From contig NZ_JQKW01000007.1 in assembly GCF_000746255.1 (NCBI RefSeq), forward strand, positions 1 through 64,000: a DNA stretch of 64,000 nt, in the 5' to 3' direction. The position numbers were made by a program, and so were the translations under genes. Position 1 is the stretch's first letter. Each line of letters starts with the position of its first letter. This document shows, in pieces, positions 1 to 64,000 of the stretch. The stretch comes from Thermodesulfobacterium hydrogeniphilum. Its GTDB lineage: Bacteria > Desulfobacterota > Thermodesulfobacteria > Thermodesulfobacteriales > Thermodesulfobacteriaceae. The notes below the pieces were generated by a model. It was given only the letters and a program-made list of their open reading frames with translations. It was not told the DNA's origin and made no database searches.

Positions 1-174
1 GAGATAGTGAGAATCAGAAGGACCTCTATTGCGTTGTTTGAGCTTTATGTTTTGATCGAGGAGTTTGGGGAGACCGAGATATGAAGCGAAACGAGCGAGA
101 AAAGTAATGCCACCTTTTGAGGTAAGAAGTTCATCAGTGAAGTCAATTTCAGGTTTTGGTGGTATAATATTCAT
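1..174 (-). CDS. IS1380-family-like transposase, N-terminal fragment cut by window edge
   Basis: Only the first 58 codons are inside the window; the gene reads leftwards off the edge. The start is an ATG preceded by a strong AGGAGGTG ribosome binding site five bases away. The protein opens with MNIIPPKPEIDFTDE and then LTSKGGITFLARFASYLGL, which resembles the N-terminus of IS1380-type (DDE group 1) transposases. The catalytic DDE residues would lie outside the window, so the family call rests on this short stretch. It is visibly richer in G+C than the genes to its right, as expected of a mobile element. Whether the copy is intact cannot be seen here. Confidence 0.65.
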   Translation of the reverse strand, partial: MNIIPPKPEIDFTDELLTSKGGITFLARFASYLGLPKLLDQNIKLKQRNRGPSDSHYL

Positions 175-218
175 AGGGGCACCTCCTGGGTGAAAGGTGT
201 TATTTGGCTATATAATAA

Positions 219-247
219 TTTATACCCCAGGTTTGGTGCCCTTCCAA
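219..247 (-). promoter_or_regulatory. Possible promoter of the transposase
   Basis: On the minus strand TTGGAA (247-242) is followed after 17 bases by TATAAA (224-219), upstream of the transposase start at 174. The terminal inverted repeat of the element should lie in this neighbourhood (roughly 180-290), but I could not define its ends without the other terminus. Confidence 0.35.
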
Positions 248-323
248 CCTATTTTATCAGGGAATTTTGGATAATATCTAACAAGACTTGAGAAAAAAGA
301 AAAAAAGACTAAAATTTAAAGAT

Positions 324-737
324 ATGAGTGAACAACCTATTGCTAAAAAACCTGTTTTATTTCAAACCCATACAGGTCTTTTTATAGGTTTGGTTTGTTT
401 TAATCCTTTATATGAAACCTTAAAATTTGTTTTAGAAAAAAGAGAATTTTTTGAAGTGGAATGGCCTGCTTTAGTCAGTTTTGAAGAAAAAGGTTTAATT
501 CCTATTTTACTAGGTTTACCTTATTTTACTGTTCAAAGACTACAAATTATATGGTACACTTTACAGATTCCAGAAAATTTATTAAAACATTATCAAAGCT
601 TTATACCTCATATATTTAATAATATTCCTTTACATGATACACCTTCTCAAGGTAAAATGTCTTCTCAAAGCACTTCTAAAACTGATAAAAAAATAATACC
701 TTTTCCCTTTAAAAGAGATGATACCCAAGGTAAATAA
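324..737 (+). CDS. Hypothetical protein upstream of rpe
   Basis: I do not recognise a family. From ATG 324 the product is 137 residues; an in-frame TTG at 288 would add twelve mostly basic residues. Neither start has a clear ribosome binding site. The middle contains mixed hydrophobic and aromatic stretches ([29 protein letters not shown]), and the C-terminal 35 residues are Ser/Lys/Thr-rich and probably disordered. It overlaps rpe by 20 nt in another frame, so the two are likely translated from one message. The nearby insertion sequence ends just upstream and may have replaced its native promoter. Confidence 0.55.
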
Positions 738-1395
738 AGAAATTTTAATAGCTCCTTCTTTGCTTTCTGCAGATTTTTCATGTTTAGCAGAGGAGGTAAA
801 AGCTGTAGAAAAAGCAGGAGCAGATCTTTTACATTTAGATGTAATGGATGGTATATTTGTTCCTAATATAACTTTTGGACCTTTAGTCATTTCTGCTCTG
901 CGTCCTCATTCTAATTTAATATTTGATGTGCATTTAATGATAGAAGCTCCTGAGAGATATATTAAAGAATTTGCAGAAGCAGGAGCTGATTGGATTTCTA
1001 TTCATGCTGAAGCTACCAAGCATTTACACAGAGCTGTCTGGAAAATAAAAGAATTTAATAAAAAAGCAGGTGTAGCCTTAAATCCTCATACTCCTGTAGA
1101 AATAATAGAATATATTTTAGAAGACCTTGATTTTGTGCTGATTATGACAGTTAATCCAGGTTTTGGTGGACAGAAGTTTATCAAAAATTGTCTTCCTAAA
1201 ATAAAAAAACTAAAGGATATGATTGAAAATAAAGGTTTAGAAGTGTTGATTGAGGTAGATGGAGGTATAAATAAAGATACTGCACCCTTAGTTGTTTCTG
1301 AAGGAGCTCAGGTTTTGGTAGCTGGTTCTGCTGTGTTTGGTAAAGATGATTATAAAAGAGCTATTGAAATCTTAAAATTTTCCAGGCAAGCTTAA
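718..1395 (+). CDS. rpe: Ribulose-phosphate 3-epimerase
   Basis: Interconverts ribulose 5-phosphate and xylulose 5-phosphate in the pentose phosphate pathway, in the cytoplasm. The 225-residue protein is of normal family length and shows the TIM-barrel signatures in order: APSLLSADF near the N-terminus, HLDVMDG with a metal-binding/catalytic Asp, DVHLMI with the conserved His, [10 protein letters not shown], and VDGGI carrying the second catalytic Asp, then the phosphate-binding AGSAVFG. The ATG start lies inside the end of the preceding hypothetical gene. Its 3' end overlaps the convergent phosphatidyltransferase gene by 35 nt. Confidence 0.97.
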
Positions 1396-2224
1396 GACTT
1401 CTAATCCCGTCTGTAACAAAGCTAAAAACTAAAACACTCCACAAAGAAAAATAAAGTTTTTTAAAAAAATAAAATTCTAATATAAGCCCTAAAATAATTA
1501 ATAAATGTATTAAAGATTTTTTGTGAGCCCATTTAGGAGAACTTTTAGCAAGCCCTTTTCTAAAAAAGAAAAAGCAAAGAGCTATAATATTTATCCAGAA
1601 CAAATTTCCTGCTAAAGGAAAAATTAGAATTAAACTTACAGCATATCCCAAGGAATATAAAGATTCAAAAAAATAACCTAAATTGGTTTTAAATTTTTTA
1701 ATAGTTTTAAATACTTTATAAAAATAATTAAAAGCGCTTAAATAAGAAAAAATAGCTACAAACCAGAGAAAATAATTTATAAAATAAAAGGTTTTCTGAA
1801 AGAAAATGTCAAAAATAATCACCAAGATTGCCAAGCTCATTTGAAGCAAAGTTTTAAGTTTGGCGATTTTTTGAACTTTTGTTTCTTCAGGGAACCAGGC
1901 TCTTAAATAGGATATTAAGATTTCTCTTAATATAATAAAAAATACAGGCCAAAAGGCAAAATATTTTAAATAAACTAAAGTTAAATATATAGACACAACG
2001 AAAATTTTATCTGCTACAGGATCTAATATAGTTCCTAAGGAAGAAACTTTTTTATACTTTCTTGCTAAGATTCCATCTAAATAGTCTGTTAAAGCTAAAG
2101 AGCTCAAGATAAATAAAGCTATAATTTTAGCAGATAAAGAATTCAAAAAAAGAAGAGCACAGGGAAAAGGTAAGAAAAGGATTCTTAAAAGTGTTAAGAA
2201 ATTAGGGCTTATTTTTTCTGTCAT
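1361..2224 (-). CDS. CDP-alcohol phosphatidyltransferase (PgsA-like) with long C-terminal extension
   Basis: An integral membrane enzyme that transfers a phosphatidyl group from a CDP-lipid to an alcohol; glycerol 3-phosphate (PgsA role) is the likeliest acceptor. The complete family motif D-x2-DG-x2-AR-x8-G-x3-D-x3-D is present at residues 47-72 (D47, D50, G51, A54, R55, G64, D68, D72). The first 180 residues match the normal PgsA size and membrane pattern. About 105 further residues add more hydrophobic segments and are unusual for the family. The ATG has no strong ribosome binding site. The substrate cannot be fixed from sequence; other CDP-alcohol transferases remain possible. Confidence 0.85.
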
Positions 2225-2305
2225 AAAAATAAAAGGCTCTTTTTATTTAAACAAACAATATTATACTATTTTTATCCCAAAAATCCAAATAATTTGGAGG
2301 AGAAA

Positions 2306-3250
2306 ATGAGAAAGACTTTACTTTTTGGGCCTGTAAAATCAAGAAGATTGAGAAGATCTTTGGGAATTGAAATGGTTCCCAGAAAGGTATGCACCATGGA
2401 TTGTATTTATTGTGAGGTTGGAAAAACCATTTTACATACTTCAGAAAGAAAGGATTATTATACTTGGGATTTAATAGAAAAGTCCATTCTTGAAGCTAAA
2501 GAAAAAGAGGAAATTTTTGATGTATTTACTTTTACAGGAAGTGGAGAGCCTACTCTTAATATTCATTTTGAAAAAGCAGTAGAACTTTCTAAAAAGATAA
2601 TTAATAAACCCATAGCAGTTTTAACTAATAGTACTTTATTATATATAGAATCTATTAGAAAAGCTTTGGCAAAGGTTGATATTGTTCTCCCTTCTCTTGA
2701 TGCTGTAAAAGAAGGATCCTTTAGAAAAATAAACCGAGCCTTACCGGAATTCAAACCAGAGGAAATAGTTAAAAATCTAAAAAAACTTAGAGAGGAAATG
2801 CAAGGAGAAATGTGGTTAGAAGTTCTTATAGTAGAAGGAATAAATGATAATAAAGAGGATTTAGAAGCTTTAAAAAAGGCTATAGAAGAGATCAACCCCC
2901 ACAAAGTTCAGCTTAATACTGTAGTAAGGCCTGCTGCTTATAGCATTGCTAAACCTGTATCTTTTAAAAAATTGCAAGAAATAGCTAAATTTTGGGGAAA
3001 TAAAGTTGAGATTATTGTAAATAAAGAAAGACTTGATAAAATAATAGCAATAAAACAAACTCTTGAAAAAGAAAAATTAGAAGAGGAAGTTATAAATTAT
3101 GTAAAAAGAAGACCAGCAACTTTAGAAGAATTATCTCAAGCTTTTGTTTTAGATGAAAAAGCCTTTCAGATGCTTTTGGATGAACTGTTATCTCAAGGTA
3201 AAATCCAAACCACTATACATGAAAATAAGGTCTATTATATAGCAAATTAA
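2306..3250 (+). CDS. Radical SAM protein with C-terminal winged-helix-like region
   Basis: A radical S-adenosylmethionine enzyme of unknown substrate. C29, C33 and C36 form the CxxxCxxC motif (CTMDCIYC) that binds the 4Fe-4S cluster, and TFTGSGEPTLN is the glycine-rich SAM-binding element. The barrel is followed by a helix-turn-helix-like tail (residues about 255-310). I chose ATG 2306 because GGAGGAG sits just upstream; a TTG at 2294 would overlap that site. It resembles the uncharacterised radical SAM family distantly related to wybutosine-synthesis enzymes. scpB begins two bases after its stop, so the genes are probably one operon. Confidence 0.88.
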   Translation: MRKTLLFGPVKSRRLRRSLGIEMVPRKVCTMDCIYCEVGKTILHTSERKDYYTWDLIEKSILEAKEKEEIFDVFTFTGSGEPTLNIHFEKAVELSKKIINKPIAVLTNSTLLYIESIRKALAKVDIVLPSLDAVKEGSFRKINRALPEFKPEEIVKNLKKLREEMQGEMWLEVLIVEGINDNKEDLEALKKAIEEINPHKVQLNTVVRPAAYSIAKPVSFKKLQEIAKFWGNKVEIIVNKERLDKIIAIKQTLEKEKLEEEVINYVKRRPATLEELSQAFVLDEKAFQMLLDELLSQGKIQTTIHENKVYYIAN

Positions 3251-3252
3251 AC

Positions 3253-3789
3253 ATGCAAAAAGATGATGTATTTTATAAAAAAGTTATAGAGGCACTTTTG
3301 TTTTGTGCTGGAAAGTCTTTAAAGCCAAAAGAAATTTCCAAAATATGTGATAATATTCCCACTTTCAAAATAAAAGAAATTATAGAAGAATTAAAGAAAG
3401 AATACAAAAATAGAGGTATTAGAATAGCAGAGGTAGGAGAAGGTTATAGAATAGAGACTATACCTGAGGTAGCAGAATATTTAAAAAAATTTTTTAAACC
3501 AAGAGGATTTAGATGGACTAAAGCTCTTTTAGAGACCCTTGCTATTGTAGCTTATTTTCAACCTATTACCAGAGCGGAGATTTCTGCTAAAAGAGGAGGA
3601 ATAGATGTAAGTGGAACTCTTAAAGTTCTTTTAGAAAATGGTTTTATAGAAGTAATAGGAAGAAAAGAAGTTCCAGGACGTCCTCTTTTATATGGAACTT
3701 CTCAATTTTTTTTAGAATATTTTGGATTAAAGTCCATAAAAGATTTACCCCCCTTAGATGAAATTAAAAATTTGGCAGGGAAAGTTTAA
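3253..3789 (+). CDS. scpB: Segregation and condensation protein B
   Basis: ScpB is the winged-helix partner of ScpA in the Smc condensin complex that organises and segregates the chromosome. The 178-residue protein carries the family core: EALLFCAGKSLKPKEI at the N-terminus, LAIVAYFQPITRAEI, RGGIDVSGTLKVLLENGFIE, and the C-terminal GRPLLYGTSQFFLEYFGL followed by a DLPPL motif. The start is ATG 3253 with no obvious ribosome binding site, consistent with coupling to the radical SAM gene. scpA is not in the window. The next gene overlaps its stop codon by one base. Confidence 0.95.
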   Translation: MQKDDVFYKKVIEALLFCAGKSLKPKEISKICDNIPTFKIKEIIEELKKEYKNRGIRIAEVGEGYRIETIPEVAEYLKKFFKPRGFRWTKALLETLAIVAYFQPITRAEISAKRGGIDVSGTLKVLLENGFIEVIGRKEVPGRPLLYGTSQFFLEYFGLKSIKDLPPLDEIKNLAGKV

Positions 3790-4250
3790 TGGATGCAAAG
3801 GGTATTAAAAAGGAAGTTTTACAGGAAGTAGAGTTTATTTTATATGAAGGTGGAGAAATTCCAGAAGTTCGTTTCTGGAATAGCTATTTTTATTTAACTT
3901 CATCTCCTCCTGATGGTTTAGGATTATCTTTAACAGAAGAGGATTTAAATTCATTAAAAAAAGCAGTAATAGATAGATATCTTTTAATTATTGAAAGAGA
4001 TTTAACTTCAGATTTTATAGATAAACCATTTTATAGAGGAATTTCCAGAGCTATTGTAAATGTAAAAAGATTAAATAAATTTTTAGAAAATACAGGGTTA
4101 AAAGAAAGATATGCTAATATTATAAAAAGAAAAATAAAAAGAATGTTTAAAAAATTTCAAGAGGAGCTAAAAAAGCAGGGTAGGGATATAAATGAATTAG
4201 CAAGTAAAGAGGAATTAAAAGAATTTAAAAAGACACTGGAGGAGCTATGA
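3789..4250 (+). CDS. Conserved-looking hypothetical protein between scpB and hisH
   Basis: No function is recognised. The 153-residue product is soluble and rich in Lys and Glu. The N-terminal 75 residues contain VEFILYEGGEIPEVRFWNS and a PPDGLGLSLTEEDL segment that looks like a folded domain. The C-terminal half is helical and highly charged. It starts on an ATG overlapping the scpB stop and overlaps hisH by 4 nt (ATGA), so it is tightly coupled to both. It may belong to a small group of proteins from anaerobic sulfur or sulfate reducers, but that is an impression and not a search result. Confidence 0.7.
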   Translation: MDAKGIKKEVLQEVEFILYEGGEIPEVRFWNSYFYLTSSPPDGLGLSLTEEDLNSLKKAVIDRYLLIIERDLTSDFIDKPFYRGISRAIVNVKRLNKFLENTGLKERYANIIKRKIKRMFKKFQEELKKQGRDINELASKEELKEFKKTLEEL

Positions 4251-4873
4251 TAGGGATTATTGATTATTTGGCTGGAAATCTTACAAGTGTAGCCAGAGCC
4301 TTGTCTTATTTTGGGTATAAATGGATTATTTCTTCTGATATCTCTGAACTAAAAAAAGCAGAAAGGATTATTTTTCCAGGAGTAGGTGCAGCTAAAAGCG
4401 CTATGGAAAGCTTAAAAAAATTCGGTTTAGATGAGTTTTTGAAAGAGTCCTTTTTAAAAGGTACCCCTATTTTAGGAATATGTCTGGGAACTCAGATTAT
4501 TTTTGAAGAAAGTAAAGAAGACGGAGGCACTAAAACCTTAGGAATTTTAAAAGGTAAAGTGGTTAGATTTCCAGATCCTTTAATCTCTAATGGAGAAAAG
4601 TTAAAAGTTCCTCATATGGGATGGAATAAAGTAATATGGAAAAAAAGTCATCCTGTCTTTGCTAATCTTGATCCAGATTATGAATATTATTTTGTGCATA
4701 GTTATTATGTTTTACCTGAAGATAAAGAAATTATCTTGGGAACCACTTTTTATGGTATAGAATTTTCTTCAGTTATAGGGTATAAAAATTTAGTAGCTGT
4801 CCAATTCCATCCAGAAAAAAGCGGTAAACCAGGACTTCAGATTTTAAAACAATTTTGTGAATGGAAACCTTAA
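4247..4873 (+). CDS. hisH: Imidazole glycerol phosphate synthase, glutamine amidotransferase subunit
   Basis: HisH hydrolyses glutamine and channels ammonia to HisF, which makes imidazole glycerol phosphate and AICAR in histidine biosynthesis. The class I glutaminase triad is visible: nucleophile C79 in GICLGTQ, and the His and Glu of QFHPEKSG near the C-terminus. PGVGAAKSAM and FVHSYYV are typical HisH segments. Length is 208 residues, as usual. The ATG follows a GGAGGAG ribosome binding site. No other his gene is nearby, so histidine genes are dispersed. Its stop is only 2 nt from the stop of convergent infC. Confidence 0.96.
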   Translation: MIGIIDYLAGNLTSVARALSYFGYKWIISSDISELKKAERIIFPGVGAAKSAMESLKKFGLDEFLKESFLKGTPILGICLGTQIIFEESKEDGGTKTLGILKGKVVRFPDPLISNGEKLKVPHMGWNKVIWKKSHPVFANLDPDYEYYFVHSYYVLPEDKEIILGTTFYGIEFSSVIGYKNLVAVQFHPEKSGKPGLQILKQFCEWKP

Positions 4874-4875
4874 AA

Positions 4876-5403
4876 TTATTTCTTGGTGATAGGAGCTAAA
4901 ATAGTAATTAATTGTCTTCCTTCCATCTTAGGAGCTAATTCTATATGAGCTTTATCTTTTACAGCTTCAAATATGGGTTGAAGAACTCTATCTGCTAATT
5001 CAGGATGAGCAAGTTCTCTTCCTTTAAAAACAATCCTTATTTTAACCTTATTTTTATCCTCTAAAAATCTTAAAATATGTTTAATTTTTACTTCCAAATC
5101 ATGTTTATCTGTTTTTGGACTTAATTTAATTTCCTTAAGTTCAACTTGAGCCTGTTTTTTCTTGGCCTCCTTAGCTTTTTTGGCTTGCTGATATAAAAAT
5201 TCTCCAAAATCCATAATTTTACACACAGGAGGTTTAGCAGTAGGAGCTATTTCTACCAAATCCAAACCATAATCTTCTGCATATCTTAAAGCTTCAGACA
5301 AAGGAACTATACCTATTTGTTTTCCATCTGGACTTATTAGTCTTACTTCTTTAGCCCTAATTTGTTCATTAATTCTGTATTTTTTCTTAAAATCCTTTTG
5401 CAT
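4876..5403 (-). CDS. infC: Translation initiation factor IF-3
   Basis: IF-3 binds the 30S subunit, prevents premature 50S joining and checks start-codon pairing. The 175-residue protein has the N-terminal domain (YRINEQIRAKEVRLI, then VPLSEALRYAEDYGLDLVE and PPVCKIMDFG), a basic linker, and the C-terminal domain (KEIKLSPKTDKHDLEVK, KVKIRIVFKGRE). It starts on ATG after an AAAGGAGGAG site, unlike the AUU of E. coli infC. thrS lies 88 nt upstream on the same strand. The rpmI and rplT genes that usually follow are absent; hisH converges instead. Confidence 0.97.
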   Translation of the reverse strand: MQKDFKKKYRINEQIRAKEVRLISPDGKQIGIVPLSEALRYAEDYGLDLVEIAPTAKPPVCKIMDFGEFLYQQAKKAKEAKKKQAQVELKEIKLSPKTDKHDLEVKIKHILRFLEDKNKVKIRIVFKGRELAHPELADRVLQPIFEAVKDKAHIELAPKMEGRQLITILAPITKK

Positions 5404-5491
5404 TGATTAGACTCCTCCTTTGTTTAAAATTATTAAAGATGAAAATAGATTCAAAAAGAAAAAATTGCAGAAAATTGCTTTGAATTTAAGA

Positions 5492-7423
5492 TCACTCATT
5501 CAATAAAAAATCTGGTTGATTTTCTTTTTTAAGTTGATTAACAAAATCTCTTAATTTGATATTATTTAAAACTTCACCCTTTCTTGTTCTTACACTTATG
5601 ACTTCTTCTTGTTCCTCTTTATCTCCAAGAATTACCATATAAGGAACTTTCTCTTGCTGAGCTATTCTTATTTTATAATTAAGCTTTTCATTTCTAAAAT
5701 CAGTTTCCACTCTAAAACCTTCTTTTATAAGTGCCTGAGCAATTTTTTCTCCATAAGAAACAGTTCTATCAGTAATGGTAAGGACTTTTATCTGCACAGG
5801 AGAGATCCAGAAAGGAAAAGCTCCTGCATAGTTTTCAATAAGAACACCTAAGAACCTTTCTAAAGAGCCAAGTAAAGCTCTGTGAATCATGATAGGTCTA
5901 TAAAATTTGTTATCTTCTCCTACATATACAATGTTAAATCTTTCAGGAAGATTAAAATCTACCTGAATAGTTGAACATTGCCAGAATCGCCCTAAAACAT
6001 CTTTAATTTTCAAATCAATTTTAGGGCCATAAAAAACACCTTCTCCTGGATCTATTTCATATTCTAAACCTTTATTTTCCAAAGCTTTTTTAAGAGCATC
6101 TTCAGCTTTGTCCCAGATTTCAGGTGAACCTACAAATTTATCAGGCCTGGTTGAGACAAAAATTTTATATTCGTTAAATCCAAAAACTTTTAAAAAATAA
6201 ATAACCAAATCTAAAACCTTAGTTAATTCATCTTCTAATTGATCTTCTCTGCAAAATATATGGGCATCATCCTGAGTAAAACCTCTCACTCTTAAAAGGC
6301 CATGTAAAACACCACTTCTTTCAAAGCGGTAAACTGTTCCAAGTTCACAATATCTTATAGGAAGTTCTCTATAACTTCTTCTTTTTTGATTGTAAACATA
6401 GATATGGAAAGGACAATTCATAGGTTTTAATTGATAAACTCTATTTTCAAGTTCCATAGGAGGAAACATATTTTCTGCATAAAAATCTAAATGACCTGAA
6501 ATTCTCCAAAGATCTCTTAAGGCTATATGAGGAGTATAAACTAATTGATAACCATATTTATTATGTTGCTCTATCCAAAAATTTTCAATAATATTTCTTA
6601 TTATTGCACCCTTAGGGAGCCAAATTACTAATCCTGGACCTATACCTTCCTCTATAGTAAAAAGTTCTAATTCTTTACCTAATTTTCTATGATCTCTTTT
6701 TTTAATTTCTTCCAGTCTATCCAGATATGCCTTAAGTTCCTCCTTAGAGAAAAAGGCAGTACCATATATACGCCATAGCATAGGATTTTTTTCATTACCC
6801 TTCCAATAGGCACCAGAAATAGAAAGAAGTTTAATAGCCTTTATATCACCAGTAGAAAGAACATGAGGACCTTTACAGAGATCTATGAAATTTCCCTGTT
6901 TATAAATGGAAACTTTTTCATCTGGTATTTCATTTAGAAGTTCTAATTTAAAATCCTCTTTTAATTCTTGAAAAAGCTTTTTAGCTTCTTCTTTAGAAAG
7001 TTTTTCTCTTTCTAAGGGAAGTTTCTTTTTTATGATTTCTTTAATTTTCTTTTCAATTTTTTGTAGATCTTCCTCAGTAAAAGGGTGTTTATAATAGATA
7101 TCATAATAAAAACCTTCTTCAGTAGCAGGACCTATTCCTAATTTTGCTTCAGGAAAAAGCTCTTTTACTGCCTGAGCTAAAACATGGGCAGCAGTATGAC
7201 GTAAAAAATAAAGAGCTTCTTTGTTCTTTTTAAAAATAGGTTCTAATTCTATACTTTCAGAATTCAAATTACTAAAGCTGTGATGCCAGTCTATTAATTC
7301 GTTATTGTATTTAAAACCTATAGGAATTTCCTTAAAGCTTTTTTTGATTTCTGGAATAAGAGATTTTAAAGATAAAGAAGGATCTAATTCAAACTCTCCA
7401 ATATTTTTGATTTTTATTTTCAA
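5492..7423 (-). CDS. thrS: Threonine--tRNA ligase
   Basis: Charges tRNA-Thr with threonine. At 643 residues it is full-length: an N-terminal TGS domain (about 1-62), the editing domain with HTAAH (H76, H80) and a downstream CKGPH, the class II catalytic core with MNCPFHI (zinc-binding Cys) and FERSGVLHGLLRVRGFTQDD (motif 2 region), motif 3 near IHRALLGSLERFLGVLIE, and a C-terminal anticodon-binding domain. The ATG at 7423 has a poor ribosome binding site; a TTG two codons upstream would be better spaced from AGGG. It lies 33 nt downstream of tRNA-Val on the same strand, and infC follows. Confidence 0.98.
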   Translation of the reverse strand: MKIKIKNIGEFELDPSLSLKSLIPEIKKSFKEIPIGFKYNNELIDWHHSFSNLNSESIELEPIFKKNKEALYFLRHTAAHVLAQAVKELFPEAKLGIGPATEEGFYYDIYYKHPFTEEDLQKIEKKIKEIIKKKLPLEREKLSKEEAKKLFQELKEDFKLELLNEIPDEKVSIYKQGNFIDLCKGPHVLSTGDIKAIKLLSISGAYWKGNEKNPMLWRIYGTAFFSKEELKAYLDRLEEIKKRDHRKLGKELELFTIEEGIGPGLVIWLPKGAIIRNIIENFWIEQHNKYGYQLVYTPHIALRDLWRISGHLDFYAENMFPPMELENRVYQLKPMNCPFHIYVYNQKRRSYRELPIRYCELGTVYRFERSGVLHGLLRVRGFTQDDAHIFCREDQLEDELTKVLDLVIYFLKVFGFNEYKIFVSTRPDKFVGSPEIWDKAEDALKKALENKGLEYEIDPGEGVFYGPKIDLKIKDVLGRFWQCSTIQVDFNLPERFNIVYVGEDNKFYRPIMIHRALLGSLERFLGVLIENYAGAFPFWISPVQIKVLTITDRTVSYGEKIAQALIKEGFRVETDFRNEKLNYKIRIAQQEKVPYMVILGDKEEQEEVISVRTRKGEVLNNIKLRDFVNQLKKENQPDFLLNE

Positions 7424-7456
7424 AATTTAACCCTATATCTCCTGATAAAATAAAAA

Positions 7457-7531
7457 TGGTAGGCGCGGGCGGGATCGAACCGCCGACCTCTTGCGCGTCA
7501 AGCAAGCGCTCTCCCACTGAGCTACGCGCCT
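7457..7531 (-). tRNA. tRNA-Val (anticodon GAC)
   Basis: A full cloverleaf can be drawn: the 7-bp acceptor AGGCGCG/CGCGCCT, a D arm GCTC...GAGC, anticodon stem CTTGC/GCAAG around loop TTGACGC, and a T arm GGCGG-TTCGATC-CCGCC. The discriminator A is followed by an encoded CCA. Anticodon GAC reads GUC/GUU valine codons. It lies just upstream of thrS on the same strand and is probably cotranscribed with it, to be released by RNase P and 3' processing. Confidence 0.97.
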
Positions 7532-7549
7532 ATATTCCTATTTATCATT

Positions 7550-7577
7550 AAAATAACAAAATTTTTAGTTATGTCAA
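7550..7577 (-). promoter_or_regulatory. Promoter of tRNA-Val (and probably thrS-infC)
   Basis: On the minus strand a perfect TTGACA (7577-7572) is separated by 16 bases from TATTTT (7555-7550). The predicted transcription start is about 12 bases before the mature tRNA 5' end. Confidence 0.8.
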
Positions 7578-7635
7578 GGGATAATCTTGAAGAAATGCTC
7601 CTTGATTTTTTTAAGTTTTGTTTTAAAAAAGAGAT

Positions 7636-10227
7636 ATGCTCAAAAAACTTATAGATAAAAACTGGATATTTCTTATTGATGGATCTTCTTTTGTTTATAG
7701 AGCCTATTTTGCTATTCCTGGATATTTAGCTACTACTAAGGGATTTCCTACTAAAGCTATTTTTGGTGTTACTCAAATGATCCTAAAAATTCTAAAAGAA
7801 TGGGATCCAGAATATATTATCTGGTTTATGGATGAAAAAGAACCTACTTTTAGACATATAGCCTATGAAAATTATAAAGCTACCCGTCCAGGAATGCCAG
7901 AGGATCTGAAAATCCAGATTCCTTATATTAAAAAAATTATACCAGCCCTCGGAATACCTGTTATTTCCTGCCCCGGATATGAGGCAGATGATCTTATTGC
8001 AACTTTTGTCCATAAAATAATTAAAAAATTAGATAAATCGGCTATTATTGTGGCAGGAGATAAAGATCTTTATTCTCTTGTTTCAGAAAAGGTTTGTATT
8101 TATGATCCTGTTAGAGAGAAACTTTTAGATAAAGAAGCTTTTTTTAAAAAATATGGTTTTGATCCTACTATTTTTCCAGAATTCCGTGCTTTGACCGGAG
8201 ATAAAAGTGATAATATTCCTGGTGTCCCGGGAGTGGGAGAAAAAACCGCTAAAAATCTTATTGGAAAATTTAAGAATCTGAATAATCTTTATGCTAATAT
8301 TTCAAAACTAACCCCTTTAAAACTTAGAGAAAACCTTTTAAAATACAAAGAACAGGTTTTAAATAATGTAGCTCTCCTTACTCTTAATTTTAATGCTCCC
8401 CTCCCTTCAGAAAGTCTTGAATACTACGAAAGAAAAGATCCGGATTACAATTTTCTAAAAAAACTTTTTAAAGAATTGGAATTTAGAAAATTTTTAACAG
8501 AATTAAAAATTCCTTCTGCAGAACTTAAAGCAAGATTAGTTGAAGAAAAAATAGATCTTGAAAAGCTTAAAAAAGCAGAAATTTTAAGTATTTTACCTTT
8601 TAAAATTCAGGGAAACCTCTTTTCCTTAACCAATCCTGAAGAATTAACAGTTGCCTCTGATGAAAAAGAGGCTTATAAACTTTCTGTTGAAGTTTTTAAA
8701 AATCTAAAGAAAAATACTAAGTCTGAATTTATTCTTCATGATTATAAAAGTTTTCTAAAAAATTACGAAATTTTTTTAGATTTTCTTTTTGATACCAAAT
8801 TAGCAGCTTATCTTCTTAATCCATCTCTTAAGAATTATGATTTAGATTTTCTTTTGCAGGAGCATTTAGATATTAATTTAAACTCTTTAAAAGCCTCTAA
8901 AAATGAATTGCAGGCTATAAAAACATGCGGGCTTTATTTGTTAGGAAAGGATTTAAAGAAAAAAGTGGAAGAAGAGAATTTAACCACTTGGCTTAAAAAA
9001 GTAGAGATTCCTTTGAGTGAAGTCCTTTTTGAGATGGAAAAAAAGGGTTTTAAAATTGACATAGAATATGTAAGAGAACTTAACCAGAGATATCAGAAAA
9101 GACTAAAAGAAATAGAAGAAAAGCTTTTTGAAATAGCAGGTTTTAGATTTAATCCTCGTTCCAGTAGAGAGGTAGGAGTTATTCTTTTTGAAAAACTTAA
9201 ACTCCCTATGATAAAAAAAACACCCAAAAGTTCTTTACCCTCTACAGATGCAGAAGTTTTGGAAGAACTTGCTCCTCTTCATCCCTTTGTAAAGCTCCTT
9301 CTTCAATATAGGACTTTATATAAAATAAAAAGCACTTATTTAGAAGCTTTTTTAAAATATGTTTCTTCTTCTGATTGGCGTTTACATACTGAATTCAATC
9401 AAACTGGAACAGCCACAGGGAGGCTTAGTTCTCAAAATCCTAATTTACAAAATATTCCTATAAAAGGTGATGAAGGATTAGCTATAAGAAGGGTTTTTAT
9501 CTCAGAAGAAGGGTATTTACTGTGTAGTTTGGATTATTCACAAATAGAATTAAGAATTCTTGCTCATTTCTCAGAAGATGAGAATCTTATTAGAGCTTTT
9601 GAAAGAGGGGAGGATATTCATACTTTTACTGCTTGTGAGGTTTTTGGTGTGCCCCTTGAAAAGGTTACTCCAGAAATGAGAAGAATGAGTAAGGCTATTA
9701 ATTTTGGCATAGCCTATGGAATGAGTGCTTATGGTTTAAGTAAAGAATTAAGAATAAGTGTAAAAGAAGCAGAGGCTATAATTAACAGATATTTTAGCAG
9801 ATATCCTAAAATTAAAGAGTATATAGAGAAAACTATAGAATTTGCCAGAGAAAATGGTTATGTGAAAACTCTGGCAGGAAGAAAGCGTTATATTCCTGAA
9901 ATATTTAGTCCTAATAAAACTGTAAAGGAGCTGGGGCAGAGAATAGCAGTAAATACACCTATTCAGGGCTCAGCCTCTGATCTTATAAAGTGTGCTATGG
10001 TGGCTCTTTATAAAGAACTTAAAAAACAAAATCTAAAAACCTCTATTATATTACAAATTCATGATGAACTTATTCTGGAGGTTCCTAAGGAGGAAGTTGA
10101 AATTGTAAAAGAAGTTGCACCTAAAATAATGGAAAGTCCCTTTAAATATTTAGGGTTTGATTATAAACTCAAAGTTCCTATTAAAGTTAATATGACCTTT
10201 GGTAAAAACTGGGCAGAATGCAAGTAA
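7636..10227 (+). CDS. polA: DNA polymerase I
   Basis: Repair and Okazaki-fragment polymerase. Of 863 residues, about 10-290 form the 5'-3' exonuclease/flap nuclease domain (IDGSSFVYRAYFA, YEADDLIATF, VAGDKDLYSLV, ALTGDKSDNIPGVPGVGEKTA). Residues about 310-490 are a 3'-5' exonuclease-like domain without a recognisable DxE first motif, so proofreading is probably lost, as in Taq polymerase. The polymerase domain has motif A with D633 (LDYSQIELR), the O-helix RRMSKAINFGIAYGMS, and motif C with H809, D810 and E811. Start is ATG 7636 after a weak GAG site. The pseudouridine synthase gene follows 6 nt downstream. Confidence 0.98.
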   Translation: MLKKLIDKNWIFLIDGSSFVYRAYFAIPGYLATTKGFPTKAIFGVTQMILKILKEWDPEYIIWFMDEKEPTFRHIAYENYKATRPGMPEDLKIQIPYIKKIIPALGIPVISCPGYEADDLIATFVHKIIKKLDKSAIIVAGDKDLYSLVSEKVCIYDPVREKLLDKEAFFKKYGFDPTIFPEFRALTGDKSDNIPGVPGVGEKTAKNLIGKFKNLNNLYANISKLTPLKLRENLLKYKEQVLNNVALLTLNFNAPLPSESLEYYERKDPDYNFLKKLFKELEFRKFLTELKIPSAELKARLVEEKIDLEKLKKAEILSILPFKIQGNLFSLTNPEELTVASDEKEAYKLSVEVFKNLKKNTKSEFILHDYKSFLKNYEIFLDFLFDTKLAAYLLNPSLKNYDLDFLLQEHLDINLNSLKASKNELQAIKTCGLYLLGKDLKKKVEEENLTTWLKKVEIPLSEVLFEMEKKGFKIDIEYVRELNQRYQKRLKEIEEKLFEIAGFRFNPRSSREVGVILFEKLKLPMIKKTPKSSLPSTDAEVLEELAPLHPFVKLLLQYRTLYKIKSTYLEAFLKYVSSSDWRLHTEFNQTGTATGRLSSQNPNLQNIPIKGDEGLAIRRVFISEEGYLLCSLDYSQIELRILAHFSEDENLIRAFERGEDIHTFTACEVFGVPLEKVTPEMRRMSKAINFGIAYGMSAYGLSKELRISVKEAEAIINRYFSRYPKIKEYIEKTIEFARENGYVKTLAGRKRYIPEIFSPNKTVKELGQRIAVNTPIQGSASDLIKCAMVALYKELKKQNLKTSIILQIHDELILEVPKEEVEIVKEVAPKIMESPFKYLGFDYKLKVPIKVNMTFGKNWAECK

Positions 10228-10233
10228 ATTTTT

Positions 10234-10950
10234 ATGAGATTAGACAAATTTTTAAGTCAAGCAGGATTAGGATCTCGTAGACAAACATGGAAACTTGTTA
10301 GAAAGGGAAAGGTAAAAGTTAATTCTCGGATAATAAAAGACCCTGCTTTTAAAATAGATCCTGAAAAAGATTTGATAGAAATAAATAATCAAATTTTATA
10401 TTTAACATCTCAGTTTTATTATTATAAATTTTACAAACCCAAGGGTTATATAACTTCAACTAAGGATTTACAGCCTACTGTTATGGATCTAATTCCCAAA
10501 GAGTTACCAGGTTTTTCAAAAATTTTTCCTGTAGGAAGACTTGATAAAGATGCAGAGGGTCTTTTAATTTTAACCAATGATGGAAGTTTAGCCCACAGAT
10601 TGCTTCATCCTAAATGGAAATTATCCAAAACTTATGAGTTAAAAATAACTCCAAGACTTAAGGAAGAGGATAAAGAGTTTTTGGAAAAGGGGATAGAACT
10701 TTCAGAAGGGAAAACCAAACCCTGCCAAATTGAATTTCTAAACAAAGATAAAGATTTTTTAAAAATCACGGTTTTTGAAGGAAGATATCATCTTTTAAAA
10801 AGAATGTTTGGTAAATTAGGATACAAGGTTTTACATATCAGAAGAATTGCCATCGGTCCAGTAAAATTAGAAAACTTAAAACCTGGAGAAATTAGAAAGC
10901 TTTCTCACAGCGAAATAGAGGCTATAAAAAGCCTTTTAAAATGCCTTTAA
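10234..10950 (+). CDS. RsuA/RluB-family pseudouridine synthase
   Basis: Isomerises a specific uridine in ribosomal RNA. The 238-residue protein has an N-terminal S4 RNA-binding domain (MRLDKFLSQAGLGSRRQ, about 1-60) and the catalytic domain with GRLDKDAEGLLILTNDG, whose first Asp is the nucleophile. LLKRMFGKLGYKVLHIRRIAIG is in the position of the conserved C-terminal K-R-M-F motif. Family position between RsuA (16S) and RluB/RluE (23S) cannot be settled by eye. It starts six bases after polA with no strong ribosome binding site. The convergent kinase gene ends 9 nt beyond its stop. Confidence 0.92.
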   Translation: MRLDKFLSQAGLGSRRQTWKLVRKGKVKVNSRIIKDPAFKIDPEKDLIEINNQILYLTSQFYYYKFYKPKGYITSTKDLQPTVMDLIPKELPGFSKIFPVGRLDKDAEGLLILTNDGSLAHRLLHPKWKLSKTYELKITPRLKEEDKEFLEKGIELSEGKTKPCQIEFLNKDKDFLKITVFEGRYHLLKRMFGKLGYKVLHIRRIAIGPVKLENLKPGEIRKLSHSEIEAIKSLLKCL

Positions 10951-10959
10951 TTTCCAAAA

Positions 10960-13050
10960 TTAAACTTTATTAGGTTTGCAGGGTAAAGTGATAATAAAAT
11001 GAGTTCCCTTAGGATGGTTTTTTTTCACTTGAAATGTTCCATGATGAAGCTTAATAATAGAATAAACCATAATAAGACCTGTGCCAAGTTCTTTTAATTT
11101 TATTATATCTCCTTTGGCTATTTTTTCCTGAATTTCTTCAGAAATTCCTTCTCCTGTATCTTTAATTTCAATTATAACCTCATTATTTTTCCTGTTTATT
11201 AAAATATCTATAATTCCTTCTCCATTCATGGCTTTTATGCAATTATCAATCAAGTTTATCCAGATTCTTTTGAATTGAAATTTATCAAAAAAACACTCTG
11301 CATCATCTTCTGCTCTTATATTAAAATTAACCTTTGGATAAGCAAATTCATAGAGATCTATCACTTCAATGAGGCTTTCAAGCAAATTCCATTTTTCTAA
11401 ATTAAGAGGAGGTGTTTTAGAAAAATAATAAAAATCTGTGGCAAGCTTTTTCAATTCTTCTATATATTTTTCTATAGTATAAGTAGTTTTCAAAAGTATT
11501 TCTTTTTTTTCTCCTTCAAGATTTTTTTCTAATTGTTTTTTTAATCTTTCTACAGAAAGTTTAATAGGTGTTAAAGGATTTTTTATCTCATGAGCAATTC
11601 TTAGTGCTACTTCTTTCCACAGAGAAAGCTTTTTAAGATTTTCTTTTTCCTCAAGATTTTCTATAATAAACATAAACTCCAATTCCTTAGATTCCAGTTT
11701 TATAACAGTTATCCCTAAGAAGATTTCTTTATCATTTTTAGTTAATTCAAAACTTTTATAAAAGGGTATTGTCAAATCAACAGAACTGATTAATTCTCTA
11801 AGATTTAAAAGTTCTAAAAAATGATCTATATCTTCAAAATCATAGGTTTTTAATAAATTTTTTAAACTTTCATTAAAATATTTTATTTGAAGATTTTTAT
11901 TAAAAATAAGAATTCCTATAGGGAGATGATTTAGTATAGTAATGAGATAATCATTATACCTTTTTAATTCATCTTCATACTCTTTTATTTTTTTGGCCAT
12001 ATCTTTAAAAGATTTTATGAGCATTCCTATTTCATCTTCAGAAATTTCACCCAAAGGCAGGTTTTCCAATTGATAATCCTTTTGAGATATTTTTTGAGTG
12101 GCCAATAATAAATTCTGCAAAGGTTCAGTAAGATTTCTACCAATTTTACTCCCAACCCAAATACCTATAAAAATTATGAGAAGAAGAACAGAGAAGCCTG
12201 CTAACATTAAAAATTTCTTAAAAATTTTTAGATATTTCTTTTCTGGGATTCCTTGATTATTAGAAAATTTGCTTAAATCTAAGATTTTTCCTGTAGCTAA
12301 TATGAAATTTTTACCATTTTTATCTTTACAGGGTATAAAAACTCTAATTAAAATTTTGGAATCTATAGTGGATATTTGAGTTTGAGGTATCTGTTCATTT
12401 TTAATTTTATCTAAAATGGAAGGAGGTATACCAAGTTTTTCTTTTATATCTGAAGAATAAGTTTTTTTGTAGAGATCTCCTGAATATGTATAAACTTCTA
12501 TAGAATCAAGATCAGAAAAATAACGATACCTTTCCCTGAGAACTTTACTTTTTACTCTTTTGGTTTTAGAAATATAATTTTTTATTATATTTTGCCCTTT
12601 TATTAAAAGTTCTCTTTCAGTATCTTTATAATAGTCTTCAGCTTTCATAAATTGTGTTATAAACTTTTCTTCAATGTATTCTTTTATCCAATAATCAAGC
12701 GTCTTTTTAAAAAAGAAAAAGCTTCCAAGAACAAGTATGATAGATGGAAATATAATAGAAAGGAAATAAGTGGTAAAAAGTTTTATTTTTATGCTTTTGG
12801 ATATTTTTTTAACCTTTATTTCCCAGAAAATTTTAAGCAAATATCTAAAAATAAAATAAAGTAAAACCAGGATAAAAATAAGATTTAGTTGAAATAACAG
12901 GAAAAGAAGAACATTTTTTTGAGATACACTTAAAAAGGAAAGGTCAAATACATTAAATTCTAACCAGACAAAGAAAATTATTAAAGGAAAAAATATAAAA
13001 AAGAGTTTATATTTTTTTAAAAGTTGTTTAAGGTTTTGCCAGAATTTCAT
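10960..13050 (-). CDS. NtrY-like membrane sensor histidine kinase
   Basis: A 696-residue two-component sensor. It has three N-terminal hydrophobic segments (about 16-33, 47-71, 91-115), a periplasmic-type sensor stretch (about 116-275), a further membrane helix (about 278-300), HAMP (about 302-356), a PAS-like region (about 365-465), a HisKA domain with phospho-acceptor H487 in RIAHEIKNPLTPIK, and a HATPase with NLIDNCIKAM (N box), DTGEGIS (G1) and GTGLIMVYSI (G2). The layout matches NtrY. No NtrX response regulator is in the window. It overlaps the DUF4390 gene upstream by 23 nt. Signal unknown. Confidence 0.93.
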   Translation of the reverse strand: MKFWQNLKQLLKKYKLFFIFFPLIIFFVWLEFNVFDLSFLSVSQKNVLLFLLFQLNLIFILVLLYFIFRYLLKIFWEIKVKKISKSIKIKLFTTYFLSIIFPSIILVLGSFFFFKKTLDYWIKEYIEEKFITQFMKAEDYYKDTERELLIKGQNIIKNYISKTKRVKSKVLRERYRYFSDLDSIEVYTYSGDLYKKTYSSDIKEKLGIPPSILDKIKNEQIPQTQISTIDSKILIRVFIPCKDKNGKNFILATGKILDLSKFSNNQGIPEKKYLKIFKKFLMLAGFSVLLLIIFIGIWVGSKIGRNLTEPLQNLLLATQKISQKDYQLENLPLGEISEDEIGMLIKSFKDMAKKIKEYEDELKRYNDYLITILNHLPIGILIFNKNLQIKYFNESLKNLLKTYDFEDIDHFLELLNLRELISSVDLTIPFYKSFELTKNDKEIFLGITVIKLESKELEFMFIIENLEEKENLKKLSLWKEVALRIAHEIKNPLTPIKLSVERLKKQLEKNLEGEKKEILLKTTYTIEKYIEELKKLATDFYYFSKTPPLNLEKWNLLESLIEVIDLYEFAYPKVNFNIRAEDDAECFFDKFQFKRIWINLIDNCIKAMNGEGIIDILINRKNNEVIIEIKDTGEGISEEIQEKIAKGDIIKLKELGTGLIMVYSIIKLHHGTFQVKKNHPKGTHFIITLPCKPNKV

Positions 13051-13588
13051 CTAATTCAAAGGTTTTAGAAATTTTTAAAACTTTAGTGTGTATTTTTTTT
13101 GTATATCTAAGATCATTTGATAAATGGGTTTTGTAATTAATGTCAACTTTTACTTTTAAATAAAGTGAATTATTCTCAGGAGGAAGTTTAAATTTTAAAG
13201 GATAAGATTCTAATTTAACCGTTTTAAGAACGGCTTTTTCTGCCTTATCAAAAGAGATAAGATTTGAATTATCTTCCAAAAAATAAAGATTTTTTTCTGG
13301 ATCATAGAAAAGTTTCTGAGAATAAAGTTCTTTGTATAAAAGGACATCTTTCAAAATAAAGAAACGTCTTTTATAAATTTCAAAATCATAATTAATAAAA
13401 ATAGGATATTTTTGTTCTTTTAAGGCTAAAATCAACTTTTGCAAAGGGAATTCTTTATAAAAGATATTAATTAATAAATAAGTTTTATAAGGATAAATAA
13501 TAGTTTTTTTTATTTCCCAAGCTCTTGCAAAAGATATTAAAAACAAAACAGCAGATAAAAAAGCTATAAAGATTTTTAAGAATTTCAT
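13028..13588 (-). CDS. DUF4390-type secreted protein
   Basis: A probable exported protein of unknown function, resembling DUF4390 proteins that often precede NtrY-like kinases. From ATG 13588 the product is 186 residues and opens with a signal peptide (MKFLKIFIAFLSAVLFLISF, then ARAWE). The body is beta-rich with alternating aromatic residues. An upstream in-frame ATG at 13645 would add 19 residues in front of the signal peptide and overlap the ahbB-like gene, so I prefer 13588. The pairing suggests it acts in, or is sensed by, the kinase pathway; that is inference. Confidence 0.75.
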   Translation of the reverse strand: MKFLKIFIAFLSAVLFLISFARAWEIKKTIIYPYKTYLLINIFYKEFPLQKLILALKEQKYPIFINYDFEIYKRRFFILKDVLLYKELYSQKLFYDPEKNLYFLEDNSNLISFDKAEKAVLKTVKLESYPLKFKLPPENNSLYLKVKVDINYKTHLSNDLRYTKKIHTKVLKISKTFELDEILAKP

Positions 13589-13625
13589 AAATTTATAATA
13601 ACAACTCTTGGTTTTAAAAACAAGA

Positions 13626-14099
13626 TTATAATAAATATTGAGCATGCTTTCTTACTATTTCTTTTTTAGTAAATAATACTTCATATTCAAATAATTTAAA
13701 CTTTTCAGAAATGTTTTGAATCAATTTAAATAGCTCTTCCTTATTCTTGGCATGTAACATAGTATAAAGATTATAAGGCCAATCTTCATAGGTTTTTCTC
13801 AAATAACAATGAGACACAAAAGGAAGAGAAGCTAAGGCATTTCCTACTTCTTCTACTTTTTCTTCGGGAACTTTCCAGGCAACCATAGCATTCCCTTCTA
13901 TTCCTGCAAGGTTGTGTCTTAAAGTTATCCCTAATCTTCTTATAATTTTTTTTTCTATAAGGGATTTTATAATATTTAAAACTTCTTCTTCAGAAAGATC
14001 CAGATTTTGAGCTATTTTATAATAAGGCCTTTCACAAATAGGAAGACCATTTATTAAAATTTTTAAAACTTTTTTTTCTTTTTCTGTTAAATCTAACAT
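13626..14099 (-). CDS. Siroheme decarboxylase AhbB-like subunit (Lrp/AsnC-like fold)
   Basis: Siroheme decarboxylase (AhbA with AhbB) makes didecarboxysiroheme in the alternative heme pathway of sulfate reducers and archaea. The 157-residue protein has an N-terminal winged helix (about 1-55, ending IIRRLGITLRHNLAG) and an alpha-beta domain with NAMVAWKVPEE, SHCYLRKTYEDWPYNLYTM and a terminal basic stretch, as in AhbB. No separate ahbA is adjacent, while a fused AhbA-AhbB gene lies at 20902. It follows marC by 3 nt with a GGAG site. A purely regulatory Lrp-like role is less likely given the SHCYxR and YNLYTM motifs. Confidence 0.82.
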   Translation of the reverse strand: MLDLTEKEKKVLKILINGLPICERPYYKIAQNLDLSEEEVLNIIKSLIEKKIIRRLGITLRHNLAGIEGNAMVAWKVPEEKVEEVGNALASLPFVSHCYLRKTYEDWPYNLYTMLHAKNKEELFKLIQNISEKFKLFEYEVLFTKKEIVRKHAQYLL

Positions 14100-14102
14100 A
14101 GA

Positions 14103-14762
14103 TTAAACTCCTGCTATTTTTTTACTAATTTGAAGAATTATATCTGTGGTTCCCTCTATGATCATCTGAACAGCAACTACAGCAAGAATAAGCCCCATAA
14201 GACGGGTCATTACTCCAATAGCTGAGGGACGAAGTTTTTTAGTTAAAAGATCTCCATAAATAAAGCAAAAATAAGTGATCAAACATACAATACCAAAAAT
14301 GAAAATTACCATTAAAATAGTAAAAGGATCGCTTTTTCTTCCTACTAAGGAAAGAGCGGTTGTGATAGTTCCTGGTCCTGCGAGGATAGGTGTAGCTAAA
14401 GGGGTAATAGCAATATTTTCAATGTCTTCTTCAATTTCTTCTTCAGTAGGGTGATGTTGGTAAGATTTTTTAGCTCTGAGCAAATTACGAGCTATCATAA
14501 AAACCAAAATCCCGCCTGCAATTCTAAAAGCAGGTAAAGTGATACCAAAAAGCCTAAAAATAAGGTTTCCTCCTAAGGTGAAAAGTAGAACTATTAAAAA
14601 AGCTGTTAGAACTCCTATCAATGCTACTTTACGGTGATCTGCTTCAGGAAGATTACTAACTAAGGAAAGAAAAATAGGAGTGTTTCCTATAGGATTCATA
14701 ATAGCTAAAAAGGAAAAAAAAGTTTGTAAGATAAAACCTATATTTAGAAATTCCATAATCAT
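14103..14762 (-). CDS. MarC family integral membrane protein
   Basis: A polytopic inner-membrane protein of the MarC (UPF0056) family, whose transport role is not established. It has six predicted membrane segments in 219 residues, with the family motifs MNPIGNTPIF near the N-terminus and ITPLATPILAGPGTITT in the middle, plus an acidic cytoplasmic loop (TEEEIEEDIENI) between them. The start may be ATG 14762 or ATG 14756; neither has a clear ribosome binding site. It is the first gene of a leftward operon with the ahbB-like, DUF4390 and kinase genes, divergent from rpsU. Confidence 0.92.
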   Translation of the reverse strand: MIMEFLNIGFILQTFFSFLAIMNPIGNTPIFLSLVSNLPEADHRKVALIGVLTAFLIVLLFTLGGNLIFRLFGITLPAFRIAGGILVFMIARNLLRAKKSYQHHPTEEEIEEDIENIAITPLATPILAGPGTITTALSLVGRKSDPFTILMVIFIFGIVCLITYFCFIYGDLLTKKLRPSAIGVMTRLMGLILAVVAVQMIIEGTTDIILQISKKIAGV

Positions 14763-14821
14763 AAATATAAAAAATTTTTAAAATAAATCAATTTTACTAT
14801 ATTAGAAGCAGAAAAATCTTC

Positions 14822-14849
14822 TTGACAAATTTAGAAAAAACGTTAGACT
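14822..14849 (+). promoter_or_regulatory. Promoter of the rpsU-mutS2 operon
   Basis: A perfect TTGACA (14822-14827) is followed after 16 bases by TAGACT (14844-14849). The predicted start lies about 25 bases before the TTG codon of rpsU. This supports placing the rpsU start downstream, since a longer reading frame would be translated from the promoter itself. Confidence 0.75.
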
Positions 14850-14881
14850 TAACCAAAAATCTAAAAAGGAGGGATTTTCTT

Positions 14882-15094
14882 TTGGCTGGAATTATAGTAA
14901 GAGAAGGAGAATCTTTGGAACAGGCTTTAAAAAGATTTAAAAGACTGGTTGAAAAAACAAAAATACTTTCTGAAGTTAAAAAAAGAGAGTTTTATGAAAA
15001 ACCCGGAGTGAGACGCAGAAAAAAAATGCAAGCTGCTCGTAAGAAACTTCTTAAGAAGTTGAAAAAACTCCAGCAAAAAATGAAAGAAAGATAA
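14882..15094 (+). CDS. rpsU: 30S ribosomal protein S21
   Basis: A small basic ribosomal protein of the 30S platform. From TTG 14882 the product is 70 residues: [18 protein letters not shown] is the conserved opening, followed by [21 protein letters not shown] chose this TTG because AAGGAGGG lies eight bases upstream and because family members begin at this point; a longer frame from 14822 would begin on the -35 box. It heads the operon rpsU-mutS2-dnaG-rpoD, a variant of the classical rpsU-dnaG-rpoD arrangement. Confidence 0.93.
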
Positions 15095-15122
15095 GATTCA
15101 GTTAAGATAGTTTTTTGAAATA

Positions 15123-17432
15123 GTGCTTAAATCTTTATCAAAATTAGATTGGGATAAGTTATTAGTCTATTTAGAATTATCTTTATCTTCAGATTTTTCT
15201 AAAAAGGTTTGTAAAGATTTAATACCTAATTTTAATTTTGAAAAAGCTAAATTATTACAAGAAAGATCCAAATATCTTTGGAATCTCTTTGAAAAAGGTA
15301 AAAATATAGATCTCCCTGTCCTTAAATCTTTGAAAGAACTTTTTAATAAAGCTTATAAAAGAGGTTTATTTTTACCTGTAGATCTTGTTGAAATAAAAAA
15401 GTGGTTTTTAACTCTTAAAAAAATATGTCCTCTTCTTGAGGATTCTATTTTTTCATCCTTAATAAATCTTTATAAAGAACTGAAGGATTTAGAGCTCCAA
15501 CTTGATAGAATTTTAGATTATGAAAGAGGAGAAGTAAAAGATAATGCATCCTATCAACTTTATATTATTAGAAAAAGAATCAGAGAAGCTCAAGAACTTC
15601 TACTTTCTAAATTAGAAAAAATAAAAGAACATTTTTATAAAAAAGGATATCTTCAGGATAATCTCTTTACTCAGAGAGAAGGAAGGTATGTTTTACCTGT
15701 TAAAGCAGAGTATAAAAATAAAGTAAGAGGAATTTTGCATGAAGTTTCTCAAAGTGGTGCTACAGCTTTTATAGAACCTGTAGGAATTGTAGCTCTAAGT
15801 AATGAAATAGAAGATCTTAAATATAAAGAACAGAGAGAAATTATTAAAATTTTAAAAGAAATCTCGGAAGAACTTTTTCATAGGGCTTATGAATTTTGTC
15901 AATTAGAAGAGGAATATATTGATTTTGAAATAACCGTAGCTAAGGTTAAATTAGGCAGATCCTATAGAGGAATTTTTCCTGAGCTAAAAGAAAAGGGAAT
16001 TTTTAAAATAATTTCGGGAGTGCATCCTCTTTTGGTTTTAAAAAAGGAAAAAAATAAAAATTCCCAACCGGTATATAATGATTTTCTTATAGAACAAGGG
16101 CTTCTTATTTCAGGACCTAATCTTGGTGGTAAAACAGTTTCTTTAAAAACTATAGGTTTACTTGCTCTCATGGCTCAAACAGGATTCCTTATACCAGCTA
16201 AATCTGCTGAACTCCCTGTTTTTTCTCAAATTTTTGTAGATATGGGAGATGATCAGGATATCCTGCAAGGGGAATCTTCTTTTTCCTCTCATCTTAAAAA
16301 TTTAAAAGAGATTCTTGACAAAGCTGACCATAAATCATTGGTTTTATTGGATGAACCTGGTAAAGGTACCAATCCTGAAGAAGGAATGGCTTTGATCTCT
16401 GCTGTGGTGGAAGAACTTCTGAATAGAAATACCAAAGTGGTTTTAACAACACATTCTCAATTTCTTAAAACTGTGGCTTTAAAAATAGGTAAATTAAAAA
16501 TAGCTACTATGGAATATAATTTTCAAACTAAAGAGCCTATATATCGTTTAATTTATGGAATTTGGGGTGAATCCTTAGCTTTTGATTTGGCTAAAAAAGT
16601 AGGATTTCCAGATGAAATTCTTGTTAGAGCCTCGGTTTATTTAGAAAATAAAGAATACTGGGAATGGTATAAAGTTTTAGAAAAAGAAATAAAAAAGGTT
16701 GAAAAATTAAAAGAAGAGTTAGATAACAATTTGAAAGAATTACAGAAAGAAAAAGAGATTTTAGAAAAGGAGAGAGAAAAAATAAAAGAACTTTATCAAA
16801 AAAGACTGGAAGAAAGGATAAATCTATGGAACAAGGAATTTAAAGAACTTATAAAAGAAATTAAGAGTAAAAAAATCAGTTCTAAAAAGGTTTTAGAAGA
16901 ATTTGATAAATTTGTTAAAAAAGTTTTAGAAGAATCAGTAGTAGAAGAAGATATTAAAGAAATAAAAGAGGGAGATAGAGTTCAGGTTTTACCTTTTAAA
17001 AAAGAAGGGGAAGTTTTGAAAGTTAAGGAAAAGACCATAGAAGTAAAAATGGGCTCTCTAAAAATAGAAGTTTCCAAAGAAAATGTGATAAAAATTATTC
17101 CTGAAAGAATTTCTCAGGTTGTTTCTGCTCAAATAAAATCAGATCTTGATAAACATAAAGAGAAATTGAAGAGATCTTTTAAAAAAGAAAGAATAAAATT
17201 ATTAGGTCTTACTGTAGATGAAGCTTTAATAGAAGTAGAGAAAAAATTAAACAAAGCTTTTTTAGAAGGGATTGAAAAAGTTTATTTAATTCATGGTCAT
17301 GGTTCTGGAAAATTAAGAGAAGCTGTAAGAAATTATCTCCAAAAACATCCTTTGGTAAAAAATTTTGAATTTGCTGAGCCTTGGGAAGGTGGAACAGGTG
17401 TTACAATAGTTTATTTAGAAGAAAAAAATTAA
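15123..17432 (+). CDS. mutS2: MutS2 protein (MutS-type ATPase with Smr nuclease domain)
   Basis: MutS2 proteins bind branched DNA or collided ribosomes depending on the species and are not mismatch-repair MutS. The 769-residue protein starts on GTG 15123. It has the clamp region, then the ABC-type ATPase with Walker A GPNLGGKT (about residue 338) and Walker B LVLLDEPGKGTNPEEG, a long coiled coil (about 515-600), a KOW/SH3-like stretch (GDRVQVLPFKKEGEVL), and a C-terminal Smr domain with HGHGSGKLREAV. The Smr LDxR motif is degenerate here (LGLTVDEA), which may weaken nuclease activity. It lies between rpsU and dnaG, an uncommon insertion. Confidence 0.95.
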   Translation: MLKSLSKLDWDKLLVYLELSLSSDFSKKVCKDLIPNFNFEKAKLLQERSKYLWNLFEKGKNIDLPVLKSLKELFNKAYKRGLFLPVDLVEIKKWFLTLKKICPLLEDSIFSSLINLYKELKDLELQLDRILDYERGEVKDNASYQLYIIRKRIREAQELLLSKLEKIKEHFYKKGYLQDNLFTQREGRYVLPVKAEYKNKVRGILHEVSQSGATAFIEPVGIVALSNEIEDLKYKEQREIIKILKEISEELFHRAYEFCQLEEEYIDFEITVAKVKLGRSYRGIFPELKEKGIFKIISGVHPLLVLKKEKNKNSQPVYNDFLIEQGLLISGPNLGGKTVSLKTIGLLALMAQTGFLIPAKSAELPVFSQIFVDMGDDQDILQGESSFSSHLKNLKEILDKADHKSLVLLDEPGKGTNPEEGMALISAVVEELLNRNTKVVLTTHSQFLKTVALKIGKLKIATMEYNFQTKEPIYRLIYGIWGESLAFDLAKKVGFPDEILVRASVYLENKEYWEWYKVLEKEIKKVEKLKEELDNNLKELQKEKEILEKEREKIKELYQKRLEERINLWNKEFKELIKEIKSKKISSKKVLEEFDKFVKKVLEESVVEEDIKEIKEGDRVQVLPFKKEGEVLKVKEKTIEVKMGSLKIEVSKENVIKIIPERISQVVSAQIKSDLDKHKEKLKRSFKKERIKLLGLTVDEALIEVEKKLNKAFLEGIEKVYLIHGHGSGKLREAVRNYLQKHPLVKNFEFAEPWEGGTGVTIVYLEEKN

Positions 17433-17445
17433 ATTTTATATACTC

Positions 17446-17473
17446 TTGAATAATTTAAAAAGTGAGTTATAAA
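17446..17473 (+). promoter_or_regulatory. Possible promoter for dnaG-rpoD, with 130-nt leader
   Basis: TTGAAT (17446-17451) is followed after 16 bases by TATAAA (17468-17473), giving dnaG a leader of roughly 125 nt. The leader holds a duplicated AGCTCT (in AGCTCTCTCAGCTCT) and short GAGA/TCTC complementarities, but I see no strong terminator or known riboswitch. Confidence 0.5.
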
Positions 17474-17606
17474 ATAAAAGAATTCGGATATTTAAATCGC
17501 TAAGGTTTTTCTTATGGAATTTTTAAAGAGATTTATTTCTCGGGTAAAGCTCTCTCAGCTCTTCTGAAGTTTAAAAATTGTTTTATTAAAAATTTATATT
17601 AAAGGT

Positions 17607-19358
17607 ATGCCTTTGAATGATCTTTTTGAACAAGTAAAAAATAGTTATGATATCGTAGAGGTAGTTTCAAATTATGTTAAGCTTAAAAGGGTTGGTAGAA
17701 ATTTTGTAGGTCTTTGTCCTTTTCATTCTGAAAAAACTCCCTCCTTTGTAGTAAGTCCTGAAAAACAGATTTTCAAATGTTTTGGTTGTGGTATTGCTGG
17801 AGATGTAGTAACCTTTTATATGAAAATAAAAGGTATAAGTTTTAAAGAGGCACTTTTAAATCTTGCTGAAAAAGCTGGTATACATGTAGATAATAGGGTT
17901 TTTATTGAAAAAAAGAGGCAAAGCGAATTAGTAGAAATAAATTATAAAATAGCTAAATTTTATCACCATCTTTTATATTTTCATGAATCTTCAGAAAAAG
18001 CAAGGGAGTATCTAAAAGAAAGAGGAATAAGCGAAGAAACTATAAAAATTTTTCTTTTAGGTTTTGCACCTTATGAAGGAAGAGTTTTATCAGGATATCT
18101 TCGTTCTTTTAAAGAAGAATTAAAAAAAGGGGAAGAGCTTGGAGTTATAAAAAAGGGTGCTGATGGATCCTATATAGATCTGTTTAGAGGTAGAATTGTT
18201 TTCCCTATATTTAATACCAAGGGAGAATGTGTAGGGTTTGGAGGAAGAGCTTTAGAAAAGGATGAAGAGCCTAAGTATCTAAATACCCCGGAATCCAAAA
18301 TTTATAAAAAATCAGAGGTTTTATATGGACTTTATCAGGCTAAAGAATTTATAAAAAAGGAAAACATAGGTTTTTTAGTAGAAGGATATTTTGATTTTCT
18401 TAGTCTATGGGAAAAAGGAATAAGGAATGTAGTAGCTACCTGTGGAACAGCTTTAACAGAAAGGCATGTAAAGATTCTTAAAAAACTTAGTGAAAACTGG
18501 ATTATATTTTATGATGGAGATTTAGCAGGAAAAAAAGCCACTTTAAGAGCAATCTCTTTGTTTTTAAAAGAGTCCATTTTTCCAAGGTGTGTAGTCCTTT
18601 CTGAAGAAGATGATCCTGATTCTTGGGTAAGAAAAAAGGGTCTTAAAGAAAAGGAACTCTTAAATGAGCTTCAAAACATGAGCACAGATGCCATTTCTTT
18701 TGTTCTTTCTTTTTATAAAAAAGATTATCAAATAAACCCATCCAAAACTTTTAAAGAAATGATAGAAATTTTTAAACCTGTAGAAGATCCTATTTTGAAA
18801 AACCAGATAGTAAAAGAATTAAGTTTTCAATTAGGCCTTCCAGAGAATGAAATTTTTAAGTGTTTTTCTCAAAAAACACCTGTTTTAAAAGAACAGTCCT
18901 TGGAAGAAAATTCAGAAATATCAGAAAGTAAAGAAGATATTTGTTTTAAAATCATAGCTCAATATCTTGTAAATTATCCTGAAGATTTTCCGATTTTAGA
19001 AGAAGTAGGATTGACAAAGTTGCTTGAGTATAATAATTTTTCTAAATATACTAAATTTTTAAAATATTTAATAGAAGAGTTAAAGAAAAAGGAGCCGAAA
19101 ATAGATTATGTTCCTGATTTAGAGTTTCAGGAGATTTTAAGTGATATTCTTTTAAATCCACCTTTTGAAGAAAAGGAGGAAGTTTTAGAACAAATTAAAA
19201 GATTTATTTCCAGAGAACTTGCTAAAAAAGAGCTTAAAAAAATAGCTGAAAATTTAAAAATTTTCCAATCTCAAGGAGCTAAAGAGGAAATAGAGAAATA
19301 TCTCTGGCTTTTAAAAAATTCTTTAGCAAATAAAAGAAATAGCCATATAAATAGCTAA
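17607..19358 (+). CDS. dnaG: DNA primase
   Basis: Synthesises RNA primers at the replication fork. The 583-residue protein has the N-terminal CHC2 zinc ribbon with C37, H40, C58 and C61 (CPFH and CFGC), then the catalytic core with GGRALEKDEEPKYLNTPES, the TOPRIM segment with FLVEGYFDFL (conserved Glu) and IIFYDGDLAGKKA (Asp pair), and a C-terminal helicase-interaction region that is divergent. Start is ATG 17607 after AAAGG. rpoD follows 12 nt later, so the two are one transcriptional unit. Confidence 0.97.
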   Translation: MPLNDLFEQVKNSYDIVEVVSNYVKLKRVGRNFVGLCPFHSEKTPSFVVSPEKQIFKCFGCGIAGDVVTFYMKIKGISFKEALLNLAEKAGIHVDNRVFIEKKRQSELVEINYKIAKFYHHLLYFHESSEKAREYLKERGISEETIKIFLLGFAPYEGRVLSGYLRSFKEELKKGEELGVIKKGADGSYIDLFRGRIVFPIFNTKGECVGFGGRALEKDEEPKYLNTPESKIYKKSEVLYGLYQAKEFIKKENIGFLVEGYFDFLSLWEKGIRNVVATCGTALTERHVKILKKLSENWIIFYDGDLAGKKATLRAISLFLKESIFPRCVVLSEEDDPDSWVRKKGLKEKELLNELQNMSTDAISFVLSFYKKDYQINPSKTFKEMIEIFKPVEDPILKNQIVKELSFQLGLPENEIFKCFSQKTPVLKEQSLEENSEISESKEDICFKIIAQYLVNYPEDFPILEEVGLTKLLEYNNFSKYTKFLKYLIEELKKKEPKIDYVPDLEFQEILSDILLNPPFEEKEEVLEQIKRFISRELAKKELKKIAENLKIFQSQGAKEEIEKYLWLLKNSLANKRNSHINS

Positions 19359-19370
19359 AAGGAGGAAATA

Positions 19371-20912
19371 ATGAGCCTCCAAAGCAAAAAAAATTTTTGT
19401 TTATTTGATGAAGAAGAAATGGTTTTAGAGGAGGTTTCAGAAAATGACGATTGGGTTGAAGAAGATGTAGGAAGTCTTAAGAAAAAGAAATCAGCAGATC
19501 CCATAAAAATTTATTTTAAAGAAGTTTTTTCTCATAAACTTTTAACTAAAGAGGATGAAGTTAGAATTGGACAAACTATAGAAAAAAATGAGAAAATAAT
19601 TTTAAATGAAATCTTAAATTTCTATTCTTCTACAGCTAAATTTTATCATCTACTAATTCAATCTGAAAGACGTAAGAAATTAGCTTTGCTTTTTAAAGAT
19701 TGGGAAGAATTGGAAAAAGACGAAAATAAATCTAAGGAATGGTTAGAAAAACTAAAACAAATTTTAGCAGAAAGTTTGGATAATTCCAATAATAAATATA
19801 ATTTGAAATTAAAGGCCAAAGCTATAGATTTGATTTATGAAGTACGACCTACCAAGATTCTTTTAGATGAATTAGCCTGTGAAATTTTGGAAACATATGA
19901 AAAAATAAAAAATTTTAATAATTTAAAACTAAAAATTCAGAAAAAATATCTTCTTGATGAAAAGGATTTGGATAATATATTTTCTCTAAATGGAAGTTTT
20001 TCCAAAATAGAAAAGTATGCTCAAAATTTTTCCATAACAAAAAGTGATTTAGAGAAAATTAAAAGAAGTTTATTTGAATATAAAAAATTTTTAAAGCGTT
20101 TTAATGAGTTTTTTGGAGAGCCTTTAGAAGAAGTTTATAATAGTGGAGAAAAGATTTATCAGGCTTTTCAAGAGATCAAGAAGTGTAAAGAAGAGCTTGT
20201 TAAATCCAATCTTAGATTAATAATATCATTGGCAAGAAAATATTCTCCTAAGGGAATGTTTTTAGCTGATCTTATCCAAGAAGGAAATATAGGTCTTCTG
20301 AAAGCTATAGAAAAATTTGATTATAGGAAAGGATTTAAATTTAGCACTTATGCTACTTGGTGGATAAGACAAAGTATCACCAGATATTTAGCTGAAAATA
20401 CTCGGACTATAAGAATTCCTTTGCATATAATTGAAACCATTTATAAAATTAGCAAAGTTATTTCTACAAAGTTTTATCAGGAATATGGAAGAGATCCTAC
20501 CTTAGATGAACTCGCTAAGGAGACAGGGCTTTCTATAGAAAAGTTAAATTATGTTTTTAAAGTTATGAAACAACCTGTTTCATTAGAAACCACAGTAGGA
20601 GATGAAGAGGATACAACTTTAAGAGATTTCATAGAGGATCAAAATGCTGTAAAACCTGATGAAGCAGCTTTTAATATGGCTCTTTCTGAAAAAATAAGAG
20701 AATTATTAAAAACCCTTTCTCCTCGTGAAGAAAAAATTATTAGACTAAGGTTTGGTATAGGGGAGAAGGAATCTTGCACCTTGGAAGAGGTGTGTAATAA
20801 ATTTGGAGTAACCAAAGAAAGAATTAGACAAATAGAAAGTATAGCTTTGAGAAAATTAAAACATCCTAATAGAATAAAATTATTAAAGAATTTTTTAATA
20901 TATGGATCATAA
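19371..20912 (+). CDS. rpoD: Primary RNA polymerase sigma factor (sigma-70)
   Basis: The housekeeping sigma factor. The 513-residue protein has region 1.2 (DPIKIYFKEVFSHKLLTKEDE), a nonconserved acidic/lysine-rich insert (about 80-265), region 2 (NLRLIISLARKYSPKG, then FDYRKGFKFSTYATWWIRQS for -10 recognition and melting), region 3 (PLHIIETIYKISKV), and region 4 with LSPREEKIIRLRFGIGE and VTKERIRQIESIALRKLKHP, the -35 binding helix. An AAAGGAGG site precedes the ATG. The last 11 nt overlap the next gene. Its -35 preference for TTGACA fits the promoters seen in this window. Confidence 0.97.
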   Translation: MSLQSKKNFCLFDEEEMVLEEVSENDDWVEEDVGSLKKKKSADPIKIYFKEVFSHKLLTKEDEVRIGQTIEKNEKIILNEILNFYSSTAKFYHLLIQSERRKKLALLFKDWEELEKDENKSKEWLEKLKQILAESLDNSNNKYNLKLKAKAIDLIYEVRPTKILLDELACEILETYEKIKNFNNLKLKIQKKYLLDEKDLDNIFSLNGSFSKIEKYAQNFSITKSDLEKIKRSLFEYKKFLKRFNEFFGEPLEEVYNSGEKIYQAFQEIKKCKEELVKSNLRLIISLARKYSPKGMFLADLIQEGNIGLLKAIEKFDYRKGFKFSTYATWWIRQSITRYLAENTRTIRIPLHIIETIYKISKVISTKFYQEYGRDPTLDELAKETGLSIEKLNYVFKVMKQPVSLETTVGDEEDTTLRDFIEDQNAVKPDEAAFNMALSEKIRELLKTLSPREEKIIRLRFGIGEKESCTLEEVCNKFGVTKERIRQIESIALRKLKHPNRIKLLKNFLIYGS

Positions 20913-21915
20913 TAAAATACTTACTGCTAAATTAAAAAAGAAGTTTCTAAATTTCATACAAAAAGATTTTCCTCTTGATAAGCGTCCCTTTTTAAAAATA
21001 GCTAAAAAATTTGATTTAGAAGAAAAGGATGTAATAAAAATAATTAAAGAACTTCAGGAAAAAAAAATTATAAGACAAATTTCAGCTATATTTAATCCTC
21101 AATTTTTTGGACATAAATCTGGTTTGTTTGCCTTTAAAGTTCCAGAAGAAAGGCTTTCAGAAATTATAGAGATTATAAACAGCCATCCAGGTGTAAGTCA
21201 TAATTATTTAAGAAATCACCTTTATAACCTTTGGTTTATTTTGGTTGCTCTTCCTGAAAAAAATTTATTAGAAGAAGCCCAAGCCTTAGCAGAAAAATGC
21301 GGTATAAAAGAATATTTATATCTCCCAGCTTTAAGGATATTTAAAATTTCTACAATATTAAATCTTGGGGATGCCAAGAGTTTTAGTAATGAACAAGGAG
21401 AATTCGTAAATTCGCAAGATTGTAATTTAATATTCACCGAATTTGATAAAAAACTTGTTAAGGCTTTACAAGAGCCTCTTAAATTAGAAAAAACCCCTTT
21501 TAAAGATATAGCAGAATCTTTAAAGATTTCAGAGGAAGAGCTTTTTGATTGGATAAAAAAAATGAAGAAAAAAGGAGCTTTAAGAAGATTTGGAGCTTTG
21601 ATTAAGCATGATAAAGTAGGATATAAGATAAATGTAATGGTTGCTTGGGAGGTAAATAAGGATAGGCTGGAGTCTATAGCTAAAGAATTAATTAAAAAAC
21701 CTTTTATTACCCATTGTTATGAAAGAAAAACTTATCCTAATTGGCAATACAATCTTTATACTATGTGTCATTTCAAAGAGGAAAGAGAAAAAGAAATAAT
21801 TCCTGCTTTAGCTAAAAAATATGAGATTGAGAATTATCTTATGTTAGAAACTTTAAAAGAATTTAAAAAGGTTAGACTAAAACTATTTTACGATTTAAAA
21901 AAGGATGTTACATAG
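20902..21915 (+). CDS. Fused siroheme decarboxylase AhbA-AhbB
   Basis: A 337-residue tandem of two Lrp-like siroheme decarboxylase units, which would convert siroheme to didecarboxysiroheme in the alternative heme pathway. Unit one (about 8-155) has a winged helix, IIRQISAIFNPQFFGHKSG and SHNYLRNHLYNLWFILVALP, the AhbA pattern. Unit two (about 180-337) has LRRFGALIKHDKVGYKINVM, AWEVNKDRL and THCYERKTYPNWQYNLYTM, the AhbB pattern. AhbA and AhbB are usually separate proteins. It overlaps rpoD by 11 nt and the convergent permease gene by 28 nt. A regulatory role cannot be fully excluded. Confidence 0.87.
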   Translation: MDHNKILTAKLKKKFLNFIQKDFPLDKRPFLKIAKKFDLEEKDVIKIIKELQEKKIIRQISAIFNPQFFGHKSGLFAFKVPEERLSEIIEIINSHPGVSHNYLRNHLYNLWFILVALPEKNLLEEAQALAEKCGIKEYLYLPALRIFKISTILNLGDAKSFSNEQGEFVNSQDCNLIFTEFDKKLVKALQEPLKLEKTPFKDIAESLKISEEELFDWIKKMKKKGALRRFGALIKHDKVGYKINVMVAWEVNKDRLESIAKELIKKPFITHCYERKTYPNWQYNLYTMCHFKEEREKEIIPALAKKYEIENYLMLETLKEFKKVRLKLFYDLKKDVT

Positions 21916-22763
21916 TTATAACCTATAAAAAGAACACCAGCTGTAATTATAATTCTTATTAATTTTTGAGGCATGTATTTTTGAAGTCTTGCACCAAAAA
22001 AAAGACCCAAAGCACCACCTATTCCAAAAAGTAGTCCCAATAACCAATCTGGCTGATGTCCACCTAAGGTAAAAATGATTACTCCCACTATAGAGGTTAT
22101 GCATGTTCCTGCCAGTGTTGCCCCTGCAAAAACATAGGCTGGAATTCTAAAGAAGGCAAGTAAAATGGGAGCCATTAATGCTCCTCCACCAATTCCATAA
22201 ATTCCTCCAATTATTCCAATAAAAAAAGCAATAAATGTAATAAGAAAAGAGTTGAGTTTAAATATTTCTTGAGAATATACAAATTTTAAAGTCTTCCAGT
22301 TAAAAATTAATGTTTTCGGAGGTTCTGAAGAAAACCTGATCTCTTTTTTAACCGCAAAAATTTCGTATATTAATCTCATAGCTATACTTAGAAGAACCAA
22401 TCCTACTAATAATTTAAATCTTTTCAATTCTTCAAAAAAGGAAATCCTTAAGAAATAACCTACGATTACTCCAGGAAGGGTTCCCAGAATAATTATTAAA
22501 GTGAGGGGCAGGAAAAATCTTTTTTCTTTCCAGTATCTGTAAACTCCAAAAGGTATGGAAAAGACATTATAGAGATGATTGGTAGCACTTACAGAAGGTG
22601 TAGTAAATCCAAAAATACTTACTTGAAAGGGAAGAAGTAAAAAGGCACCACTTACCCCTCCAGAAGCACACAAAAAGGCTATTAAAAAGGTAACAAGAGG
22701 AGGTATTAAGATAGAGGTGGTAACCTTAGAGATAGGAAATGTATAGAGCAAAGGCAGATTCAT
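21888..22763 (-). CDS. TauE/SafE-family sulfite or sulfonate exporter-like permease
   Basis: A polytopic membrane protein of the TauE/SafE (DUF81) family, members of which export sulfite, sulfoacetate or related anions; the substrate here is unknown. I chose ATG 22763 because AGGAGGAGGG lies just upstream; an ATG at 22847 would extend back into the neighbouring gene. The 292-residue product has about eight membrane helices and the two repeats typical of the family (GGVSGAFLLLPF in the first, IGGIYGIGGGALMAPILL in the second). A sulfur-compound role suits a sulfur-reducing host but is inference. It follows the M48 gene by 28 nt. Confidence 0.88.
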   Translation of the reverse strand: MNLPLLYTFPISKVTTSILIPPLVTFLIAFLCASGGVSGAFLLLPFQVSIFGFTTPSVSATNHLYNVFSIPFGVYRYWKEKRFFLPLTLIIILGTLPGVIVGYFLRISFFEELKRFKLLVGLVLLSIAMRLIYEIFAVKKEIRFSSEPPKTLIFNWKTLKFVYSQEIFKLNSFLITFIAFFIGIIGGIYGIGGGALMAPILLAFFRIPAYVFAGATLAGTCITSIVGVIIFTLGGHQPDWLLGLLFGIGGALGLFFGARLQKYMPQKLIRIIITAGVLFIGYNYVTSFFKS

Positions 22764-22791
22764 TACTACCCTCCTCCTGCAATTTTTTATG

Positions 22792-24072
22792 TTACTCCTC
22801 CTTAAGTTTGTTATATCTATAATAACAATCTCTATACCATGATGCATTTTTAGGTCCTATTTCCAGAGCTTTTTTGTAATTTTTCAAAGCTAATTGATAT
22901 TTTTCTTCTTTTTCATAAATTCTGCCTATGTAATAATAAGAGATTCCATTAAAAGGCACCAATTCTTTGGCTTTTTCAAAAAATTTTAGAGAATCATCAA
23001 ATTTTTTGAGTTTAAAATAAGTAATTCCTGCTAAAATATTAGCAGAAAAGAAATTTGGATCATAAATGAGTGCTTTATTAATATATTTTTGAGCATCTTT
23101 AAATTTTTTTTCTTTTAATTTAATAGAGGTTAAATAAACATAAGCAACAGTATTTTTAGAATAAAGTTCTGTAGCTTTTTTAAAATAGAATTCAGCTTTT
23201 TTATAATCTAAATTTTTATAGGCTTTTTTTCCTTTTTCTACATAATCGTAAGAACTTTTTGTTTGGAGTAAAAGTTTTTTAATTTTGTGGAACTCAGCAG
23301 TGTCTTTTATAAGAACACCTGAGGGTTTTAAAAGGGCAATATATTTTTTGGCTTCTTTTATTCTTGTTTCTGGAAGAGGATGGGTGGATAACCATTCTGG
23401 TGGTCTGTATTTTTCCAATTTTTTAAATTTTTTAAAAATTTTTATTATTCCTTCAGGGGAATAGCCAGCTTTATAAGCAAAAAAGATTCCATATCTATCT
23501 GCTTCTCTTTCTTGATTTCTGCTAAACTTGAGAGTTAAAAGAGTAGCTGAAATTTGCCCTAATTTAAATAAGGCCTCACCAGATAAATCCTTAGGAAGGA
23601 AAATACTTCCAATTTGCAATATTAAACTTAGGGCTAATTCTTTTTCTAAAAATTTTACGTGGTGTCTTGCATTTATATGAGCAAGTTCATGTCCTAATAC
23701 ACAAGCTAATTGACTTTCATTGTCAAGTTGCAATAAAAGTCCTCTGGTGATAATTACAGGTCCTCCTGGTAAAGCAAAACTGTTAATGACTCCAGAATTC
23801 ACTACATAAAATCTATAAGGTAGATTTTTTCTAAAAACAACTTTTGTCAGTTTATAGCCTATAAAAGATACATAATTTTGAACTTCTTTTTCAGGATAAA
23901 GTCCTTCGTATTCATCTATAGAAGAATAAGTATAGAGCTTTCCTAATTGAATTTCTTTTTCTTCAGGAATAAGATCAAATAAAGTTCCTTTTGAACCAGT
24001 ATAAGGAGTACAGGAGGATAATAAAAGAGAAAAGAAAACTAACAAAAAAACTTTTATAAAAAATCTATTCAT
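22792..24072 (-). CDS. M48-family metalloprotease lipoprotein with TPR repeats (BepA-like)
   Basis: A predicted periplasmic lipoprotein protease and chaperone involved in outer-membrane protein quality control, similar to BepA/YfgC. Residues 1-20 are a lipoprotein signal with lipobox LSSC and lipidation at C21. The zinc site is H128-E129-x2-H132 in GHELAHINARHH, and the third ligand Glu is in QEREADRYG. LSTHPLPETRIKEA closes the peptidase domain. Residues about 275-425 hold TPR repeats (for example FKLKKFDDSLKFFEKAKELV). The ATG has no strong ribosome binding site. Downstream on the same strand lies the TauE-type permease. Confidence 0.94.
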   Translation of the reverse strand: MNRFFIKVFLLVFFSLLLSSCTPYTGSKGTLFDLIPEEKEIQLGKLYTYSSIDEYEGLYPEKEVQNYVSFIGYKLTKVVFRKNLPYRFYVVNSGVINSFALPGGPVIITRGLLLQLDNESQLACVLGHELAHINARHHVKFLEKELALSLILQIGSIFLPKDLSGEALFKLGQISATLLTLKFSRNQEREADRYGIFFAYKAGYSPEGIIKIFKKFKKLEKYRPPEWLSTHPLPETRIKEAKKYIALLKPSGVLIKDTAEFHKIKKLLLQTKSSYDYVEKGKKAYKNLDYKKAEFYFKKATELYSKNTVAYVYLTSIKLKEKKFKDAQKYINKALIYDPNFFSANILAGITYFKLKKFDDSLKFFEKAKELVPFNGISYYYIGRIYEKEEKYQLALKNYKKALEIGPKNASWYRDCYYRYNKLKEE

Positions 24073-24230
24073 TTTGTAAAAAACTTTATTATATTTTATA
24101 AAAAAAAAGAAGACAAGTTTTATTTTGTATAAAAAAATAAGAAAAAACTTTATAAAAATAAAAATTTTGCAAATTTTAACTAAAAGATTTTGGTTAATTT
24201 AAAAATTTTTTAAAATTTTAAGGAAAAAAC

Positions 24231-24258
24231 TTGACAAAAAATTTTTCTGATATATTTT
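24231..24258 (+). promoter_or_regulatory. Promoter of the speD-speB operon
   Basis: A perfect TTGACA (24231-24236) is followed after 16 bases by TATTTT (24253-24258). It sits in a 225-nt, extremely AT-rich divergent region (24073-24297) in which I see no other defined element. The leader to speD is about 33 nt and ends in AAGGGGGG. Confidence 0.75.
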
Positions 24259-24297
24259 AAAACCCGTTCCTAAAATCTTCTATAAGGGGGGATAAAA

Positions 24298-24744
24298 ATG
24301 AAAAATACAGAAAAGTTTGAGTATGGTTTTGGTCAGCATTTGATTATTGATGGTTATGGAGCTAACCGTGAGAAATTAATGGATTTAGATTTTATATATA
24401 ACTTCTTAAGCAAATATCCAGAAGAGATAGAGATGACAAAAATTATGCCCCCTTATGTATTTAAATATTATGCTCCTGTACCAGAAGATTGGGGAATTTC
24501 TGGATTTGTAATAATAGCTGAAAGCCATATTAGTATTCATACTTTTCCTGAAAAACTTTATTTAAGTGTAGATGTATTTTCCTGCAAGCCTTTTAATGCT
24601 GACAAGGCTATTGCTGATATTACTCGTATTTTTGAAATTAAGAAAAGTGAAATTAAATTCTTTGATAGAGGTTTAGAATTTCCCCGTTCTATCAGAGCAG
24701 TAGAAAATTTTGTTCGTATGGAAAGAAAAAACTTAATTTTGTAA
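24298..24744 (+). CDS. speD: S-adenosylmethionine decarboxylase proenzyme
   Basis: Makes decarboxylated S-adenosylmethionine, the aminopropyl donor for spermidine and longer polyamines. The 148-residue prokaryotic-type proenzyme should self-cleave between E75 and S76 (AESHISIHTFPEK), turning Ser76 into the pyruvoyl group; the His after the Ser and the downstream VDVFSCK segment with its catalytic Cys are present. Start is ATG 24298 after an AAGGGGGG site. The agmatinase gene follows 7 nt later, so polyamine synthesis is grouped here, although no aminopropyltransferase (speE) is in the window. Confidence 0.96.
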   Translation: MKNTEKFEYGFGQHLIIDGYGANREKLMDLDFIYNFLSKYPEEIEMTKIMPPYVFKYYAPVPEDWGISGFVIIAESHISIHTFPEKLYLSVDVFSCKPFNADKAIADITRIFEIKKSEIKFFDRGLEFPRSIRAVENFVRMERKNLIL

Positions 24745-24751
24745 AGAAGAG

Positions 24752-25615
24752 ATGAAGCTCACATTTTTAGGGCTACCTGATCATCCTCAAGCACGGGTAG
24801 CCCTTATTCCAGCTCCTTTAGAGCTTACTACCTCTTGGAAAAAAGGAACTAAAGAAGCACCTATAGAAATTCTTAAAGTAAGTCCTAATATGGAATTTTT
24901 TGATGAAGAGGTTTTTTTAAATCCCTATGAAAAATTAGGTTTTTTTACTTATCCTGTTCCTGAACTTTCCTTTGAAATAGAAATGGCTTTAAAAAAAATT
25001 TCTCAATATGTAAGAGACACTCTTAATTTAAAAAGGTTTCCTATAATCATAGGAGGAGAACATACCGTTACTTTAAGTAGCATCAAGGTTATTAAAGAAT
25101 TTTATCCTGATTTAAAAATTTTGCATTTAGATGCTCATTTAGATCTTAGAGATGAATATAATGGCACTAAAATTAATCATGCTACAGTAATGAGAAGAAT
25201 TTATGAAATGGGAATTCCTATTTTAAGTGTAGGCATAAGAACTTTATCCGAGGAAGAATATGAATTTATCAGAAAAGAAAATTATCCTTTAATTTGGTCT
25301 AAAGATTTTAAAGAAAATCCTTCTCAAAGCTTAAAAGTTATAGAAAATTTTATAAAAGAGGGAAATATATATTTATCTCTGGACATAGATGTTTTGGATC
25401 CCTCTCTTGCACCAGGGGTAGGTACTCCTGAACCTGGAGGATTGAACTGGTTTGAAATTTTGCAAATACTTAAATCAGTGGTTAAATATAATCTGATTGG
25501 TATGGATTTAGTAGAGGTGAAACCCGATCATATTAATCCTATTACAGAATATATAGCAAGTAAGATAATTTTTAAAGTTTTGGCTTATTTAGCAAAGAAA
25601 TATGAAACAGCTTAA
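24752..25615 (+). CDS. speB: Agmatinase or related ureohydrolase
   Basis: A binuclear manganese ureohydrolase, probably releasing urea from agmatine or, in thermophiles, from N1-aminopropylagmatine. The 287-residue protein shows the metal-binding motifs in order: GGEHTVTLSS, HLDAHLDLRDEY (two Asp and His ligands), INHATVMRR, and SLDIDVLDPSLAPGVGTPEP. In Thermus the combination of SpeD and a SpeB homologue makes spermidine by way of aminopropylagmatine, and that route would fit the neighbour, but a SpeE-like enzyme would be needed. It overlaps the HD-domain gene by 14 nt. Confidence 0.93.
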   Translation: MKLTFLGLPDHPQARVALIPAPLELTTSWKKGTKEAPIEILKVSPNMEFFDEEVFLNPYEKLGFFTYPVPELSFEIEMALKKISQYVRDTLNLKRFPIIIGGEHTVTLSSIKVIKEFYPDLKILHLDAHLDLRDEYNGTKINHATVMRRIYEMGIPILSVGIRTLSEEEYEFIRKENYPLIWSKDFKENPSQSLKVIENFIKEGNIYLSLDIDVLDPSLAPGVGTPEPGGLNWFEILQILKSVVKYNLIGMDLVEVKPDHINPITEYIASKIIFKVLAYLAKKYETA

Positions 25616-26198
25616 TAAATATGCAGATCTTCTTTTTGAAGTGGCATTTCTTAAAAGAATAGAAAGGACTGGTTATCCCTATTTAGGAACAGGAAAAGAA
25701 AATATAGCATCTCATTCCTTTGGAGTGGCTTTTTGTGCTTGGATTTTAGCAGAGCTTTCTGGAGAAAAGGTAAATAAAGAGAAACTTCTTAAAATGGCTT
25801 TAATTCATGATCTTCATGAGACACGCACAGGGGATTTTAATGCAGTAAATAAACTTTATAACAAAGCTGATGAAAAAAGAGCATTTGAAGATGCTTTTGA
25901 AGGTATTCATCTAAAAGAGGAAGTTTTAACTCTGTGGAAAGAATATAGAGATATGGAAACCCTTGAAGCAAAATTAGTGCATGATGCAGATGTAATAGAT
26001 TTAATTATACAGTTAAAAGAACAAAAAGATTTAAATAACCCCTATGCAGAAAAATGGATAGAATATGCCAAACCAAGGCTTGTTACTCCAATTGCCAAAA
26101 AGCTGTTAGAGGCTATTTTAAATACAGAATGGTGTGCTTGGTGGTATAATTTTTTAATAAAGAAGAATGCCAATAAAAACTATAAAAGAATTTCTTAA
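25602..26198 (+). CDS. HD-domain phosphohydrolase (YfbR/HDDC2-like 5'-nucleotidase)
   Basis: A predicted metal-dependent phosphohydrolase acting on nucleoside monophosphates, probably a 5'-deoxynucleotidase. Of 198 residues, the HD signature comprises the His of ASHSFGVAF, the HD pair in ALIHDLHETRTGDF, and the Asp of VHDADVIDL. The N-terminal FLKRIERTGYPYLGTG segment and the C-terminal TEWCAWWYNF also resemble that family. The ATG lies inside the end of speB, which suggests translational coupling, and the following Fe-S gene overlaps by 32 nt. Confidence 0.87.
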   Translation: MKQLNKYADLLFEVAFLKRIERTGYPYLGTGKENIASHSFGVAFCAWILAELSGEKVNKEKLLKMALIHDLHETRTGDFNAVNKLYNKADEKRAFEDAFEGIHLKEEVLTLWKEYRDMETLEAKLVHDADVIDLIIQLKEQKDLNNPYAEKWIEYAKPRLVTPIAKKLLEAILNTEWCAWWYNFLIKKNANKNYKRIS

Positions 26199-27213
26199 AT
26201 TCTGCACTCGTTGTGGCAAATGTGTTCCTCTATGTCCTTCTTATCAGGTTTTTAAAGAAGAAATTTTTTCTCCAAGAGGAAGAATTTTTTATCTTTTGCA
26301 AGATACTTTTCATAAAAGTTTTGATTTTTGTCTTATGTGCGGAATATGCGAAAGAAATTGCCCTAATGAAGTAAGTTTTCCTGAAGCTTATTTAGAAATT
26401 TTAAAGGAAAAAAAAGAAAATTCTATTTCTAAAGAATTTTTAAAAAAATTTGCTTCAGATCCTTTAAAAATATTTTTAGAAATTAACAATTGGTTACATT
26501 TAATTTCCGTAGAAAATAGAAAAATAAATTCCAAACTTAAGGAAAGATTTTCTAAGCAAGGAGATATAGTTATTTATTATTCATGTGATTTAAAATATTT
26601 TTATCCCCAAGTTTTAAGAAATTTTGGTTCAATTTTGGAAAAATATAACTTAAATGCTTACATGCCTTTGGAAGTAGAGTGTTGTGGCGCTCCTTTTTTA
26701 AATTTGGGTTACATATCTTTACTAAAAGAAAAGGCACTTAAGAACTTAGAGGTTCTGGAAAAAACGAAAGGTTTTTTAATCATGTTTTGTGCTACTTGTT
26801 TATGGATTTTTAAAAAAATTTATCCTCAAATTTTCAAAGGGAGTGTTTACGAAGATAGATTTAAAAGACTTGCTGAGAGAGTTATATCTGGTTATAGATT
26901 TTTATCAGATTTTGCAGAAGAAGAAATAGAAAAATTAAAAAATCAAAAAAAAGATGTGATTTTTCATCTTCCTTGCCACTTGACAGAAGATTTTAATCTG
27001 GTAAAAAATAAATTAGATATAAAAGATTTTTGCTGTGGTTCTCCAAAAGCTTCTCTTTGGTTGGAAGGTTTTCAAAGAAGGTTTAAAAAGAATTGGGTAA
27101 AAAATTTAGAAAATATTGATATTTTAGCTACTTTTTGTGCAGGTTGTTATTTAAATTTTAATTTACTATTGAAAAGACCTCCTCAAATAAAACACTGGTT
27201 TGAGCTTTTATGA
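26167..27213 (+). CDS. Fe-S oxidoreductase with two 4Fe-4S sites and CCG domains (GlcF/HdrD-like)
   Basis: A soluble electron-transfer or dehydrogenase subunit of the GlcF/LutA/HdrD type. Two ferredoxin-type motifs lie near the N-terminus: CTRCGKCVPLCP and CLMCGICERNCP. The C-terminal half has two cysteine-rich CCG-type clusters, VECCGAPFLNLG with CATC, and FCCGSPKASLW with CAGC. At 348 residues it is short for the class. No flavoprotein partner gene is adjacent, so the electron donor is unknown. It overlaps the HD gene by 32 nt and the radical SAM gene by 4 nt, in one operon. Confidence 0.88.
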   Translation: MPIKTIKEFLKFCTRCGKCVPLCPSYQVFKEEIFSPRGRIFYLLQDTFHKSFDFCLMCGICERNCPNEVSFPEAYLEILKEKKENSISKEFLKKFASDPLKIFLEINNWLHLISVENRKINSKLKERFSKQGDIVIYYSCDLKYFYPQVLRNFGSILEKYNLNAYMPLEVECCGAPFLNLGYISLLKEKALKNLEVLEKTKGFLIMFCATCLWIFKKIYPQIFKGSVYEDRFKRLAERVISGYRFLSDFAEEEIEKLKNQKKDVIFHLPCHLTEDFNLVKNKLDIKDFCCGSPKASLWLEGFQRRFKKNWVKNLENIDILATFCAGCYLNFNLLLKRPPQIKHWFELL

Positions 27214-28133
27214 ATAAATATCCTTCTTATTTAGACCTTTTAGAAACAGGAGAGCTTGACAAAAGAATAGAAATTTTGTATGAAAAATTTAGGTCTTGTG
27301 ATCTTTGTCCTAATAACTGTAAGGTAAACCGTTTAGAAGGAGAAAAAGGTTTTTGTAGAGTGACTAATAAACCGATAATAGCAAGCTATGGTCCTCATTT
27401 TGGAGAGGAAAGGCCTTTAGTGGGACAAAATGGTTCTGGAGCTATATTTTTTACTTATTGCAATATGGCTTGTGTTTATTGTCAAAACTGGGAAATTAGC
27501 CATTTAGGAGAAGGAGATATTATAGAAGTTGAAGATCTTGCTAAGATCATGATAATTTTACAAGTCTGGGGCTGTCATAATATTAATTTAGTTACTCCTA
27601 CTCATCAAATTCCTTTTATTGTAAAAGCAATAAAAATAGCTGCGGAAATGGGTTTAAATCTCCCTATTGTTTACAATTGTGGTGGCTATGAATCCTTAGA
27701 GACTTTAAAACTTCTTGATGGAATAATAGATATCTATATGCCTGATATTAAGTATATGGATGATAAGGTAGCTTTAAAGCTTTCTAAAGTTAAAAATTAT
27801 TCCAAAGTAGTAAAAGAGGCAGTTAAAGAAATGCATAGACAGGTAGGAGATCTAATTATAGAAAATGGTATAGCTAAAAGAGGATTGATTATCAGGCATT
27901 TAGTTTTACCAGGAGACCTTTCCCAAACAGAAGAAGTGATTAAATTTATATCAGAAGAAATTTCTAAGGATACATATTTAAATCTCATGGATCAATATAG
28001 GCCCTGTGGAGATGCTTGGAAATATCCACCTCTTGATAGAATGATTACTAAAGATGAATGGGAAAAAGCACTGAATTTAGCTTATAAATATGGTATTAAA
28101 AGGCTTGATGATAGAAGAGCCCGTTTCTTATAA
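27210..28133 (+). CDS. Radical SAM protein of the PflA-like COG1313 type
   Basis: An uncharacterised radical SAM protein related to pyruvate-formate-lyase activating enzymes. An N-terminal cysteine cluster (CDLCPNNCKVNR, then GFCRV) precedes the radical SAM motif CNMACVYCQNWEIS. VTPTHQIPFIVKAI and YNCGGYESLETL match this family, as does the C-terminal YRPCGDAWKYPPL. The target of activation is unknown, and no glycyl-radical enzyme is in the window. The start ATG 27210 overlaps the previous stop by 4 nt. Confidence 0.9.
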   Translation: MNKYPSYLDLLETGELDKRIEILYEKFRSCDLCPNNCKVNRLEGEKGFCRVTNKPIIASYGPHFGEERPLVGQNGSGAIFFTYCNMACVYCQNWEISHLGEGDIIEVEDLAKIMIILQVWGCHNINLVTPTHQIPFIVKAIKIAAEMGLNLPIVYNCGGYESLETLKLLDGIIDIYMPDIKYMDDKVALKLSKVKNYSKVVKEAVKEMHRQVGDLIIENGIAKRGLIIRHLVLPGDLSQTEEVIKFISEEISKDTYLNLMDQYRPCGDAWKYPPLDRMITKDEWEKALNLAYKYGIKRLDDRRARFL

Positions 28134-28773
28134 TAAAATTTTTGCAATTGGAGATATTCACGGTTGTTTAGATAGCTTGGAAGCACTTTTGGATATTCTT
28201 CCTGTGAATTGGGGAAGAGATTTAGTAATTTTTTTAGGAGATTATATTGATAGAGGGCCATCTCCCAGAGGTGTGATAGAAAAAATCATAAAACTAAAGA
28301 AAAATTATCCTCAGCATATTATTACTCTTAAAGGAAATCATGAATGGCTTTTTGAAAGATTTTTAAAAGGAAAAGATGTGGATATCTTTTTGTATAATGG
28401 AGGAAATGTAACTTTAAGAGATTATTATAAAAATGGATATTTAGAAATCCCTGAGGAACACCTTAAATTTTTAAAAGAACTTAAACTATTTTATGAAGTT
28501 GAAAATTATCTTTTTGTGCATGCTGGAATAAACCCTCAAAAAGATTTGAAAAACCAGACAGAAGAAGATTTACTTTGGATAAGAGGAAGTTTTTATTATG
28601 CTAATGTTAGATTTTCCAAAATTGTTGTTTTTGGACATACTCCATTTAGTGAACCTTTTGTAAAAGAAGATAGAATAGGTATTGATACAGGATGTGTTTA
28701 TGGAGGAAAACTTACTGCAGTTATGTTGCCAGATAAAAAATTTTACCAAGTAAAATGTAGGAGGAGGTTTTAA
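28108..28773 (+). CDS. Metallophosphoesterase, PPP-type serine/threonine phosphatase-like
   Basis: A calcineurin-like phosphatase of the bacterial PPP group (PrpA/ApaH-like), acting on phosphoproteins or dinucleoside polyphosphates. All core motifs are present: GDIHGCLDSL, FLGDYIDRGPSPRG, LKGNHEWLF, FVHAGINP and VFGHTPFSEP. I chose ATG 28108, spaced from AAAAGG; ATG 28090 is the alternative and would add six residues. From 28108 it is 221 residues. It overlaps the radical SAM gene by 26 nt in a different frame. The start of the next gene shares one base with its stop codon. Confidence 0.9.
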   Translation: MIEEPVSYNKIFAIGDIHGCLDSLEALLDILPVNWGRDLVIFLGDYIDRGPSPRGVIEKIIKLKKNYPQHIITLKGNHEWLFERFLKGKDVDIFLYNGGNVTLRDYYKNGYLEIPEEHLKFLKELKLFYEVENYLFVHAGINPQKDLKNQTEEDLLWIRGSFYYANVRFSKIVVFGHTPFSEPFVKEDRIGIDTGCVYGGKLTAVMLPDKKFYQVKCRRRF

Positions 28774-29267
28774 TGCCAAGAGATGATGAAAGAAAAAGAT
28801 TATCTTGGAGAGAAATTGATAAACTGAAGGATCAAAGTGGTTTTAGTAAAATTAGAAAAAAACTTGAACGTTCAGAAAGATCAGGTCATAAAGAGGACTT
28901 TAAAGCAAAGGAAAAATACTTGAAAGAACTGGAAAAGCTTTTTATAGATAAAACTGAATTAGAAAAACAAGAGTTTTTAGAAAATTTGCATAAAAGTTAT
29001 GGCACAAGAAATTTTAAGAAACTTGCTAAAGAATTTGTAGAAAAATATGGTATGCCACAGGATTGGAGAACTTTGATTTTGTTTTTAGATCTTGATGATA
29101 AAAAACTTGTTTTAGCCGCTTTAGAAAAATTAAAAGAAGATTTTCCTAATAGGAATATTTCTGAAAAACAAGGTATAATTTCTAAATTAAAAACTTTAGC
29201 CCTTACTTCTAAGGATGAAACCATAGGATTTAAAGTAGAAAAGACTTTAAAAGAACTGACTTTATAG
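28773..29267 (+). CDS. Hypothetical charged helical protein
   Basis: I do not recognise a family. The 164-residue protein is very rich in Lys and Glu and looks all-helical. The first 60 residues (SWREIDKLKDQSG, then a basic helix) resemble a coiled or extended region; residues about 75-160 could form a small helical-repeat domain (WRTLILFLDLDDKKLVLAAL). An AGGAGGAGG ribosome binding site precedes the ATG, and the start overlaps the stop of the phosphatase gene by one base, so the two probably form a functional pair. Nothing further can be said from sequence alone. Confidence 0.72.
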   Translation: MPRDDERKRLSWREIDKLKDQSGFSKIRKKLERSERSGHKEDFKAKEKYLKELEKLFIDKTELEKQEFLENLHKSYGTRNFKKLAKEFVEKYGMPQDWRTLILFLDLDDKKLVLAALEKLKEDFPNRNISEKQGIISKLKTLALTSKDETIGFKVEKTLKELTL

Positions 29268-29298
29268 ATCGGAAAAAAAATTAAAAAGGAGGTTTATC

Positions 29299-29823
29299 GT
29301 GTTTACAGAGGTTTTAGAAAAAGCTTTTAATGAACAGTTAAAATGGGAAATTTATTCAGCTTATCTTTATATTGGTATGGCAGCTTATTTTGAAGAAAAA
29401 AGTTTAGATGGTTTTGCTCATTGGTTTAAAGCTCAGGCTGCTGAAGAGCTAATGCATGCCTCTAAATTTTATAAATTTATATTAGAAAGAGGAGGAAAAG
29501 TAATTTTAGAAGAAATCCCCAAACCTCCCTTTGGTTTTTCCACACCTTTTGAAGTTTTTGAATATGCCTTAAATCATGAAAAGGAAGTAACCAAACGAAT
29601 TAATGATCTTATGGAATTGGCTAAAGAAGAAAAGGACAATGCTAGTCAAATCTTTTTACAATGGTTTATAACAGAACAAGTTGAAGAAGAAGCTTCTTTT
29701 AATAATATAGTAGAAAAGCTTAAAATAGCTGGGGATAATCTTCAAAGTCTGGTATTTTTAGATAAAGAACTATCTCAAAGACCCTTAGATTTAAATCAGA
29801 TTTTTCTTTTAACAAAAGCATAA
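29299..29823 (+). CDS. Ferritin (FtnA type)
   Basis: Stores iron as ferric oxide and limits iron-driven oxidative damage. The 174-residue protein starts on GTG 29299 after AAAAAGGAGG. Ferroxidase-centre residues are visible: Glu in NEQLKWEIYSAYLYIGMA, the EExxH-type element AAEELMHASKFY, and the Glu/Gln ligands in the fourth helix (TEQVEEEASFNNIV). It lacks the heme-binding Met of bacterioferritin in the expected helix as far as I can judge, so ferritin is preferred. It follows the hypothetical gene by 31 nt. Confidence 0.94.
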   Translation: MFTEVLEKAFNEQLKWEIYSAYLYIGMAAYFEEKSLDGFAHWFKAQAAEELMHASKFYKFILERGGKVILEEIPKPPFGFSTPFEVFEYALNHEKEVTKRINDLMELAKEEKDNASQIFLQWFITEQVEEEASFNNIVEKLKIAGDNLQSLVFLDKELSQRPLDLNQIFLLTKA

Positions 29824-29844
29824 ATTTATTAAAATTTGTTAAAA

Positions 29845-30726
29845 ATGGATAATTTGATAGATGAATTTTTAGGTTATTTGATTTCTGTTAAAAATTATTC
29901 TTATAACACACTTTTATCTTATAGTTTTGATCTAAAAGATTTTGGGGATTTTTGTGAAAAAAGAGGACATAAAAAATTAGAAGACGTTATTGTAGTAAAA
30001 GAATATCTGGAAGAATTAAAAAAAAGAGGTTACAATCCTTTTACTATAGCGAGAAAACTTTCAAGTTTAAAAAGTTTTTTTAAGTTTCTTGAGTTGGAAA
30101 AGGGTATAAATACCCAAATTTTTTTATTTTTAGAATCTCCCAAATTACCTATAAGACTGCCCAAAGTTTTGAGTCTGGAAGAAATAGAAAAGCTTTTATC
30201 TGTTCCTGATCTTAATACTCCATTAGGATATAGAGATAGAACCATGCTTGAGGTTTTATATGCTACAGGGCTAAGAGTTTCTGAACTGGTAAATTTAAAA
30301 TTAGAAAATTTTAATTTAGAGCTTGGTTTAGTAAAGGTTTTAGGAAAAGGATCTAAGGAAAGACTTATACCCTTAGGTGATTATGCTTTAAATTTTTTAA
30401 AAAACTATTTAGAAAATATTAGGCCTAAATTTTTAAGTTCTAAAAGTAAAAATTTTGTTTTTCTTAACATAAGAGGAGGAGCTTTAACCAGACAGAGATT
30501 TTGGCAGATTATAAAAGGGTATGCTAAAAAATGTGGTCTTGAGGATAAAGTTACACCTCATGTAATAAGACATTCCTTTGCCACTCATCTTTTACAGGGT
30601 GGAGCAGATTTAAGAGCCCTTCAAATGATGCTTGGTCATAGCAGTTTAGCTACTACACAAATTTATACCCATCTGGATTATAAAAAATTAAAGGAAATCT
30701 ATGATAAATTCCATCCCAGAGCTTAG
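29845..30726 (+). CDS. xerD: Tyrosine recombinase XerC/XerD
   Basis: Resolves chromosome dimers at dif. The product from ATG 29845 is 293 residues; a TTG at 29836 is an alternative and neither has a good ribosome binding site. The N-terminal SAM-like core-binding domain (about 1-90) is followed by the catalytic domain with the Arg of YATGLRVSELVNL, Lys of GKGSKERLIPL, HVIRHSFATHLL (His and Arg), LGHSSLATTQIYTHL (His and nucleophilic Tyr). It has chromosomal housekeeping length and context, with no phage genes nearby. Whether it is XerC, XerD or a single Xer is unclear. It overlaps the next gene by 26 nt. Confidence 0.9.
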   Translation: MDNLIDEFLGYLISVKNYSYNTLLSYSFDLKDFGDFCEKRGHKKLEDVIVVKEYLEELKKRGYNPFTIARKLSSLKSFFKFLELEKGINTQIFLFLESPKLPIRLPKVLSLEEIEKLLSVPDLNTPLGYRDRTMLEVLYATGLRVSELVNLKLENFNLELGLVKVLGKGSKERLIPLGDYALNFLKNYLENIRPKFLSSKSKNFVFLNIRGGALTRQRFWQIIKGYAKKCGLEDKVTPHVIRHSFATHLLQGGADLRALQMMLGHSSLATTQIYTHLDYKKLKEIYDKFHPRA

Positions 30727-32014
30727 GATTTTAAAAATAGATCTAAATGATTTTTTAAATTTTGTAGCTCCTCAAAAAGAGCTTAAAGAGATTCTTTTGA
30801 GATCAGCAGAGCTTGCTAAAAAAAGAGGAGAGTTTTTATATTTTGCTGGAGGAGTGGTAAGAGATTATTTTTATTTCCAAAAAATTACCAGTTTTAAAAA
30901 AGAAACTATTAAAGATCTGGATATAGTTTTGCAAGGAAATTTGGAAGAGTTTTTAAAAGAGTTTTTGCAAGGAATAAAAGGAAAAATCATTTTTAAATCT
31001 CAATTTTTGACTTATAAAGTAAAAATTGCTCTGGATTCTCAAGAGGTTTTTATTGATTTTATTACTGCAAGAAAAGAAACTTACGAAGGCATAGCTCAGT
31101 TACCTAAGGTAACCCCTTCTAATTTTAAAGATGATATTTTAAGAAGAGACTTTACTATAAATACTCTTATAATAGGACTTTCTCCACCTTATGAGGGATA
31201 TTTGATAGACTTGTTAAAAGGATTAAGAGATTTAGAAAAAGGCATAATAAGACCTTTATATTTAGATTCCTTTGTTGATGATCCTACCAGAATATTTAGA
31301 GGAATAAGATATAAGGTAAGATTTGATTTTGGGTTCTCTAAGGAATTTAAAGAGGCATTAAAAAGATGTTTTGAAAAAGAGGCTTTAAAAAAACTTACTC
31401 CTGCAAGACTTTCTAATGAATTAAAACTTTTTTTAAATAAAGAACCAAGAGAAAAATTAAAAGAACTTTTACAGGTTACTCAAGATTTAAAAATTTTAGA
31501 AAAAGCTGGTATTAAGGTTAATGAAAATATAGATTTAATGATAGAAATTTTAAAAAAAATGGAAAAAAGGCTGAATTCAAAGGAAAAAGAGAAATTTTTT
31601 CTTTTAGGTTTGATTGATTTTCGTGATTTAGAATCTGTTGAGCTTTTAGGTTTTGCTAAAAGTGAAATAGAAGATTTGAAAAAATATTTTAAAAGATTTG
31701 AAGAATATTATAAAAATTGGGAAAACTTAACTTTGGAAGAAAAAATAGAATTTTTAGAAAAACTACCTGTTTATTTTATGCTGAGTTTAGCTGTTAATTT
31801 TTCAAAAATCAAAGATGATGTCTTAAAATATTTAAAGGTGTATTCCAGAATCAAGCCAGAGCTTGGAGGAAAGGATTTAAAAAAATTGGGTATAAAAGAA
31901 GGAAAAAGGATAGGAGAGATTTTAAGGCTCTTGAGATTTAAAAAAATAAAAGGAGATCTTAAAAACAAAGAGGATGAAATAGAATTTGTTAAAGAATTTC
32001 TCTTGAAGAAATGA
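30701..32014 (+). CDS. Class II tRNA nucleotidyltransferase / poly(A) polymerase family protein
   Basis: A nucleotidyltransferase expected to add or repair the 3' CCA of tRNA. The head domain has YFAGGVVRDYF, then the catalytic DLDIVL with two Asp residues, RRDFTINTLIIGL and DDPTRIFRGIRYKVRF. The rest (about 240-437) is helical and poorly conserved. No HD or CBS domain is visible. It may be CCA-adding, CC-adding or A-adding; these cannot be separated by eye. Two of the three tRNA genes in the window lack encoded CCA, so at least one such enzyme is needed. It overlaps xerD by 26 nt. Confidence 0.88.
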   Translation: MINSIPELRILKIDLNDFLNFVAPQKELKEILLRSAELAKKRGEFLYFAGGVVRDYFYFQKITSFKKETIKDLDIVLQGNLEEFLKEFLQGIKGKIIFKSQFLTYKVKIALDSQEVFIDFITARKETYEGIAQLPKVTPSNFKDDILRRDFTINTLIIGLSPPYEGYLIDLLKGLRDLEKGIIRPLYLDSFVDDPTRIFRGIRYKVRFDFGFSKEFKEALKRCFEKEALKKLTPARLSNELKLFLNKEPREKLKELLQVTQDLKILEKAGIKVNENIDLMIEILKKMEKRLNSKEKEKFFLLGLIDFRDLESVELLGFAKSEIEDLKKYFKRFEEYYKNWENLTLEEKIEFLEKLPVYFMLSLAVNFSKIKDDVLKYLKVYSRIKPELGGKDLKKLGIKEGKRIGEILRLLRFKKIKGDLKNKEDEIEFVKEFLLKK

Positions 32015-32063
32015 GAAATTTAATTTAAAATGTTTAAAATTCTTTAAAAAGGAGTTTTATTTT

Positions 32064-33752
32064 ATGGAAAATTGGGTTCAAGAATTAGAAAATTATCTCA
32101 ATAAATTTTCTGCTGATATTTCCATAGGGAGTGTTGTTTCTGGAAAGGTAGTAAAAATTTCAGAAGATTATGTTTTTATAGATATTGGTTTAAAAGGAGA
32201 AGCCCTTCTTCCTGTTTCTGATGTTAAAACAGAGGAAGGAAATTTATTAATAAAAGAAGATGACCATATTCAAGCTTTAGTAGTAGGGAGATCACAAAGT
32301 GATGGATCTTTTATTTTATCCTTTAAAAGATTAAAAGAAAAGGAGCTATGGGAAGAAATAAAGAATTTTTTTAAAGAAAAAAAGTCTATTATGGTAAAAG
32401 TAATTTCTGAAATTAAAGGAGGCTATCAAGTAAAGTATAAAGAATTAATAACAGGTTTTTTACCTTATTCTCAATCTTATTTTAGAAAAAAAACTGAAAC
32501 TTCACAGGAGCTTGTGGGTAAAGTTTTAGAAGTGGATATTCTTAAAATAGAAAACAGAAGTTTTATAGTATCAAGAAGAAAACTTTTGGAAAGGGAATAT
32601 AAAAAGAAAAAAGAGAATTTAATAGAGAAGATAAAAAAAGAAAGTGTTTTAGAGGGATCAGTTAAAGATGTTATAAAAGGAGGATTTTTGGTTGATTTAG
32701 AAGGGGTTTTAACAGGCTATTTACCTTTTAAAGAGCTTTCTTGGCAAAAACTTGATGATCCCAAAAATTATTTAAAAAAAGGAGATAAGATAAGAGTAAA
32801 AGTTATTTCCTTTGATCCTGTTAAAGAAAGAATAAAACTTAGTATAAAAGCCTTAATTCCTGATCCTTGGGAAAAAGTGGGAGAAAAATATCAAGAAGGT
32901 CAAAAGGTAAGAGGTAAGATCACCAAGATATTCAATTTTGGTGCTTTTTTAGAGGTTGAGCCTGGTGTAGAAGGTTTAATTCCTAAAAGCGAAATCACAT
33001 GGAATAAAAAAGTTAAAATAGAAGAGGTTTTAAAAGAAGGGGATTTAGTTGAGGCCTTAATTTTTGATTTAAGACCTTCTGAAAGAAAAATGCTTCTTAG
33101 TTTAAGGAAGCTTGAGCCAAGTCCCTGGGAAAAACTTGCTTCTGAAGTAAAAGTAGGAGATATAATCTCGGGAAAAATAAAAAATATAATAGATTTTGGT
33201 ATATTTGTAGAAATAAAAGAAGGAATAGATGGTTTTATCCATATCTCTAATATCTCCTGGAATAGAATAGAAGACCTTTCAAAAGTTTTCAATGAGGGAG
33301 AGGAAATACAGGCTAAGGTGTTAGAAATTGATCCAGAAAAAAGGAGGTTACAGTTAAGTCTTAAACATTTAAAACCTGATCCTATGGAAGAAGTTTTAAA
33401 AAAATACAAAGTAGGAGATGTGTTAGAGGGTGTTATTAAAAAAGTTCTTTCCACAGGATTAATAGTAGAGATTTTACCTGAAGTTCAGGCTTTTATCCCT
33501 TTAAAAGAATTAATAGAAGATTCTACAAAATTTAAAAAGTCTGATAAGTTGTTAGAAAATTATAAAGAAGGAGAAAAGATAAAAGGTAAAATAATCCTTT
33601 TAGATCAAGAAAAAAGACGCATCCATTTGTCATATCAAAGGTATTTAAAAGATTTGGAAAACAAGGAAATAGAAGCTTACAAGGTTTATTTTCAGAAGAC
33701 TACAGGTATAACCTTGGGAGAGCTTCTTTCTAAAAAATTAAAAATAAATTAA
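32064..33752 (+). CDS. rpsA: 30S ribosomal protein S1
   Basis: S1 docks mRNA on the 30S subunit and helps initiate translation. The 562-residue protein holds six S1 (OB-fold) repeats, roughly at 18-90, 105-170, 188-258, 275-345, 360-430 and 445-520. The clearest are VRGKITKIFNFGAFLEVEPG and SGKIKNIIDFGIFVEIKEG. An AAAGGAGT site precedes the ATG. It is followed by sppA and the IHF-like fusion gene, echoing the rpsA-ihfB order of proteobacteria. Confidence 0.97.
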   Translation: MENWVQELENYLNKFSADISIGSVVSGKVVKISEDYVFIDIGLKGEALLPVSDVKTEEGNLLIKEDDHIQALVVGRSQSDGSFILSFKRLKEKELWEEIKNFFKEKKSIMVKVISEIKGGYQVKYKELITGFLPYSQSYFRKKTETSQELVGKVLEVDILKIENRSFIVSRRKLLEREYKKKKENLIEKIKKESVLEGSVKDVIKGGFLVDLEGVLTGYLPFKELSWQKLDDPKNYLKKGDKIRVKVISFDPVKERIKLSIKALIPDPWEKVGEKYQEGQKVRGKITKIFNFGAFLEVEPGVEGLIPKSEITWNKKVKIEEVLKEGDLVEALIFDLRPSERKMLLSLRKLEPSPWEKLASEVKVGDIISGKIKNIIDFGIFVEIKEGIDGFIHISNISWNRIEDLSKVFNEGEEIQAKVLEIDPEKRRLQLSLKHLKPDPMEEVLKKYKVGDVLEGVIKKVLSTGLIVEILPEVQAFIPLKELIEDSTKFKKSDKLLENYKEGEKIKGKIILLDQEKRRIHLSYQRYLKDLENKEIEAYKVYFQKTTGITLGELLSKKLKIN

Positions 33753-33761
33753 GGTGCTAAT

Positions 33762-34625
33762 ATGAAAAGACCATGGCTGGTGTATGGATTAGCTTTTATA
33801 GGAGGTTTGGTAGTATTTTTTATTACAATTAGTTTTTTGGTATCTTTATTAGTTATTTTTAAAAATAAAGATTTAGGAAAACCCAAGATAGGTGTTTTAA
33901 AAATTAAAGGAATTATAACAGACTCAGAAGAGTATCTTCAGAACATTAGAGAATTTGAAAAGAGAGGCGATATAAAGGCAGTAGTAGCAAGAATAGATTC
34001 TCCGGGAGGTTCAGTAGGAGCTTCTCAGGAAATCTTTGAGGAATTGCAAAAACTCAGAAAGATCAAACCAGTAATAGTTTCTATGGGGAATATAGCTACT
34101 TCAGGAGGTTTTTATATTGCTTTAGGAGGTAATAAAATTTTTGCTTCTCCAGGAACTATAACAGGAAGTATAGGGGTGGTGTTACAGATTCCCAATTTAC
34201 AAAAACTTTTGAAAAAGCTTGGTATAGAAGCAGAAACCATAAAAAGCGGGGCTTTTAAAGATACAGGATCTATTTACAGACCCCTTACTCCTGAAGAAAG
34301 AAAATATTTAAGCAAAAAGATAAAAATAGTACATGAACAATTTATAAGAGCTGTTTCTAAAGAGAGGAAAATTCCTATAGAAAAAGTAAAAGAAATTGCT
34401 GATGGAAGGATCTTTACAGGAGAAGAAGCTTTTAAATTGGGATTAATAGATAAAATAGGAAACTTTTGGGATGCTGTAGAAGAAGCTAAAAAAATAACTA
34501 AAATTAAAAAAGCTATATTAGTTTATTTACCTGAAAAAAAAGGATTTTTATCCAGACTTTTAGAGGAAAAAGTCTCATCTATTACTGAAAATTTATCTTA
34601 CAAACCTTGGTATATTGTTAATTAA
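33762..34625 (+). CDS. sppA: Signal peptide peptidase SppA (S49)
   Basis: A membrane-anchored serine protease that degrades cleaved signal peptides. The 287-residue protein has one N-terminal membrane helix (about 8-32) and the short-form SppA fold. The catalytic dyad is visible as the Ser of NIATSGGFYIALGG and the Lys of IKSGAFKDTGS; ARIDSPGGSVGAS and GTITGSIGVV are conserved. It lies 9 nt after rpsA and 6 nt before the IHF-Ppx fusion, in one operon. Confidence 0.95.
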   Translation: MKRPWLVYGLAFIGGLVVFFITISFLVSLLVIFKNKDLGKPKIGVLKIKGIITDSEEYLQNIREFEKRGDIKAVVARIDSPGGSVGASQEIFEELQKLRKIKPVIVSMGNIATSGGFYIALGGNKIFASPGTITGSIGVVLQIPNLQKLLKKLGIEAETIKSGAFKDTGSIYRPLTPEERKYLSKKIKIVHEQFIRAVSKERKIPIEKVKEIADGRIFTGEEAFKLGLIDKIGNFWDAVEEAKKITKIKKAILVYLPEKKGFLSRLLEEKVSSITENLSYKPWYIVN

Positions 34626-34631
34626 AAAAAT

Positions 34632-37336
<2,705 letters not shown>

Positions 37337-37337
37337 T

Positions 37338-38549
37338 ATGCCTTTGTATGAATGGCGTGGAAAATCCGCCACAGGTGAAATAAGAAAAGGGGTTTTAGAA
37401 GCACCTAATCCACAGCTTGTAGAAGTCTATTTAAGACGCCTTAATATTACTCCTATAAAAATTAATATTAAAAAAGAATCCTTTTTTCGTGCTTTATTTA
37501 GAAGAAAAAGGGTCTCTGATAGAGACTTAACTGTTTTTACACGCCAGTTTTCTGTTATTCTTGAAGCAGGATTACCTATTGTAAAAAGTTTAGAGGTTTT
37601 GGTAGAACAGCAAAAGAATCCTTATTTTAAAGAAGTTTTAAAGGATATAAAAACAAAAGTTGAAACAGGTAGTAGTTTAAGTGATGCTTTAGCAGAATAT
37701 CCTAAAGTTTTTGATAAGCTTTATATACAGATGGTTAAATCAGGAGAATCAAGTGGTAATTTAGATGAGGTTCTTAAAAGATTGGCGCTTCATTTAGAAA
37801 AAATTATGGCTATAAAAAGTAAAGTTAAACATGCTATGGTTTATCCTTCTGTAATTATGGCAGTTACTATAACAGTTATTTCTATCATTATGATCTTTGT
37901 TATTCCTAAATTTGCAGAAATATATGAATCTGCAGGACATGCTTTACCCTTACCTACCCAGATTTTAATTAATATTAGCAGGAATTTTGGTAAAATTTTG
38001 ATGTTTTTTATCATTTTGGCTATAGGTTCATTTTTAGGAATAAGGTATTATCGTAATACTGAGAAAGGAAGATATAATACTGATAAAATTTTGCTACATT
38101 TACCTTTGATAGGAGAATTATTTCATAAATCAGCAGTAGCAAGAGTTGCCAGAACCTTAGCTAATTTGGTAGGAGGAGGGGTTCCTTTATTACAGGCTAT
38201 TAATATTGCTGGAGAAACCTCAGGAAACATGGTTATAGCAAAAGCTATGGAAGAGATCAGAATAAATGTTTCAGCTGGTCAGTCTATAGCTGATCCTATG
38301 TTTTATACAGGGGTTTTCCCTTATTTGATGGTAGAAATGGTAAGAGTAGGAGAACTTTCAGGTAAATTGGAAGATATGTTAAATAAAGTTGCAGACTTTT
38401 TTGAAGATGAAGTGGATAGAATGGTAAATACTTTATCTACTTTGATAGAGCCTATTTTAATTGTGGTTCTTGGAGTGGTGGTAGGTGGAATATTGATAGC
38501 TCTTTATTTACCTATTTTCAAACTTGGAGAAGTAATCGGAGGAATGTAA
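37338..38549 (+). CDS. pilC: Type II secretion / type IV pilus inner-membrane platform protein (PilC/GspF)
   Basis: The polytopic platform protein around which pilins assemble. The 403-residue protein has two homologous T2SSF domains (about 70-195 and 270-395), each with motifs such as FTRQFSVILEAGLPI and VARTLANLVGGGVPL, and three to four membrane helices. The N-terminal YEWRGKSATGEIRKG is typical of PilC/GspF. It lies alone, one base after guaB, without pilB or pilin genes in the window, so pilus genes are dispersed. PilC versus GspF cannot be settled here. Confidence 0.92.
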   Translation: MPLYEWRGKSATGEIRKGVLEAPNPQLVEVYLRRLNITPIKINIKKESFFRALFRRKRVSDRDLTVFTRQFSVILEAGLPIVKSLEVLVEQQKNPYFKEVLKDIKTKVETGSSLSDALAEYPKVFDKLYIQMVKSGESSGNLDEVLKRLALHLEKIMAIKSKVKHAMVYPSVIMAVTITVISIIMIFVIPKFAEIYESAGHALPLPTQILINISRNFGKILMFFIILAIGSFLGIRYYRNTEKGRYNTDKILLHLPLIGELFHKSAVARVARTLANLVGGGVPLLQAINIAGETSGNMVIAKAMEEIRINVSAGQSIADPMFYTGVFPYLMVEMVRVGELSGKLEDMLNKVADFFEDEVDRMVNTLSTLIEPILIVVLGVVVGGILIALYLPIFKLGEVIGGM

Positions 38550-38568
38550 TAATTTTCCAGAGGTTTTT

Positions 38569-39525
38569 ATGTTCAGAATTTATAAATCTGAAAACGGAAT
38601 TTTACTTCCCGCTGAAAAGTTCATGCCTTATACCTGGATATGTTTATTCAACCCTTCAGAGGAAGAGTTATCTTATATAGAAAGAAAATTTCAAATTTTT
38701 CCTGAATTTTTAAGATATCCTTTGGATGAAGAAGAAAGATCACGAATAGAAAAAGAGGAACAGCAAATTTTAATAATTTTAAGAGTTCCTGAGGTAATTT
38801 CTAAGGGTCTGTTTGTTAAATATGAGACTATTCCTATTGGTATTATTTTAACAGAAGAAAATATTATAACAGTATGCTTAAAGGATCATCCTATTTTTGA
38901 TGAGGTTATTGCTTTGGCTAATAAAAGCAAAATTTTTGATTTAAAAAATCCTGTTCATTTTCTTTTAAATTTTATGTTAGCAGTGAGTTCCCTTTATATT
39001 AAATTTTTAAGACAGATTGACAAGGTTTTAGAAGAGTATGAAGAAGAAATTTTTAAATCCATAGAAAATGAAGAAATTTTAAAAATGCTTAGTATTGAAA
39101 AAACACTTACTTATTTTAACACTTCTTTGCAGGGAAATGACACAGTTCTCACTAAAATTCAGAGTGGAAGATACATTCGTTTAACAGAAGATGATATGGA
39201 GTTATTAGAGGATGTTCAAATAGAAACCAAACAGGCTATAGAAATGACTAAAATATTTTTAAATATTGTTTCAGGAACAATGGATGCCTATGCCTCAGTT
39301 ATTAATAATAATCTCAATGTTGTTATGAAATTTTTAACAAGTATAGCTATATTGTTCTCTATTCCTAATATTATTTATGGCATGTATGGAATGAATATAC
39401 CTCTCCCGTTTCAAGACTTGCCCCCTTTAAAAGGAACTCCTTATGCTTTTTATATAATCAATATTTTTCTTTTAGTATTAATTATAGGTTTATTTATTAT
39501 ATTTAGAAAAAAGAAATATATTTAA
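38569..39525 (+). CDS. corA: CorA-type magnesium transporter
   Basis: A pentameric inner-membrane channel for Mg2+ (or Co2+). The 318-residue protein has a cytoplasmic alpha/beta N-domain, a long helical stalk (about 150-255), and two C-terminal membrane helices with the signature YGMYGMNIP in the loop between them. The short basic tail (FRKKKYI) is typical. It follows pilC by 19 nt and precedes uppP by 11 nt. The AGAGG ribosome binding site is moderate. Confidence 0.93.
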   Translation: MFRIYKSENGILLPAEKFMPYTWICLFNPSEEELSYIERKFQIFPEFLRYPLDEEERSRIEKEEQQILIILRVPEVISKGLFVKYETIPIGIILTEENIITVCLKDHPIFDEVIALANKSKIFDLKNPVHFLLNFMLAVSSLYIKFLRQIDKVLEEYEEEIFKSIENEEILKMLSIEKTLTYFNTSLQGNDTVLTKIQSGRYIRLTEDDMELLEDVQIETKQAIEMTKIFLNIVSGTMDAYASVINNNLNVVMKFLTSIAILFSIPNIIYGMYGMNIPLPFQDLPPLKGTPYAFYIINIFLLVLIIGLFIIFRKKKYI

Positions 39526-39536
39526 GGATTATATGA

Positions 39537-40280
39537 ATGACTTTCTTAGGTATTTTTATTTTGGGATTAATTCAAGGTTTAACTGAATTCCTTCCGATTT
39601 CAAGCACTGGACATTTAATTTTAGCAGAAAAGTTTTTTCATATCAGTTCTAATCTATCTGTAGATGCTTTTATGCATCTTGGCTCTTTTTTAGCAATTCT
39701 GGTTTATTTTTGGAGGGATTTAAAAGAAATATGGGATTATAAATGGTTTATTTTATTAGCAGCTATTCCCGGTGGTATTGCAGGTTTAGCTTTGGAACAC
39801 TTTGTTGAAACCTATTTGAGAATACCTATAATAGTAGCTTTTAGTTTGATTATTATGAGTATTCCTATGATTTTAGGAGAAATTTTAGGAAAAAAACAAG
39901 AAGATATAAAAGACTTAAATTATAAAAAAGCTTTATTTATAGGATGTGCGCAGGCTTTAGCTTTGATTCCTGGAACTTCAAGAAGTGGTATTACTATTTC
40001 AGCAGGTCTTTTAACTGGATTGAGAAGAGATATAGCAGCTAAATTCTCATTTTTAGCGGGTGCTCCTCTTATTTTAGGAGCAGGTTTATATGAAGGCCTG
40101 AAACTGCTTAAAACTAACACTATTTCTTTAGATTTAGCTCTAACTGGCTTTATTTCTTCAACTATCTGGAGTTTCTTAGCTATAGCCTTTTTAATTCCCT
40201 TTTTAAAACGTTATTCTCTTTATTCTTTTGTAATTTACAGAATAATCTTAGGAACTATAATATTGGTATTATTAATTTAA
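39537..40280 (+). CDS. uppP: Undecaprenyl-diphosphatase
   Basis: Recycles undecaprenyl diphosphate to the monophosphate lipid carrier of peptidoglycan synthesis, in the membrane. The 247-residue protein has the two BacA motifs, GLTEFLPISSTGHLI near the N-terminus (catalytic Glu and Ser) and IPGTSRSGITISAGL with the essential Arg, in seven to eight hydrophobic segments. ATG 39537 lies 11 nt after corA. murA in the same run uses the same pathway. Confidence 0.95.
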   Translation: MTFLGIFILGLIQGLTEFLPISSTGHLILAEKFFHISSNLSVDAFMHLGSFLAILVYFWRDLKEIWDYKWFILLAAIPGGIAGLALEHFVETYLRIPIIVAFSLIIMSIPMILGEILGKKQEDIKDLNYKKALFIGCAQALALIPGTSRSGITISAGLLTGLRRDIAAKFSFLAGAPLILGAGLYEGLKLLKTNTISLDLALTGFISSTIWSFLAIAFLIPFLKRYSLYSFVIYRIILGTIILVLLI

Positions 40281-40299
40281 AAAAATTTTAGGAGGAAAA

Positions 40300-40944
40300 A
40301 TGGTTGATATTAGCAAAATTACCTTAGAAAAAGAAAAAGTTACTATAAGAGGAAAAACTTTTGAGATTGTGCGACCTTCTAAACTTGAAGATATATTTCA
40401 GGGAGATCCATTTTTAGAAGTAGAAAAATTTCCTTTTTGGTTTAAGGTTTGGGAGGCAAGCCTTGTTTTAGCAGATTATATAGCTACCTTAGAGCCTTCA
40501 AAAAAAATTTTAGAACTGGGAGCTGGTCTTGGAATCCCCAGTATTGTAGGTGCAGGTTTTGGACATAAAGTATTAGCTACAGACTATGAAGAAATGCCTT
40601 TAAAATTTATAGAATTATCAGCTAAGGAAAACAATTTAGAAATTGAAACCGAAATCTTAGACTGGAGAAATCCTAAACTTTCAGGAAAATATGATATTAT
40701 TATAGGAGCAGAAGTAGTATTTAAAAAAAGCTTATTCCAACCTTTAATAAATCTTTTTAAAACATATCTTTCTGATCAGGGAGAGGTTATTTTATCTCAT
40801 TCTTCTGATAGGAAAAGAGTGCTTGTTCCTTTTTTATATTATGCTCAGCAGGATTTTGAAATTTTGACCAGTATAAGAAAAATTAAAGGAGAAGATGGCA
40901 CTACAGAAATAATTCTTAACAAGCTTATTTTTAAAAAGAATTAA
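40300..40944 (+). CDS. Predicted class I SAM-dependent methyltransferase (Nnt1/METTL21-like)
   Basis: A Rossmann-fold methyltransferase of uncertain target; the layout resembles the Nnt1/METTL lysine methyltransferase group (COG3897). The FPFWFKVWEASLVLADYI opening is typical, motif I is ILELGAGLGIPSIVGAG, the next acidic strand is VLATDYEEMP, and YDIIIGAEVVF is the motif IV region. A GGAGG site precedes ATG 40300. Its stop TAA shares a base with the start of prmC. A substrate near translation (ribosomal protein or factor) would fit the neighbour, but that is inference. Confidence 0.87.
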   Translation: MVDISKITLEKEKVTIRGKTFEIVRPSKLEDIFQGDPFLEVEKFPFWFKVWEASLVLADYIATLEPSKKILELGAGLGIPSIVGAGFGHKVLATDYEEMPLKFIELSAKENNLEIETEILDWRNPKLSGKYDIIIGAEVVFKKSLFQPLINLFKTYLSDQGEVILSHSSDRKRVLVPFLYYAQQDFEILTSIRKIKGEDGTTEIILNKLIFKKN

Positions 40945-41783
40945 TGAAAGTTTCTTCAGCTCTTAGGCATGCTCAAGAAATTCTTTCTAAAATAGAAGAT
41001 GAAGATTATGCTAAATGGGAAGCTCTTTTAATTTTAGCTTATATTTTAAAAGTAGCTCCTTTACAGGTTTATCTTTATTTAGATAAAGAGATATCTGAAG
41101 AAAAGTTTTTTAAAATTCTTAAAGAAAGACAAAATAAAAAACCCTTACCTTATATTTTAAAAGAAGTCTATTTCTGGGGAAGAAAATTTCATATAGAGGA
41201 AGGAGTTCTTATTCCAAGACAGGATACAGAGATATTAATTCAGGCGTTTTTAGATTTAAATATAAAAAAAGGTAGAATCTTGGAGCTTGGTATAGGTTCA
41301 GGTATAATCTCTATCACCTTGCTTCTGGAAAGACCTGAAATCCAAGCTTTTGGGATAGATATAAATTTTAAGGCTTTAAAATTAAGCAGAAAAAATGCCT
41401 TAGAATATAAAGTAGAAAAGAGATTGTCTTTAATAAAAGGAAACTGGTTTAATCCTATAGGAGAAAGATGTAAATTCAAGGTTATAATATCAAATCCACC
41501 TTATCTTTCTGAAAAAGAATGGAAGGATTTAGAAAAGGAGGTTAAATTTTTTGAGCCAAAAGAAGCCCTGATTGCAGGTGAAAAAGGAACAGAATATCAA
41601 GAAATGCTTTTAAAAAAATCTCATGACTATTTAGAAAATAACGGTTTTTTAATTTTTGAAATGGGATATAATCAATCAGAAGAGATACAGGGGCTTTTAA
41701 AAAAGTATAATTGGAAATATAAATTTCATAGAGATTTAAGAAATTACAAGAGGGTGGTTGTGGCATGGAAAGAAAGTATATAG
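40944..41783 (+). CDS. prmC: Release factor glutamine methyltransferase
   Basis: Methylates the Gln of the GGQ motif in release factors RF1 and RF2. The 279-residue protein has the helical N-domain (SSALRHAQEILSKI), LIPRQDTEILIQA, motif I LELGIGSGIISITLLLE, and the signature NPPYL (in IISNPPYLSEKEW). It starts one base inside the previous stop and overlaps murA by 19 nt. prfA, its usual neighbour, is not in the window. Confidence 0.95.
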   Translation: MKVSSALRHAQEILSKIEDEDYAKWEALLILAYILKVAPLQVYLYLDKEISEEKFFKILKERQNKKPLPYILKEVYFWGRKFHIEEGVLIPRQDTEILIQAFLDLNIKKGRILELGIGSGIISITLLLERPEIQAFGIDINFKALKLSRKNALEYKVEKRLSLIKGNWFNPIGERCKFKVIISNPPYLSEKEWKDLEKEVKFFEPKEALIAGEKGTEYQEMLLKKSHDYLENNGFLIFEMGYNQSEEIQGLLKKYNWKYKFHRDLRNYKRVVVAWKESI

Positions 41784-43027
41784 TAAAAGGGCAAAAACCT
41801 TTAAAAGGAGAAATAGAAGTAAGTGGAGCTAAAAACGCTGTATTACCAGCTATTTCTGCTACACTTTTAGCTCCTGGTATTTATAAATTAAAAAAGGTTC
41901 CTAAGGTAAGAGATGTATTTTGTATGTTAAAAATTTTAAAACACTTAGGAGCTGATTTTAATTTTGAAAAGGATGAATTAAAAATTAATACTCAAAATAT
42001 AAATAATGTTTCTGTACCTTATGAACTTGCCAGTCAGATAAGAGCTTCTGTTTTATTTTTGGGTTCCTTAGTAAGTGCTTTTGGAGAAGCTGAAGTTCCT
42101 CTTCCAGGAGGTTGTAAAATAGGAAAAAGACCTATAGATTTCCATGAAAAGGGTCTTACTCTTATGGGAGCAGATATAAAATTAAAACATGGAAATTTGA
42201 TTGTTAAATCAAATAAATTAAAAGGTTGTGAGATAGTTTTAGATTTTCCTTCTGTAACAGCTACTGAAAATCTTATGATGGCAGCAACCTTAGCTGAAGG
42301 AGAAACTGTTATAAAAAACGCTGCAAAAGAACCTGAAGTGGTATTTTTAGGGAAAATGTTAAAAAAAATGGGAGCTGATATAAAAGGCTGTGGAGAGGAT
42401 ACAATATATATTAGAGGAAAAAAGAAATTAAAACCAGTTAATATAGAAATTATTCCGGATAGAATAGAAGCAGGAACTTATTTGGTATTAGGAGCACTTT
42501 TAGAAGAAAATGAAGTGGTAGTTAAGAATGTCAAAAAAGAATACTTAGAGACTCCACTTTTGAAATTGCAAGAAATAGGGATAACTATAAAAGAAATAGA
42601 TAAAAGATCCATTTTAGTAAAAAGAAAGGGAATTTTAAATCCTTGTAAGATAATTACTGCACCTTATCCGGGTTTTCCTACAGATTTGCAGCCTATTTTT
42701 GCAGTCCTTTTGACCCAAGCTCAAGGACTCTCTTTTATTACAGAGAATCTTTTTGAAAATAGATTTCTTTATGTATATGAACTTAATCGTATGGGAGCTA
42801 ATATTAAGGTTGAGGATAGAACTGCTATTATTACAGGCCCTACACCTTTAGCAGGCTCTCCTGTAAAAGCTACAGATTTAAGAGCAGGAGCTGCTTTATT
42901 TTTAGCAGGTCTTTGTGCAGATAATACAACTACTATCTATAATGTAGAACTTATAGAAAGAGGTTATGAAAATATAATAGAAAAACTTTCTAAATTAGGA
43001 GCAGATATAAAAATTGAAGTGATATGA
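41765..43027 (+). CDS. murA: UDP-N-acetylglucosamine 1-carboxyvinyltransferase
   Basis: Catalyses the first committed step of peptidoglycan synthesis by adding enolpyruvate to UDP-GlcNAc. At 420 residues it is full-length, with SGAKNAVLPAISATLL at the N-terminus, the active-site loop Cys117 in PGGCKIGKRPIDFH, PDRIEAGTYL, and TDLRAGAALFLAGL. Retention of the Cys suggests the fosfomycin-sensitive form. AGGGTGG precedes the ATG. It overlaps prmC upstream and holB downstream (4 nt). Confidence 0.97.
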   Translation: MERKYIVKGQKPLKGEIEVSGAKNAVLPAISATLLAPGIYKLKKVPKVRDVFCMLKILKHLGADFNFEKDELKINTQNINNVSVPYELASQIRASVLFLGSLVSAFGEAEVPLPGGCKIGKRPIDFHEKGLTLMGADIKLKHGNLIVKSNKLKGCEIVLDFPSVTATENLMMAATLAEGETVIKNAAKEPEVVFLGKMLKKMGADIKGCGEDTIYIRGKKKLKPVNIEIIPDRIEAGTYLVLGALLEENEVVVKNVKKEYLETPLLKLQEIGITIKEIDKRSILVKRKGILNPCKIITAPYPGFPTDLQPIFAVLLTQAQGLSFITENLFENRFLYVYELNRMGANIKVEDRTAIITGPTPLAGSPVKATDLRAGAALFLAGLCADNTTTIYNVELIERGYENIIEKLSKLGADIKIEVI

Positions 43028-43968
43028 AGGTAAAAAATTTAAAAGACATTTTTAATCAAGGTCCAGCTGTTAATCTTTTATCTTTAGCTTTAAAAAAGGG
43101 TCGTCTTTCTCATGCCTATCTTTTTACAGGTCCTAAAGGAGTAGGAAAAGAAACAACTGCTTGGGCTTTTTTATTTCATCTTTTTTGCAAAGAAAATAAG
43201 GAGAATCCTTGTGGGACTTGCTTGAGTTGTAAAAAAATAGATAAAGAAATACATCCTGATATTTTGAAAATTTTTCCTGAAAAAAGAGAAATAACTATTA
43301 AACAGATAAGAGAAATAATCAATTTTATTAAATATAGACCTTTAGAAGCAGAATATAAAGTAATATTTATAAAAGAAGCAGAAAAAATGAATTTAGAAGC
43401 AGCTAATGCTTTATTAAAGTCCTTGGAAGAACCTCCTTCTTATGTGATTTTTATTTTATTGTCAGAAAATTTTACTCAGCTTTTACCTACTATAGTTTCT
43501 CGTTCCCAAATAGTAAAATTTAGAAGTTTACCAAAAACAACAATTGCTAAGGTTCTAAAAAAGAGGTTTTTTTTTGAAGAAAAAGTAGCTGAAACATTAG
43601 CAGATATTTCTCAGGGTAGCTTAGGTAGAGCCATAGAAATTGCAGAGAAAGGTGTTTTAGAGGAATTAAATAGTTTTGTTAAAGCTGGTTTTTCAGAAAA
43701 TGCCATATTAAAATTTAGAGTAGCAGAAAGATTAGCAAGTTATAATCTGCAAGATTTGGAGGCTTTTTTTTATGTAATTTCTGTATGGATTTGGAGATCC
43801 TATTTAAAAGAAAAAATAAACTATCCCTATCCTCAAGCTTTTCCTGAAGAAATTTATACAAAAAACCCCTATAATGCTTTACAAATAATTTACGAAACTA
43901 AAAAAGCTTTAGAAAAATACGCTAAGCCTGAATTAACCTTTTACAATCTTATTCTTCAGTTATTTTAA
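43024..43968 (+). CDS. holB: DNA polymerase III delta' subunit
   Basis: The clamp-loader delta' subunit. The 314-residue AAA+ protein has Walker A-like GPKGVGKETT, the four-Cys zinc module CKENKENPCGTCLSC, KEAEKMNLEAANALLKSLEE (Walker B to sensor region), and TIVSRSQIVKFR. Some delta' proteins are not ATPases, but the P-loop here looks intact. It starts inside the murA stop and its 3' end overlaps the convergent CGGC gene by 9 nt. dnaX and holA are not in the window. Confidence 0.92.
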   Translation: MKVKNLKDIFNQGPAVNLLSLALKKGRLSHAYLFTGPKGVGKETTAWAFLFHLFCKENKENPCGTCLSCKKIDKEIHPDILKIFPEKREITIKQIREIINFIKYRPLEAEYKVIFIKEAEKMNLEAANALLKSLEEPPSYVIFILLSENFTQLLPTIVSRSQIVKFRSLPKTTIAKVLKKRFFFEEKVAETLADISQGSLGRAIEIAEKGVLEELNSFVKAGFSENAILKFRVAERLASYNLQDLEAFFYVISVWIWRSYLKEKINYPYPQAFPEEIYTKNPYNALQIIYETKKALEKYAKPELTFYNLILQLF

Positions 43969-44343
43969 ATCTCCAAATATAGAAGCAGGTGCATAAGGAT
44001 GGGATCCTTCTATTACCTCAACCCCTGCTTTTTCTTTTATAGCTGCAATTAAGTCATCTTTTCTTTTACAGAACTTCATAATACATGTTCCAATATGCAC
44101 AGCATCAACTTTTTCTCCTAAAGCAGCTAACTGTAGTTTTACAAGAGCTAAACTACAAATTACTCTATTTTTGTTCCCCTCACATCCTCCACAATCTACA
44201 ATTCCTACTATTTCAGCTCCTTCATCCTTATATCTCGCAAATTCTCCTTCTTTACGACTCAAAGCTACAAAACATTTTGCATCTCCTGGACATAAATTTT
44301 GGTCAGAAATCATTTTGCATTTGACAAGAACTATCTTTTTCAT
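43960..44343 (-). CDS. CGGC-domain protein
   Basis: A small cysteine-rich protein of the CGGC-domain family, thought to bind metal or a cluster, with no known reaction. The 127 residues contain CPGDAKCFVAL, the signature VDCGGCEG, and VHIGTCIMKFCKRK. At least eight cysteines are present. An AGGAGG site lies upstream of the ATG (minus strand). It is a single-gene unit, divergent from exbB across a 262-nt region. Confidence 0.9.
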   Translation of the reverse strand: MKKIVLVKCKMISDQNLCPGDAKCFVALSRKEGEFARYKDEGAEIVGIVDCGGCEGNKNRVICSLALVKLQLAALGEKVDAVHIGTCIMKFCKRKDDLIAAIKEKAGVEVIEGSHPYAPASIFGDLK

Positions 44344-44605
44344 CTCTATACCTCCTTTACAAATTTAATTTAAAATAGTTCTAATAATCAATTTTAATAG
44401 ACTTGTATAAAAAATCAAGCAAAATTTAGAAAAATTTTTAATGAAATAAAATTAAATAACAAAAAACTTTAAAAAATATTCCTAAAATAATAAAAAATTT
44501 GCACAATTAAAAAATAATATGATAAAATTTTTAGAAAATTATTGATAAAAACAAAACTTATGTTACAAACATAAAATTATATCAGATACAAAAAGGAGTA
44601 AGAGG
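44344..44605. other. AT-rich divergent intergenic region between CGGC gene and exbB
   Basis: The 262-nt stretch has long A and T runs and no open reading frame of note. It must contain the promoters of both flanking genes. The only defined element I see is the candidate promoter with an overlapping palindrome near 44542-44572. Confidence 0.6.
44542..44572 (+). promoter_or_regulatory. Possible exbB-exbD-tonB promoter with overlapping palindrome
   Basis: TTGATA (44542-44547) is followed after 16 bases by TACAAA (44564-44569). The inverted repeat ATGTT-ACA-AACAT (44560-44572) covers the -10 hexamer and could be an operator. It does not look like a canonical Fur box. Confidence 0.4.
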
Positions 44606-45040
44606 ATGGAGTATTTAAAGCTTTTAGTTGATTATGGAGTTATCGGAGTTTTAATTTTGATGAGTATAATTTCTGTAGCTATAGGTATAGAAAGAATAGG
44701 ATATTACAAAAAGATAGATATTAAAAATTTTACCTCAGTTAAAGAGTTAGAAATTGATCTTACTAAAGGTCTTTATATTATAGCTACTATAGGAGCCAAT
44801 GCTCCTTATATAGGACTTCTTGGAACAGTTCTCGGTATAATGCTTACCTTTTATACTATAGGACAGCAAGGTCTTGTTGACAGTAAAAAAATTATGGTGG
44901 GTTTAGCTTTGGCTTTAAAAGCTACTGCTGTAGGATTATTGGTAGCAATCCCATCTACAGCTTTGTATAATTATCTTTTAAGAAAAGTAAAAGAAAAAAT
45001 AGCTCTCTGGGAGATAGAAAATGGAAGAAAAAGAGTTTGA
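44606..45040 (+). CDS. exbB: ExbB/TolQ-family proton channel subunit
   Basis: Part of the inner-membrane motor that uses the proton gradient to energise TonB. The short 144-residue form has three membrane helices: about 10-28, 66-90 (ATIGANAPYIGLLGTVLGIM) and 100-130 (LALALKATAVGLLVAIPSTA). It lacks the longer periplasmic N-terminus of E. coli ExbB. An AAAAGGAG site precedes the ATG. It overlaps exbD by 20 nt and forms an exbB-exbD-tonB operon. Confidence 0.94.
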   Translation: MEYLKLLVDYGVIGVLILMSIISVAIGIERIGYYKKIDIKNFTSVKELEIDLTKGLYIIATIGANAPYIGLLGTVLGIMLTFYTIGQQGLVDSKKIMVGLALALKATAVGLLVAIPSTALYNYLLRKVKEKIALWEIENGRKRV

Positions 45041-45401
45041 TTATATAAATGTTATTCCTTTAGTAGATATAATGTTAGTTCTTTTAACTATTGTTTTAGT
45101 TACAGCAACTTTTATTGTGCAAGGAAGTATTCCTGTTAGTTTACCCCAATCTAAATATGCAGAAACTAAAAATGTCAAAGCTTATCAAATAACTTTAACC
45201 AAAACAGGAGAGATTTATTTTGAAAAGAGAAAACTTGACTTAAATGGATTAGATCAGGTGATAGCAAGTTTGGATAAAGAATCTCAAATCTCTATCTTTG
45301 CTGATAAATCAGCCAAAATTCAGAAATTAGTGGAAATTTTGGATATTTTAAAAAAACACGAATTAAAGAGAGTTCTTATAAAAACAGAATTAACGAAATG
45401 A
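45021..45401 (+). CDS. exbD: ExbD/TolR-family protein
   Basis: The second motor subunit. The 126-residue protein has a single N-terminal membrane helix with the conserved Asp of INVIPLVDIMLVLLTIVLV, the proton-path residue of the family, and a periplasmic domain rich in beta structure (SIFADKSAKIQKLVEILD). It starts within exbB and overlaps tonB by 4 nt. Confidence 0.94.
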   Translation: MEEKEFDYINVIPLVDIMLVLLTIVLVTATFIVQGSIPVSLPQSKYAETKNVKAYQITLTKTGEIYFEKRKLDLNGLDQVIASLDKESQISIFADKSAKIQKLVEILDILKKHELKRVLIKTELTK

Positions 45402-46180
45402 TAAAGTTAAAATATTTAAGTTTTTCCATATTTATTCATTTTTCTTTAATCTTTTTATTTATTCTTTTAGTTAAAGCACAAGTTAATAATGTTTCTTCTA
45501 AATATATTGAGCTAAATCTGGAATTGTTTTCTGTTTTAAAAGATAAGTCTCAGGGATCAGGAAGAGGGAAAAGACAGTTTAAAAGAAAAAAAATTGTAAA
45601 AAAAGAAAAGCTTAAAAAAGTATCTAAAAAAAACACCTTTATGAAACAGGCTTTTTTAAAACCCAGGCCTATAGCAAAGAAGCAAATTGTAATTAAAGAA
45701 AAACCTAAAGTTGGATATATAAAAAAGAGTCTCACTTCTAATTCTATATCTAAGGGAGTAGAAGCAAATCCCCATTCGGATAAAAGCGTGACAGATTTAA
45801 AAGAAAATTCAGGAGTTTCAGAAACAGGAAATGAAACTGGTTCAGAAAAAAATATAGGAGGGGGTAAAGGTAAAAAGAGTAGAGCAAAAGGAATAGGTGA
45901 TAGATTTTTATTGGAAAAATTTCATATCATTTCTAAAATTGTTCAAAAAAATATAAAATATCCTTTTGTTGCTCGCAGAATGGGCTGGGAAGGAAAGGTG
46001 TTAATCTCTTTTTTGTTAACAAGAAATGGTGAAATAAAATATTTAAAAGTGGAAAAATCTTCAGGTTATAAAATACTGGATGAGAATGCTTTAAAAACTA
46101 TTAAAAGATGTTCCAAATATTTTCCTGTTCCACCTGTAGATGTAAAAATAAAATTACCAATAATTTATAAATTAGAATAG
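45398..46180 (+). CDS. tonB: TonB family energy transducer
   Basis: Spans the periplasm and passes motor energy to outer-membrane transporters. The 260-residue protein has an N-terminal membrane anchor (about 6-25), a long Lys/Ser/Gly-rich linker (about 45-165) instead of the usual Pro-rich one, and a C-terminal TonB domain with YPFVARRMGWEGKVLISFL and GYKILDENALKTIK. No TonB-dependent receptor is next to it, so the substrate is unknown. Its stop is 5 nt from the stop of the convergent rho gene. Confidence 0.93.
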   Translation: MIKLKYLSFSIFIHFSLIFLFILLVKAQVNNVSSKYIELNLELFSVLKDKSQGSGRGKRQFKRKKIVKKEKLKKVSKKNTFMKQAFLKPRPIAKKQIVIKEKPKVGYIKKSLTSNSISKGVEANPHSDKSVTDLKENSGVSETGNETGSEKNIGGGKGKKSRAKGIGDRFLLEKFHIISKIVQKNIKYPFVARRMGWEGKVLISFLLTRNGEIKYLKVEKSSGYKILDENALKTIKRCSKYFPVPPVDVKIKLPIIYKLE

Positions 46181-46185
46181 AGATT

Positions 46186-47520
46186 TTACTGATTCATTTT
46201 GCTTAAGAATTCTTCATTATTTTTGGTATCTTTCATTTTTTCAATTAAAAATTCCATACACTCTACAGGACTTAAAGGTGAAAGGACTTTTCTTAACAAC
46301 CATACTTTATGAAGTATATCAGAAGGTAAAAGAAGTTCTTCCTTTCTGGTTCCACTTAGATGGATATCAATAGCAGGCCATATTCTTCTATCTGCAAGTC
46401 TTCTGTCTAATACTATTTCCATATTTCCTGTTCCTTTAAACTCTTCAAAAATCACCTCATCCATTCTGCTACCAGTATCAATCAAACAGGTAGCTATGAT
46501 GGTTAAGCTACCGCCTTCTTCTATATTACGAGCTGCTCCAAAAAATCTTTTAGGTTTGTGTAATGCATTGGCATCAATTCCACCAGAAAGGAGTTTTCCA
46601 CTGGAAGGAACAACTACATTGTAAGCCCTTGTAAGACGGGTCAAACTATCAAGAAGTATTACCACATCATATTTGCATTCTACTAATCTTTTAGCTTTTT
46701 CAATAACAATTTCAGCCACCTGAGTATGTTTTTGAGGTGGTTCATCAAAAGTAGAACTTATAATTTCAGCTCTTGGAACAATTCTTTGCATTTCTGTAAC
46801 TTCTTCAGGTCTTTCATCAATAAGAAGAATGATAAGATGAATATCAGGATAATTATTGACAATACCATTAGCTATATTTTGTAGAAGAACAGTTTTACCT
46901 GTTCTTGGAGGGGCTACAATTAAACCTCTTTGACCTTTACCAATAGGAACAAAAAGGTCTATTATTCTTGTAGAATAATTATCAGGCGCGGTTTCAAGGC
47001 GTAACCATTCATTAGGATGTACAGGAGTTAAATGATCAAAGGGGGTTCTTGTTCTAACAATCTCCGGAGGAAAATAATTAACCTTTTCTATCTTTGCTAA
47101 TGCAAAGTATTTTTCTCCTTCTTTGGGTTGACGAATATAACCAAAAATAGTATCCCCTGTTTTCAAACCAAATTTTCTTATTTGAGGAGGGGAAACATAG
47201 ATATCTTCAGAGCTTGGAAGATAATTATAATCATTAAATCTGAGAAATCCAAAGCCTTCAGGAAGAACTTCCAAAACACCTTCTACTATAACCTCCACTC
47301 CTTTATTAAGTAAAGTACTTATAATTTGATAAATAACATCTGATTTTTTGTAAAAATTGTAAATATTTTCTATGCCTAATTTTTCTCCTAATTTGTATAA
47401 CTCTGTTAAAGTTTTTCTTCTTAATTCAGAAAGATATACAGGGGTTCCAAGTTCTTCTAAAACCTCTTCAGTCAAAATTTCAATATTTAATTTATCTTTT
47501 TCATTTTGAACTTCAGTCAT
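46186..47520 (-). CDS. rho: Transcription termination factor Rho
   Basis: A hexameric RNA helicase that ends transcription at Rho-dependent sites. The 444-residue protein has the N-terminal helical and cold-shock RNA-binding domain ([26 protein letters not shown]), Walker [14 protein letters not shown], Walker B in [11 protein letters not shown], the Q-loop [14 protein letters not shown], and the R-loop region [16 protein letters not shown]. An AAGGAG site precedes the ATG. Most convergent gene pairs in this window lack intrinsic terminators, so this factor may be heavily used. It lies 124 nt downstream of tRNA-Asn on the same strand. Confidence 0.97.
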
Positions 47521-47644
47521 ACTTAGCTCCTTTTGTGATTTATTTGCTTTATATTAAAAATTTAGAAAGCTTTTTAGACATTTGAGAACCTTAAAGTAAG
47601 GATTATCTGTTCAAGATAAAATTTCTTAATAAGATTTTTAAAAG

Positions 47645-47717
47645 CTCCCCGGGCAGGACTCGAACCTGCAACCTATGGGTTAACAGCCCACCGCTCTGCC
47701 GATTGAGCTACCGGGGA
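47645..47717 (-). tRNA. tRNA-Asn (anticodon GTT)
   Basis: The cloverleaf has acceptor TCCCCGG/CCGGGGA, a D arm from GCTC, anticodon stem GTGGG/CCCAT around loop CTGTTAA, and T arm GCAGG-TTCGAGT-CCTGC. The discriminator is G followed by CTT, so CCA is not encoded and must be added enzymatically. It lies upstream of rho. Confidence 0.97.
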
Positions 47718-47734
47718 ATTTTAGCTACATTAAA

Positions 47735-47762
47735 ATAATAAAATGTTTTCTTTTTTTGTCAA
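47735..47762 (-). promoter_or_regulatory. Promoter of tRNA-Asn
   Basis: On the minus strand a perfect TTGACA (47762-47757) is followed after 16 bases by TATTAT (47740-47735). The expected start is about 11 bases before the mature tRNA. The promoter may also feed rho. Confidence 0.8.
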
Positions 47763-47886
47763 GAGGTCGCAGAATTACAATTTTAATTTTAAAAATTTGA
47801 AAATTAAACCTCTTGCTAAAATCCAAATTAATATTATACTTTAGTCCATTTTAGAAAATAAAAAATTAAAAAATTTTCAAAATATC

Positions 47887-47914
47887 TTGATATATTTTAA
47901 ATTTATATTAAAAT
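47887..47914 (+). promoter_or_regulatory. Possible promoter of the Rrf2 regulator gene
   Basis: TTGATA (47887-47892) is followed after 16 bases by TAAAAT (47909-47914), about 47 bases before the ATG. The surrounding AT-rich stretch (47763-47960) could hold an autoregulatory operator, since IscR/Rrf2 proteins commonly control their own promoter, but I cannot define one. Confidence 0.5.
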
Positions 47915-47960
47915 AAGATAAGTATATAAAATAAGAAAAAAACTAAAAAAGGGGAGGGTT

Positions 47961-48416
47961 ATGTTTAAACTTTCAACAAAAGGTAGATATGCAGTTAGAG
48001 CTATGTATGAAATTGCCAAAGCATACCCTAATGGAGTTACCTTAGAGGAAATTTCAGTAAATCAAAACATTTCTCGTGTTTATTTAGCACAAATTTTAAA
48101 CCGTTTAAGGCAAGCAAGGCTTATTAAATCTTCTCGTGGTCCTGGTGGGGGGTATGTTTTAAGAAAAGATCCTTCAGAGATTTCTCTTTATGACATTTTG
48201 GAGCCTCTTGAAGGTCCTGTTTGTATTGCCTCCTGTATTGACCCAGGCGAAGGATGTGATGAAGTAGAGGAATGTGTAGCTTATCCTATCTGGAAAAAGA
48301 TAGCTCAGTATATTGAATGTTTATTAAAACAGGTTAGATTAGGGGATCTTTTAAAAGTAGAAACTGAAAAAGATAAAAAGAAACTTATAGAAACTATTAC
48401 TGCAGGTTGTTGTTAA
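47961..48416 (+). CDS. Rrf2-family transcriptional regulator (IscR/NsrR/CymR group)
   Basis: A DNA-binding regulator with an N-terminal winged helix (FKLSTKGRYAVRAMYEIAKA, then SRGPGGGYVLRKDP). Four cysteines are spaced C-x3-C-x6-C-x5-C in CIASCIDPGEGCDEVEEC, plus a C-terminal CC pair. The central three-Cys pattern resembles the cluster-binding loop of IscR, so Fe-S or nitric-oxide sensing is plausible, but no isc or suf gene is adjacent. An AAGGGGAGG site precedes the ATG. Its stop overlaps the start of the next gene by one base, so it may be cotranscribed with the fumarase-like protein. Confidence 0.9.
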   Translation: MFKLSTKGRYAVRAMYEIAKAYPNGVTLEEISVNQNISRVYLAQILNRLRQARLIKSSRGPGGGYVLRKDPSEISLYDILEPLEGPVCIASCIDPGEGCDEVEECVAYPIWKKIAQYIECLLKQVRLGDLLKVETEKDKKKLIETITAGCC

Positions 48417-48976
48417 TGTCTCTAAGCTCTTATAAAGAGCTATTTGACAAAGCCTACAAACTAAAATTTCCTTTAGAAGATAAGAATGTTTTGCAGGATC
48501 TCCGGGCAGGAGATCCTGTTCTTATTTCAGGTTGGGTCCTTTGTGGAAGAGATGCTACCCATCGCAAACTTATACAGGCTATAAAGAATGGTTCTTTTTC
48601 TTTTGATTTTGTAAATCAAGCTATTTATTATGTAGGTCCAACTCCTCCTCCACCTGGAAAAATCATCGGTTCTGCAGGCCCTACCACTTCAGGTAGAATG
48701 GATGCTTATATGGAGTTTTTTTTAAAACTTGGTTTGGCAGCAACTATTGGAAAAGGTAAAAGATCACCTCAGGTAATAGAACTTCTGAAGAAATATAAAG
48801 CTGTTTATTTTGCCACTTTTGGAGGAGCAGGTGCTTTTCTCTCTCAATTTATTGAAAAAATAGAACCTCTTGCTTGGTCTGATCTCGGTCCTGAAGCCTT
48901 TTTTCGCATAAAAGTGGAAAGATTTCCTGCTATAGTAATCAATTCTGTTTATGGTGATGATTTCTATTCTGTATAA
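48416..48976 (+). CDS. Fumarate hydratase beta-subunit-like (class I hydro-lyase C-terminal domain)
   Basis: Matches the C-terminal (beta) domain of class I fumarase and L-tartrate dehydratase. The 186-residue product from ATG 48416 has VLISGWVLCGRDATHRKL, YYVGPTPPPPGKIIGSAGPTTSGRM, and FGGAGAFLSQ, all typical of the FumB/TtdB beta domain. Two TTG codons just upstream are possible but the ATG overlapping the previous stop is preferred. The alpha subunit, which holds the 4Fe-4S cluster, is not adjacent, so it must be encoded elsewhere or the protein has another role. Confidence 0.9.
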   Translation: MSLSSYKELFDKAYKLKFPLEDKNVLQDLRAGDPVLISGWVLCGRDATHRKLIQAIKNGSFSFDFVNQAIYYVGPTPPPPGKIIGSAGPTTSGRMDAYMEFFLKLGLAATIGKGKRSPQVIELLKKYKAVYFATFGGAGAFLSQFIEKIEPLAWSDLGPEAFFRIKVERFPAIVINSVYGDDFYSV

Positions 48977-48982
48977 TTTTCT

Positions 48983-49723
48983 ATGAATAAATATTCAGCT
49001 ATTCCTTTTTATCGCACCTTAGTTTCTACACCTCTCAAAAAGTTCCGTGTAGTTTATAAAGAAACAGATCTGCAGATTTTAGCAGAAAAAGAACTCGTTT
49101 CTGAAGCCCTTTCTATAATAAAAGAAATCCGTTTCCCTCTTGAAGCCTATATAATTAAAAATCCTGAATTTTTAAAATCTCTAATCCCTTTGCCTTTTGA
49201 TCCTAAAGCCCCTGAAATTGTTAAGATCATGCTTAAAGCTGGGAAAATTGCAAAGGTTGGCCCTATGGCTTCTGTAGCAGGAGCGATCGCAGAGAGAGTG
49301 GGAAAAATGTTATTAGAAAATAGACTTACTTCTCAGGTAGCAGTAGAAAATGGCGGTGATATTTTTTTATCACTTAAAAAGGACGCAAAGGTTGCTTTGT
49401 TTGCAGGGGATTCTCCCTTTTCTGGGAAAATTGCTCTGTTGATTAAAAAAGAGCTTATGCCCTGTGGAGTTTGCACTTCCTCAGCTAAAATAGGGCATAG
49501 TCTCAGTTTGGGTAAAGCAGATGCTTTAACAGTTGTTCATAAAGATACTGCTATAGCAGATGCCCTTGCCACTTCTTTTGGAAATGTTTTTAAAAGAGCT
49601 GAGGATTTTAAAAAAATTTTGACAAGAGCTGAGAAAATAGGAGATTTGCTGGGAATAGTGGGTATTTTAAATGATAAGGTTTTTATCTGGGGAAAGCATA
49701 TTCGTTTAGAATCTTTAATCTAA
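48983..49723 (+). CDS. UPF0280 family protein (ApbE-like)
   Basis: A 246-residue protein of the UPF0280 family, related to ApbE but without an assigned reaction. MASVAGAIAERVGKMLL, AVENGGDIFLSLK and GVCTSSAKIGHSLSLGKADA are characteristic, and VHKDTAIADALATSFGN follows. The VENGGDIFL and KADALTVV segments parallel the flavin-transferase core of ApbE. It starts 6 nt after the fumarase-like gene. It is followed by a 311-nt region with two promoters for the porin gene. Confidence 0.88.
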   Translation: MNKYSAIPFYRTLVSTPLKKFRVVYKETDLQILAEKELVSEALSIIKEIRFPLEAYIIKNPEFLKSLIPLPFDPKAPEIVKIMLKAGKIAKVGPMASVAGAIAERVGKMLLENRLTSQVAVENGGDIFLSLKKDAKVALFAGDSPFSGKIALLIKKELMPCGVCTSSAKIGHSLSLGKADALTVVHKDTAIADALATSFGNVFKRAEDFKKILTRAEKIGDLLGIVGILNDKVFIWGKHIRLESLI

Positions 49724-49863
49724 AAGTATTTATAAAAATTTTTTTACATTTCTAAATTATAGTAATTTTTAGATAAAAAACAAAAAAATTCAATTTTTAA
49801 GAATAAAAAAGAAGAAAAAGTCCAAAATAAGCTAATTTTTGTAAAATTTAGATTTTATCGGTC

Positions 49864-49891
49864 TTGACAAAATTAAATAAATAAAGATAAT
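49864..49891 (+). promoter_or_regulatory. Upstream porin promoter P1
   Basis: A perfect TTGACA (49864-49869) is followed after 16 bases by GATAAT (49886-49891). The words GTCTTGACAAAA around the -35 box recur 94 bases downstream at P2. The rest of 49724-50034 is AT-rich filler in which I see no reading frame. Confidence 0.72.
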
Positions 49892-49957
49892 CAATTTTTA
49901 AATTAAAAAGTTTTGTTTAAATTGTAAGATTTTAAGGAGATTTTACAAAAATTAGTC

Positions 49958-49985
49958 TTGACAAAAAAAAAGAGATGATTAAAAT
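49958..49985 (+). promoter_or_regulatory. Proximal porin promoter P2
   Basis: A perfect TTGACA (49958-49963) is followed after 16 bases by TAAAAT (49980-49985). It lies about 50 bases before the porin ATG, which has a strong AAAGGAGGTG site. Two tandem consensus-like promoters suggest strong expression. Confidence 0.78.
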
Positions 49986-50034
49986 CTCTTTGTTAGAAGT
50001 AAATTTAAAAAGAAAAAAATAAAGGAGGTGTGGT

Positions 50035-51345
50035 ATGAAGGTAGCTAAATGGAAGGTTTTAACAGTTGCAGGAGCTTTGGTTCTTGGTTATGCTGTTTCT
50101 TCACAGGCAGTTCAATTAAAGGTTGATGATGACACCTTTGCAAACTTCGGCTTTTGGACAAAGGTCAGGTATAACAACTTTGATGACAGAGCAAAAGATG
50201 ATCAATATGGAATTGATTACAACAGAAATGTATTTGATGTTGTTGATGCAAGATTTAACATTGAGGGTCAGATTAACAACATTGTTCAGTTCTACGGTGA
50301 AATTGTAACAAGTGGTTCTTATGATAAAGAGGTATACGAGAATGTAGGGCTTTCTCGTGACAGTAAGGCAAAGTTTTCTGAGGGTGGTATCAATTTAGTG
50401 TTTTTACCTGAGCTTCAGTTAAGACTTGGAAAGATTCGTATCCCATTCACCAGAGACCAGCAGGAAGCCCGTTATTCCTACATTGTCCAGACAGACTGGC
50501 TCTATGACCCACAAGGTCTCTTTAAATACTGGAAAAAAGGACTCTTAAGACTTGCTGAAGGTGGAGCGGTTCTTCATGGAGAAATTGCAAAGGGAATGTT
50601 TAGATACGATGCTGGTGTGTTCAATCAGGCTTCAGATGACGAGCCATTAAAAAACGTTGCCTGGGCAGCAAGAGTAGAGTTCACACCAACCATGCTTGGC
50701 TTTAACGCCGAAACCAAGACATCGGCAAGAGGATGGTTGCATGACACCTATCTTGGTAAAAAAGGAGACATTTTAAGCATTGGTGTAGGATATTTTACTC
50801 AGGATGTGTCAGTTAGTGGCCCACAATCTATTACTTTCTCAACAGGTAAGTCAGGAATCATAGGTTCAACAGGAGATGTTTTGGGAGGAGCTTTACTTCC
50901 TGGTGGAGATTATGAAGAACTTGATGTTGATGCTTGGACTGTTGATGCTTACTTGGAGAAGAGATTTGGCTGTGCAGTTATTAACCTTGAAGGAGCCTAT
51001 GTAAACTGGAATGACAGCCATATAGGTTCTAATAGTAAAAAAGAAGATTCCTACTACTGGTATGCTAAGGGACAGATCCTTTACGACCAGGTTATAGGAA
51101 TTGGAAAACCCGCTCTCTATGTAAAGTATGACTACATTGAAGCAGATAAGATGTATAACAACGACGATTTTGAAGCGACCCGCTGGGGAGTTGGAGTAAA
51201 CTACTACATTGTAGGAAATGCCGCTCGCTTGACTGTCGGAATGGATAATGTTAACTATGATGATGGTGCTTCAGATTATTTAGATGATAATGGTCTGGAA
51301 GATAATATTACTGACTGGTTTGTCCAGGCTCAGATAATGTTCTAA
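50035..51345 (+). CDS. Outer-membrane beta-barrel porin
   Basis: A 436-residue secreted protein with signal peptide (residues 1-25, ending SSQAVQ), an acidic mature N-terminus and repeated amphipathic strands of alternating aromatic and polar residues. It ends in a terminal Phe (VQAQIMF), the usual signal for barrel assembly. FGFWTKVRYNNF, RLGKIRIPFTRDQQ and YDPQGLFKYW resemble putative porins of OprP/OprO-like or related families; the substrate is not known. Codon choice differs from the neighbours, with more AAC, GAC, TAC and ATC, which suggests high expression or recent transfer. It has tandem promoters and its own terminator, so it is monocistronic. Confidence 0.82.
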   Translation: MKVAKWKVLTVAGALVLGYAVSSQAVQLKVDDDTFANFGFWTKVRYNNFDDRAKDDQYGIDYNRNVFDVVDARFNIEGQINNIVQFYGEIVTSGSYDKEVYENVGLSRDSKAKFSEGGINLVFLPELQLRLGKIRIPFTRDQQEARYSYIVQTDWLYDPQGLFKYWKKGLLRLAEGGAVLHGEIAKGMFRYDAGVFNQASDDEPLKNVAWAARVEFTPTMLGFNAETKTSARGWLHDTYLGKKGDILSIGVGYFTQDVSVSGPQSITFSTGKSGIIGSTGDVLGGALLPGGDYEELDVDAWTVDAYLEKRFGCAVINLEGAYVNWNDSHIGSNSKKEDSYYWYAKGQILYDQVIGIGKPALYVKYDYIEADKMYNNDDFEATRWGVGVNYYIVGNAARLTVGMDNVNYDDGASDYLDDNGLEDNITDWFVQAQIMF

Positions 51346-51354
51346 ACTTTCAAG

Positions 51355-51389
51355 AAAAAAAAGGGGGCTCAAGAGAGCCCCTTTTTCTT
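51355..51389 (+). terminator. Intrinsic terminator of the porin gene
   Basis: The 7-bp stem GGGGCTC/GAGCCCC (51364-51370 and 51375-51381) with loop AAGA is flanked by A and T runs, ending in TTTTTCTT. It is the only strong intrinsic terminator I see in the window, and the A/T flanks could let it work in both directions. Confidence 0.9.
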
Positions 51390-51416
51390 ACCTACAAATT
51401 ACCACTTCGTAAGTGG
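51387..51416. repeat. Left REP-like palindrome of the RAYT unit
   Basis: The 30-base sequence CTTACCTACAAATTACCACTT-CGTAAGTGG matches the right copy at 52085-52114 at 29 of 30 positions, in the same orientation. It contains the hairpin CCACTT-CGT-AAGTGG. It lies between the porin terminator and the stop of the RAYT gene. On the minus strand GTAG occurs beside the palindrome, recalling the tetranucleotide next to E. coli REPs. Confidence 0.85.
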
Positions 51417-51420
51417 AACT

Positions 51421-52056
51421 TTAGAGGTCTTCTAAAATCAAATGTTTGATAATTTCTAAAGATCTCTGATAATCAATCCTATCCTCTACAAATTTTTTAT
51501 ATTCTTTTTTTGAAAAATCAAAAAATTTATTTATTATACATATTCTTTTATCTTCAAGTCCTATGTATTCTCTATAAGAAGAATATTTCCAGTCTTCAGG
51601 TTTTTCCACCAGACCTGCACTAGTAGGATTTAAATGTACATATCTTGTTAAATGTAAGAGCTGTTCATCAGATAACACCGGTACTTTTTTAATCCTTCCT
51701 TCCCAAAGTGGTCCTTTTCTTTTAATTTTTTTATTAAAATACCTGGTATAGCTATCTAAAACCTTTCTCATATATTCAGAGATTCCCATTTCTGAAAGTT
51801 CTTCTAATACTAAATGAATATGTGTAGGCATAATACAATAGGCAATAATATTAACTAAAGGATTTTTACTTTTTGATTGGTTATAATAATTTTTAATTTT
51901 ATTTTTAAGACGTTCATAATAGGAAAATTTAATTTTGGGATTGAATTGATAAAACCTTAGGAGTTTTAATATTCTTCTATAATCAGCATCATTTAGAAAA
52001 ATTTTAAATCCAGCAATACTTTTGGTATAAACATGATATATTTTCCCTTCTTCCAT
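51421..52056 (-). mobile_element. REP-associated tyrosine transposase (RAYT, TnpA-REP)
   Basis: A 211-residue Y1 transposase of the IS200-like HUH class. The HUH motif is H79-I-H81 (MPTHIHLV), and the catalytic Tyr is in DSYTRYFNKK (Y103 or Y106, by comparison with TnpA-REP). KGPLWEGRIKK, RYVHLNPTSAGLV and WKYSSYREY are the C-terminal RAYT signature. The start is an ATG after an AGGAGG-type site. Unlike an insertion sequence it is a single gene bracketed by matching palindromes (51387-51416 and 52085-52133), the configuration of bacterial RAYT/REP systems. Confidence 0.9.
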
Positions 52057-52084
52057 ATTTACCTCCTTTAAATCTTTAATTTAT

Positions 52085-52133
52085 CTTACCTACAAATTAC
52101 CACTTCGCAAGTGGTAATTTATGGTAATTTGTA
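52085..52133. repeat. Right REP-like palindrome of the RAYT unit, with nested hairpins
   Basis: The first 30 bases repeat the left copy. A perfect 12-bp stem AAATTACCACTT/AAGTGGTAATTT with loop CGC spans 52094-52120. An outer 11-bp inverted repeat, TACAAATTACC (52091-52101) and GGTAATTTGTA (52123-52133), overlaps it, so two alternative hairpins can form. The left copy is only partly palindromic. Confidence 0.88.
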
Positions 52134-52165
52134 ATTTTTTTAAAAAAGGTTAAAATGTAAAAACT

Positions 52166-53554
52166 ATGGATGAAAAAAAGCCTTGGGGCGGACGATTTCA
52201 GGAAGAAACAGATAAGTTTTTTGAAGATTTCAGCGAATCTGTATCTTTTGATTATAAGTTAGCTCTTTATGAAGTAAAAGCAAGCCTTGCTTATGCCCAA
52301 GCATTAACAGAAATCAAAATTCTCTCAGACTCAGAATATAAACTCATTTATAAAGGACTTAAAGAAATAGAAGATGAAATAAAAAAAGGAGTCTTTATTT
52401 TTCGTAAGGAATATGAAGATGTTCATATGAATATAGAAAAAGCTCTTTTTGAAAAGATCGGAGAGGTGGCTTATAAGCTTCATACAGGAAGAAGTAGAAA
52501 TGAACAAGTAGTCACAGACTTAAGGCTTTTTTTAATAGATAAAGCTGAAGAATTAAAGTGGTCTCTTAAAAACTTAATGAAAACTATAATAGATAAAGCA
52601 GAAGAATATTATGGAATTATAATACCTGGTTTTACCCATCTTCAACATGCTCAACCTGTTCTTTTTTCACACTGGATTATGGCTTATTATGAAATGATGA
52701 GGCTTCATTTACAAAGACTTGAAGATTATGAGAAAAGGCTAAAACTTTGTCCTCTTGGAAGTTCGGCTTTTGCAGGTTGTGGTTTTAATTTGAATAGAAA
52801 AAAAATTGCTAAAAATCTTGGTTTTAATGAACCTACCAGAAATAGTGTTTTTGCAGTAAGTTCCAGAGATTTTATTTTGGAATTGGCTTTTATTTTGAGT
52901 CTTATTATGCTTGATCTGTCAAGATGGTGTGAAGAGCTTATTATATGGATGAGTCAAGAATTTGATTTTATAGATCTTCCTGATAGGTATTGTACAGGTA
53001 GTTCTCTTATGCCTCAAAAGAAAAATCCTGATGGAGCAGAATTGATAAGAGGAAAAAGCTCTATAGCTGTGGGTGATCTTATTAAACTTATGGTTTTAAT
53101 TAAAGGTCTTCCTTTAAGCTATAATAGAGATTTACAGGAGGATAAACCTCCTATTTTTGAATCCTTAGATACAGTTATAAATTCTATAAAAATGATGGCT
53201 TTAATGATACAAGGTTTAAAAATTAAAAAAGAAAATATAGAAAAATATCTTAATAAAGGTTATCTCCTTGCTACAGAACTTGCAGATTATTTAGTAACTA
53301 AGGGAATTCCTTTTAGAAAAGCACATTATATTACTGGGCAGATTGTTCTTTATGCTGAAAAAAGAGGTAAAAAACTTGAAAAATTAACCTTAGAGGAGTT
53401 TCAAAGGTTTTCAAATGTTATTGAAGAGGATGTTTACAAGTGGTTAACCATAGAAAATGCAATTAAAAGAAGAGAAATTTTTGGTGGAACAGGATTTAAA
53501 AGTGTAAAAAAAGAAATAGACAAGGCTAAAAAAGAAATAGGTTATGAAAATTGA
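52166..53554 (+). CDS. argH: Argininosuccinate lyase
   Basis: Cleaves argininosuccinate to arginine and fumarate, the last step of arginine synthesis. At 462 residues it is full-length: WGGRFQEETDKFFEDF at the start, LHTGRSRNEQV with the substrate-binding residues, PGFTHLQHAQPV with the catalytic His, and the superfamily signature GSSLMPQKKNPDGAEL (catalytic Ser). argG is not adjacent. The ATG has no strong ribosome binding site. It overlaps the Usp gene by 11 nt. Confidence 0.97.
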   Translation: MDEKKPWGGRFQEETDKFFEDFSESVSFDYKLALYEVKASLAYAQALTEIKILSDSEYKLIYKGLKEIEDEIKKGVFIFRKEYEDVHMNIEKALFEKIGEVAYKLHTGRSRNEQVVTDLRLFLIDKAEELKWSLKNLMKTIIDKAEEYYGIIIPGFTHLQHAQPVLFSHWIMAYYEMMRLHLQRLEDYEKRLKLCPLGSSAFAGCGFNLNRKKIAKNLGFNEPTRNSVFAVSSRDFILELAFILSLIMLDLSRWCEELIIWMSQEFDFIDLPDRYCTGSSLMPQKKNPDGAELIRGKSSIAVGDLIKLMVLIKGLPLSYNRDLQEDKPPIFESLDTVINSIKMMALMIQGLKIKKENIEKYLNKGYLLATELADYLVTKGIPFRKAHYITGQIVLYAEKRGKKLEKLTLEEFQRFSNVIEEDVYKWLTIENAIKRREIFGGTGFKSVKKEIDKAKKEIGYEN

Positions 53555-54476
53555 TTCCAAAATAAATCCTCATTTTCTTTTATGTTATGACAATAGTGCC
53601 TCGAGTGCCAAGGCTTTATTTTATTTAAAATCTGTTTTTGAGAATACCTATGTAGATGTAACCTTATTAAAAATAATTGAACATCCAGAGATTCATGTTT
53701 TACAGGAAAGCAAACTTATTAAGAAATTAATACATGAGGAAGAAATAGAGAAAAGAGCTAAAGAAGATTATTTAAGAACAGAAGCAGAACTTAAAGAGGT
53801 TGCAGAGAGTTTGAAAGCTAAAATAAAAGGAAATTGCTATATCAAAGTTATTTTTAAATACTCAGATGTTGTTCAAGATATACTTAGAATAGCCTGTGAT
53901 AATTTATATGATGCTATAATTGTTGGAAAAAGAGGACTTTCTAAAATCAGCACATACATTTTAGGAGGGGTTACTCATAAACTTATCAATATAAGCTGTG
54001 TTCCTGTATGGTTGATAAGAGGAGAAAAATGGAATAAAAAGTTTTTGGTAGCTTTAGATTTAGGAGAAACAGGATTAAAAGTAGCAGATTATGTGAGCTT
54101 TATTTTATCATTTCATAAAGATGCTACTATTACATTTTTTCATAATTTTTATCCTTTTTCAAATATAAAAGAATTTGAAGGTAATATAGAAGAACTTTTA
54201 AAAATTACTAAAAATCCAGAGTATAAAGAGTATTTTTTAAAATTAAAAAATGTTTTGAAAGAGAATAAAATATTCTGTGAAAGAATTCAATTAGTTTTAA
54301 AAAGAGGGATATTTGGTCCTGCTGGAGAGATTATAAGATTTGCTAAAAAAAATGATTATTCTAATATAATAATTGGAAGAAGAGGTAGAAGCGGTTTAAA
54401 AGAATTATTGTTGGGTTCAGTGAGTCAAAAAATAATTTCTTATTTTGAAGATAGGGCAATATGGGTAATAAGTTAA
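53544..54476 (+). CDS. Tandem universal stress protein (UspA)
   Basis: A 310-residue protein of two Usp domains (about 8-158 and 168-310). Each ends in a glycine-rich loop, VGKRGLSKISTYILGGVTHKL and IGRRGRSGLKELLLGSVSQK, resembling the ATP-binding G-x2-G-x9-G(S/T) motif of UspA, so ATP binding in both is likely. The role (stress survival or scaffold) is not defined. It is embedded between argH (11-nt overlap) and yacG (16-nt overlap). Confidence 0.9.
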   Translation: MKIDSKINPHFLLCYDNSASSAKALFYLKSVFENTYVDVTLLKIIEHPEIHVLQESKLIKKLIHEEEIEKRAKEDYLRTEAELKEVAESLKAKIKGNCYIKVIFKYSDVVQDILRIACDNLYDAIIVGKRGLSKISTYILGGVTHKLINISCVPVWLIRGEKWNKKFLVALDLGETGLKVADYVSFILSFHKDATITFFHNFYPFSNIKEFEGNIEELLKITKNPEYKEYFLKLKNVLKENKIFCERIQLVLKRGIFGPAGEIIRFAKKNDYSNIIIGRRGRSGLKELLLGSVSQKIISYFEDRAIWVIS

Positions 54477-54655
54477 TAAAAATTAAATGTCCTGTTTGTG
54501 GGAAAAGGACTCAGTGGGAAAACAATCCTTATAGACCTTTTTGTTCTAAAAAATGTAAACTTGCAGATCTTTATGGCTGGTTAAGTGAAGAATATAGGAT
54601 AAAGATAAATCCTGATGAGATAGAAGATGAATATATAGAGGAGGTAGAAAGATGA
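54461..54655 (+). CDS. yacG: YacG-type zinc protein (DNA gyrase inhibitor family)
   Basis: A 64-residue zinc protein; E. coli YacG binds and inhibits GyrB. The four ligands are C10, C13, C28 and C32 (KCPVCGK and RPFCSKKC). NNPYRPFCS and LADLYGWLSEEYRI match the family, and the acidic tail is normal. Gyrase inhibition in this organism is inferred by family only. Start is GATG-type ATG inside the Usp gene, and it overlaps the next gene by 4 nt. Confidence 0.9.
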   Translation: MGNKLIKIKCPVCGKRTQWENNPYRPFCSKKCKLADLYGWLSEEYRIKINPDEIEDEYIEEVER

Positions 54656-55554
54656 GCTGGGATTATGAGATAGCTATTTTAGGTATGGGACCAGCTGGAA
54701 TTCAGGCAGGTATCCATGCAGGAAGAAGAAAACATAAAGTTATAATATTTGGAAAACCTTATAAAAGTGCTTTAGCTCAGGCTTATATTGAAAATTATTT
54801 TGGTTTTAAAGAAAAAATAAAAGGAAAAGCTCTTTTAGAAATAGGTATGGAACAACTTAAAAGATTTGAAGTAAGAATTTTAGAAGAGGATATCGTAAAA
54901 ATAGAACCATTAGAATCAGGTTATAAACTTATTACAGAAAAAGAAAAAGAAATAACAGCTTTATCTCTTATACTTGCTTTGGGAGTTAAAAGACCAAAAA
55001 AAATCTTTAAAGATGAAGATAAATTTATAGGAAAAGGACTATCTTATTGTATAGATTGCGATGCCTGGTTTTATAAAGAAAAAAAAGTAGCAGTTATAGG
55101 AGATGGTAGTGCTGCTATTCATGGTGCTAAATTATTAACCAATTTTGCCAAAGAGGTCTATTTTTATCCTTTAAAAGATTTAACAGAAGATGACAAAAAT
55201 AGTCTTATTAATAAAAACATTAGTATTCTTGAGAAAAAGCCTATTGATATAATAGGAAAAGAAGAAGTAAAAGGATTAAAATTAGAAGATGAAACTATAT
55301 TGGAGCTGGATGGTATATTTATAGAAATAGGAGCTAAAGGTCCTTTGGAGCTTCTTGCTCCTATTGGAATAGAACTTGACCCTGAAACTTTTAGCTATGT
55401 AAAAGTTAATAGAAATATGGAAACAAATATGGAGGGTATTTTTGCTTGTGGAGATTTAACAGGACCTCCTTTACAACTAGCTAAAGCTGTAGGAGAAGGT
55501 TGTATAGCTGGACTTTCTGCTTCAGATTATATAAAAAGAATTTTAAAAGATTAA
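54652..55554 (+). CDS. Thioredoxin-reductase-like FAD-dependent oxidoreductase
   Basis: A two-dinucleotide-binding flavoprotein of the thioredoxin reductase family. The FAD motif is ILGMGPAGIQAGIHA, the redox pair is CIDCD at the TrxB position, the NAD(P) motif is VIGDGSAAIHGA, and the FAD-closing GIFACGDLTGPP is present. Length is 300 residues. The pair reads CIDC where CATC is common, and the NADPH-binding residues are weak, so it may serve ferredoxin or another partner. It starts within the yacG stop, in an operon with the Usp gene upstream and alr downstream. Confidence 0.88.
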   Translation: MSWDYEIAILGMGPAGIQAGIHAGRRKHKVIIFGKPYKSALAQAYIENYFGFKEKIKGKALLEIGMEQLKRFEVRILEEDIVKIEPLESGYKLITEKEKEITALSLILALGVKRPKKIFKDEDKFIGKGLSYCIDCDAWFYKEKKVAVIGDGSAAIHGAKLLTNFAKEVYFYPLKDLTEDDKNSLINKNISILEKKPIDIIGKEEVKGLKLEDETILELDGIFIEIGAKGPLELLAPIGIELDPETFSYVKVNRNMETNMEGIFACGDLTGPPLQLAKAVGEGCIAGLSASDYIKRILKD

Positions 55555-55569
55555 AAGGAGAGGATAAAG

Positions 55570-56682
55570 ATTATTTGGTTTAAAAAATTAGAAATAAATC
55601 TTAATAACTTAAAAAAAAATTTAAGAGCTTTAAAAAAATTTTTACCAGAAGAAACTAAAATTTTGCCAGTTATCAAAAATGATGCTTATGGTCATGGTCT
55701 TTTAGAAGTAGCTAAAGCTCTTTCTACTGAAGGTATTTGGGGATGGGGGCTTTCTGAGCCAGAAGAAGCTCAAATTTTAAGAAAACAAGGATTTAAAGAA
55801 CCCATTCTTCTTTTGTCAGGTTTTGAAAAAGATTGGATAGAAGAATTAATCAGGCTTGATATAACACCTGTAATAGTTAGTATAGAATCCTTAGAATGTT
55901 TAGAGAATTTTGCCAATAAAAAAAATATCAGACTTGAGTTTCATTTGAAAATTGATACAGGGATGCACAGGTTTGGTATTTCTTTAGAGGAACTTGATTT
56001 ATTTATAGAAAAATATAAACAGATTTCAAGTTTAAAATTAATAGGAGTTATGACTCACTTTTCCTGCTCTGAAAAACCAGAACATGAATTAACTCAGCTT
56101 CAACTGAAAAAATTTAAGGATGCAATTTATATGTTAAACAAGCATAATATTAAACCTAAATATATTCATTTTGCTAATTCAGGTGGTATAATATTTTTAT
56201 CAGAGAAAGGAAACTTGGTAAGACCAGGGATTAGTCTTTTTGGAGGGTATCCTAATAAAAAAGCTAAGGAAATTATAAAACTTTATCCAGTTATGACTTT
56301 CAAGTCCCGCATAATAGAGATAAAAAAAATAAAAAAAGGAGAATACGCAGGATATGGCCCCAATTTTTTGGCTAAGAGAGACACTATTTTAGGATTAATT
56401 CCAGTAGGATATGGAGATGGATATTTAAGAAGTTTAAGTAATAAAGGTTTTGCTTTTTATAAAGATAAAAGGGTTCCTATTGTTGGAAATATTTCTATGA
56501 AGGCTTTGTATTTAGATCTAACAGATGTAGAAAATCCTCAAATAGGAGATGAGGTTATCCTTCTTGGAGGAAAAAATGAAGAGGTTCCAGCTGATGAACT
56601 CGCAGATTTAGCTGGAACCATCAGTTATGAACTTTTTTGTAGCTTAGGCAAAAACATACCCAGAGAGTATTTAAATGTTTAA
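55570..56682 (+). CDS. alr: Alanine racemase with probable AUU start
   Basis: Supplies D-alanine for peptidoglycan, using PLP. From ATT 55570 the product is 370 residues, normal length. GGAGAGG lies 6 bases upstream. The frame opens IIWFKKLEINLNNLKKNLRA, a normal racemase N-terminus, and reaches the PLP-lysine motif KNDAYGHG at about 37. Later motifs are KIDTGMHRFGI, GYGPNFL (catalytic Tyr region), VGYGDGY and GNISMK, where an Asp is more usual than the Lys. No ATG, GTG or TTG occurs in frame before TTG 55663, which would leave the PLP lysine at residue 5. It is cotranscribed with the reductase and overlaps tatB by 8 nt. Confidence 0.88.
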   Translation: MIWFKKLEINLNNLKKNLRALKKFLPEETKILPVIKNDAYGHGLLEVAKALSTEGIWGWGLSEPEEAQILRKQGFKEPILLLSGFEKDWIEELIRLDITPVIVSIESLECLENFANKKNIRLEFHLKIDTGMHRFGISLEELDLFIEKYKQISSLKLIGVMTHFSCSEKPEHELTQLQLKKFKDAIYMLNKHNIKPKYIHFANSGGIIFLSEKGNLVRPGISLFGGYPNKKAKEIIKLYPVMTFKSRIIEIKKIKKGEYAGYGPNFLAKRDTILGLIPVGYGDGYLRSLSNKGFAFYKDKRVPIVGNISMKALYLDLTDVENPQIGDEVILLGGKNEEVPADELADLAGTISYELFCSLGKNIPREYLNV

Positions 56683-56965
56683 TATTGGATTTTCTGAAGC
56701 TGTTATAATTTTTTTAGTTGCTCTTATTGTTCTTGGTCCTGAAAGACTTCCTGAAGTAGGGAAATATTTAGCCAGATTATCTATTGAATTAAGAAAAAGT
56801 ATAGAAGAAATAAAAAGAGAACTTGAAATTGATGAAATAGGAAAAGACTTAAAAGAGGCAAAAAAGGAAATAGAAGAAATAAAAGAAGATACAACCAAAT
56901 TGGCAGAAGAAGCTTTAAAAACTGAAGAGTCCTTGAAATCTGATGAGCAAACTAAACATTCCTAA
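56675..56965 (+). CDS. tatB: Tat translocase subunit TatB (TatA/B family)
   Basis: A twin-arginine translocase component with one N-terminal membrane helix (IGFSEAVIIFLVALIVL), the hinge GPERLPEVGKYLARL, and an amphipathic, charged C-terminal helix. MFNIGFSE and GPERLPE favour TatB over TatA, though the short 96-residue length is between the two. It overlaps alr by 8 nt and tatC by 23 nt. Confidence 0.9.
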   Translation: MFNIGFSEAVIIFLVALIVLGPERLPEVGKYLARLSIELRKSIEEIKRELEIDEIGKDLKEAKKEIEEIKEDTTKLAEEALKTEESLKSDEQTKHS

Positions 56966-57656
56966 AATATTCGCAGTAGATGTTCTTGGTAGAATAAGAA
57001 AAGAAATTATTATTTATTCTTTCCTTTTCCTTTTTTTGTGGTTTTTTATTTTTTTTACACTTCCTTATGTTTTCCCTTATCTGATGCTTCCTTATTTTAA
57101 ATTCCTTAAAGGAGAACCTTTAGTTTTTACTTCTTTAGAAGAAGCTTTATTCGTTTTGTTAAGAGCATCTTTTTATATGGCTTTAATTATAACTTTTCCT
57201 TTTTTACTGATACGTTTATGGAAAGCTGTTTCTTCAGAATTTTATGAACCTGAAAAAAAACTTTTAAAAAAAATATTTACTTTATCCATTTTTCTTGGAA
57301 TTTTAGGAATAATTGTGGGGTATTTTTTGTTTGTTCCTATTTTACTGAAAATTTTTTTGTATTTTGGTAAAAATTTTGAGGCTAATTTAAAGATTAATTA
57401 TTTTTTATTTTTTATTTTAAGGGTTATTCTTTTTTCTGTTATTATATTTCAGATGCCTTTATTTTTAGCTCTTTTAATAAAAGAAGAATTTATTACTGAA
57501 GAAGTTTACAAAAAAAGAAGATTTTACTTTTTAGGTTTTTTTTATGCTATGTCAGTGCTTTTAGTTCCAACAGATTTTTTTTCTCAGATCTTGTTAACTT
57601 TGTTTTTTTTCTTATTTTTTAAATTAGCCTTTTTTTTAGCAAAGATCTTAAAATAA
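56943..57656 (+). CDS. tatC: Tat translocase subunit TatC
   Basis: The signal-peptide-binding channel subunit of the twin-arginine translocase. The 237-residue protein has six hydrophobic helices; LRRIRKE-type N-terminal basic residues are reduced to GRIRKEIII, LEEALFVLLRASFYMALII is the second-helix region, and SVLLVPTDFFSQILLTL is the conserved P-D-x3-Q segment near the fifth helix. It starts within tatB. A TatA may be encoded elsewhere. Confidence 0.92.
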   Translation: MSKLNIPKIFAVDVLGRIRKEIIIYSFLFLFLWFFIFFTLPYVFPYLMLPYFKFLKGEPLVFTSLEEALFVLLRASFYMALIITFPFLLIRLWKAVSSEFYEPEKKLLKKIFTLSIFLGILGIIVGYFLFVPILLKIFLYFGKNFEANLKINYFLFFILRVILFSVIIFQMPLFLALLIKEEFITEEVYKKRRFYFLGFFYAMSVLLVPTDFFSQILLTLFFFLFFKLAFFLAKILK

Positions 57657-57668
57657 AAAGGAGGTCTT

Positions 57669-58988
57669 ATGGGTAGAAGAAAGAAAAAAGAAACTATTTC
57701 TCAAATTATAGATGAACAAATACCATTTCAAAAAGAATCTTTTGTTCCTGAAGAAGGGATGAAGTATATTATGCTTATAGGAGATGGAATGGGAGATTTT
57801 CCTATGAAAGAACTTGAGGGAAAAACACCTTTAGAAGTGGCTATTACACCTGGTATGGATTTTATAGCTTCTTATGGAGAGATAGGAACTTGTCAGACAG
57901 TTCCACCTGGTATGCATCCTGGATCAGATGTAGCAATTATGGGACTTTTGGGATATTCTCCTGAAGAAAAATATACTGGAAGAGGTCCTATTGAAGCAGC
58001 GAGTCGTGGAATAATTTTAAGACCAGAAGATGTTGCTTATAGATGTAATTTAGTAACCTTAAAATTTGAGGGAAATGATCTAATAATGGAAGATTATTCT
58101 GCAGGGCATATTTCTACAGAAGAAGCTATACAATTAATAGAGGCAATAAATAGGTATGCAGCTACAGATAAAATAGAAATAATTCCTGGAGTAAGTTACA
58201 GACATATTTTGATATGGAGGGGAGGATCAGGAGGTCTTCATACTTATCCTCCTCATGATCTTTTAGGAAAAAGTGTCTGGTTTGCTTTTCAAGCTTATGA
58301 TGAAGAACCTTATTTAAAAGAGTTTATTATTAAAGCTATAGAAATTCTGGAAAAACATCCCATTAATCAAAGGAGAAAAATAGAAAATAAACCCCCTGCG
58401 AATGCTATATGGCCTTGGGGACAGGGAAGAACCCCGGAGTTTGAACCATTTGAAGAAAGATGGGGACTTAAAGGAGCTGTTATTTCTGCAGTAGATTTAA
58501 TAAAAGGTTTAGCTGTACTTGCTAATATGACAGTTATAGATGTTCCAGGAGCAACTGGATATTTAGATACTAATTACGAAGGTAAAGTTGATTATGCTAT
58601 AGAAGCTTTAAAAGATCACGATTTTGTCTTAATTCATGTAGAAGCTCCAGATGAAGTTTCTCATGAAGGCTCTTTAGAACTTAAAATAAAAGCTATAAAT
58701 GAATTTGATAGAAGAATAATTAGATATTTACTGGAAAAAATTATTGAAATTACTGATAAATATAGAATTTTGGTATGTTGTGATCATTTGACTCCTATTT
58801 CTATAAGAACTCATTCAGCCAAACCTGTTCCTGTAGCTATTTTTGATTCAGTAAAAGATAAAGATAAAAAGAGAGATATAAAATTCTGTGAAAGAGAAGC
58901 TTATCGTTCTTCTTTATTTTTTAAAAGTGGTCCAGAGCTTTTGCAATACTTTCTTCAAAGAAGACCAAAAATATTACAGCAATATTAA
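57669..58988 (+). CDS. apgM: Cofactor-independent phosphoglycerate mutase, archaeal type
   Basis: Interconverts 3- and 2-phosphoglycerate in glycolysis and gluconeogenesis. At 439 residues it matches the ApgM family of the alkaline phosphatase superfamily: IMLIGDGMGDFPMKEL, the metal-binding GSDVAIMGLLGYSPEE (catalytic Ser in this segment), FVLIHVEAPDEVSHEG, and ILVCCDHLTP. It starts after AAAGGAGG, 12 nt after tatC. The short basic N-terminal extension MGRRKKKETI is somewhat unusual. Confidence 0.95.
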   Translation: MGRRKKKETISQIIDEQIPFQKESFVPEEGMKYIMLIGDGMGDFPMKELEGKTPLEVAITPGMDFIASYGEIGTCQTVPPGMHPGSDVAIMGLLGYSPEEKYTGRGPIEAASRGIILRPEDVAYRCNLVTLKFEGNDLIMEDYSAGHISTEEAIQLIEAINRYAATDKIEIIPGVSYRHILIWRGGSGGLHTYPPHDLLGKSVWFAFQAYDEEPYLKEFIIKAIEILEKHPINQRRKIENKPPANAIWPWGQGRTPEFEPFEERWGLKGAVISAVDLIKGLAVLANMTVIDVPGATGYLDTNYEGKVDYAIEALKDHDFVLIHVEAPDEVSHEGSLELKIKAINEFDRRIIRYLLEKIIEITDKYRILVCCDHLTPISIRTHSAKPVPVAIFDSVKDKDKKRDIKFCEREAYRSSLFFKSGPELLQYFLQRRPKILQQY

Positions 58989-59007
58989 GTATTAAGGAGA
59001 TTTTAAA

Positions 59008-60609
59008 ATGGAAATCTCTAAAACAGATATTTTGATAATAGGTTCAGGTATAGCAGGATTAAGCTTAGCTTTGAAATTAAAAGACCTCGGAGATATTACC
59101 ATTCTTGCTAAAAAACGCATGTTTGAAACTGCTACTACTTTAGCTCAAGGAGGAATTGCCTGTGTAATGGGAGAGGACGATAGTTTTGATTTTCATATTC
59201 AAGATACTCTTATAGCTGGAGATGGTCTTTGCAAAAGAGAAACTGTAAAGTTGGTTGTGAAAACAGCTCCTGAAAGAATAAAAGATTTAATAAACTGGGG
59301 AGTAAGTTTTGATAAAGACCCTGATAATCCTCAAAAGTTTCATTTAACTTTAGAAGGTGGTCATTCTAAAAAAAGAATCCTTCATGTAGGAGATTATACA
59401 GGAAGGGTTATTGAAAACACTCTTATAGAAAGAGTTTTGGAAACAAAAAATATAAAAATTCTGGAAAATCACTTTGTGGTTAAACTTATAGGGGACAAGA
59501 ATAATTCAGAAAAGCCTTCTCAAGTGTTGGGAGCTCTTGCTCTTGATCTCACTCATGTTAAACCAATTATGTTTTTAGCCAAAGTAGTGGTTCTATGCAC
59601 AGGTGGAGCAGGTAAGGTATATCTTTATACCAGTAATCCTGACACTTCTACAGGAGATGGTATAGCTTTGGCTTATAATTTAGGTTGTAGAATTGCTAAT
59701 ATGGAATTTATTCAATTTCATCCTACCTGTCTTTATCATCCCAAAGCTAAAAATTTTTTAATTTCTGAAGCTCTGAGAGGAGAAGGTGCTATATTGCTTA
59801 ATGCTGAAGGAAGAAGATTTATGCATAAATATGATCCTGTAAGAAAAGAGCTTGCTCCAAGAGATATTGTTACCAGAGCTATTGATATGGAACTTAAAAA
59901 AACAGGTGCTGACTGTGTTTATTTAGATATTACCCATTTACCATCTGATTATATAAAAAAACGTTTCCCTTATATTTATGAAACATGCTTAAAATATGGA
60001 ATAGATATAACATCTCAACCTATTCCAGTAGTTCCTGCTGCTCATTATCTTTGTGGAGGAATTTATACAAATCTATGGGGACAAACAGATATTTCAAACT
60101 TATTCGCTATAGGAGAATGTGCTTGCACAGGCTTACATGGTGCTAACAGATTAGCTTCTAATTCTTTATTAGAAGGTATATGCTTTGCTCATCAAGCCAG
60201 TTTAAAAATCAAGGAAATGTGGAAAAAATTAAAAGATCAACCCTTTAAGGAACCTAAAATAAAAGATCCTGTAATTAAAGAAATAAAAGATGAAAAAGTA
60301 TTTATATCCCATAATTGGGATATTATAAGAAAAATTATGTGGGATTTTGTTGGAATAGTTAGAAGTTTAAAAATGCTTGAATTTGCTAAAAAAAGATTAG
60401 ATTTTTTAAAAAAAGAAATAGAAGAAAACTGGAAAGGGATATACTTAGATTTAGATGTTATGGAACTTAAAAAAATAGCTTTGGTAGCAGAATTAATTAT
60501 AGAATCTGCTCAAAAACGTTTAGAATCCAGAGGAACTCATTATTTGGTTGATTATCCTGAAAAAAAAGAAGAATTTTTAAAAGATACTGTAATTATCAAA
60601 AAGGTTTGA
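59008..60609 (+). CDS. nadB: L-aspartate oxidase
   Basis: Oxidises aspartate to iminoaspartate in NAD synthesis. The 533-residue flavoprotein has the FAD motif ILIIGSGIAGLSLALKL, AQGGIACVMGEDDS, the active-site Arg region TLEGGHSKKRILH, VVLCTGGAGKVYLYTSNP, EFIQFHPTCLY and HYLCGGIYTN. In anaerobes fumarate can replace oxygen as electron acceptor. An AAGGAG site precedes the ATG. nadA and nadC are not in the window. Confidence 0.96.
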   Translation: MEISKTDILIIGSGIAGLSLALKLKDLGDITILAKKRMFETATTLAQGGIACVMGEDDSFDFHIQDTLIAGDGLCKRETVKLVVKTAPERIKDLINWGVSFDKDPDNPQKFHLTLEGGHSKKRILHVGDYTGRVIENTLIERVLETKNIKILENHFVVKLIGDKNNSEKPSQVLGALALDLTHVKPIMFLAKVVVLCTGGAGKVYLYTSNPDTSTGDGIALAYNLGCRIANMEFIQFHPTCLYHPKAKNFLISEALRGEGAILLNAEGRRFMHKYDPVRKELAPRDIVTRAIDMELKKTGADCVYLDITHLPSDYIKKRFPYIYETCLKYGIDITSQPIPVVPAAHYLCGGIYTNLWGQTDISNLFAIGECACTGLHGANRLASNSLLEGICFAHQASLKIKEMWKKLKDQPFKEPKIKDPVIKEIKDEKVFISHNWDIIRKIMWDFVGIVRSLKMLEFAKKRLDFLKKEIEENWKGIYLDLDVMELKKIALVAELIIESAQKRLESRGTHYLVDYPEKKEEFLKDTVIIKKV

Positions 60610-60638
60610 AAAATTTTTAAAAAATTTAAAAAAATTAC

Positions 60639-60666
60639 TTTACAAAATAAGAATTTTTGATAAGAT
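60639..60666 (+). promoter_or_regulatory. Possible promoter of the small zinc ribbon gene
   Basis: TTTACA (60639-60644) is followed after 16 bases by TAAGAT (60661-60666), about 30 bases before the GTG start. The surrounding AT-richness lowers confidence. Confidence 0.45.
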
Positions 60667-60696
60667 TAATATAAATTTGGTTTTTAGGAGGAAAGT

Positions 60697-60900
60697 GTGA
60701 AAGTTATTTTTGATCCAGATATACCTGAGGATCTTAGGGAAGATATTTTAGAAGCTATAAATGAAGAAAATATAGGAAATGCCTGTAAAATCTGTGGCTG
60801 TGACACTTTATATGTAGCTCTTTTAGAAAATATTTTAGATGTTAAATGTTATGAATGTGGGCATTCTTATTTAGAAATAGAAATAGCTGAAGAGGAATAA
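60697..60900 (+). CDS. Small zinc-ribbon protein
   Basis: A 67-residue acidic protein starting on GTG after AGGAGG. It has two Cys pairs that look like a zinc ribbon: CKICGC and CYECGHSY, separated by about 16 residues. I do not recognise a named family; similar small ribbons occur in sulfate reducers. It stands alone, 87 nt after nadB, and its stop is 5 nt from the stop of the convergent tsaC. Confidence 0.72.
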   Translation: MKVIFDPDIPEDLREDILEAINEENIGNACKICGCDTLYVALLENILDVKCYECGHSYLEIEIAEEE

Positions 60901-60905
60901 TAAAA

Positions 60906-61535
60906 TTATAAAAAAGATTCTAAAATTTCTTTAAAAGATATTGCTCCAATTCGTATTAAAGAGATATTATTATCCACTACAGAAATAATAGTAGAGGGAG
61001 CTGAGGTTTCAAGATGCCCCCCATTTAAAATAAAATCTAAGTCTTTTAATTGTTCTAAAATTTCCTGAGCACTTTTACAGGGTGGTTTGTTACTTATATT
61101 AGCACTTGTTCCTGTGACAGGATTGCCAAATATCTCTATGATTTTTTTTACAATAGGAGAAGAAGAAAGCCTTATTCCTATAGTATTAGTCCCAGATGTT
61201 AATAAAGAAGATAGATTTTCTTTAGCAGGAAAAACTATAGTTAAAGGTCCTGGCCAAAATTTTTCTATAAGTTTTTCTGCTACAGGAGGTATTTCTTTTA
61301 CCAAAGAATAAAGTTGTTCTATATCAGAAATAAGTAAAAGAATAGGTTTATTTTTAGGGCGTTTTTTAAAAGAAATAAGCTTTTTTAAAGCCCTTTCTGA
61401 AAAGGGATTAGCTGCTAATCCATAAAAGGTTTCTGTAGGTATAGCTCCTACTTTATCTTTTTTTAAATAAAAAGCTATTTTTTCAGAAATTTCTTCTAAA
61501 TTAGAAAGATCGGGTTTTAGCTTTAAATAATCCAT
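60906..61535 (-). CDS. tsaC: L-threonylcarbamoyladenylate synthase (TsaC/Sua5 family)
   Basis: Makes threonylcarbamoyl-AMP from threonine, bicarbonate and ATP, the first step of the t6A37 modification of ANN-reading tRNAs, which include tRNA-Ile and tRNA-Asn. The 209-residue protein has VGAIPTETFYGLAANPFSE, FKKRPKNKPILLLI, IEKFWPGPLTIVF and IGIRLSSSPI, then PVTGTSANIS and SLIRIGAISF. It is last in the leftward tRNA-Ile2 / nif3 / zinc ribbon / tsaC run, 18 nt after the previous gene. Confidence 0.96.
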   Translation of the reverse strand: MDYLKLKPDLSNLEEISEKIAFYLKKDKVGAIPTETFYGLAANPFSERALKKLISFKKRPKNKPILLLISDIEQLYSLVKEIPPVAEKLIEKFWPGPLTIVFPAKENLSSLLTSGTNTIGIRLSSSPIVKKIIEIFGNPVTGTSANISNKPPCKSAQEILEQLKDLDFILNGGHLETSAPSTIISVVDNNISLIRIGAISFKEILESFL

Positions 61536-61553
61536 TTTTTAAAAATTTTTTAA

Positions 61554-62339
61554 CTAAGCAGCAGAGGCTTTTTCTTCAGAGATAGCTTTTTCTTCTGAAA
61601 TTGCCTCCTCTTTTGGTTCTTCTTCAGATATGTAAATTTTTTTATAAAAAATGAGTCTTTTACAATGAGGGCACTCATAATACCGATTATCCTTCTGAAT
61701 TTCATTGTAAAGTTGAGGAGGTATAGCCATGTGACAACCTTCACACACATAATTATCTACAGGAGCAATTCCAACTCCACCCTTTTTTTGTTTAAGAATT
61801 TCATATTTTTTTAATAAGTTAGAAGGAATTTCTTGAGCTATATTTTCTCTTTTTTTGAGAAGTTCAGCTTTATTATTAGAAAGTTCAGCACAAAAGGCTT
61901 CAAATTTTTGTTTTTCTTCATTAAAAATAGCTTCAATTTTATTTAATTCTTCTAACAACTTAGTTTTTTCTTGTTCCAGATTTTCTATTTCTTCCATTAA
62001 TTTTAAAATTTCATCCTCCTTTTGTTTATTAGCTTTTTTAATTTCTTCAATTTCTCTTAAAAGAAGTTGATATTCTCTTGTTCCTCTAATTTGGATTAGA
62101 CGAGCCTGAGTGCTTTTTAATCTTTGATATTCTTGCTTTAATTCTTCTTCAAAAAGATCTTTTTGCTTTTTCTTTTCTTCCAGAAGAGAAGAAAGTTCTT
62201 CTAACTTTTTTTGAATTTGATCTTTATCTTTCTGAGCCTTTTGAAGAGATTGAGGAATATCATTCATGGCTTTTTCAATTTTTAAAATTTCTAAATCAAT
62301 TCTTTGTAATTCAATAAGTTTTAATATTTCTTCTTGCAT
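61554..62339 (-). CDS. Coiled-coil protein with C4 zinc ribbon (COG1579 type)
   Basis: A 261-residue protein: a long coiled coil (about 15-180) is followed by a zinc ribbon with VCEGCHMAIP and YECPHCKRLI, and a Glu-rich tail. This is the domain arrangement of COG1579/CdsZ-like proteins. Its function is uncertain. The nif3 stop is immediately followed by its ATG (TAG-ATG), so the genes are coupled. Confidence 0.9.
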   Translation of the reverse strand: MQEEILKLIELQRIDLEILKIEKAMNDIPQSLQKAQKDKDQIQKKLEELSSLLEEKKKQKDLFEEELKQEYQRLKSTQARLIQIRGTREYQLLLREIEEIKKANKQKEDEILKLMEEIENLEQEKTKLLEELNKIEAIFNEEKQKFEAFCAELSNNKAELLKKRENIAQEIPSNLLKKYEILKQKKGGVGIAPVDNYVCEGCHMAIPPQLYNEIQKDNRYYECPHCKRLIFYKKIYISEEEPKEEAISEEKAISEEKASAA

Positions 62340-63158
62340 CTAATCCCTCCTCTTATTTTTAAAAATTTTATATGGACTTGGTTCTTTATATATTTCTATA
62401 GGAAGAACTACATTTTTTTCAGAAAAAAATTTTTGTAATTTATCTTTAAGAACTGGTAAAATAAAACTTTCTGATAAGCCATGATCTATAATTATAAAAT
62501 TGAAACCCTCTTCTAAGGAATCTTTTGCAGTATGATATTTCACATCAGAAGTAATTAAAGTATAAACTCCGATCTTTTTTAATTCATCTTTTAGAAAAGA
62601 ACCTGAACCTCCGCAAAAACCAAAAGAGTTTATTGATGAATCTAAATCACCCACTACCATTATCCAACTGTCAATAATATGACTAATTTTTTCTGCTAAA
62701 TCTTGCAGTTTAATAGATTTTTTTAAATATACAACCCTTCCAAGACCAAATTTTTGATTAAATTTTTCTTCTTTTATAATAAAATCTGAACTCTCAAAAT
62801 TTAGAGCTTTTAAAAAAGCCTCTGATACCCCTTCAGAAATTTTATCTAAGGGTGTATGCCATGAAATTAGATTTAAATCGTGTTTTATAAGAAGATAAAT
62901 AAGCTCTCCCTTAAGTTCATCTTTAAGGATGCAAGAAAGGGGATTAAATATCAAAGGATGATGGCTTATTATAAGATTTAAATTTTTTTCTAATGCATAA
63001 AAAATAGCATTTTTAGTTACATCTACTGTTAAAAGAATTCCAGAAACAGAACTATTATAAGAACCTATTTGTAATCCATTATTATCTCTGGGTTCAGCAA
63101 TCTGAAGAGGAGCTAAATTTTCTAAAAATTTATATAAATCTTTTACTAATAAAGACAT
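62340..63158 (-). CDS. Nif3-like dinuclear metal centre protein
   Basis: A conserved hexameric NIF3/DUF34 protein of unclear activity, with GTP cyclohydrolase-like metal site. The 272-residue protein has ISHHPLIFNPL, SWHTPLDKISEGVSE, and FGFCGGSGSFLKDEL, then ITSDVKYHTA. The conserved C-terminal His-rich segment is FIIIDHGLSE, where DxGHxxxE is usual, so one metal ligand pattern is altered. It begins 11 nt after tRNA-Ile2, with no ribosome binding site in the gap. Confidence 0.92.
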   Translation of the reverse strand: MSLLVKDLYKFLENLAPLQIAEPRDNNGLQIGSYNSSVSGILLTVDVTKNAIFYALEKNLNLIISHHPLIFNPLSCILKDELKGELIYLLIKHDLNLISWHTPLDKISEGVSEAFLKALNFESSDFIIKEEKFNQKFGLGRVVYLKKSIKLQDLAEKISHIIDSWIMVVGDLDSSINSFGFCGGSGSFLKDELKKIGVYTLITSDVKYHTAKDSLEEGFNFIIIDHGLSESFILPVLKDKLQKFFSEKNVVLPIEIYKEPSPYKIFKNKRRD

Positions 63159-63169
63159 AAATAAACTAA

Positions 63170-63243
63170 TGGGCCCGCCAGGATTCGAACCTGGGACCTT
63201 CCGGTTATGAGCCGGTGGCTCTAACCAACTGAGCTACGGGCCC
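63170..63243 (-). tRNA. tRNA-CAT, probably tRNA-Ile2 (lysidine-modified)
   Basis: The cloverleaf has acceptor GGGCCCG/CGGGCCC, D arm GCTC...GAGC, anticodon stem CCGGC/... with loop CTCATAA, and T arm CCAGG-TTCGAAT-CCTGG. The anticodon is CAT. Pairs C4-G69 and C5-G68, known TilS determinants, and the GGGCCCG acceptor favour tRNA-Ile2 over elongator Met. CCA is not encoded (discriminator A followed by TTA). Acceptor identity needs a TilS-specific test. Confidence 0.9.
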
Positions 63244-63265
63244 CTCTTCACCTCTGCAAATATAA

Positions 63266-63293
63266 AAAATAATATACTTTAAAATTTTGTCAA
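63266..63293 (-). promoter_or_regulatory. Promoter of the tRNA-Ile2 / nif3 operon
   Basis: On the minus strand a perfect TTGACA (63293-63288) is followed after 16 bases by TATTTT (63271-63266). The tRNA starts about 22 bases after the -10 box. Confidence 0.8.
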
Positions 63294-63306
63294 GCCAATA
63301 AAAACT

Positions 63307-63717
63307 TTACTTAGACTCAGATTTGCACTCTGAACATAATCCATAAAAAATAATTTGAATATCTTCTATATCAAAACCTTTTAATTGCTCAGGCACAGAA
63401 ATATTAATTTGATTATCTACATCTATAACCTTTTTGCATCTTTTGCAAAAGAAATGATGAGGATGTGTTGAAGGATCAAATCTTTTTCTTGTACTTTCTA
63501 CATTTAATTCTTTAATTAATCCCTTTTTTACTAAAATCTCCAAAGTGTTATAAACAGTAGCAAAAGACATACTCGGAAATTTGGGTTTTAAAGCATTGTA
63601 AATATCCTCAGCCGAGGGATGCTCTTTGTTTCCCTCTAAATATTCTATAATGGCTAATCTTTGAGGTGTTAATTTTAATCCTAAACTTTTATAAAATTCC
63701 AACTTTTGTTTCTTCAT
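63307..63717 (-). CDS. Fur-family regulator, PerR-like
   Basis: A metal-sensing repressor of peroxide or iron-related genes. The 136-residue protein has a winged helix (LKLTPQRLAIIEYL, FPSMSFATVYNTLEILV) and metal sites HPHHFFCKRCKKVIDVD and GLCSECKS, giving the two CxxC pairs of a structural zinc site. The RFDPSTHPHHF segment favours PerR over Fur. A GAGGGG site precedes the ATG. It follows the YkgJ-type gene by 33 nt in the same direction. The window also holds a ferritin that such a regulator could control, which is inference. Confidence 0.88.
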   Translation of the reverse strand: MKKQKLEFYKSLGLKLTPQRLAIIEYLEGNKEHPSAEDIYNALKPKFPSMSFATVYNTLEILVKKGLIKELNVESTRKRFDPSTHPHHFFCKRCKKVIDVDNQINISVPEQLKGFDIEDIQIIFYGLCSECKSESK

Positions 63718-63750
63718 TAGTTCCCCTCTTTATTTATTTTATATACGTTT

Positions 63751-64000
63751 TTATTTTAAAACATTTTTTTCTTTATTCAAGTTTTTACATAAAAGTTTTA
63801 AATCTTCCCAAGAAAAATTTTTTAGTCCTTGGCAAAATTGTCTAATAATGTAGAAATTTTCAGGATATTTAAAAATAGCAGAAACAAAAGGCCATTCTTT
63901 ACATTTAGCAGGTTTTACAGGATGAATTTTACATAGTTTAGTTTCTTTATCAAAAAAAACACAATACCCATTTACAGTTTTCATTTCAATTCTGTATTTT
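63751..64000 (-). CDS. YkgJ-type cysteine-cluster protein, C-terminal part
   Basis: The frame stays open to the window edge, so the gene is truncated at its 5' end. The visible 83 codons include GYCVFFDKETKLCKIHPVKP, KCKEWPF and QFCQGL, the C-terminal half of YkgJ/UPF0153-type zinc or Fe-S proteins. An internal ATG at 63984 is unlikely to be the start because the family has an N-terminal CxxC-type cluster before this point. The function is not known. Confidence 0.75.
   Translation of the reverse strand, partial: KYRIEMKTVNGYCVFFDKETKLCKIHPVKPAKCKEWPFVSAIFKYPENFYIIRQFCQGLKNFSWEDLKLLCKNLNKEKNVLK

Follow-up and report, generated by a model that had tools for sequence, protein, structure and literature searches.

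A small REP/RAYT system with a non-GTAG tag at a single-copy transposase locus of Thermodesulfobacterium hydrogeniphilum

Introduction

A 64-kb stretch of Thermodesulfobacterium hydrogeniphilum DNA (hereafter the window, meaning the whole stretch that was analysed) carries a transposase gene between two similar palindromes. What is this locus: a transposase kept by its host together with the REPs on which it acts, the remains of an insertion sequence, or a gene that lies by chance between two host hairpins? To our knowledge, REP recognition has been studied for GTAG-type systems alone, and a locus in which the same catalytic core is combined with a different conserved tag and with replaced contact residues is a natural experiment on tag reading. 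The genus is, in addition, a small and tractable case (14 elements, one gene, clear presence or absence of that gene) in which to ask whether RAYTs move REPs and why hosts keep them. We conclude that the REP/RAYT system found here is real and small, that it comes from a divergent clade, and that its tag is not GTAG and is unlike the tags described. The locus itself is very probably a REPtron, i.e. a single-copy, host-retained RAYT (a TnpA-REP-like HUH nuclease) between two cognate REPs.

Results

The RAYT gene and its protein

The gene, which encodes a RAYT-like Y1 HUH transposase of 211 aa, is located on the minus strand at 51421..52056. Its left and right neighbours, in this and four other genomes, are a porin-like outer-membrane gene (50035..51345, plus strand) and argH (argininosuccinate lyase-like, 52166..53554, plus strand), which give the context and lie outside the system. 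The protein matches Y1_Tnp (PF01797) with E = 1.2e-7, in agreement with the initial annotation, and has its HUH motif at H79-I-H81 and the catalytic tyrosine, Y139, in the sequence YVHLNP. The latter is a Y---NP motif, the signature of class 2, Y---Q being the motif given for IS200 (PMC6006769). This is the one Y1 transposase gene in the genome (1.69 Mb, 13 contigs).

The best-matching family model is NCBIfam REP_Tyr_transpos (NF047646), although the score of 62.3 bits is below its cut-off of 80 bits. Seven other members of the clade described below score 59-70 bits, all under the cut-off, and these values reflect simply the divergence of the clade from the model. The closest solved structure by sequence is TnpA-REP of E. 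coli bound to its REP (PDB 4ER8; E 3e-4). A search of a phage library gave a match to an unnamed family alone. The quality of the AlphaFold model is moderate: pLDDT averages 63 and is below 50 from residue 141 onward.

The palindromes flanking the gene

The left REP, TTCTTACCTACAAATTACCACTTCGTAAGTGGAACT (51385..51420, plus strand), lies just downstream of the RAYT stop codon and has an ACC tag at 51390 and a 6-bp hairpin at 51402-51416; it is adjoined by a terminator-like repeat that follows the porin gene. The right REP, which contains ACCTACAAATTACCACTTCGCAAGTGGTAATTTATGGTAATTTGTA (52083..52133, plus strand), is located upstream of the RAYT start codon, between RAYT and argH. Over 42 nt, the two direct copies (51382-51423 and 52080-52121) share 90% identity, and their 30-mers at 51387 and 52085 have a single mismatch, as originally described. 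Together with its one-base shift, this is the only pair of 30-mers with at most one mismatch in the whole window.

At the right copy, perfect 12-bp arms (52094-52105/52109-52120) enclose a loop of 3 nt, forming a hairpin at 52094-52120 that is overlapped by an outer inverted repeat (52091-52102/52122-52133). The perfect hairpin stands as first annotated, but the outer repeat is of 12 bp and not of 11 bp. Folded as single-stranded DNA, the right copy is far more stable than shuffled sequences (z values of −5.8 and −7.3 for the two strands), and the left copy, in which the 6-bp inner stem alone forms, gives a value of about −2.4. The alternative hairpins that had been proposed are found at the right copy, whereas the second form that recurs in the wider family is a doublet. 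The outer repeat of the right copy may itself be the remnant of such a REPIN-like doublet, of two hairpins at 25-nt spacing. The window contains four matches to the core, against 0.48 expected, and has a GC content of 29%, which bears out its description as AT-rich.

Dispersed copies in the genome

Had the palindrome no further copies in the genome, the locus would be an isolated IS200-like remnant, as the initial annotation pointed out; this was not the case. Alongside the one Y1 transposase, the exact 17-nt core TACCACTTCGYAAGTGG occurs 17 times in 1.69 Mb, and the backwards control is nearly empty. After removal of a genic match, 16 hairpins are left; with two doublets (25-nt spacing) among them, they make up about 14 extragenic elements. 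These counts come from pattern searches, by which degenerate copies could be missed. The core has the form TACCACTT-CGY-AAGTGGTA. The number of elements is low compared with usual REP families, which have 100 or more.

Three matches inside genes were considered as REP insertions and rejected. The mtaB-like gene (L017) has an exact core, but its homolog aligns without a gap, so that the core there is a coding coincidence. In the other two genes, aminotransferase-like (L028) and carB-like (L029), the match has no tag and was read as ordinary coding sequence.

The intergenic copies could also be bidirectional intrinsic terminators or other host regulatory hairpins, built as A-tract, stem and T-tract, with the RAYT between two of them by chance. 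Many copies do read AAAAATTACC..GGTAATTTTT and are intergenic, and the terminator-like repeat beside the left copy would fit. However, of some thirty elements tallied in three genomes, about eleven have divergent neighbours, a setting that calls for no terminator and so argues against plain terminators. An Rfam search of the palindrome matched no known RNA family. Together with the distribution of the palindromes described below, this makes the terminator explanation very improbable. At nine loci (L102, L103, L105, L108, L113, L117, L012, L024 and L027) the REPs stand just upstream of TTGACA-like −35 boxes, which may be no more than their usual intergenic placement.

RAYT and REPs across the genus

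A search of 60 relatives revealed RAYT orthologs of 71-73% identity in four other members of the genus. In all five carrier genomes the gene occupies the same position, with the porin-like gene on one side and argH on the other, and is flanked at either end by hairpins; genus members without the RAYT that were read have other genes upstream of argH. In the four relatives (L042-L045) the RAYT points the same way as porin and argH, whereas in the window's genome it is flipped relative to both. The flanking palindromes may have enabled this flip in place; the argH tree, taken as a host tree, does not resolve the ancestral orientation. Between diverged orthologs dN/dS is 0.10-0.14, with dS values that are high and rough. 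Judged by these sequence comparisons, the RAYT is evidently a single-copy, vertically inherited gene under purifying selection.

Matches to the pattern CCACTTNNNAAGTGG number 19 in the window's genome, of which three are genic, and 14, 11, 5 and 4 in the other four carriers. Among the nine non-carriers, G003 has two and the eight others have none, and the reversed pattern has no matches in the 14 genus members. The palindrome families, of 4-19 copies, are thus confined to the five RAYT-bearing genomes among the 14, a co-occurrence that comes from few, related genomes; this confinement is a further point against terminators. One RAYT, scattered extragenic copies, co-occurrence in the genus and hairpins on both sides of the gene together uphold the original proposal of a complete RAYT/REP unit.

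In the argH tree, the support of which is moderate, G003 nests among the carriers, which fits a loss of the RAYT. The gene appears to be old in part of the genus and to have been lost at least in G003 and in the group of G010, G006, G013 and G001. Another member, G005, lacks the palindromes; its single Y1 transposase belongs to the ordinary IS200 kind.

In G004, G008 and G012, the RAYT is flanked mostly by inverted doublets, which can fold into a single long hairpin (z −11.8 in G008), and G009 has an abutting palindrome pair (z −10.6); the spacing within doublets is constant, at 25 nt. A REP-bearing segment of G008 with ACC...GGT ends, ACCTTCCTACCATCTACCACTTCCGAAGTGGTAGATTTTGGTTTTAGGGGT, is gapped at the orthologous place in G000, G002, G004, G005 and G009. 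This filled and empty site, the one clean empty site examined, is our best evidence for REP insertion.

These observations can be set against the possibility of a decayed or minimal IS200/IS605 element, in which the palindromes would be the subterminal hairpins of a solo insertion sequence and the scattered copies solo-end remnants of past insertions. The predicted core fold matches the structures of IS608 and ISDra2, as well as 4ER8, and the modelled protein would thus share with IS200/IS605 the Y1 HUH fold, along with HUH/Tyr catalysis and hairpin-based recognition; hairpins stand on either side of the gene, and ACC...GGT ends are found on both sides. However, each genome has one copy of the gene, held at the same place in five species under purifying selection, and the motif is Y---NP instead of the Y---Q of IS200 (PMC6006769). 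In addition, the dispersed copies take the form of hairpin units and of doublets with a fixed spacing, and not of IS ends with gene fragments; no full-length gene-plus-hairpin copies were seen at new sites, and there is neither a multi-copy transposase gene nor an adjoining second transposon gene. We consider an IS200/IS605 origin of this kind very improbable.

It is also conceivable, though on balance unlikely, that the RAYT was recruited to another host job, such as REP-hairpin binding for gene regulation, or DNA repair, and has ceased to move REPs; the copies would then be an old, decaying population. This reading is compatible with a REPtron. It would account for a gene held at one site with a dN/dS of about 0.1, for REP sites that are common to several species, and for one visibly decayed copy in G000 (L030). 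In contrast, the lineage-specific insertion in G008, of which there is at least one, and the species-specific loop variants (CGY vs CSG) suggest continuing turnover of the REPs.

Between two REPs of G008 (C2:82264-83202; L108:1265-2203) there is a two-gene cassette resembling a nucleotidyltransferase/HEPN toxin-antitoxin pair. It has direct repeats of roughly 26-28 nt at its ends and is missing from the same site in G004.

The ACC tag

The initial annotation pointed to a GTAG adjoining the palindrome on the minus strand. The tetranucleotide is indeed present, but it lies on the 3' side of the hairpin, within GTAGGT, the complement of ACCTAC. To survey the tag, we took the 20 nt that adjoin the hairpin core on each outer side, for a set of 43 elements (six genomes, 86 outer flanks). 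GTAG occurs on the canonical 5' side in 0 of the 86, and no GTGG was seen by eye in the listed flanks. Instead of GTAG, relative to which the copies were to be mapped, ACC is conserved: it is found in 77% of the 86 outer flanks, against 15% for flanks further out at these loci, and on at least one side of 41 of the 43 elements (on both sides of 25). The tag is an outer ACC(T) 5' of the hairpin, often on both strands, which gives the elements ACC...GGT ends. Bounded in this way, they are without the GTAG and CGTC tags of the REP superfamilies that have been described (Di Nocera et al., PMC3733652).

The protein points in the same direction. Across the clade, the HUH histidines and the Y, N and P residues are kept, in alignment with E. 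coli Y115/N119. In contrast, the equivalents of E. coli E100, H101 and R104, which have been tied to GTAG recognition by TnpA-REP (PMC6006769), are replaced in ten of ten clade members, by K/R/S/N, V/I/F and varied residues, respectively. The missing contact residues and the empty canonical flanks together rule out GTAG as the tag, and since both are absent, recognition may differ from that in E. coli. ACC would be the sequence read by the protein.

Proposed mechanism and comparison with known systems

Single-strand cleavage and rejoining of REPs has been shown for the TnpA-REP enzymes of E. coli, S. maltophilia and Marinomonas (PMC8266576). By analogy with these enzymes, we infer single-stranded DNA binding, cleavage, and the direction and rate of mobility for the present RAYT. 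It would bind the REP in its folded, single-stranded form, as may be exposed on the lagging-strand template when the DNA is replicated, and would be positioned on it by tag and hairpin. Y139 would cleave beside the hairpin, with the metal held by H79/H81, and through rejoining of the ends a single REP or an inverted doublet (REPIN), or a copy of it, would now and then reach another intergenic site. The RAYT gene itself is passed on vertically and does not spread.

The system resembles the TnpA-REP/RAYT systems with GTAG REPs (E. coli rayT, PDB 4ER8; groups 2 and 3) in its HUH and Y---NP core, its single, REP-flanked gene, its dispersed extragenic hairpins and inverted doublets (REPIN/BIME), and its vertical inheritance. 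It differs in the tag, which is ACC and not GT[AG]G, is separated from the stem by a few nt and frequently occurs on both sides, in the AT-rich hairpin, in the replaced E100/H101/R104, and in having about 14 elements and not hundreds. With the TIRtrons (TIRYT; Di Nocera 2013, PMC3733652) it shares a RAYT-like gene with flanking, non-GTAG, inverted and partly self-complementary repeats, as well as a moderately abundant repeat family of monomers and dimers, a likeness in the layout of repeats and gene. Unlike the TIRtrons, it has a conserved ACC tag and a core common to several genera, and the main text of that paper describes no TIRtrons for this lineage. Subclass 2.6 of TnpAY1 (PMC6006769), compared by its description, likewise has atypical flanking structures without GT[AG]G and further copies in the genome, but is found mostly in Bacteroidetes.

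Related RAYTs in other phyla

RAYTs of 50-57% identity were found in MAGs of Nitrospirota and Auribacterota, and related hairpins adjoin these genes. The Nitrospirota RAYT that is 57% identical is flanked by an identical 15-nt core, CCACTTCGTAAGTGG, which also argues against host terminators. In the Nitrospirota MAGs, CACTTCGTAAGTG hairpins occur beside the RAYT as well as at other sites, with 9, 4 and 2 forward matches including the RAYT-flanking ones. For the Auribacterota RAYT, a hairpin (ends AACCT...AGGTT) is found on the upstream side only, and that genome has essentially no further copies of it. A sister RAYT in Bacteroidota (31% identity) is flanked by ACCTTTTCCAAAGTTTAAAACTTTGGAAAAGGT, present in eight copies, mostly near the gene and several with ACC...GGT ends. 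In a tree of 31 proteins the ten clade members group together (support 95/90), apart from E. coli RayT, and the short Bacteroidota RAYTs L076, L080, L081 and L084 fall outside the window's clade. As for the ACC tag, it stands out clearly in the genus and can be made out in L074 and L075; the Nitrospirota flanks are more like GCC, so that ACC for the clade as a whole is something we infer.

We tentatively propose, with a confidence just short of even, that these proteins form a distinct and previously uncharacterised multi-phylum clade (the window's own phylum, Nitrospirota and Auribacterota, with the Bacteroidota sister), the REPs of which are a third tag superfamily, with ACC instead of GTAG or CGTC, read by different residues. 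As many elements have the tag on each strand, the enzyme could act on the two strands of a single element.

In the same family as the window's genome, G020 has a RAYT of 47% identity, flanked by GCACCTGWCAGGTGC, of which this genome has about 30 copies; it has one isolated match to the genus palindrome pattern. On its contig C13 (L166:62-585) there are six tandem units of ~100 bp with the hairpin GCACTTGACAGGTGC in each, so that here the palindrome of another RAYT is amplified locally. In G032 and G034, which belong to the same order as the window's genome, there are 17 and 10 longer RAYT-like genes (open frames of roughly 235-360 aa), compared with the single copy in the latter.
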